Positions 1 through 25,799 of a stretch of 25,799 nucleotides of DNA are shown here, one piece after another. The notes beneath the pieces are model-generated. The model was not told where the DNA came from. It saw nothing but the letters and a program-made list of their open reading frames with translations, and made no database searches. How positions within the stretch are numbered: the first letter of the stretch is position 1; each line of letters starts with the position of its first letter. Origin of the DNA: a virus; IMG/VR virus record IMGVR_UViG_3300010389_000115, positions 1 to 25,799 of that record, one strand, 5' to 3'. A program made the translations under genes and the position numbers.

Positions 1-366
1 GCTTGCCCAGACCCAACGGGTGGTGCCCGCAAAACCAGCGGCGTCGGTGCCACCGACCACAACATCCTCCGCAAGAGCGGCTTCACGGTTTCCAGCCCTC
101 GCAACCCCTGGAAAATCCGCGACAAGATCACCTGCGTCAACACCGCGCTACTCGACGCATCTGGAACCCGCCGCCTCTTTATCAACCCAAAATGCAAGGA
201 GTTGATCAAATCCTTACGCACTCTTACCTATGCCCCAGGAACCGGCCTCCCCAATAAGAATCTCGGCGTCGATCATGCTTTCGATGCTCTTGGCTACCTG
301 TGCCTACAAACTTTCAACCTTGCCAAGCCCGAGAGCCTCGGTAAAACGTCCTATCGTGTGTGGTAA
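1..366 (+). CDS. terL: Terminase large subunit, C-terminal fragment
   Basis: The reading frame enters from outside the window and gives 121 residues before a TAA stop. The fragment ends with GVDHAFDALGYLC and a short tail. A D-H-x-x-D-A-x-x-Y cluster near the C-terminus is the usual form of the last acidic motif of the RNase H-like nuclease domain of phage large terminases, which cuts concatemeric DNA during packaging. The position directly upstream of small genes and the portal fits. The ATPase domain lies outside the window, so the packaging type cannot be judged. The frame overlaps no better candidate and codon use matches its neighbours. Identification rests on one motif plus gene order. 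Confidence 0.75.
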   Translation, partial: ACPDPTGGARKTSGVGATDHNILRKSGFTVSSPRNPWKIRDKITCVNTALLDASGTRRLFINPKCKELIKSLRTLTYAPGTGLPNKNLGVDHAFDALGYLCLQTFNLAKPESLGKTSYRVW

Positions 367-380
367 GCAGCTGGAATCCT

Positions 381-566
381 ATGCCCGGACACTACAGCGA
401 CAAGGATAAACCTAAAAAAGGTAAGAAAAAGGTCGAAAAAGTGATGTCAGAGTATAAATCTGGCTCACTTAAGTCCAGCTCGGGCAAAAAAGTAACCAGC
501 CGCAAGCAAGCCATCGCTATTGCGATGAGCGAAGCCGGCATGAGCAAGAAAAAGAGGAAGAAATAA
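381..566 (+). CDS. Small lysine-rich phage protein (DUF6496-like)
   Basis: This encodes 61 residues from ATG 381. A GTG at 360 in the same frame would overlap the terminase stop and add seven residues, but the protein reads naturally from MPGHYSDKD. It is very basic, with KPKKGKKK near the start and KKKRKK at the end. The core KVTSRKQAIAIAMSEAG matches the pattern I know from the DUF6496 family of small phage and bacterial proteins. Function is unknown; nucleic-acid binding is a guess from charge only. No clear Shine-Dalgarno precedes it. Its TAA stop overlaps the ATG of the next gene, so the pair is probably translationally coupled. Confidence 0.7.
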   Translation: MPGHYSDKDKPKKGKKKVEKVMSEYKSGSLKSSSGKKVTSRKQAIAIAMSEAGMSKKKRKK

Positions 567-721
567 TGGCAAAACGCGGCCTTTACGCCAATATCCAGGC
601 AAAACGCAAGCGCATTGCAGCCGGCAGCGGCGAAAAAATGCGCAAGCCTGGCACTAAGGGTGCCCCCACCGCCGCTGCCTTCAAAGCAGCCGCCAAAACC
701 GCCAAAAAACGGAGGAAATAA
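566..721 (+). CDS. Small basic phage protein (KRGLYANI family)
   Basis: This encodes 51 residues. The ATG overlaps the previous TAA by one base and its own TAA (719-721) overlaps the ATG of the next gene. The sequence starts MAKRGLYANIQAKRKRIAAG and continues with SGEKMRKPGTKGAPTAAAF. I recognise this as a recurrent short phage protein normally annotated as hypothetical. It is rich in Lys, Arg and Ala, has no hydrophobic segment and no cysteines. The overlaps on both sides support it as a true gene despite its length. Function unknown. Confidence 0.7.
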   Translation: MAKRGLYANIQAKRKRIAAGSGEKMRKPGTKGAPTAAAFKAAAKTAKKRRK

Positions 722-1062
722 TGGCCTTAACTATCGCCCACGGCACCAACTTAGTGGAGTACCACGAGTCCACTCCACTCACAGCTGTAAACGATTCAAT
801 GGAGGTTCACGCCGACAGCAGCGAATTCACCTTCGCCGCAACAGTCACCGGCGGCGCCAACTTCACCCTCGCCTTTGAGACTAACTTCAACGGCGGCAGC
901 ACCTGGTACGAACTCGATACCAGCAAAACTATTAACTCAGACGGATCGTATATTTACTTTTATACCGGAAAACCTTGTAACCGCATCCGTATGCGCGTTG
1001 CGTCCATCAGCTCTGGCACACCCAGTATTGTTCCCCACATCGGGGTTGCTTATCACGGCTAA
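721..1062 (+). CDS. Hypothetical beta-rich phage protein
   Basis: This encodes 113 residues, preceded by CGGAGG (709-714), a reasonable ribosome-binding site within the end of the previous gene. The sequence alternates polar and hydrophobic residues and is rich in Thr, Ser and Gly, with segments such as FTFAATVTGGANFTLAFETN and STWYELDTSKTI. This suggests a compact beta-sandwich. There is no signal peptide or membrane helix. Its place between terminase and portal, and its fold-like composition, would suit a capsid decoration or other virion surface protein, but that is only a guess. Its TAA overlaps the next ATG by one base. Confidence 0.65.
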   Translation: MALTIAHGTNLVEYHESTPLTAVNDSMEVHADSSEFTFAATVTGGANFTLAFETNFNGGSTWYELDTSKTINSDGSYIYFYTGKPCNRIRMRVASISSGTPSIVPHIGVAYHG

Positions 1063-1259
1063 TGGCAATCCAAACGGTCAACGGAGGCTGTGTTCACATC
1101 GAAATTGATGCTGAAGACGGCCTAACCCATGCCACTTTCGCTTTCAAAACACCACAAAACCCTGAAATAATCGGCGGCTTCGTAACAATGTTGACCCAGG
1201 GCATCGAAGTACTGGTGCCGATCACCGATCCCGACGACGAGGAGGACGACGATGATTGA
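1062..1259 (+). CDS. Hypothetical small acidic phage protein
   Basis: This encodes 65 residues, with its start overlapping the upstream stop in TAATGG. The first 50 residues look like a small mixed fold (HIEIDAEDGLTHATFAFKTP). The C-terminus ends in a run of acidic residues, DPDDEEDDDD. The acidic tail is encoded by mixed GAC, GAG, GAT codons, so it is not a simple slippage product. The end overlaps the start of the next gene by eight bases. No family recognised. An acidic tail next to very basic neighbours could mean interaction with them, but nothing in the sequence proves it. Confidence 0.6.
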   Translation: MAIQTVNGGCVHIEIDAEDGLTHATFAFKTPQNPEIIGGFVTMLTQGIEVLVPITDPDDEEDDDD

Positions 1260-1524
1260 GTATCGCGGCGAAAAGTTCTCGGGCTATAACAAACCCAAGC
1301 GCACCCCAAACCACCCAAATAAGTCACATGTCGTTTTAGCAAAGGAAGGCGACAAAGTAAAACTTATCCGTTTCGGCCAACAGGGTGTTTCCGGCTCACC
1401 AAAACGCGAAGGTGAGTCTGCTGCGGCTAAATCACGCCGCGAAGCCTTCAAAGCTCGCCACGCAGAGAACATCGCCAAAGGAAAAATGTCTGCCGCCTAC
1501 TGGGCAAACAAAACCAAGTGGTGA
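1252..1524 (+). CDS. Small conserved phage protein (DUF6321-like)
   Basis: This encodes 90 residues with an ATG inside the end of the preceding gene, behind GAGGAGGACGACG. The protein is basic and contains the stretches GYNKPKRTPNHPNKSHVVLA and KLIRFGQQGVSGSP, then ends in SAAYWANKTKW. This pattern is one I associate with a widespread small phage and bacterial family (DUF6321 or a close relative). Function unknown. It is the last member of the coupled run of small genes before the 37-base gap to the portal gene. Confidence 0.7.
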   Translation: MIEYRGEKFSGYNKPKRTPNHPNKSHVVLAKEGDKVKLIRFGQQGVSGSPKREGESAAAKSRREAFKARHAENIAKGKMSAAYWANKTKW

Positions 1525-1547
1525 CTCTCTGCCAAAATAAGTACAAA

Positions 1548-1554
1548 GTAGGAG
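1548..1554 (+). promoter_or_regulatory. Ribosome-binding site of the portal gene
   Basis: AGTAGGAG lies seven bases before GTG 1562 and fixes this GTG as the portal start. The same TAGGAGCC string recurs before the major capsid gene, while many other genes of this operon have no Shine-Dalgarno. Confidence 0.6.
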
Positions 1555-1561
1555 CCTAGCC

Positions 1562-3046
1562 GTGGTCTACAGCGCCAATATCCCACCGACTGGAGCTGTA
1601 GTCAGCGAATCCCCGTTCGTGCGCAGCCTGGATGTCATCGCAATGATGGCCGACTGGAGCGTGATGGCTGCAGTCACCCGAGGCACGAATTACATCCGTG
1701 ATTTGAGTGAGACATATCTGCCGCAAGAACCCCGTGAGGACGACGACGCCTATCAAACCCGCGTCGACCGTAGCGTCCTAAGCCCTTACACCAGCCGCCT
1801 AATCGAAACCGCCGCTGGCGCCATCCTGCGCAAGCCCATCCACATCGAGGGCGATCCCTACTGGCTGGAGCTGGCACAAAACATCGACGGTCTCGGCTCG
1901 AACATCAACGAATATGCCCGCCGCGCACTGGTCAGCAGCCTCACCTTCGGACATAGCGCCATCTTGGTGGACTATCCCGCAGCAATGGGAGCGCGAAATC
2001 TCGCTGAGGAACGCGCCCAAGGCCGCCGGCCCTACTTCGTGCATATCGACGCACCACAAATCTGGGGCTGGCGTCAAGAGAGCACGATGCCTGGCTCTCC
2101 TCTTACTCAAATCCGCATCCACGAGTACACGACCCGCCCTCTGAATGAGTTTGGCGAAGAGCAGATCGAGCAAATGCGGGTGATCTACCCCGGCCGCTAC
2201 GACCTGTACACGTTGGGTCAGGACGTAGTTGAGTTCAGCGAAACCGGCGACTACAGCCTGCCCGAAATCCCGGTGGTGCCGATCTACAGCAACCGCCGAG
2301 GCATGTTGCGCTCCCAGCCCCCACTGCTGGACATTGCCAACCTCAACATCACGCATTACCAGCGCCAAGCCGACCTCATCCACGCGTTGCACATTGCCGC
2401 CATGCCCACCCTCGTCTTAGAGGGCTGGGACGACACGACTGGTTCGGCAACGATGGGCGTGAATTACGCCATTGCCATGCAACCGGGCAACAAGGCGTAT
2501 TACGTCCAGGCTGACGCCACCAGCTTCGACGCCCAGATGAACGAGCTCCAATCTTTAGAGCAACAAATGTCCACGCTTGGCGTAACCAAGCTTTTCGGCC
2601 AGAAGTTCGTCGCTGAATCTGCCGAGGCCAAGCGCATCGATCAAGCCCAAAGCAACAGCGTGCTTTCGATCATCAGCCAAGAACTGGAAAGCGCCCTCAA
2701 CCAAGCCTTTGCTTTTGCCGGGCAGTATGTCGGCTTGGAGCCGCCTGAAATCACAATCGACCGCGATTTTGACTACTACCGCCTGATCGGCCAAGACGTG
2801 GCTGTGCTGACCCAACTCAACGAGATGGGCAAGATCAGCGACGCGATGCTGCTGGAAATTCTGCGCCGTGGCGAGGTGCTGCCCGACAACATCAACATCG
2901 AAGACGAGGCGGAAGCTGCCCGCAGCGAGATGGAAGGCCCGGAGTTGATTGAAGCCAACGAGAATACCGGCGAGGATGACATGAACGCTCGCGCCGAAAT
3001 GAGTCCTGACCGCGTAGACCGCCTGATTGAGCTGCTGTCTCGCTAA
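1562..3046 (+). CDS. Portal protein (DUF4055 type)
   Basis: This encodes 494 residues from GTG 1562, supported by the AGGAG seven bases upstream. The N-terminal part has [20 protein letters not shown] followed by a conserved-looking [10 protein letters not shown] and [17 protein letters not shown], then a [10 protein letters not shown] stretch. This order is typical of the DUF4055 portal family, which forms the dodecameric DNA gate at one capsid vertex and docks the terminase. Length fits the family. A helical C-terminal segment rich in acidic residues ([10 protein letters not shown]-like region) precedes the stop. The gene follows terminase and precedes scaffold and capsid, as expected. Its TAA overlaps the ATG of the next gene. 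Confidence 0.85.
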
Positions 3047-3843
3047 TGGCCACCCAATCCGAGCAGCTAACGCTCGCCCAAGTCACCGCACTGGTGCGTC
3101 TTACCCAACGGGTAGACGCGCTTAACACGATTCACTCGGGCGACGGCCCACCACGCGCCACACTCGGCACGGACGGCGACTGGTACATCAGCCTCGATCC
3201 ACTCACCATTTACGGCCCCAAAACCGACAACGACTGGGGTGAAGGCGTCGAACTCGCCACCCGCACTCAAGTCACCGGATTAACTGTCGGCGGAGCCCTA
3301 CCCGGTGGTGCAGGTACGTCAGCAACGATCACGGTTGGCACCACTACTACCGGCGACGCCGGCACTGACGCTGCTGTAACTAACAGCGGCACAGAGTCCG
3401 CCGCTGTATTCGACTTTGTTATTCCCCGTGGGGCAACCGGCGCAACGGGCGCCACTGGAGCGACAGGTCCTGAAGGCCCGCAAGGTCCGCAAGGCGAGCA
3501 GGGCATCCAAGGTTTAACCGGTCCACAGGGCGAAACTGGCCCGCAAGGCCCCCAAGGTATTCAAGGTATCCAGGGTGAGCAGGGCATCCAAGGCGAGCAA
3601 GGTTTACAGGGTGAAACCGGCCCGCAAGGACCTCAAGGCGAGACTGGCGCTACAGGTGCGCAGGGACCCCAAGGCGACCCCGGCACCGCCGCAACCATCA
3701 CGATTGGCGCCGTAAACACAGGATCTGCCGGCACCAACGTAATCGTCACCAACAGCGGCACCAGCACAGCCGCAATTTTGAATTTCACTATCCCTAAGGG
3801 GGACCAAGGCGATCCCGCCTCAACTGACGATGGAACGTACTGA
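3046..3843 (+). CDS. Collagen-like phage protein
   Basis: This encodes 265 residues starting in TAATGG at the portal stop. Residues 1-87 contain a short domain with [17 protein letters not shown], resembling the modules that introduce phage fibres. A beta module follows ([15 protein letters not shown] ... FDFVIPRG), then 28 uninterrupted Gly-X-Y triplets (3430-3681), then a second copy of the beta module ([15 protein letters not shown] ... LNFTIPKG). It ends in DDGTY. Gly-X-Y repeats flanked by such modules occur in trimeric phage fibres and surface proteins. Here the gene lies in the head module between portal and scaffold, so it may be a head fibre or decoration rather than a tail fibre. 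No signal peptide. Confidence 0.8.
3430..3681 (+). repeat. Gly-X-Y coding repeat (28 triplets)
   Basis: The repeat begins with four GAT triplets and is dominated by GPQ, GEQ, GIQ and GET triplets. Codons vary between copies (GGC, GGT, GGA), so the repeat is kept by protein selection more than by recent slippage. Near-identical 9 to 20 base units such as GGCATCCAAGG recur and could recombine. Confidence 0.9.
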
Positions 3844-3854
3844 TTCTTCTGTCG

Positions 3855-3860
3855 TAAACT
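3855..3860 (+). promoter_or_regulatory. TAAACT box before the scaffold gene
   Basis: TAAACT in GTCGTAAACTAATACTG, ending 25 bases before GTG 3886. It looks like a sigma-70-type -10 hexamer with no visible -35. There is no Shine-Dalgarno between box and start. Confidence 0.4.
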
Positions 3861-3885
3861 AATACTGTCCAAGTAACACACAACC

Positions 3886-4596
3886 GTGCCTGAAGAACAG
3901 CAAGCAGCGGTCGCTCCTGTGGAGCCCGTTGCCCCTCAACCTGTGGTTGAAAGCTCAGATCTGGCCGCCCAACTCGAAGCATTACGTGCGAAAAACCAAG
4001 AGTTGATTGCCGAACGCCGTAAGGACCGCGAGAACCGCGAAAACCTACAGAAACAGATCGAAGAGCTTCGTATTGCGCAAGAATCCGCCCAAACCGCCAA
4101 GTTGGCGGAATCTGGCGAATTCAAAACCCTATGGGAACAAGCGCAAGAAACAGTTGCCGAACTCAAGCAACAACTAGCGGCAAAAGAATCTGAGGTTGAG
4201 CAAGTTCGCCAAGGATTTACACAAGAACAAGTGAAATCCGCCGCGATTGCACAACTCTCACAGGCCGGTGCACTGGCGCCCGATCAGCTGTATCGTTTAC
4301 TTCAGGAGAACTTACGCGCCAAAGAAGGACAGCCTGTGGCTGTTGTTGGAGGCGTGGAAGTTCCAGTTGGTGAGTATATCGCCAACTTAAAAAACCCCGG
4401 CAGCGGTTACGAGCATCATTTTGCAGCTACGAACCGCGCCGGCATGGGTGTTACGGGTAGTGCCCGTGCCACCGCCCTTCCCGGCCAAGCCAATCCCTGG
4501 TCTAAGGACAGCTGGAACATCACTCAACAAATGATGATGTTGGCTAGCGACCCCGATAAAGCCCGGTTGTTGAAAGCAGAAGCCGGTCTCAACTAG
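3886..4596 (+). CDS. Head scaffolding protein
   Basis: This encodes 236 residues from GTG 3886, the only start that gives a sensible N-terminus after the 42-base gap. Residues 1-25 are Pro and Ala rich. Residues 25-115 are highly charged with heptad-like spacing (QLEALRAKNQELIAERRKDR, then QETVAELKQQLAAKESEVEQ), a long coiled coil. The remainder is mixed, with NPWSKDSWNITQQMMMLASD near the end. A coiled-coil, Glu/Gln/Ala-rich protein directly before the major capsid gene is the standard profile of a phage scaffold, which guides procapsid assembly and then leaves. No protease domain or separate protease gene was seen nearby. Confidence 0.8.
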   Translation: MPEEQQAAVAPVEPVAPQPVVESSDLAAQLEALRAKNQELIAERRKDRENRENLQKQIEELRIAQESAQTAKLAESGEFKTLWEQAQETVAELKQQLAAKESEVEQVRQGFTQEQVKSAAIAQLSQAGALAPDQLYRLLQENLRAKEGQPVAVVGGVEVPVGEYIANLKNPGSGYEHHFAATNRAGMGVTGSARATALPGQANPWSKDSWNITQQMMMLASDPDKARLLKAEAGLN

Positions 4597-4627
4597 CCCC
4601 TGTGGGGCGACCTCCGCAAACCCACCT

Positions 4628-4632
4628 AGGAG
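4628..4632 (+). promoter_or_regulatory. Ribosome-binding site of the major capsid gene
   Basis: AGGAG, six bases before ATG 4639. The string TAGGAGCC is shared with the portal leader. It marks the capsid start clearly and suits a highly expressed gene. Confidence 0.65.
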
Positions 4633-4638
4633 CCCACA

Positions 4639-5757
4639 ATGGCTGCCATTTCTGAAAACTATTCCGGCGGTACTTTTTTGAGCGATCTTGTCGCTCGCCC
4701 GGAATTCCTCCAGTACACCTCTGAGGGCATCTTCGAGCAATCGAAGTGGATCCAGAGCGGCATTGTGCAGCGCAACGCTGCTCTTGACGCACGTGCCGGC
4801 GGCACCCGCGTCCGCGTGCCTTTCTTCGACCCCATCAACCCAACCGAGGAGCGCATCACCTCCGCTGACGACTGGGGAACCTCTGGCGCTGGTTATCTGA
4901 CTGCTCAAGGCACCACCGCCGACGAGCAGATCATGACCATCCTGCACCGTGGTTTTGCCTACGCCGCAGACGATCTGAGCAAGCTCGGTTCCGGCGCTGA
5001 CCCCTTGGCACACGTCCGCAACCAGCTGACCGCCGCCATCAACAAGCTGAAGACCGCCACCCTTAACGCACAGCTGCAGGGTCTGTTTGGTCCTATCGGC
5101 ACCGCTGGTGTGCTGGCCGGCAACCAGCTGGACGCATCGTTCGCTGGTGTCCCCGGTTCTATGACCGAGGCCAACTTCCTGAACGTCGCCAACATTGTGA
5201 AGGCCAAGGCCAAGCTTGGCGAGCGCGGCGACGAGCTGGACACCATCGCCATGCACTCCAACGTGGCGTACTACCTGCAACAGGTGGGGATGCTGACTTT
5301 CAGCACCTCTGCACTGGCCGCAGCCGGCTCCATTGTTTGGGGTGGCGGTGGCGTGGGTGTCACGCAACCTGAAGTGGCCACATTTGCTGGCCTGCGCGTT
5401 GTGATTGACGACCAGCTGACCTATCTGGCCGGCGGTACTAACACCCACGTGGTGAAGTATCCGGTCTACCTGTTCAAGTCTGGTGTGATTTCCGAGGGCA
5501 TCCAGCAGGATCTGCGCCTCGCCGCCGACCGCAACATCCTGTCGATGCAGGACATTGTGGCTGTGGATTACCACTACGGTTACCACGTGACCGGCACCAA
5601 GTGGGCCGCCGCTGGCGACAACCCCACCAATGCCGCCACCACCGGCAACCTGGCCGCCACCGCCAGCTGGAACCTCGTGTTCAGCAGCTCCAAGCAAGTG
5701 CCCCTTGTGCGGATGCTGGTCAACACCCCGCTGGACACCACCGCTTACACCGCCTGA
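4639..5757 (+). CDS. Major capsid protein (Gp13-like coat family)
   Basis: This encodes 372 residues with a strong ribosome-binding site. The start MAAISENYSGGTFLSDLVAR is followed by QSKWIQSGIVQRN and a conserved-looking GGTRVRVPFFDPI segment. The sequence continues with DEQIMTILHRGFAYAADDLS, typical of HK97-fold coat proteins of the Gp13-like family used by phages with DUF4055 portals. It would form the icosahedral shell. C-rich synonymous codon choice is strongest in this gene, in line with high expression. A 436-codon antisense frame over it is a composition artefact. The gene ends 15 bases before a strong terminator. Confidence 0.85.
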   Translation: MAAISENYSGGTFLSDLVARPEFLQYTSEGIFEQSKWIQSGIVQRNAALDARAGGTRVRVPFFDPINPTEERITSADDWGTSGAGYLTAQGTTADEQIMTILHRGFAYAADDLSKLGSGADPLAHVRNQLTAAINKLKTATLNAQLQGLFGPIGTAGVLAGNQLDASFAGVPGSMTEANFLNVANIVKAKAKLGERGDELDTIAMHSNVAYYLQQVGMLTFSTSALAAAGSIVWGGGGVGVTQPEVATFAGLRVVIDDQLTYLAGGTNTHVVKYPVYLFKSGVISEGIQQDLRLAADRNILSMQDIVAVDYHYGYHVTGTKWAAAGDNPTNAATTGNLAATASWNLVFSSSKQVPLVRMLVNTPLDTTAYTA

Positions 5758-5772
5758 TCGGTCTAGCGACTA

Positions 5773-5804
5773 AAAAGGCCCCCAAACCGGGGGCCTTTTC
5801 TTTT
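5773..5804. terminator. Bidirectional intrinsic terminator
   Basis: The stem AAAAGGCCCCC pairs with GGGGGCCTTTT around the loop AAACC (5784-5788). It is followed by T-rich sequence on the plus strand and by TTTTT on the minus strand. It lies between the convergent major capsid gene and the minus-strand HTH gene and can serve both. Confidence 0.9.
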
Positions 5805-5806
5805 GC

Positions 5807-6103
5807 TCAACCTTCCGCCAGCCGCCGCTCTTCTTCCCGCTCAAACAACCGTTTGGTGTTGACGGTCATTTTGTACGAGCGCACGCAGAACTGGTTCACG
5901 ATCACACGCGAGACCTGCAGCTTCTCCGCAATCGCGGGCACGGTTTCACCAGCTTCTCGCAGCTTTTTGATTTGACCAGACACCTCTTCCCACTTACGGG
6001 CTGCAGGCTTGGCCGGCTTTGATGCAGATTGCCTGACGACTGGTGCTTTATCGACCACCTTCTCTAGGGTGGGCTCACTAGCTTCACTGGAACGAGGTGC
6101 CAT
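5807..6103 (-). CDS. Minus-strand helix-turn-helix protein
   Basis: This encodes 98 residues, against the direction of all surrounding structural genes. Residues 1-37 are Pro, Ala and Ser rich and probably disordered. Residues 43-78 read as a homeodomain-like or sigma-like HTH with IKKLREAGETVPAIAEKLQV and SRVIVNQFCVRSYKM. The last 17 residues are highly charged. It probably binds DNA. Candidate roles are repressor or regulator of the late operon, or a small moron-type gene. Its ATG overlaps the ATG of the divergent plus-strand gene in CATG (6101-6104), and its stop lies three bases from the shared terminator. No Shine-Dalgarno is visible. Confidence 0.8.
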   Translation of the reverse strand: MAPRSSEASEPTLEKVVDKAPVVRQSASKPAKPAARKWEEVSGQIKKLREAGETVPAIAEKLQVSRVIVNQFCVRSYKMTVNTKRLFEREEERRLAEG

Positions 6104-6296
6104 GAAAATGGTCCGTTTATTCGTACTACAGGATAACCGGCGATTCTTTGTAGACGTTCCTTACGACAAATACGCCGAAACTAGCGCCGATTACATTCTC
6201 CAAGGAGCAGAGGTTTACCACGCCACAGTGCTTGCGGCACCAGCTAAGCAAAGAAAATCACGCACTGGCGCTAGACTCAAACAAAGGATGTACTAA
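6102..6296 (+). CDS. Hypothetical small phage protein
   Basis: This encodes 64 residues from ATG 6102 (MKMVRLFVLQDNRRFFVDVP); ATG 6108 two codons later is equally possible. GAGG at 6094-6097 could serve either start. Upstream extension of the frame to 6009 would run through the minus-strand HTH gene and is unlikely. The N-terminal half looks like a small beta fold, the C-terminal half is basic (KQRKSRTGARLKQRMY). No family recognised. It sits between capsid and the first connector gene, four bases from the latter. Confidence 0.6.
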   Translation: MKMVRLFVLQDNRRFFVDVPYDKYAETSADYILQGAEVYHATVLAAPAKQRKSRTGARLKQRMY

Positions 6297-6299
6297 GCC

Positions 6300-6830
6300 G
6301 TGGCCGCTGTCATTGACGCCACTCTGGGTGGGGCTTCGGCCAACTCGTATGTGACGCTGGCAGACGCTGACGCCTATTTCGAGACCACCCCCGAATCCGC
6401 CAACTGGGACGACAAGACAAACGACCAGAAAAACCGTGCATTGATTTCGGCCACACGCTGGATCGACGCATTGAGCTTTTACGGCAAACGCTGCAGCGAA
6501 ACACAGGCGCTGAAGTGGCCGCGCGAGGACTACAAAGTTGACGGCATCGAGCTTGCCTGCACCCTGATCCCAGTCGGCATCGAAGTTGCCACCTACGAAC
6601 TGGCACGGGCTTTCGCCAACGACACCGACGCCATTACCGGCAGCACCGGCACCACTGGTTTGTACGACGAGGTAAAAATCGGCGATCTACAGGTGAAATA
6701 CAAGAATAGTTCGATGACGCCTGGTGTCATCAACAACGTTTTCGACGTGTACCCATGGCTGCAAACCTACCTTGGTCCTTATTGCATGGGCGGCGCAACA
6801 AATTACGCCGTCCGCCTATTCCGAGGTTGA
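6300..6830 (+). CDS. Head-tail connector (DnaT-like adaptor type)
   Basis: This encodes 176 residues from GTG 6300 (MAAVIDATLGGASANSYVTL). The pattern ANSYVTLADADAYFETTPES, then NRALISATRWIDALSFYGKR and QALKWPREDY, is characteristic of a widespread phage connector family often labelled putative DnaT-like ssDNA-binding protein. In phages these bind under the portal as the first ring of the neck. Length and position directly after the capsid region fit. The DnaT label reflects distant similarity and should not be read as a replication role. Confidence 0.75.
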   Translation: MAAVIDATLGGASANSYVTLADADAYFETTPESANWDDKTNDQKNRALISATRWIDALSFYGKRCSETQALKWPREDYKVDGIELACTLIPVGIEVATYELARAFANDTDAITGSTGTTGLYDEVKIGDLQVKYKNSSMTPGVINNVFDVYPWLQTYLGPYCMGGATNYAVRLFRG

Positions 6831-6831
6831 C

Positions 6832-7209
6832 ATGGGCCTCATCGACACCACATTTGCCGCCCTACCTACCCAGCTGTTAGCCAACTGGGGCACAAACGTC
6901 ACGTACATCAAAGCCGGCACTACCGAGACCTACAATCCGGTCACAGGAGCTGTAACAAGTACCGAGACAAGCCTGACAGTCCGCGCTTACATCGGAAAAA
7001 TCGAGCCAAAGGAATTTGAAGGTTTTTACCAGACCACAGACATCAAAATGATTATTGGCACTAGCGAGCTTGGGACGTACTATCCAACAATCCGCGACCG
7101 TGTGCAATACACCGAAGCCGGAACAACAAAAGTCGGTCGCATCATCGACATCCAGACCTACCGTGGCGATAACCCTGTCCTGCACACGCTCATCGTGAGG
7201 CCCCAATAA
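6832..7209 (+). CDS. Head closure / head-tail joining protein
   Basis: This encodes 125 residues from ATG 6832, one base after the preceding TGA; the frame stays open upstream but that would overlap the connector gene by more than 100 bases. The sequence is beta-rich (TNVTYIKAGTTETYNPVTGA, then LTVRAYIGKIEPKEFEG and KVGRIIDIQTYRGDNPVLHT), as in the small beta-barrel head-closure proteins of siphoviruses. Position between the first connector and the gp10-like neck gene supports this. Its TAA overlaps the next ATG. Confidence 0.6.
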   Translation: MGLIDTTFAALPTQLLANWGTNVTYIKAGTTETYNPVTGAVTSTETSLTVRAYIGKIEPKEFEGFYQTTDIKMIIGTSELGTYYPTIRDRVQYTEAGTTKVGRIIDIQTYRGDNPVLHTLIVRPQ

Positions 7210-7766
7210 TGGCACGTAAAGGGCAATTACTAAAGGTCTTAGAAGACCTTGAAAGCGGTTTCTTACGCCCTTTTGCGTGGGGAATCCAGCGTGCTGCGAC
7301 TGAAGTAGTCAGAGAGTTACAAGAAGCAGGCCCGCAATGGACGGGAGAGTTTGCTAACTCGTGGGAGATTGCATCAAACAGCAAAGTTGTTAGCGGCACT
7401 GGGGCGCCGGGTGCCCCACAAAAAATTCAAGCTCCGCCATTGAGTATTGATGAATTCAAGTTTAAACCCGAAACAAAATACTATATCGCCAATAAAGCTC
7501 CTTACGCCGATGTGGCCTTGGATCTTGCTCCGTATTCTTACGACAACCTTGATGAAAACGAACGCTTAGGTGCTCCTATTAAGGCTCCCGGATCTATTGA
7601 ATACGGTACTCGCCCCACAGGCGGTAAACGCGGAGACGTGCAGGGGTCCGGCTCAAACAGAAGCACTGCTCCCTTGGACTGGTACACAAAGTATATGCGA
7701 GCAGGTAAATTTGATAGAGCTATTAGTCTGTACATGGACCAAGCCCTAAGGAATAAACGAGTATGA
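7209..7766 (+). CDS. Neck / tail completion protein (HK97 gp10-like)
   Basis: This encodes 185 residues, start in TAATGG. The early part RAATEVVRELQEAGPQWTGE FANSW matches the opening of HK97 gp10-type neck proteins, where a helix is followed by T-G-x-[FY]-x-x-S-[WI]. Later YYIANKAPYADVALDLAPYS and IEYGTRP also follow the family pattern of N-x-x-x-Y-A-x-x-x-E-x-G. These proteins sit at the head-tail junction. The family label is from pattern memory. It overlaps the following gene by four bases (ATGA). Confidence 0.65.
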   Translation: MARKGQLLKVLEDLESGFLRPFAWGIQRAATEVVRELQEAGPQWTGEFANSWEIASNSKVVSGTGAPGAPQKIQAPPLSIDEFKFKPETKYYIANKAPYADVALDLAPYSYDNLDENERLGAPIKAPGSIEYGTRPTGGKRGDVQGSGSNRSTAPLDWYTKYMRAGKFDRAISLYMDQALRNKRV

Positions 7767-8218
7767 ACTACCAGGCTATCCGTGCCGTGTTTGAGTCTCC
7801 GCTTTTGAGTACTTTTGGTGCTCAAGTGCCCCCTATTCCTGTGTATTTTGACAACATTACTAATAGTAATTCTGACTCTGTAGATGAATATGTCACGGTA
7901 AACATCCAATTCGGCGTGACAAATGAGCCCACATTGACTACAAGCGTGGACCACGCCCGTGGAATCGTTGTAATACGTGTTTTTACGCCTAAAGGCAAAG
8001 GTCCTGGTCGTAACCAGCAGCTTGTTACTTTGGCAATAAACGCATTGGAAACAATTAACGCAACGCCAAAGCCCTCTACAGGCGTTTATGCCCGTACCGG
8101 AAGTATTGACGGGCCAAACTTCGGTGTCGGAACATCTGATCAAGAATCACGTCGTGCATTTACGCCATTTTTTGTAAGTCGCGTAGAAACTGATTTTCAA
8201 GCAACTGTGCTGACTTAG
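7763..8218 (+). CDS. Tail terminator protein (DUF4128-like)
   Basis: This encodes 151 residues, start in an ATGA overlap. The N-terminus has IRAVFESPLLSTFG and PIPVYFDN, then VDEYVTVNIQFG and a mid-section ARGIVVIRVFTPKGKGPGRN. A short helical start, a P-[IV]-x-[FY]-x-N motif, then a beta sheet ending in an R-V-E-x-x-F strand is typical of the tail terminator (lambda gpU-like) fold. It would cap the tube and join it to the neck. Position immediately before the major tail gene is the canonical one. Confidence 0.7.
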   Translation: MNYQAIRAVFESPLLSTFGAQVPPIPVYFDNITNSNSDSVDEYVTVNIQFGVTNEPTLTTSVDHARGIVVIRVFTPKGKGPGRNQQLVTLAINALETINATPKPSTGVYARTGSIDGPNFGVGTSDQESRRAFTPFFVSRVETDFQATVLT

Positions 8219-8231
8219 GTAATGCTTAGTT

Positions 8232-8267
8232 ACAGGCGCTAACCTGTATTAAGCCGGGCAGTGCCCG
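8232..8267 (+). other. Two hairpins in the major tail gene leader
   Basis: ACAGG (8232-8236) pairs with CCTGT (8243-8247), and CGGGC (8255-8259) pairs with GCCCG (8263-8267). There is no T run, so this is not an intrinsic terminator. TAACCT within the first loop resembles the TAnnCT boxes found before other genes. A role in mRNA stability or translation control is possible. Confidence 0.4.
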
Positions 8268-8294
8268 CCCAACAACGTTCATTTGGTACGCCCT

Positions 8295-9068
8295 ATGGCC
8301 ACCACCGTTCTGTCCGGCACGTCCGGCGCTCTCTACTACAAGCCCGCCGGCACGCTCGGCACCTTCGGCGAAAGCAACGTCTCCGTCGCTGACGACGAAA
8401 TTACTGTTGCTCCTTACCTGAACTTCAAAGTCGGCGATCCCGTCAAGTTCAGCGTGGTGAACAGCCAAACCGGCGGTTCCGGCACCGGCACCCTGCCTGC
8501 TGGCATCTCTGCTGGCACCACCTACTACGTGATTGCTTACACCGCTTCCACCGGTGTACTGCAAGTTTCCGCTACTGCTGGCGGCGCAAGCATCACTATC
8601 ACCGACGACGGTACTGCCGCTGCCCCTAACGAATTCCAAGTTGCGTACGCTGACTACGCTGTTGTCGGCCAAGTCCGCGACTGGAGCTTTGAGATCAGCC
8701 GCGCCGAGATTGACGTAACCACCATCGGTCAAACCCCTGGCCAGTACGTGCCTTTCCGCAGCTACATCAGCGGCTTTGGCGACGGCACCGGCACCGCAAC
8801 GGTCTACATGACCAACGAGGACGCCGCACTGTCCAATCGCATGATCGAGGACGTGCTCCAGCGCCAACAGACTGGCGCCGCCTTCAAGCTCTACACCGAC
8901 CGCGTGTTCAGCGGCGGCACTTTGAGCGAAAGCCTGAGCCGCTCGATCGCCTTTGATGCAGTGCTGACTTCGGCTAGCCTGAACATCAACCCCGACGACG
9001 CCCAATCGGTGACCGTCAACTTCCGCCCCGCCGGCACCCCTACCTTCGACTTCAGCACTTCCGCCTGA
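8295..9068 (+). CDS. Major tail (tube) protein with inserted domain
   Basis: This encodes 257 residues from ATG 8295; a TTG at 8283 is less likely. The core from about residue 122 onward (VVGQVRDWSFEISRAEIDVT, then FRSYISGFGDGTGTATVYM) is the tail-tube pattern: a beta strand with polar repeats, then D-x-T-[ST], then a strand building the tube wall. Residues about 27-119 form an extra beta domain with FKVGDPVKFSV and LPAGISAGTTYYVIAYTAST, likely exposed on the tail surface. Two further genes (16978 and 17403) encode related cores. The gene is followed by a terminator. G and C at third positions suggest high expression, as for the capsid gene. Confidence 0.8.
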   Translation: MATTVLSGTSGALYYKPAGTLGTFGESNVSVADDEITVAPYLNFKVGDPVKFSVVNSQTGGSGTGTLPAGISAGTTYYVIAYTASTGVLQVSATAGGASITITDDGTAAAPNEFQVAYADYAVVGQVRDWSFEISRAEIDVTTIGQTPGQYVPFRSYISGFGDGTGTATVYMTNEDAALSNRMIEDVLQRQQTGAAFKLYTDRVFSGGTLSESLSRSIAFDAVLTSASLNINPDDAQSVTVNFRPAGTPTFDFSTSA

Positions 9069-9094
9069 TAGTCTGCCAGTGCAGTAGGTTCAGC

Positions 9095-9122
9095 AACCCC
9101 GGCCTAACCGCCGGGGTTTTTT
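9095..9122 (+). terminator. Intrinsic terminator after the major tail gene
   Basis: AACCCCGGC (9095-9103) pairs perfectly with GCCGGGGTT (9110-9118) around CTAACC, followed by TTTTTT ending at 9122. Starts 26 bases after the stop codon. Confidence 0.92.
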
Positions 9123-9135
9123 ATTTCTACTCCGC

Positions 9136-9141
9136 TACACT
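9136..9141 (+). promoter_or_regulatory. TACACT box before the chaperone gene
   Basis: TACACT within TCCGCTACACTAATCCC, 14 bases after the terminator and ending 23 bases before ATG 9165. Resembles a -10 hexamer. No Shine-Dalgarno is present between it and the start. Confidence 0.45.
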
Positions 9142-9164
9142 AATCCCATACCCAACGAACTGGT

Positions 9165-9506
9165 ATGCCCGTTCCTGTACGCGCGATCGACCGCCTCCGC
9201 AAGGCCGCCAACCTGGAGCCAGTCAAGAAAAAAGTAGAGCTGTCCGACGGCAGCACATTTGAAATGTGGGTAGCACCACTGACAATGGCCGAGCGTGAAC
9301 GCGCCCAAAAACAAGCCAAGTCCGACGATGCAAACGCTTTTGCACTCCAGCTGCTGATCGCCAAAGCCCTTGACGAATCCGGCGCCAAGCTGTTCAGCGT
9401 TGGCGAGGTGGATGTGCTGAAGAACGAAGTAAAGGACAAGGACTTGCAGGCATTGATGCTGGCAATCCTGACCGACGACGCCGAGCCCATCGACCCAAAA
9501 TCCTAA
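9165..9506 (+). CDS. Tail assembly chaperone, short form (gpG-like)
   Basis: This encodes 113 residues. The sequence has basic and helical segments (AIDRLRKAANLEPVKKKVEL, then MTMAERERAQ-like LTMAERERAQKQAKSDDANA), an acidic stretch and the end AILTDDAEPIDPKS. The gene lies between the major tail protein and tape measure, the fixed position of tail assembly chaperones that wrap the tape measure before tube polymerisation. Three codons before its stop is the heptamer C CCA AAA, at which ribosomes can slip back to make the long form. No Shine-Dalgarno is visible. Confidence 0.85.
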   Translation: MPVPVRAIDRLRKAANLEPVKKKVELSDGSTFEMWVAPLTMAERERAQKQAKSDDANAFALQLLIAKALDESGAKLFSVGEVDVLKNEVKDKDLQALMLAILTDDAEPIDPKS

Positions 9507-9691
9507 GCGCCGAACTCCGCAAGGACAACTGGCTCATGCTCCAGTTTGGCGTCGCCAAGGAGCTGGGTCTAACCCTTACCGAAGTTCGGACAACAATGAC
9601 CGCCGAGGAGTTGCTCGGCTGGAGCGCCTACTTCCAGATCCTTAACGAGGACCAGCAGAAGGAACTGGAAAAAGCCAAACGCCGCCGCTAG
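9165..9691 (+). CDS. Tail assembly chaperone, -1 frameshift form (gpGT-like)
   Basis: The first 112 codons are shared with the short form. A -1 shift at C CCA AAA (9494-9500) continues in the frame from 9500 and adds 63 residues, starting ILSAELRKDNWLMLQFGVAK and ending KRRR before TAG 9689-9691, total 175 residues. The extension contains MTAEELLGWSAYFQI, the sort of sequence found in the T part of siphovirus GT proteins. The extension frame has coding-like composition and no start codon at its beginning. In lambda the GT form binds the tape measure and recruits the tube protein. The stop codon falls inside the following terminator hairpin. Confidence 0.85.
9494..9500 (+). other. Programmed -1 frameshift heptamer CCCAAAA
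   Basis: This fits X XXY YYZ in the reading frame: C from GAC, then CCA and AAA. The zero-frame stop TAA follows at 9504-9506. This placement and the downstream open frame match the frameshift sites of phage tail chaperone genes. Confidence 0.85.
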
Positions 9692-9706
9692 CCTGGCGGC
9701 TTTTTT
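9681..9706 (+). terminator. Intrinsic terminator after the chaperone gene
   Basis: GCCGCC (9681-9686) pairs with GGCGGC (9695-9700), followed by six T residues to 9706. The stop codon of the frameshift product lies in the loop region, so the end of the gene and the terminator overlap. Confidence 0.8.
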
Positions 9707-9712
9707 ACGCCG

Positions 9713-9718
9713 TAAACT
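9713..9718 (+). promoter_or_regulatory. TAAACT box before the tape measure gene
   Basis: TAAACT in GCCGTAAACTGAAGTACC, seven bases after the terminator T run and ending 26 bases before GTG 9745. Same pattern as the box at 3855. No Shine-Dalgarno follows it. Confidence 0.45.
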
Positions 9719-9744
9719 GAAGTACCAGAGTGTGACGTAACGCC

Positions 9745-12285
9745 GTGGCCGCCTACAGAGCTGACATTGAAATCGGCGTTCGCGGCGTACGGTACTTAGA
9801 CGAACTGCAAAATAAACTGACTCAAGTATCAAAAACTATTGACCAAGTAAATAAACAAAATGTCGTAATACGCAGAACAATAGCGGGGGCAGCTTCAGCA
9901 GTTCCGATGGGACCAGGCGGAAGCGGTGTAACAGGCGCTAGCGCCCAAGCTGCGGCACTATCGGTCGAACGCCGCGTAAGCGAAATGCGCAGAGCTGAAG
10001 CGCAAGCGTCACTTAAATCGGTAAAAGACAGAGCTATCGCTGAAAATTACATAAGCGGAGTTATAAATAGAAGACTTCAAGCTAAGCAACAAGAGCTTGC
10101 AGTAGAACAGAAAATAACATCTGAACAGCAAAAACAAGTTGCCGCATCTGCGCGACAACGTGCGTCTAATGTTGTTCTCGGCGCAGGTTTCCCGCTTTTG
10201 TTTGGCGGTGGCCCTGGTGCTGTTTTAGGTGGTGCTGCAGGTGGTTTAGTCGGAGGACCCGGAGCGTTTGCCGCTCAAATTGGACTCAGTGCAATCGGAC
10301 AACAGCTGGATATGTTTGCCGCTAGTGCGGCAAAGGTTGGTACAGCACTCAGTCCACTAACGGCCGATGTTGACGCTGTAGTTCAAGCTTTAGGTGTAAC
10401 TGGTACAGCTACAGCTAATTACATTGCAGAACTACAAAAACTCGAACGGCAAGACGAAGCTTTAGCAATAGCGACAGAAGAAATGGCTCGCCTCGTTGGA
10501 GACAAAGGTGTACAAGCTTTACGTAGTTTTGGCGAGGCTGCCACAGAACTAAGTAATGAATGGGCAAGGGCCATGACGCAAATGCAAGCTGCGCTAGCCG
10601 GCTTGCTCGCTGGCCCGCTTCGTGCAGTCGTTAACCAACTCGAAAGCGCCAATTTATTTAGGCAAGCGCAAGCATCTAGCGACCCACGCATACAACAACT
10701 TATCCAGCTGCGTAACCGCCCTGGAATACTGGGTGGTACAGGAGACCGCAGCGTTAATGACATAACCCGAGAGATTATTGAGCTACAACGTAAGGCGAAT
10801 GCTGAAGCTCAAAAACGCGAGCAGATCGAAAATACAACAGCGGGAACATTAACACAACAAAAGCGCGTACTAGAAGCGCAACTAGAACTTGCTTACACAG
10901 ACGGCGATTTAACTAACGATAAAGTGTTCAAGCTATCTCAAATACTTATAGACAAAGAATTTGAGGTAAAGCTTCAACAAGCTATAAACGACAAAACAGA
11001 TGTGGAACTCGTACAACTTGATCGTAAAGTAAAACTTCAACAACTAGCTGCACGACGTGATCAAGCTGTAGCAGCTGCGGCAGCTAAGACCGCTAGCGAA
11101 CTGGAGCGCCAGCGTAAAGAGATGGAACGCATGGCAGAGCTGCGGCGTAAGCAGCTAGATGATGCCCAGCGCAATTTCGTTCTTGCAGAAGCAGAAATTG
11201 ATATTGCTACATCCAATACAAAAGAAAGTAAATTACAAGCTGAGTACGACAAAGTACGTGTAGAACGCATGTTTACCTTTACCGATCTACTTAAAAAAGC
11301 TTTAAGTGAAGAAGAACGTGAATTTGTTATACAAACTCAGTATCTACAGGCTTTATTAAATACAATTAAGAACGAAGAAGCGCTACTAGACCTTAAAAAA
11401 CAGCAGACAGCCGAACTGTACGCACAGTTGGACGCAGCAGGAATTTTAGACGAACAAACACAGAAACGTTTACGTCGCGGTATAAGCCCTGATGGCGGTG
11501 CGGACCAGCGCATCGGTGTACTCGGCTTTACTTCGGGCATCGACTTAGATCCAAACAATAAGGCCACCCAAAAAATGAATGAAATGAAGCAACGTCTTGA
11601 AGAATTAAGGGACCCAATCAATATGGCCGCCCAAGGTGCTATAGGTATTGGTAACGCCTTTAACACAGCATTCCAGGGAATAATTACCGGTACTCAATCT
11701 ACACAAGAAGCACTTAGTAATTTCTTTAAGGGTGTTGGCGATGCTTTCGTGAGTATGGCCACCGAAATTATTGCTCAAATGGTCGTAATGTTTGCCTTCA
11801 AGCAATTACTAGGGCTTTTTGGTGGCGGAGGCGGCGTATTCAGTGGCGCTGGTCCGGTTCAGATGCCAAGCGGTCCTGGTTTTGCCGCTGGCTTTAGCTT
11901 GCCCAAGCTTTACGCCGAAGGAGGTTTTGTCACCGGACCGACCAACGCAATCATCGGCGAAGGTGGTGAACCGGAATACGTCATCCCGCAATCCAAAATG
12001 TCTGCCGCCATGTCTCGCTATTCGCGTGGCGCCCGTGGCGAATCGGTCATTCCTACAAGTAGCGCTGGATCTGAACCAATGGAAGGCGCAGCTCAAACAA
12101 CTGCATCGGGCGCAATTGATGTTCGCTATACGGTGGAACGCATCAACAGCGTGGACTACGTTACAAACGAGCAATTTCGTGAAGGTTTACAGAAGGCCGC
12201 TCAACAAGGCGCCCGCCAAGGCGAGCAAAACACTTTACGCCGCCTACAGAATGCACCTAGCATCCGCAGGAGGGTTGGAATCTGA
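9745..12285 (+). CDS. Tape measure protein
   Basis: This encodes 846 residues from GTG 9745. It has long helical, Gln, Ala and charged stretches, as expected of the protein that fills the tail lumen and sets tail length. Residues 143-180 are hydrophobic and glycine-rich (GAGFPLLFGGGPGAVLGGAA), and about 672-697 hold another hydrophobic stretch ending in GLFGGGGG, both possible membrane-insertion segments for DNA delivery. Near residue 725 is FVTGPTNAIIGEGGEPEYVI, a signature of tape measure C-termini. By the usual 0.15 nm per residue the tail would be about 125 nm. Codon use is more A/T-rich than in the capsid genes. Its TGA overlaps the ATG of the next gene. Confidence 0.9.
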   Translation: MAAYRADIEIGVRGVRYLDELQNKLTQVSKTIDQVNKQNVVIRRTIAGAASAVPMGPGGSGVTGASAQAAALSVERRVSEMRRAEAQASLKSVKDRAIAENYISGVINRRLQAKQQELAVEQKITSEQQKQVAASARQRASNVVLGAGFPLLFGGGPGAVLGGAAGGLVGGPGAFAAQIGLSAIGQQLDMFAASAAKVGTALSPLTADVDAVVQALGVTGTATANYIAELQKLERQDEALAIATEEMARLVGDKGVQALRSFGEAATELSNEWARAMTQMQAALAGLLAGPLRAVVNQLESANLFRQAQASSDPRIQQLIQLRNRPGILGGTGDRSVNDITREIIELQRKANAEAQKREQIENTTAGTLTQQKRVLEAQLELAYTDGDLTNDKVFKLSQILIDKEFEVKLQQAINDKTDVELVQLDRKVKLQQLAARRDQAVAAAAAKTASELERQRKEMERMAELRRKQLDDAQRNFVLAEAEIDIATSNTKESKLQAEYDKVRVERMFTFTDLLKKALSEEEREFVIQTQYLQALLNTIKNEEALLDLKKQQTAELYAQLDAAGILDEQTQKRLRRGISPDGGADQRIGVLGFTSGIDLDPNNKATQKMNEMKQRLEELRDPINMAAQGAIGIGNAFNTAFQGIITGTQSTQEALSNFFKGVGDAFVSMATEIIAQMVVMFAFKQLLGLFGGGGGVFSGAGPVQMPSGPGFAAGFSLPKLYAEGGFVTGPTNAIIGEGGEPEYVIPQSKMSAAMSRYSRGARGESVIPTSSAGSEPMEGAAQTTASGAIDVRYTVERINSVDYVTNEQFREGLQKAAQQGARQGEQNTLRRLQNAPSIRRRVGI

Positions 12286-12695
12286 TGGAACTATTTATTG
12301 GCAACACCTTAAATTTAAACGGACAAAATTTTCAAAACTGGAGCTTACAAGAGGCTAATTTCTTGCCTTTTGGTTTTTCCGGTGCAGTAATCAACCGCAA
12401 TGGCGACAACGTAACTGCAGCACTTGTTTTTCCCAATACGTCAATATCTAGATCTTGGGCCAGTTCAGCCGTAACACTTCGATGGATAGCTTATGTGAGT
12501 GTGTATCAGCTAAACATAAACCGTTTAATGTATTCGTATGTGGGTCAAGTATCTGCTGCCAGCTGGGACACGCAAACTGTGCGCTTAGAGTTGAGCAGTG
12601 TTTTAGACGCAGTTGGTTCTGATATTCCGTTCCGCAGTTTGAGCGAAGATTTAGTTGGTCCTATTCCCACCAGTAGCAATGTCCGCGTGCTATGA
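12285..12695 (+). CDS. Minor tail protein at the distal tail
   Basis: This encodes 136 residues, starting in TGATGG at the tape measure stop. The sequence is beta-rich with VFPNTSISRSWASSAVTLRW in the middle and VRLELSSVLDAVGSDIPFRS towards the end. Placed between tape measure and an NlpC/P60-like gene, it takes the position of lambda gpM/gpL-type tail tip proteins that form the hub below the tape measure. I cannot assign a Pfam family with certainty. It overlaps the next gene by 17 bases. Confidence 0.6.
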   Translation: MELFIGNTLNLNGQNFQNWSLQEANFLPFGFSGAVINRNGDNVTAALVFPNTSISRSWASSAVTLRWIAYVSVYQLNINRLMYSYVGQVSAASWDTQTVRLELSSVLDAVGSDIPFRSLSEDLVGPIPTSSNVRVL

Positions 12696-13071
12696 CCTTA
12701 TTGGCAAACCGTTTGAGCTAGGTGCTGATGGATCAGCGGAGGCCATAGACTGCATCCATCTAGTTTATACAGTACTACACCGTTTAGGTATTGATACGCC
12801 TGAATTTAAGGATGATTGGTATAGTATGTCAACGCGGGTAGTTTTACGAGATCTTTTCCGCTGGGGCAGTAGAGTTGCGCCACCCTACTATGATGGGGAC
12901 GTGGTTTTGCTGCCACACACTACTTGGGCTTTTGGAGTGGTATGGGAGCAGGGCATCCTACACGTTGGAGCAGCAACGCAGACGGTAGCTTGGTGCCCGA
13001 CCAGCTTAATTACAAGCGGCCACTTCTTCCGTACGAAAAAGAGCTTATCGACATCCTCGGATGCACGGTAG
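12679..13071 (+). CDS. NlpC/P60-like tail tip hydrolase
   Basis: This encodes 130 residues from ATG 12679 (MSACYDLIGKPFELGADGSA). Cys25 in AIDCIHLVYTVLHRLGI matches the catalytic Cys-helix of the NlpC/P60 fold. YYDGDVVLLP and FGVVWEQGILHVGAA follow, with His95 as candidate second catalytic residue. The usual D-C-x-x-L-V is present, with Ile-His in the middle. Such proteins (lambda gpK-like) sit in the tail tip and cut peptidoglycan cross-links during entry. The last 43 codons overlap the start of the next gene in another frame, so the C-terminal 20 or so residues may be dictated by overprinting. Confidence 0.7.
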   Translation: MSACYDLIGKPFELGADGSAEAIDCIHLVYTVLHRLGIDTPEFKDDWYSMSTRVVLRDLFRWGSRVAPPYYDGDVVLLPHTTWAFGVVWEQGILHVGAATQTVAWCPTSLITSGHFFRTKKSLSTSSDAR

Positions 13072-16000
13072 AAGAGTATCAAAATTTTGTTGACGAAACC
13101 GTTAAAAGGGCTCAAACACGTCCAGCAGAGTATTCGCATATTCCAGATATTCAAGACGCCCCCGTCGTTGTGCCGATTCTTGTTAGTTTGGCGGTCGGTG
13201 TAGTTACGACGGCTGTTAGTTATTTATTGACCCCAAAACCGCGTATGCCCTCCATGCCCAAAATGGCGGGGCAAGCAACACCACGAGAGCAATCTGGAAC
13301 CGGCGGCGAAATTTCACTCGCTAGTCGCAGCGGCAGTACACGATATGCACCGACAAGCGGTTTTGACTCATCTTCGGACCTTGCGCAATATGGTTCTTCA
13401 GTTCCGATTGTATGGACCCGTTACACGGGATCTACAGGCGGTGTTTTGGTCAGCCCAAAACTCGTATGGTCTCGGCTACTTAGTCTTGGTTCGCAACAAA
13501 GCATTAAGGCATTATATGTGGTCGGAGAAGCGGGAGTATCTGCTCCAGAGCTCCCAGGAATATATCTCGGCAATAACGGACTTGATGGTCCTACCCCATA
13601 CAACTACGCTTTTTGGTGGAATTCAAACACGAGGCCGACTCGAACCAATCTACTTTATGGGACACAAAAGGCTCCTCAAGCCGGCGATCCACAGCTAAGT
13701 GATTTTCTATTTAATACCCCATTGGGTAATGACGGCTTTTCTTCGTGTTTTACGCCAAGCACAAATACACAATTTGGTGTTTCTAGTGGCATCCCAAATG
13801 GCACACAATACCGAGTCAACTACAAAATCATATCCATACCAAAAGCCACCGAGGAGAAAAATTATCTGCGAAGAGAGCTGCTAAAAGTTGCTGGACCAAC
13901 GTACGCAAGCGACGGTACTGTTCAATACCGTATGGGTGGGACTGGTTTTGGTTATTTTCGGCGGCAAGGAATTATTGGACATAGTGTAAAAGGTGAGATA
14001 ACAGTCGGTGTAGGTACCGTAATTAACTTCGCTTTATACAATAATCAGCAAAGAGACAATTACTGGGGCGGTAGTGTAGGCGGCGACCTTACTGACGTAA
14101 ATAGTGCGTTGGATAGCGAATGTGAAGCGGCAGATTCAATTTTGCAGTTAGGCGAAGAAATAATGATCAACGGCTCTGTCTGGCGCGTCATTAACAGGCA
14201 GTATCCAGCATGGGATTTATCTGTAAATCAAGTCATTACTCTTATTTGTATTGATGTGCCTTTTTCCAACAAGGTAGGCGTTTTACCCGAAGCTGTTATT
14301 GGTACAGATGCAGGAAATATAGATCGTTTAATGCCGGCAGATAAACACGCAGGATCCGTGTATTTCAACCTTGTCAGATCTGTATCGGCAACCGTACGCA
14401 ATACTCGCCCATGCCGTGTTACGGAAATTGGTATTCGTAGCCAAGTATGGGGAAGGTTTAACGGGCTATGCAATTTTAACAGCTTGTTAGATGGAGCCCA
14501 AGTGTTGGATTTGAATAAACAAAATGTAACGGTAGAGTCTGGCTATATGCAGGAGTATTTTACAAGAACTTCTGCTTTTACTATTCTGTTTAGACCTGTA
14601 GGTTCATACACTTGGACGCAGTGCGGACGGATTTTTTGTGTTAGAGGGGCAACCCCTGTCGATCAATTCCACACTATCAGCATTACACATAACGGCGAAG
14701 TCGCGATGGAGTACAAAATCCATCCGATTACCGCAACCTATCTCGTAACACTGCCCGAAAATACGGTCCTTTATTGGCTCAAAAAGACCGGCACTGGTAC
14801 GGCTTTTAACGTTGGCGGCCTTGAGTTTAGGGCTGAGGGCACAGGAATTACAAGAAAGGATGCCGGCTTTTTGCCACAAATGATCGCAAAACCTGCCGAG
14901 GAAGGCGGAGGTGGCGGAGGTGGTGGCGGCTTTACTACGGCACCGGCGTCACTGGATTTTCTAGGCGGAATTGATGGCTATTCAGGTGAAATACAGTTAT
15001 GGGCTCACCACGTATATGGCGAAGCAGACACAAAGAGTGTCGGCCAAAATGTTGCCACTAACTTTACTTTTTCAAAACCTAGTCCGGATTTGCGCTCCAT
15101 AACTTTGCGCATTGAATCCACCGTTAAATACGACAATGTAAGCAATTCAAACTATTACGACCCGGCTCTTCGCGCTACAATTATCGACTATTCACAGGGA
15201 GGGGATAGGCCGTGGAGCATCGATAATATCGTTGAATACAGCTTTGTGACCACAAGAGTATGGAGATTTACAAACAAGATATTTCCGAAGGGCCAAGGCG
15301 GCACGCTGCACTGGCGCATTTCAGGTGTCACATTCAATGCCACAACCGCATCTACTACTAGCAATCTTGCTTTAGGGCCAAATGATCGTGTGTTCGAGCA
15401 GAACACGGGTATCGCGGAAATTAGCCATTATGGGGGCCTTATTACCCGCAGCTGCGACTCCGGTCCAGAGCACTCGGTGGTATTTGTAAATGAAATGCTT
15501 GATTACGGTGAAAATCCACCGTCTTTCAGCGACTTGACCATGGCTGCAATCAGCTTGCGGTCTGGGAGAAACGTAACCGCCTTAAATCAGCCTCATTTTT
15601 GGATCAAATCAGGCATTAATAACAGCAACAGTTTTCCTCATTTAGTGCGCTATTTACTGGAGCGTGTAAGCGGAGTAGCTAATTCACTTATCGACTACCC
15701 GTCAATAGAAACTGCCCATAATTTTACCCAAAGCCGAGGGTTATTTTTTGATGGCGCCATTGTGGACAAGACAAACCTCCGTTCTTATATAGCCAGCATG
15801 GCTGCATACTTCATGCTGAATTTTGTAATAGCTAACGGCAAATTTTCTTTAATGCCCGCTATACCGTCTGGTCCCAGTGTGCCAATCACCCAGATCTTCA
15901 CTGCCGGAAACATTATCGATGACAGCTTCACTGTTGAATACTTATCTGCCGACGAGCGCAGGGATTTTCAAGCTGTAGTTCTGTATAGGACTAGCAAGGT

Positions 16001-16577
16001 CAACGAATTGCCTGTTGTACATACGCACAAAGCACGCTTTAACGATGTACCTTCTTCTGCACCAATCGAAACTTTTGACGTGACGGAATTCTGCACAAGT
16101 AGAAATCATGCAGCGCAAATAGCCAGATTCTTTTTGTCAATTCGCCGTCGTGTTACTCATGCCGTGCGTTTCAAGACCGCCCCCGAAGGCAATGGAGTTG
16201 CCCCAGGCAATTACATCCGTATAGCCATTGAACAAAATGCCCAAAGCTCTTTTAATAATGGTGTCATTGATGCGACTGGGAAAGTAGTCAGTCCGCAACC
16301 TTTGGCTGACGGAAGCTACGAAATTAGTTATTGGACGCAGGGGATGGAAGAGCCGGCAACCGCAACACTGGATATGGCCGCGAATAAGACGACGCAAACG
16401 GAATTGTTTGGTTCCATCTTTAGCCTTTACTCCTCAAACATTACAACTGCTACATATTTGATAGAGCAAGTAGAGCTAGATGAAAACGGACTGGTGGACG
16501 TTGTGGCTACGGAATACCCAGCGGAGCTGATCTATGCTGATATGCAAGGAAACAACATGACGGTAACTGACACGTAA
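12942..16577 (+). CDS. Tail tip / host specificity protein (J-like)
   Basis: This encodes 1211 residues from ATG 12942; GGAG at 12934-12937 supports this start over TTG 12924. Residues 24-50 (YKRPLLPYEKELIDILGCTV) and a hydrophobic segment at 75-96 (VVVPILVSLAVGVVTTAVSY) are typical of the N-terminus of lambda gpI/gpJ-like tip proteins. A nine-glycine run (residues 655-663) separates two halves. The second half contains EYLSADERRDFQAVVLYRTS and RRRVTHAVRFKTAPEG, resembling the phage-tail_3 and fibronectin-like region of J proteins. It probably forms the central tip spike that contacts the host receptor and gates DNA release. It ends in TAATGG with the next gene. Confidence 0.8.
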   Translation: MGAGHPTRWSSNADGSLVPDQLNYKRPLLPYEKELIDILGCTVEEYQNFVDETVKRAQTRPAEYSHIPDIQDAPVVVPILVSLAVGVVTTAVSYLLTPKPRMPSMPKMAGQATPREQSGTGGEISLASRSGSTRYAPTSGFDSSSDLAQYGSSVPIVWTRYTGSTGGVLVSPKLVWSRLLSLGSQQSIKALYVVGEAGVSAPELPGIYLGNNGLDGPTPYNYAFWWNSNTRPTRTNLLYGTQKAPQAGDPQLSDFLFNTPLGNDGFSSCFTPSTNTQFGVSSGIPNGTQYRVNYKIISIPKATEEKNYLRRELLKVAGPTYASDGTVQYRMGGTGFGYFRRQGIIGHSVKGEITVGVGTVINFALYNNQQRDNYWGGSVGGDLTDVNSALDSECEAADSILQLGEEIMINGSVWRVINRQYPAWDLSVNQVITLICIDVPFSNKVGVLPEAVIGTDAGNIDRLMPADKHAGSVYFNLVRSVSATVRNTRPCRVTEIGIRSQVWGRFNGLCNFNSLLDGAQVLDLNKQNVTVESGYMQEYFTRTSAFTILFRPVGSYTWTQCGRIFCVRGATPVDQFHTISITHNGEVAMEYKIHPITATYLVTLPENTVLYWLKKTGTGTAFNVGGLEFRAEGTGITRKDAGFLPQMIAKPAEEGGGGGGGGGFTTAPASLDFLGGIDGYSGEIQLWAHHVYGEADTKSVGQNVATNFTFSKPSPDLRSITLRIESTVKYDNVSNSNYYDPALRATIIDYSQGGDRPWSIDNIVEYSFVTTRVWRFTNKIFPKGQGGTLHWRISGVTFNATTASTTSNLALGPNDRVFEQNTGIAEISHYGGLITRSCDSGPEHSVVFVNEMLDYGENPPSFSDLTMAAISLRSGRNVTALNQPHFWIKSGINNSNSFPHLVRYLLERVSGVANSLIDYPSIETAHNFTQSRGLFFDGAIVDKTNLRSYIASMAAYFMLNFVIANGKFSLMPAIPSGPSVPITQIFTAGNIIDDSFTVEYLSADERRDFQAVVLYRTSKVNELPVVHTHKARFNDVPSSAPIETFDVTEFCTSRNHAAQIARFFLSIRRRVTHAVRFKTAPEGNGVAPGNYIRIAIEQNAQSSFNNGVIDATGKVVSPQPLADGSYEISYWTQGMEEPATATLDMAANKTTQTELFGSIFSLYSSNITTATYLIEQVELDENGLVDVVATEYPAELIYADMQGNNMTVTDT
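14904..14930 (+). repeat. Nine-codon glycine run in the J-like gene
   Basis: Nine successive Gly codons drawn from GGC, GGA and GGT, preceded by EE and followed by FTT. Mixed codons indicate selection for a flexible linker. Confidence 0.9.
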
Positions 16578-16954
16578 TGGCCTTCCCAACGCTGCAGCCT
16601 ACCTCTCGTGTGTACGACCCAGGAGATTGGCCTGTCAAAAAATACAGCGCTTTATCTGGTGCCGAAATCAGAATTAGGTATGGCACATTGCGCACAAACG
16701 CAAAATTAAGTCTTAGTTACGAAAACATACCCGATTCGCTAGCCGAACAATTTTTGACGCACTACTACAGCGTAACGGGTACCTTTTCTACATTTACCGT
16801 TCCGGCTTCCGTGAGTGCTGGCTGGCAAGGTTCCTCGGCCTCACTGAATTCTGGAAGCGCCGGCACGGCTTTTCGATACGATCGGGCACCACAGATCACC
16901 AGCGTACGTCCCGGTGTTTCCACGGTTCAAGTGGAATTACTTGGGGTCAGCTAA
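16577..16954 (+). CDS. Small tail protein, unknown role
   Basis: This encodes 125 residues starting in TAATGG at the J-like stop. The N-terminus is MAFPTLQPTSRVYDPGDWPV, followed by AEIRIRYGTLRTNAKLSLSY and a beta-rich second half (FSTFTVPASVSAGWQGSSAS). No membrane or signal segment. The F-P-x-L-x-P-x-x-R start and the I-R-I-R-Y-G strand suggest a compact virion protein. It sits between the tip protein and two tail-tube-like genes, so it may be part of the tip or a fibre adaptor. I recognise no named family. Confidence 0.65.
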   Translation: MAFPTLQPTSRVYDPGDWPVKKYSALSGAEIRIRYGTLRTNAKLSLSYENIPDSLAEQFLTHYYSVTGTFSTFTVPASVSAGWQGSSASLNSGSAGTAFRYDRAPQITSVRPGVSTVQVELLGVS

Positions 16955-16957
16955 ACT
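16952..16957 (+). promoter_or_regulatory. TAAACT box before the short tube-like gene
   Basis: TAAACT in CAGCTAAACTTCTGTTG, its first bases being the TAA stop of the previous gene. It ends 20 bases before ATG 16978. The 12-mer CAGCTAAACTTC recurs exactly at 23797-23808. Confidence 0.45.
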
Positions 16958-16977
16958 TCTGTTGAAAGCTTACCGTC

Positions 16978-17403
16978 ATGGCAAAATTTTATACAGGCCG
17001 CGATGGCAGCATGCTGCTGAACGGAACCGCTTTGGCCAAGGTCTCCAACTGGAGCATGCAAGGCGAGCTGGAAACGCTTGAGACAACAACGCTTGGTGAC
17101 ACACAGCGTACCTACGTTCCGGGACTGCAAGGTTTTAACGGTAACGCGAGTATTTTGTACTACAAAAATGATGCCGGCGGTAACGATGCTGGGACAGTGC
17201 TGCGTAAGCTACTAAAAACATCCGCTGTAACAACTGCCGACACCGTAGCTTTTACCTTACGCTTAAACGATGGATCAACAAATAATGATATTTCATTTAC
17301 CGCTTATATAACCAGTGCATCCATAGGAGCAACGGTGGGCGAAGTTTCAAGGGCGGATGTTAGTTTCCAAGTGACTGGCGCATTAACCGCAGCGAGTTTG
17401 TAA
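16978..17403 (+). CDS. Tail-tube-like protein, short paralogue
   Basis: This encodes 141 residues. Residues 20-35 (AKVSNWSMQGELETLETTTL) align by eye with the core of the major tail protein (VRDWSFEISRAEIDVTTIG) and are followed by YVPGLQGFNGNASILYY, the tube-wall strand. It ends with VSFQVTGALTAASL, as tube proteins do. It lacks the inserted domain of the other two paralogues, so it is the minimal version. Located after the tip gene, it may form a ring at the tip or in fibre attachment rather than the main tube. No Shine-Dalgarno. Its TAA overlaps the next ATG. Confidence 0.7.
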   Translation: MAKFYTGRDGSMLLNGTALAKVSNWSMQGELETLETTTLGDTQRTYVPGLQGFNGNASILYYKNDAGGNDAGTVLRKLLKTSAVTTADTVAFTLRLNDGSTNNDISFTAYITSASIGATVGEVSRADVSFQVTGALTAASL

Positions 17404-18299
17404 TGGGAATCTACCTAGGGCAAATCGGATCCATCGAACTGACTAGGCAGTCATTAGAGGACGGCAAGTATTCGGTTGTAAACCCATCCGATGTAAACCC
17501 AGACAGAAACCGCTTCAGCTTTGATTTTGACGAAGGGTTTTTGATTAACGGAGACCTGCTGGAATTAAGTACCACGGACGGTACAGATTTAGACTTTGTT
17601 GATGCAAGTGCTTGGGAAAACAATACCGTTCAGTCCAGCGGCAACTGGTACGTATACGTTGATGAACTAGGCGGCATCAGGCTTTACGACAATTTTGATG
17701 ATAGCCTAGACGGTGGAAGTAACGGCATCGTTTCACTGGCGAGCATCGCTAGAGATATTCCAATACGCGCGGTTGTACGTGGTCGGGAATCCCGTGTTGT
17801 TGGACAAGTAACCGATTACGAATTAAATACAAGCAGAGAAACCGTCGATATTACAACCTTAAGCGAAGAACATCGCAGCCAGTACAGCACTTTAATCAGT
17901 GGCAGCGGACAACTTACTGCGCAATGGGATTACAACAACAGGTACAACGAAGAGCCTGTTCACTATCTAATGCAACTCGTTTTGCGCACCGAAATCGGCT
18001 CGGGTTTCCACGGCAAGTTTTATATCAAGGCCCAAGACACTACTTCACAGGCTGGCGAATTTACTGCGGCACAAATAAACGATTCGCTGTGGTGGGAATT
18101 CGACGCAATTGTTACCGAGTCTGCCGTAGCTTTTTCCGCTACTGAACTTGTGACGGCAACAATCCGGTTTATTACGACTGGTCCAGTACGGTTGAAGGCA
18201 AGCACACAGCCAAAACGATACCTACTCCAAGAATCTGGCGACAAGATCCAGCTGGAACAAGACGCCACTTCGTACTTGATGTTGGAAGAAGAGGAGTAA
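17403..18299 (+). CDS. Tail-tube-like protein, long paralogue
   Basis: This encodes 298 residues. The segment from residue 132 (VVGQVTDYELNTSRETVDIT) matches the major tail protein at VVGQVRDWSFEISRAEIDVT, followed by a tube-like strand and a terminal strand region VTATIRFITTGPVRL. Residues about 40-125 form an inserted acidic beta domain with FLINGDLLELSTTDGTDLDF and NWYVYVDELGG. The last 29 residues carry three spaced copies of a Y-L-L-x-E or I-Q-L-E-Q type motif (YLLQESGDKIQLEQ, YLMLEEEE), which may be a peptide for partner binding. The gene is coupled to the short paralogue. Role unknown, likely a structural tail protein. Confidence 0.7.
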   Translation: MGIYLGQIGSIELTRQSLEDGKYSVVNPSDVNPDRNRFSFDFDEGFLINGDLLELSTTDGTDLDFVDASAWENNTVQSSGNWYVYVDELGGIRLYDNFDDSLDGGSNGIVSLASIARDIPIRAVVRGRESRVVGQVTDYELNTSRETVDITTLSEEHRSQYSTLISGSGQLTAQWDYNNRYNEEPVHYLMQLVLRTEIGSGFHGKFYIKAQDTTSQAGEFTAAQINDSLWWEFDAIVTESAVAFSATELVTATIRFITTGPVRLKASTQPKRYLLQESGDKIQLEQDATSYLMLEEEE

Positions 18300-18342
18300 G
18301 ACCTAGAATCGAGCTATGACTAGCGGTTAGACCCCGAAAAGC

Positions 18343-20055
18343 ATGGCCGACCTGAGAATCAGCGAACTGGCTGCTCTAGCCGGGGGCGACTTGGCAGCTG
18401 GCGACCTTTTGGCCGTCGCCGATATCAGCGCCAGCGAAACTAAAAAAATTACCGTTCAAGACACGATTGGTTACGGCGTAACACTGATTGCGGACGGAAC
18501 GATCCCCGGCGCAAAGATTCTGTTTAATGCTGGACAGATCTCCGGTTCCAGTATTGCTACAGGTGGCGTCGATACCACCCAGCTGGCAAACGATGCTGTA
18601 ACGCCAGCAAAACTTGCGGACGAGTCTACTGTTGATTTGGTAACCACACTCCCGGCTAGCGGGGGCTATGTGGGTCAACTTGCCCTTGACACAGATGACA
18701 GCAAAATTTATTGCTGGGATGGTAGCGCTTGGGTAAGTGTTAAGGCAGCTGGCTCAGTAAATACAATTGTCGGCGATACTGCTGGGCTGGTAAATCTAAC
18801 GATCGCCACAAGCGGTGATCAAGTAACGATCACAACAAGTTTTGACAATACAACTGGTGCGGCAGAATTTTTAGCCGGTCCCACTGCAACTGCGGGCGCT
18901 GTCAGCTATCGCCAGATTGCTTCAGGCGATTTGCCCACGGCTGGATCCAGCGGAAAAGGTGCCGTCTTGATAGATGGTGCAGGCCTTGCCATGACAGGTG
19001 ATCAGCTTGTTGTGGACAACACAGTTACAGCCAACACGTCTGCTTATCACGTTGTTCAATACACCAATAAGGGTTTAATTACTGACGGACGTGCAATTAC
19101 AGCCGCCGATTTACCTTCTGCTGCTACAGGCCTTAAGGGTGCTATCAGCCCTGGTACTGGTCTGAGCATGGGTGCCGGCGGCGTATTGAATCACGCAAAT
19201 GCCGTTGGCGCTAGCACAGCAACCAAGGTCAGTTTCGATACTGAAGGGCACATTACGGTAGGCGAATCTCTAGAAGCAGCAGACATTCCCAACCTTGATG
19301 CCGTAAAGATCACGTCCGGCGAATTTTCCACAGCTAGATACGCAAACAACAGCGTTACCGGCGAAAAACTTGCTAATTATTCCGTCTCACAAATCGGGGA
19401 AGTTCAGCCTACAGCCGATCATGTTGGACAGTTTTTCTTTAATCCGTTAACACGAGACTTGTACTTGTGGGATGGCAACGTTTACCAGCCTGTAGGTATT
19501 AGCGCTGGCGAAATTATCCTCGCTGGTACTTACGATGCCAGCACTAATCTGCTGGATTCCGTTACCCCTGAAGGTACTGCAGCAGGGTTTAATGTAGGCA
19601 GCTCTTTGCCGGCTGCAGCTACAGGCAATAACCGCCACTACGTAGTTGTTAGCCAATCAGGGACTGGTGTACTGCCTGCGCCTGCAGTACTTCTAGAGCC
19701 ACCCGATATTCTGCTTTCTAACGGTACAAGTTTTGTTCTGATCGAAACATCAGAAACGATTACTGCACAAATTGCATCCAACGTTGGATTTACGCCTACG
19801 GGATCTGTCGGCTCAACTAATGTTCAAGGTGCTATTGCCGAAGTAGATAGCGAAAAGCTTGCCAAGGCAGGCGGCACAATGACAGGTGAGCTGCTTATTG
19901 GCACCACCGGCAGCCTTGTATTTGAAGGTTCTACGGACAATGCATTTGAAACAACTTTGACAGTTACCGACCCAACAGCAGATCGCACAATTACTTTTAA
20001 GGATGCCACTGGTACTGTCGCCTTCACTTCTGATCTAGACGACGGCACGTATTGA
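18343..20055 (+). CDS. Tail fibre protein 1
   Basis: This encodes 570 residues. The start MADLRISELAALAGGDLAAG then GDLLAVADISASETKKITVQ is a typical fibre N-terminus that mounts on the tail. The sequence is Gly, Thr, Ala and Ser rich with repeated beta modules. Two modules of the type VGQLALDTDDSKIYCWDGSA and VGQFFFNPLTRDLYLWDGNV look like internal repeats. The last 60 residues (GGTMTGELLIGTTGSLVFEG, then ETTLTVTDPTADRTIT) recur near the start of the next fibre. It ends in DDGTY, as does the collagen-like protein. Weak box-like sequences (TAGAAT 18304, TATGAC 18315) lie in the 43-base gap upstream. Confidence 0.8.
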   Translation: MADLRISELAALAGGDLAAGDLLAVADISASETKKITVQDTIGYGVTLIADGTIPGAKILFNAGQISGSSIATGGVDTTQLANDAVTPAKLADESTVDLVTTLPASGGYVGQLALDTDDSKIYCWDGSAWVSVKAAGSVNTIVGDTAGLVNLTIATSGDQVTITTSFDNTTGAAEFLAGPTATAGAVSYRQIASGDLPTAGSSGKGAVLIDGAGLAMTGDQLVVDNTVTANTSAYHVVQYTNKGLITDGRAITAADLPSAATGLKGAISPGTGLSMGAGGVLNHANAVGASTATKVSFDTEGHITVGESLEAADIPNLDAVKITSGEFSTARYANNSVTGEKLANYSVSQIGEVQPTADHVGQFFFNPLTRDLYLWDGNVYQPVGISAGEIILAGTYDASTNLLDSVTPEGTAAGFNVGSSLPAAATGNNRHYVVVSQSGTGVLPAPAVLLEPPDILLSNGTSFVLIETSETITAQIASNVGFTPTGSVGSTNVQGAIAEVDSEKLAKAGGTMTGELLIGTTGSLVFEGSTDNAFETTLTVTDPTADRTITFKDATGTVAFTSDLDDGTY

Positions 20056-20106
20056 TATACGCGGTAAGCTGAAAGCGTAATTTCCGGTCCAAAAGGACGA
20101 TCAGGA

Positions 20107-22335
20107 ATGGCTCTTCAGCATCTCCGTTCAAGCACTACTGATAAGCGACCCGATCCTGCGTCGATGTCCGATGGCCAGCTCGCCATCAACACTGCAGCTA
20201 CGGCACCCGGCCTATTCTTCAAGAACAGTTCAGGCAACCTCGTAAAAGTTGGCCCGGTACACGTCGGAACCACAGCGCCCAATGCAACACCGGCGTCCGG
20301 TGGCACTGCGGGCAATAGTGTTGGCGAACAATGGCTAGATACAACCGGCGGCACGTACGTCCTAAAGATTTGGGACGGCACTGATTGGCAAAGTGAAGCT
20401 GGAACATTTGTAGATGTAAACGGCGACACGATGACCGGAAATCTGGTCATGGATAACGCCAATATCGTTTTTGAAGGTGCGACGGATGATGATTTTGAAA
20501 CTACCCTTACAGCTGCTGATCCAACGGCAGACCGCACAATCACACTGCCGGATCAAACAGGAAATGTTTTAGTTAGTGGTAATGCAAGCATCGTCAATGC
20601 CGATGTAAACGCCAGCGCCGCGATTGCTGGCACGAAAATTGATCCTGACTTTGGTAGTCAAACGGTTGAAACGACTGGTGTCTTTAGCGCTGCTGGTGGT
20701 GGTGCTGCCACGCCAAGCATCGCGTTTACTGGAGACTTAAACACCGGCATTTACTCCCCCGGCGCAGACCAGCTAGCCATCTCGACTAATGGCACTGGGC
20801 GGTTGTTTATCAGTGACACAAAGGTTCAGGTAAGCAACCCCGGCAATACCGCCGAGTTTGAGGTTGGAATTGGGGCAACCGGAGACAACTATGCGGTTAT
20901 CAACCTGATTGGAGATACAACTTATCCAATTTACGGTATGCGGATGATTCGCTCTAATACTGGAGCAAATGCAGATAGTTCTATATTTCACAGAGGAACA
21001 GGCTCGCTGGTATTGGGTGCAGTAGATGCTGGTGATATTCGCTTTAGAACAAGTAATACCGAACGCCTCCGCATCACATCGGACGGGAAGGTGGGCATCG
21101 GAACGAGTAGCCCTCTTACGTGTTTGCATCTTAGATCTGCTGCAGGCACAGACCAATTACGTTGGACTGATGATACAAACAGCACGGCATTCCTAAGCAC
21201 CGGCACTGCATCGTCTCAGATTTACACAAATACCTCGCTCGCTTTTGGTACTGGCTCGGCAACTTTCAGCGAGAAAGCCCGCATCGACAGCTCCGGCAGG
21301 TTGTTAGTTGGCACGTCTTCGAGCGTTAGCGATGTATTTGGCGCTTCAACACTTCAGGTGAGTGGGACCGATGGAAATCTTGTCTCGGTTGGACGTTATA
21401 GTAATGATCAGTTTGCACCGATTGTCTATTTAAGGAAGTCAAGGGGATCCCTTGGCGCCCAAGGACTTGTTTCGTCTGGCGACAATTTGGGCACTTTGGT
21501 TTGGACTGGCTCAGACGGTACTGGTTTTATTCAAGGGGCGACAATTAAAGGAGAAGTGGACGGCACCCCCGGCACTAACGACATGCCGGGCAGGTTAGTG
21601 TTCTCCACTACTGCCGACGGAGCGAGCAGCCCGACGGAGCGGATGAGGATTGATAGTAACGGCTCTATTTATGGAGCAACAACAGCTTCAGTTAATGGCA
21701 TAACAGTAACCAATACAAACGCTTCTTTTGTTAATTCCACAATTCTATGCGGTATCACTCGTGCAGCGTCCGCACTTTACTATTTCTTCGCTGGTACAAG
21801 CTCCTATACAACTAGCCCTGACAACGAGTTTCTGCTTCGTGGAGACGGGCAAGCCTACGCTGACGGCTCTTGGAATGGCGGGGGCGCTGACTACGCTGAA
21901 TACTTTGAATGGAGCGACGGCAACCCCGACGCCGAAGATCGTCGTGGTATCAGCGTTGTCCTAGATGGCGAAAAGATCCGACCTGCTCAGGACGGTGAAG
22001 ATCCCATCGGTGTGATCTCTGGCAACCCATCCGTCGTGGGTGACTCCGCCTGGAACAAGTGGAGCGGCAAATATCTCCGCGATGAGTTCGGCACCTACAT
22101 CTTGGAGGACTATGAAGTTACCGATGACGACGGCAACACCGTCACCCAGCAGCGCCGCAAGCTCAATCCCGCCTACGACCCTGATGTGGAATACATCTCC
22201 CGCGAACAACGTCCTGAATGGGATTGCGTTGGTCTGATGGGCAAACTCCGCATCCGCAAAGGTCAACCCACTGGCAGTCGCTGGATCAAGATGCGCGATG
22301 TCAGCGACTTTGTTGAAGAATGGCTTGTGCGCTAG
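20107..22335 (+). CDS. Tail fibre protein 2 with C-terminal G2 autoprotease domain
   Basis: This encodes 742 residues. The N-terminus (MALQHLRSSTTDKRPDPASM, SDGQLAINTAATAPGLFFKN) is a fibre head module. The middle has the classic fibre repeats TSDGKVGIGTSSP and SGRLLVGTSS. The last 150 residues, from GADYAEYFEWSDGNPDAEDR through VISGNPSVVGDSAWNKWSGK to EYISREQRPEWDCVGLMGKL, match the Peptidase_G2 intramolecular chaperone domain, which trimerises the fibre and then cleaves itself off, as in the phi29 appendage protein. The mature fibre would end near residue 590. It is the best candidate for host receptor binding, with fibre 1. Confidence 0.85.
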   Translation: MALQHLRSSTTDKRPDPASMSDGQLAINTAATAPGLFFKNSSGNLVKVGPVHVGTTAPNATPASGGTAGNSVGEQWLDTTGGTYVLKIWDGTDWQSEAGTFVDVNGDTMTGNLVMDNANIVFEGATDDDFETTLTAADPTADRTITLPDQTGNVLVSGNASIVNADVNASAAIAGTKIDPDFGSQTVETTGVFSAAGGGAATPSIAFTGDLNTGIYSPGADQLAISTNGTGRLFISDTKVQVSNPGNTAEFEVGIGATGDNYAVINLIGDTTYPIYGMRMIRSNTGANADSSIFHRGTGSLVLGAVDAGDIRFRTSNTERLRITSDGKVGIGTSSPLTCLHLRSAAGTDQLRWTDDTNSTAFLSTGTASSQIYTNTSLAFGTGSATFSEKARIDSSGRLLVGTSSSVSDVFGASTLQVSGTDGNLVSVGRYSNDQFAPIVYLRKSRGSLGAQGLVSSGDNLGTLVWTGSDGTGFIQGATIKGEVDGTPGTNDMPGRLVFSTTADGASSPTERMRIDSNGSIYGATTASVNGITVTNTNASFVNSTILCGITRAASALYYFFAGTSSYTTSPDNEFLLRGDGQAYADGSWNGGGADYAEYFEWSDGNPDAEDRRGISVVLDGEKIRPAQDGEDPIGVISGNPSVVGDSAWNKWSGKYLRDEFGTYILEDYEVTDDDGNTVTQQRRKLNPAYDPDVEYISREQRPEWDCVGLMGKLRIRKGQPTGSRWIKMRDVSDFVEEWLVR

Positions 22336-22392
22336 TAGCCCTACTCACTAAAGGGTGGGCAGCCGACCCTTCCCAACTGGCTGCAACCCAAT

Positions 22393-22398
22393 TACTCT
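22393..22398 (+). promoter_or_regulatory. TACTCT box before a small conserved gene
   Basis: TACTCT in CAATTACTCTGTACC, ending 21 bases before ATG 22420. A weaker member of the TAnnCT set. No Shine-Dalgarno follows it. Confidence 0.3.
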
Positions 22399-22419
22399 GT
22401 ACCAGTCTGGTTCTTCATC

Positions 22420-22728
22420 ATGGCCACCACCTTTACGTGGGGTATCAACACCCTTGAGCGCGAAACCGACGACGGCTTTGTGTTCACTGCTCACTACACC
22501 GTCAATGCCTCAGATGAGGCATATTCCTCTGGCGCGTATGGCAGCATCGGCTTCCAGCGCCCCGACAACCTGATTCCTTACGCCGACCTTACGGAAGAGC
22601 TTGTGATCGGCTGGGTCAAGGAAGCCCTTGGCGGCGACGAAAAAGTTTCTGAAATTGAAGCTGCCCTGCAAGGTCAAATTGATCAGCAGCGTGCGCCGAC
22701 CAAAGCATCCGGTGTGCCTTGGGGCTGA
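22420..22728 (+). CDS. Small conserved phage protein after the fibres (DUF7936-like)
   Basis: This encodes 102 residues from ATG 22420; an overlapping frame starting at 22355 is rejected. It starts MATTFTWGINTLERETDDGF and continues VFTAHYTVNASDEAYSSGAY, with a helical C-terminal half (EELVIGWVKEALGGDEKVSE) and the end PTKASGVPWG. I recognise this type as a frequent small protein of cyanophages and other marine phages, lately placed in DUF7936. A virion accessory role is plausible from position. A strong terminator lies 29 bases after its stop, inside the next small gene. Confidence 0.7.
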   Translation: MATTFTWGINTLERETDDGFVFTAHYTVNASDEAYSSGAYGSIGFQRPDNLIPYADLTEELVIGWVKEALGGDEKVSEIEAALQGQIDQQRAPTKASGVPWG

Positions 22729-22738
22729 TCGCACTCCA

Positions 22739-22828
22739 ATGACAACGCTTGTGCTAGCCGGTGCTTGGTGCGCCGGCATTTTTTTGGCTTATTGTTTGGT
22801 CGCTATCAATCCACCGGATGATTTGTAG
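22739..22828 (+). CDS. 29-residue single-pass membrane peptide
   Basis: ATG 22739 gives MTTLVLAGAWCAGIFLAYCL followed by VAINPPDDL. Residues 3-23 are a clear hydrophobic helix with an acidic tail. The TAG stop overlaps the GTG of the next gene, which supports translation. The coding sequence contains a strong terminator-like hairpin (22757-22785) whose T run encodes Ile-Phe-Leu. It lies in a region with the endolysin and holin-like genes, so a small lysis or membrane role is conceivable. An alternative is that the frame is a chance by-product of the terminator. Confidence 0.5.
   Translation: MTTLVLAGAWCAGIFLAYCLVAINPPDDL
22757..22785 (+). terminator. Intrinsic terminator inside a small gene
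   Basis: An eight-pair stem with one G-T pair (GCCGGTGC with GCGCCGGC) has the loop TTGGT and is followed by A and seven T residues (22779-22785). It closes the fibre transcription unit but sits in the 29-codon frame, so readthrough would be needed for downstream genes, or translation of the peptide would disturb the hairpin. Confidence 0.8.
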
Positions 22829-22965
22829 TGGCCGTCAAGAGTAAAACAGCACTGGGGCGCGTCGATCACAAAGCCGGCCGTCCCAAAACAACAAGTCAGG
22901 GTTACGGCCAGCACAGCCGCCCCCGCCGCCGAGGTAAAAAACCTTACGTCGGCCAAGGGCGATAA
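22828..22965 (+). CDS. Small basic phage protein (KSKTALGR / GRPKTTSQG family)
   Basis: This encodes 45 residues from a GTG that overlaps the preceding TAG. It reads MAVKSKTALGRVDHKAGRPK, then TTSQGYGQHSRPRRRGKKPY and VGQGR. The pattern K-x-K-T-x-x-G-R-x-x-H-x-x-G-R-P-K-x-T-S-Q-G is one I associate with a tiny conserved protein of many cyanophages and other marine phages. Strongly basic, no hydrophobic helix, no known function. RNA or DNA binding is possible. The conserved look and the overlap argue that it is real despite its length. Confidence 0.75.
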   Translation: MAVKSKTALGRVDHKAGRPKTTSQGYGQHSRPRRRGKKPYVGQGR

Positions 22966-22996
22966 CATTAGGAAAAGGTCGGCTGTATGCCTCGCA

Positions 22997-23248
22997 ATGG
23001 AGCACCACGAAGAGGCGCTAATTACAGCTAAACCGCCCGAAAGTCCGTTCAACCAAATGATTCCGGCTCTGCTGACCGCTGCGGTGGTTGGTTTAGCCGG
23101 TCTTTTTATGCAAGTCGCCAAGCTCGATCAATCCGTCAGCACTGTTGCCGCCGACATCCAGGAACTCAAGAACGACTCAAAAGAAAGGCTTAGTGATCTC
23201 GAAACCAGAGTGCGCCAGATTGAGATGCGCGTCGGCCACAACAAATGA
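22997..23248 (+). CDS. Holin-like membrane protein with coiled coil
   Basis: This encodes 83 residues. The first 20 residues are polar, residues 21-41 (MIPALLTAAVVGLAGLFMQV) form one transmembrane helix, and residues 43-80 are a charged coiled coil (IQELKNDSKERLSDLETRVR). One membrane helix plus a coiled coil is a common layout for small phage lysis proteins, including class III-like holins and XhlA-type proteins. Location upstream of the endolysin supports a lysis role. A spanin is less likely because no lipobox is present. It overlaps the next gene in ATGA. Confidence 0.6.
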   Translation: MEHHEEALITAKPPESPFNQMIPALLTAAVVGLAGLFMQVAKLDQSVSTVAADIQELKNDSKERLSDLETRVRQIEMRVGHNK

Positions 23249-23430
23249 GCGTCGTACACACCACTGACTACGGCAACGGTTACACCCTGGACCAGCTGGA
23301 GAACGAACGCGGCGAGCTGTACTACCGCGCCTGCAAGAACAGCATCTGCCGTTACGCCGAGGACCACTACATCGCGGTGATGTACCTCGAAGAAATGGGC
23401 TGGGACCCTAAGCAACAAGCCCCTCAGTAA
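23245..23430 (+). CDS. Hypothetical 61-residue phage protein
   Basis: The start lies in the ATGA overlap with the holin-like gene. It reads MSVVHTTDYGNGYTLDQLEN, then YYRACKNSICRYAEDHYIAV. There are two cysteines (C-K-N-S-I-C) but not enough for a zinc site alone, and no membrane helix. Its last 23 bases overlap the end of the minus-strand HNH gene. Short, acidic and aromatic-rich; function not recognised. Confidence 0.6.
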   Translation: MSVVHTTDYGNGYTLDQLENERGELYYRACKNSICRYAEDHYIAVMYLEEMGWDPKQQAPQ

Positions 23431-23728
23431 TCCAGCGGATGATCGCATCCTCCCGGTGCGGCTCCCAAAACGGCTGGTCCCTGTACCACTCCAGCCAATC
23501 CTCCGCCGACTTCGAGATATTGCAGCCAAAGCAGCAGGCCACCAAATTCTGCTGGTGCGTATGCCCACCACGAAATTTCGGATGGACGTGATCGAGGGTT
23601 GCAGATCGCCCCAGATCTACCCCGCAATAGGCGCAGGAATTATTCCAGTGGTTAAGGATTGATTGCCTAAATCGCGCCTTTGCTTCTTTTTTGTTTAAGT
23701 ATTCGCCATCCTCAATGCGATGGTCCAT
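23408..23728 (-). CDS. HNH endonuclease
   Basis: This encodes 106 residues on the minus strand in a plus-strand region. CAYC and CFGC provide the zinc-binding pairs. Between them LDHVHPKFRGGHTHQQNLVA gives the His and Asn of the HNH motif, and CNISK ends it. Compact enzymes of this type are free-standing homing-like nucleases or packaging-associated nickases. Most packaging HNH genes lie beside terminase, while this one is in the lysis region on the other strand, which favours a mobile or moron-type gene. Its 3' end overlaps the preceding plus-strand gene by 23 bases. Confidence 0.88.
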   Translation of the reverse strand: MDHRIEDGEYLNKKEAKARFRQSILNHWNNSCAYCGVDLGRSATLDHVHPKFRGGHTHQQNLVACCFGCNISKSAEDWLEWYRDQPFWEPHREDAIIRWITEGLVA

Positions 23729-23799
23729 ACCCAGCAGTCGCTACCTGGAATGTAGCGGCAGAGACTATTACGTGCGCCGGAACTCTTCTCTAGTACAGC

Positions 23800-23805
23800 T
23801 AAACT
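23800..23805 (+). promoter_or_regulatory. TAAACT box before the frameshifted membrane gene
   Basis: TAAACT in CAGCTAAACTTCCTGC, ending 22 bases before ATG 23828. The 12-mer CAGCTAAACTTC is identical to that at 16949-16960, before the short tube-like gene. Confidence 0.5.
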
Positions 23806-23827
23806 TCCTGCAGGGTTCCTATTTCCC

Positions 23828-23968
23828 ATGGACTTCATCCAACATCCAGCCTTCTGGATCATCGTTGCGGCAGCTTCCGAGCTGATCGCCCTTTCCCCGC
23901 TAAAGGACAACAGCATCATCCAGCTGGTGTTCCACGCCCTCCGCGCTGTAAAGGGAAAAAAGCTCTGA
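23828..23968 (+). CDS. 46-residue membrane protein, zero-frame product
   Basis: The start is ATG 23828. It reads MDFIQHPAFWIIVAAASELI, then ALSPLKDNSIIQLVFHALRA and VKGKKL. Residues 8-23 form a hydrophobic helix, and the later NSIIQLVFHALRAV is amphipathic. A short protein of this kind, with the core SPLKDNSIIQLV, seems familiar from cyanophage late regions. It lies two genes after the holin-like protein and before the endolysin, so it may take part in lysis. Its last sense codons contain the heptamer A AAA AAG followed by CTC and TGA, a -1 frameshift context (see the extended product). Confidence 0.65.
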   Translation: MDFIQHPAFWIIVAAASELIALSPLKDNSIIQLVFHALRAVKGKKL

Positions 23969-24225
23969 TTGCTTTCGGCAAGCCGGGCTGGCAACGCCGG
24001 CTCGAACAAGCCATCCGCCAATGGTGGTTCGAGCTGACACTGCCCGGCAAGCTGGACAAAGCTGAAGCGGACTGGCACGCAACCCAACCGACCGATCCAC
24101 TTCCCGTGATCGTTCACCACGAAATTGATGAACAGCTCCAAACCGGCGAAAGCCGCCTTCTGGGTGGCGCCATGAGTATCTCCGCCCCTTGGTCCGATGC
24201 CCAGCAACAAGATCCGCCTGAGTGA
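23828..24225 (+). CDS. Candidate -1 frameshift product of the membrane gene (132 residues)
   Basis: After codon 45 a -1 shift at A AAA AAG (23956-23962) enters a frame open until TGA 24223-24225 and adds 87 residues: ALIAFGKPGWQRRLEQAIRQ, WWFELTLPGKLDKAEADWHA, then a Pro and acidic tail. The added frame has coding-like composition, but from the last upstream stop (TAA 23800) it has no ATG, GTG or TTG start for about 95 codons. Independent translation would need an ATT at 23968 (in TGATT) or a CTG. The extension is amphipathic near its start and polar later. It overlaps the endolysin start by 29 bases. No family known to me. Confidence 0.6.
23956..23962 (+). other. Candidate -1 frameshift heptamer AAAAAAG
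   Basis: Read as A AAA AAG in the zero frame, the same heptamer as the E. coli dnaX shift site. The zero-frame TGA follows one codon later (23966). Possible downstream hairpins are GCTT/AAGC (23971-23983) and AGCCGG/CCGGCT (23981-24002). Confidence 0.6.
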
Positions 24226-25324
24226 CCTGTTTCGGTATTACAAGGGTTTGCCTCATCAAATGGCGGCAATCACCGAGCTGGAACAAGCCATCAACAAGGC
24301 CAACCCCCACATATTGGGCCGCGACCAAGGCTGGTTCAAAACCTGGAGCGTTGCCGGCAAACAGACCCAATTCCCAAACAGCTGGGAAGGCATCCTCGAA
24401 GCCGCCCGAGTTGCTGGCGCAAAATTCCCGGAACTCGTAGCCGCCCAGTGGGCACTCGAATCAAATTACGGCAAATTAGTATCTGGCAGAAACAACTTTT
24501 TCGGCCTCAAAGGTGAAGGCAGCGACAAGAAAACGCAAGAATTTATTAACGGCCAGTGGATCACGATCACGGACAGCTTCATTGATTTCCCTGACTTACT
24601 ATCCTGTGTAATTTATTTGGTTGATCACTGGTACAAAGATTACAAAAACTATAAAGGTTGTAATAACGCTGCAACCCGCGAAGAAGCTGCCAAGTGGTTG
24701 CATAAGGAAGGCTACGCAACTGATCCCAACTATCCCGGCAAATTGATCCAGCTGATGGAACAACACGCGGGAGCTAAACCCACCGTTCCGCCTGGCCAAA
24801 AGCTATTAAAAGTTCCCTACGAGTACCAGCTGGGTCCTGACGATGGGGCTACCGGCTATCGCCAGTGCTTTAGTTCTAGTTGTGCAATGGTGGCCCGCTA
24901 TTACGGCAAGATCTCGGGCGACTACGAGTACAACAAACTCCGCGCCAGATTCGGCGACACTACCGACCCAAAAGCACAAATTGCAGCCCTCAAAGCACTG
25001 GGACTAAACGCCACCTTCGAGATGGATGGCACAGTCGAGGACTTGGAGACCGAAATAGCTAATGGCTATCCGGTTCCTGTTGGCTGGCTCCACAAAGGTC
25101 CCGTGTCTAACCCCAGCGGCACCGGCCACTGGAGCGTCGTGGTGGGATATACGCCAACGCACTTCATCCACAACGACCCGTTCGGCGAAGCAAATCTGCT
25201 GAACGGCGGCTACGTGAGCAACAAGGGGGGAGCGGGCATCGCCTACTCCAGAAAGAACTGGCTGCCTCGCTGGCTCATCGAAGGCAACGACACCGGCTGG
25301 TTCTTCCGCATCCGCCGAGGTTAG
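24197..25324 (+). CDS. Two-domain endolysin (glucosaminidase plus C39-like peptidase)
   Basis: This encodes 375 residues with no signal peptide. Residues about 60-190 match a GH73-type N-acetylglucosaminidase: FPELVAAQWALESNYGK holds the candidate catalytic Glu88, followed by NNFFGLKG and later DLLSCVIYLVDHWY. A short linker (AKPTVPPGQ) follows. Residues about 205-375 match a C39-like cysteine peptidase: VPYEYQLG, YRQCFSSSCAMVARYYG (Cys224 or Cys229), GHWSVVVGY (His311) and IHNDPFG (Asp327). The enzyme would cut both glycan and peptide bonds of the host wall at the end of infection, reaching it through a holin. The start overlaps the frameshift extension upstream. Confidence 0.85.
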   Translation: MPSNKIRLSDLFRYYKGLPHQMAAITELEQAINKANPHILGRDQGWFKTWSVAGKQTQFPNSWEGILEAARVAGAKFPELVAAQWALESNYGKLVSGRNNFFGLKGEGSDKKTQEFINGQWITITDSFIDFPDLLSCVIYLVDHWYKDYKNYKGCNNAATREEAAKWLHKEGYATDPNYPGKLIQLMEQHAGAKPTVPPGQKLLKVPYEYQLGPDDGATGYRQCFSSSCAMVARYYGKISGDYEYNKLRARFGDTTDPKAQIAALKALGLNATFEMDGTVEDLETEIANGYPVPVGWLHKGPVSNPSGTGHWSVVVGYTPTHFIHNDPFGEANLLNGGYVSNKGGAGIAYSRKNWLPRWLIEGNDTGWFFRIRRG

Positions 25325-25326
25325 CC

Positions 25327-25548
25327 ATGCGCCCCATCGAACACACCCCCGAGTCCAGCTTCCACAAAACAGCACAGGATCGCTGGCTCGTTGACCTGTT
25401 CAACAAACAGGACTATCGCGGCCTACTTGAAGCCGCACTGGTGCTAAACACGCTGCACCAGCTGGAAAAAACAAAAGCGGCCTGGGCTATCCGCGAGGCA
25501 GCGGATAACCTGGCCGAACAGTTTGGAATGGACCGTGACTCCGCCTAG
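25327..25548 (+). CDS. Hypothetical helical phage protein
   Basis: This encodes 73 residues, two bases after the endolysin stop. It is almost wholly helical with no hydrophobic membrane segment: DRWLVDLFNKQDYRGLLEAA, then TLHQLEKTKAAWAIREAADN. No family recognised. Proximity suggests co-expression with the endolysin. Its stop shares the palindrome CTAG (25545-25548) with the stop of the convergent minus-strand gene, so this is the last gene of the plus-strand block. Confidence 0.65.
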   Translation: MRPIEHTPESSFHKTAQDRWLVDLFNKQDYRGLLEAALVLNTLHQLEKTKAAWAIREAADNLAEQFGMDRDSA

Positions 25549-25715
25549 TTAGCGGTGTACTTCAAGTACAGCCCGGTATAGGTGCCGTGTAGAGGGTGGT
25601 CTTTTTTATCCCGCCCATCCCACAGGTAAAGCTTATCCATGAGGTCAGCACGGTTTTGATCCACGATGACCTCACCCCACGATTGACGTGCCCAGTCAGC
25701 GATCTGCTGGCTCAT
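25545..25715 (-). CDS. Hypothetical small phage protein on the minus strand
   Basis: This encodes 56 residues from ATG 25715 (MSQQIADWARQSWGEVIVDQ). GGAG seven bases upstream on the minus strand supports this start, rather than the in-frame GTG at 25775. The remainder is polar with DKLYLWDGRDKKDHPLHGTY near the end. It overlaps the end of the next upstream minus-strand frame by 20 bases. It marks a strand switch towards another gene cluster outside the window. Function unknown. Confidence 0.6.
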   Translation of the reverse strand: MSQQIADWARQSWGEVIVDQNRADLMDKLYLWDGRDKKDHPLHGTYTGLYLKYTAN

Positions 25716-25799
25716 TCCTTTTCTCCACGAGTTTGAGACGCCTACGGGCCGTTTCACGCGGCCCATTTTTGGCACGAGCCAGCTTAGGTTTTTTCGCCG
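25696..25799 (-). CDS. Minus-strand gene, C-terminal fragment
   Basis: The frame enters from the right edge and ends at TGA 25698-25696. The visible 33 residues are AKKPKLARAKNGPRETARRR then LKLVEKRNEPADR, strongly basic and helical. Such a tail could belong to a DNA-binding protein, but too little is visible to name it. The overlap with the start of the downstream 56-residue gene, in a different frame, suggests coupled expression. Confidence 0.45.
   Translation of the reverse strand, partial: AKKPKLARAKNGPRETARRRLKLVEKRNEPADR

Follow-up and report, generated by a model that had tools for sequence, protein, structure and literature searches.

The window, i.e., the whole stretch of viral DNA that was analysed (25,799 nucleotides, IMG/VR record IMGVR_UViG_3300010389_000115), carries beside its endolysin gene a 46-codon gene for a small, predicted membrane protein in which a programmed −1 ribosomal frameshift is almost certainly used, an inference made without protein or ribosome-profiling data. 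The arrangement of the reading frames and its conservation have been shown by comparison of related viral sequences, and it is very likely that the frameshift gives two products of 46 and 132 residues, an estimate from which any step in lysis is excluded. According to the mechanism proposed here, most ribosomes would stop at TGA 23966 and release a 46-residue, two-helix membrane protein, and a fraction of them would slip back by one base at the heptamer A AAA AAG, a step in which a downstream RNA structure probably helps, thereby yielding a 132-residue protein that combines the same membrane part with an 87-residue, probably cytoplasmic, domain.

Reading Frames and Features of the Locus

The features of the locus are as follows:

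22997–23248, + strand: protein of 83 aa containing a membrane helix and a coiled coil, an XhlA-like or spanin-like neighbour
23408–23728, − strand: HNH endonuclease gene, flanked by the Xhl-like and frameshift genes
23828–23968, + strand: 0-frame gene of a small, predicted membrane protein of 46 aa with two helices predicted at 7–22 and 27–42; phrog_22542, unknown function
23956–23962, + strand: slippery heptamer A AAA AAG, in the correct phase with the 0 frame
23962–24225, + strand: −1 frame extension, 87 codons and a stop; predicted as a long helix that precedes a C-terminal stretch containing LQTGESRLLGGAMSISAPW
23966–23968, + strand: 0-frame stop TGA, one codon past the heptamer
23974–24056, + strand: predicted RNA hairpin, possible frameshift stimulator (fold −44.7 kcal/mol, z −3.68)
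24197–25324, + strand: endolysin with glucosaminidase and C39-like peptidase domains, start ATG 24197

The product of ORF 23828–23968 is MDFIQHPAFWIIVAAASELIALSPLKDNSIIQLVFHALRAVKGKKL. The 3′ end of this gene reads GGA AAA AAG CTC TGA, in which the first-pass annotation had recognised an in-phase A AAA AAG; its position at 23956–23962 is confirmed, and the likely genes of the window, which total 8,157 codons, contain no second in-phase copy of it. The −1 frame opens about 54 codons 5′ of the 0-frame stop and closes at TGA 24223–24225, giving a predicted fusion of 45 + 87 = 132 residues. The same annotation had described 87 further codons reaching up to the endolysin start; the length stands, but the end point does not, since the 3′ end of the extension runs past ATG 24197 and overlaps the 5′ end of the endolysin gene by 29 nt. 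It had also been right that the −1 frame has no early ATG, GTG or TTG: the first of these is GTG 24106–24108, from which only about 39 of the 87 residues would be made, and the sole ATG of the frame lies at about 24173, within MSISAPW.

Conservation of the Heptamer among Relatives

Relatives were gathered by scans of IMG/VR, which gave 210 distinct loci in 138 clusters, and clusters without an extension were assigned by eye from the translations of the −1 frame. The extension is present in 125 of the 138 clusters, and an in-phase X XXY YYZ heptamer stands at the junction in 124 of these 125 (A AAA AAG in 122 clusters, A AAA AAC in 1 and G GGA AAG in 1). None of the 13 extension-less clusters has a heptamer, even where the same Lys-Lys is encoded; for example, podoviruses related to AP013546, which lack the extension, write Pro-Lys-Lys as CCA AAG AAA or CCA AAG AAG, and in L322, L362 and L363 the membrane gene runs straight into an overlapping endolysin start. 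That is to say, the heptamer is kept among relatives and absent where the extension is absent, and the check on its conservation put forward by the first-pass annotation was passed, as was its expectation that homologues of the extension would always lie behind a conserved heptamer (124 of 125 clusters). The −1 frameshift with 46- and 132-residue products, as proposed in that annotation, is thus strongly supported by comparative evidence, in the absence of expression data.

The nearest isolates are Synechococcus phages, among them S-CBS3, whose membrane part is 91% identical and whose extension is 64% identical. A AAA AAG is kept at the junctions of S-CBS3 (AAA AAG CTC TAG), S-CBS1 (AAA AAG GAC TGA), KBS-S-2A (AAA AAG AGC TGA), and S-B28 and WH11-B (both AAA AAG TAA). 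The junction of S-EIVl reads CCG GGA AAG CGC TGA, i.e., G GGA AAG, the heptamer of lambda G/GT. In L317 and L344, which form the one A AAA AAC cluster, the change replaces Lys with Asn, and a heptamer is still kept; L377 is a further A AAA AAC member. The exceptions are L330 (A AAG AAG in place of the heptamer), L020 (GGG AAA AAG, i.e., G AAA AAG), L215 (heptamer followed at once by a TAG in the −1 frame) and L302 (just 18 codons of the extension remaining).

The codon 5′ of the heptamer is GGA, GCA, CCA, TCA, ACA, GAA, GTA or CAA, which encode eight amino acids and all have A as the third base, against a background A-ending fraction of 15–56% for the codons of these amino acids; a probability multiplied from these fractions ignores shared ancestry and cannot be used as a P-value. 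No in-frame fusion of the membrane part and the extension was found among the 210 loci analysed. In GenBank, the extension is started at internal codons in S-CBS3 (gp22) and S-CBS1 (gp23), and is omitted altogether in KBS-S-2A and S-B28.

Coding Evidence for the Extension

Of the complete −1 frames that follow a heptamer, all 159 stay open for 47–94 codons beyond the 0-frame stop, and 154 of them have a [SAT]P[WFY] motif close to the end. In relatives, the −1 frame has a median dN/dS of 0.12, whereas the other frames give 1.3 and 2.1; judged by this ratio, the extension is under purifying selection.

RNA Structure and tRNA Supply

Compared with codon-preserving shuffles, the downstream RNA of 123 sequences has excess stability at +5 to +84 (mean z −2.12, s.e. 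0.15), which is seen in every subfamily; at +100 to +179 it is near background (z −0.36). The hairpin predicted in the window is 83 nt long and starts 11 nt past the heptamer. No single RNA fold common to all members was found, the subfamilies folding differently, and no significant Rfam match was obtained. Because the two best-aligned subfamilies offer only modest covariation and few compensatory changes, a specific stimulatory fold downstream of the heptamer is plausible but not proven. A search upstream of the heptamer gave no Shine-Dalgarno-like stimulator at the usual spacing.

The host of the window's phage is not known, and tRNA genes were counted in one Cyanobium genome, which is fragmented (36 tRNA places) and contains a single tRNA-Lys with anticodon UUU and none with CUU. 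In E. coli, the presence of tRNA-Lys(UUU) without CUU is the condition that makes A AAA AAG highly shift-prone (PMC5009743). With the phage host unidentified, the sole tRNA-Lys(UUU) of the Cyanobium genome favours slippage on AAG.

The Membrane Part and the Extension

The short form has two predicted helices of 16 residues each (7–22 and 27–42) and a hydropathy maximum of 1.67 over 19 residues, which is consistent with membrane insertion, although no dedicated topology predictor was used; polar residues (Ser-Glu, Asn-Ser and Gln) are conserved in and between these helices. In the search for a known holin family, the only matches were phrog_22542, phrog_15106 and phrog_13924, all of unknown function. 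Pfam gave no match for either the membrane part or the extension, and neither part matches a named holin family in the library scans. Structure prediction was carried out separately for the extension and the short form, and the 132-aa fusion was not modelled as a whole; in the model of the extension, a long helix leads into a tail that has short strands, at low global confidence (pTM 0.31). Outside this group, similarity to the membrane part was found (FLAAALAISEIIALTPLKSNSIFQLLFNILKRKEGS, E 5e-3) for an unannotated ORF at 2001–2117 of L009 (MH572431, Microviridae from Ciona gut), which has neither extension nor heptamer.

Distant homologues of the C-terminal part occur in cyanomyoviruses as standalone proteins with their own start codon (T4-GC 410, phrog_6464), at loci where no 46-aa membrane part was seen. 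They share with some extensions the motif ETGxFGEDGWSISxxxP with small variations, its ETGxFGEDGWSIS portion included, and a profile comparison of the whole extension family with them gave a probability of 67%, which is suggestive only. In L379 (4001–4084 and downstream), a Cyanobium contig and apparently a prophage, there is a membrane gene with a homologue of the extension, whose start GTG overlaps the upstream stop; in this contig, the extension appears to be translated from that GTG. No relatives of the Cyanobium extension were found by search in viral contigs. The homologues with their own start that the first-pass annotation had counted as evidence against a frameshift therefore do exist, but only as these distant cyanomyovirus proteins and the one Cyanobium copy; the standalone homologues of both kinds indicate that the C-terminal domain can exist as its own gene. 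In addition, small standalone proteins with the FGEDGWSIS motif and of unknown function are found in marine phages L427–L466 and L368–L372.

Alternative Routes to the Extension

Since the C-terminal domain stands alone in cyanomyoviruses and the Cyanobium homologue has a GTG overlapping the stop, the extension could be supposed to be a separate protein, made by reinitiation or from a non-AUG start (CTG 23965 or ATT 23968) coupled to termination at TGA. This is very unlikely for the phage gene. In 112 of the 125 clusters the stretch through codon 5 past the junction is free of ATG, GTG and TTG, and the junction codon itself is variable (CTG in 76 clusters, CTA in 31, GTA in 9, TTA in 5 and TTG in 4). 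Because it varies across relatives, initiation at ATT 23968 or CTG 23965, or at any conserved non-AUG start, would be unlikely; moreover, reinitiation needs neither a heptamer nor a fixed A before it. An own start for the extension was therefore rejected on the scarcity of start codons and the variation of the junction.

The six consecutive A that most members carry might instead cause RNA polymerase slippage, with mRNAs of altered length encoding the fusion. Six A is short for such slippage, the X XXY YYZ phase is preserved, and the G GGA AAG member has just three A, so this reading is still harder to believe, and transcriptional slippage was rejected by means of that member (S-EIVl). As for chance, namely an open alternative frame with a coincidental A-rich end, nothing beyond the gene's small size speaks for it; it is contradicted by conservation, codon choice and dN/dS, and can be regarded as negligible.

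Genomic Neighbourhood and a Possible Role in Lysis

The criterion for a location in the lysis cassette, an endolysin homologue at most 1 kb downstream, was met in 96 of 111 clusters, and a TerS homologue was found there in 8. An Xhl-like gene lies upstream in 92 of 100 clusters, genes related to the protein at 22997–23248 being kept upstream in relatives. In S-B28 the order is tail fibre, Xhl-like gene, frameshift gene and TerS; this matches the position of the T7 holin, at which T7-like relatives carry the frameshift gene. Apart from this question, the endolysins of the window (24197–24310) and of its relatives share an N-terminal segment, IRLxDLFRYYKxLxHQxAAIxELE, before the catalytic domains.

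From synteny alone, with no lysis data, it is about an even question whether the protein pair acts in lysis in a holin-like manner. If it does, the pair would most likely be a holin-like protein and a scarcer, C-terminally extended partner, which is inferred to tune membrane disruption or to couple it to another protein. It is also possible, though rather doubtful, that the frameshift is real and the pair is not a lysis factor but serves, say, as a virion or host-takeover protein that is anchored in the membrane and merely happens to be encoded beside the endolysin; such a reading differs in function alone and leaves the frameshift untouched. The lack of a holin family match agrees with such a protein, a simple hole former would not usually have conserved polar residues such as the S, E, N, S and Q that lie in and between the helices, and in the stretches viewed the C-terminal domain of cyanomyoviruses lies away from any endolysin. 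On the other side, the downstream endolysin or TerS, which matches the T7 holin location, and the preceding Xhl-like gene weigh against a role outside lysis. In its widest form, the holin-like reading supposes a lysis system widespread among cyanophages whose holin function is under the control of a frameshift-made, C-terminally extended isoform, produced at a set ratio and with a cytoplasmic domain related to a separate gene of other marine phages; this is put forward only tentatively.

Comparison with Known Systems

The dnaX gene of E. coli has the same A AAA AAG and likewise yields from one gene a short product and one of different length; the phage gene differs from it in that the shifted product is the longer one, that there is no upstream Shine-Dalgarno-like stimulator, and that a small membrane protein is encoded. 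The tail assembly chaperones of the lambda G/GT type resemble the phage gene in a −1 shift close to where a short ORF ends, a startless extension and dual products, whereas the phage gene lies outside the tail region, as a small membrane protein gene beside the endolysin. The window also has, at the tail chaperone position (9165–9691), an ORF 9165–9506 ending GAC CCA AAA TCC TAA with an in-phase C CCA AAA, and its −1 frame is open into ORF 9536–9691; this is probably the usual G/GT-type frameshift.

As in lambda S105/S107 and SPP1 gp26/26*, one membrane gene of the lysis region would give two forms. Dual-start holins show by precedent that one membrane protein can be made in two forms (PMC6316719), but theirs differ at the N-terminus through a second start codon, whereas those of the phage gene would differ at the C-terminus through frameshifting, and their lysis activity is untested. 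PBSX and SPP1 have two-component Xhl holins (PMC6316719); XhlA/XhlB of PBSX and gp24.1/gp26 of SPP1 are likewise two small membrane proteins adjoining the endolysin, but no frameshifted extension has been described for them, and they gave no match to the phage gene in library scans.

Significance of the Finding

Most of the well-known conserved frameshifts of phages concern tail chaperone and capsid genes. For this small membrane gene, no report of a frameshift was found in the open literature, subscription journals being largely outside the coverage. The natural controls are on hand, namely A AAA AAC, G GGA AAG and extension-less members, and the construct is short and easily tested. Recognition of the frameshift would correct a systematic mis-annotation, in which GenBank records begin the extension internally or omit it. 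A conserved frameshift that acts on a small membrane gene in the lysis region would be a new means of obtaining two forms of a protein from that region, and its conservation extends over sipho- and podovirus relatives infecting picocyanobacteria.
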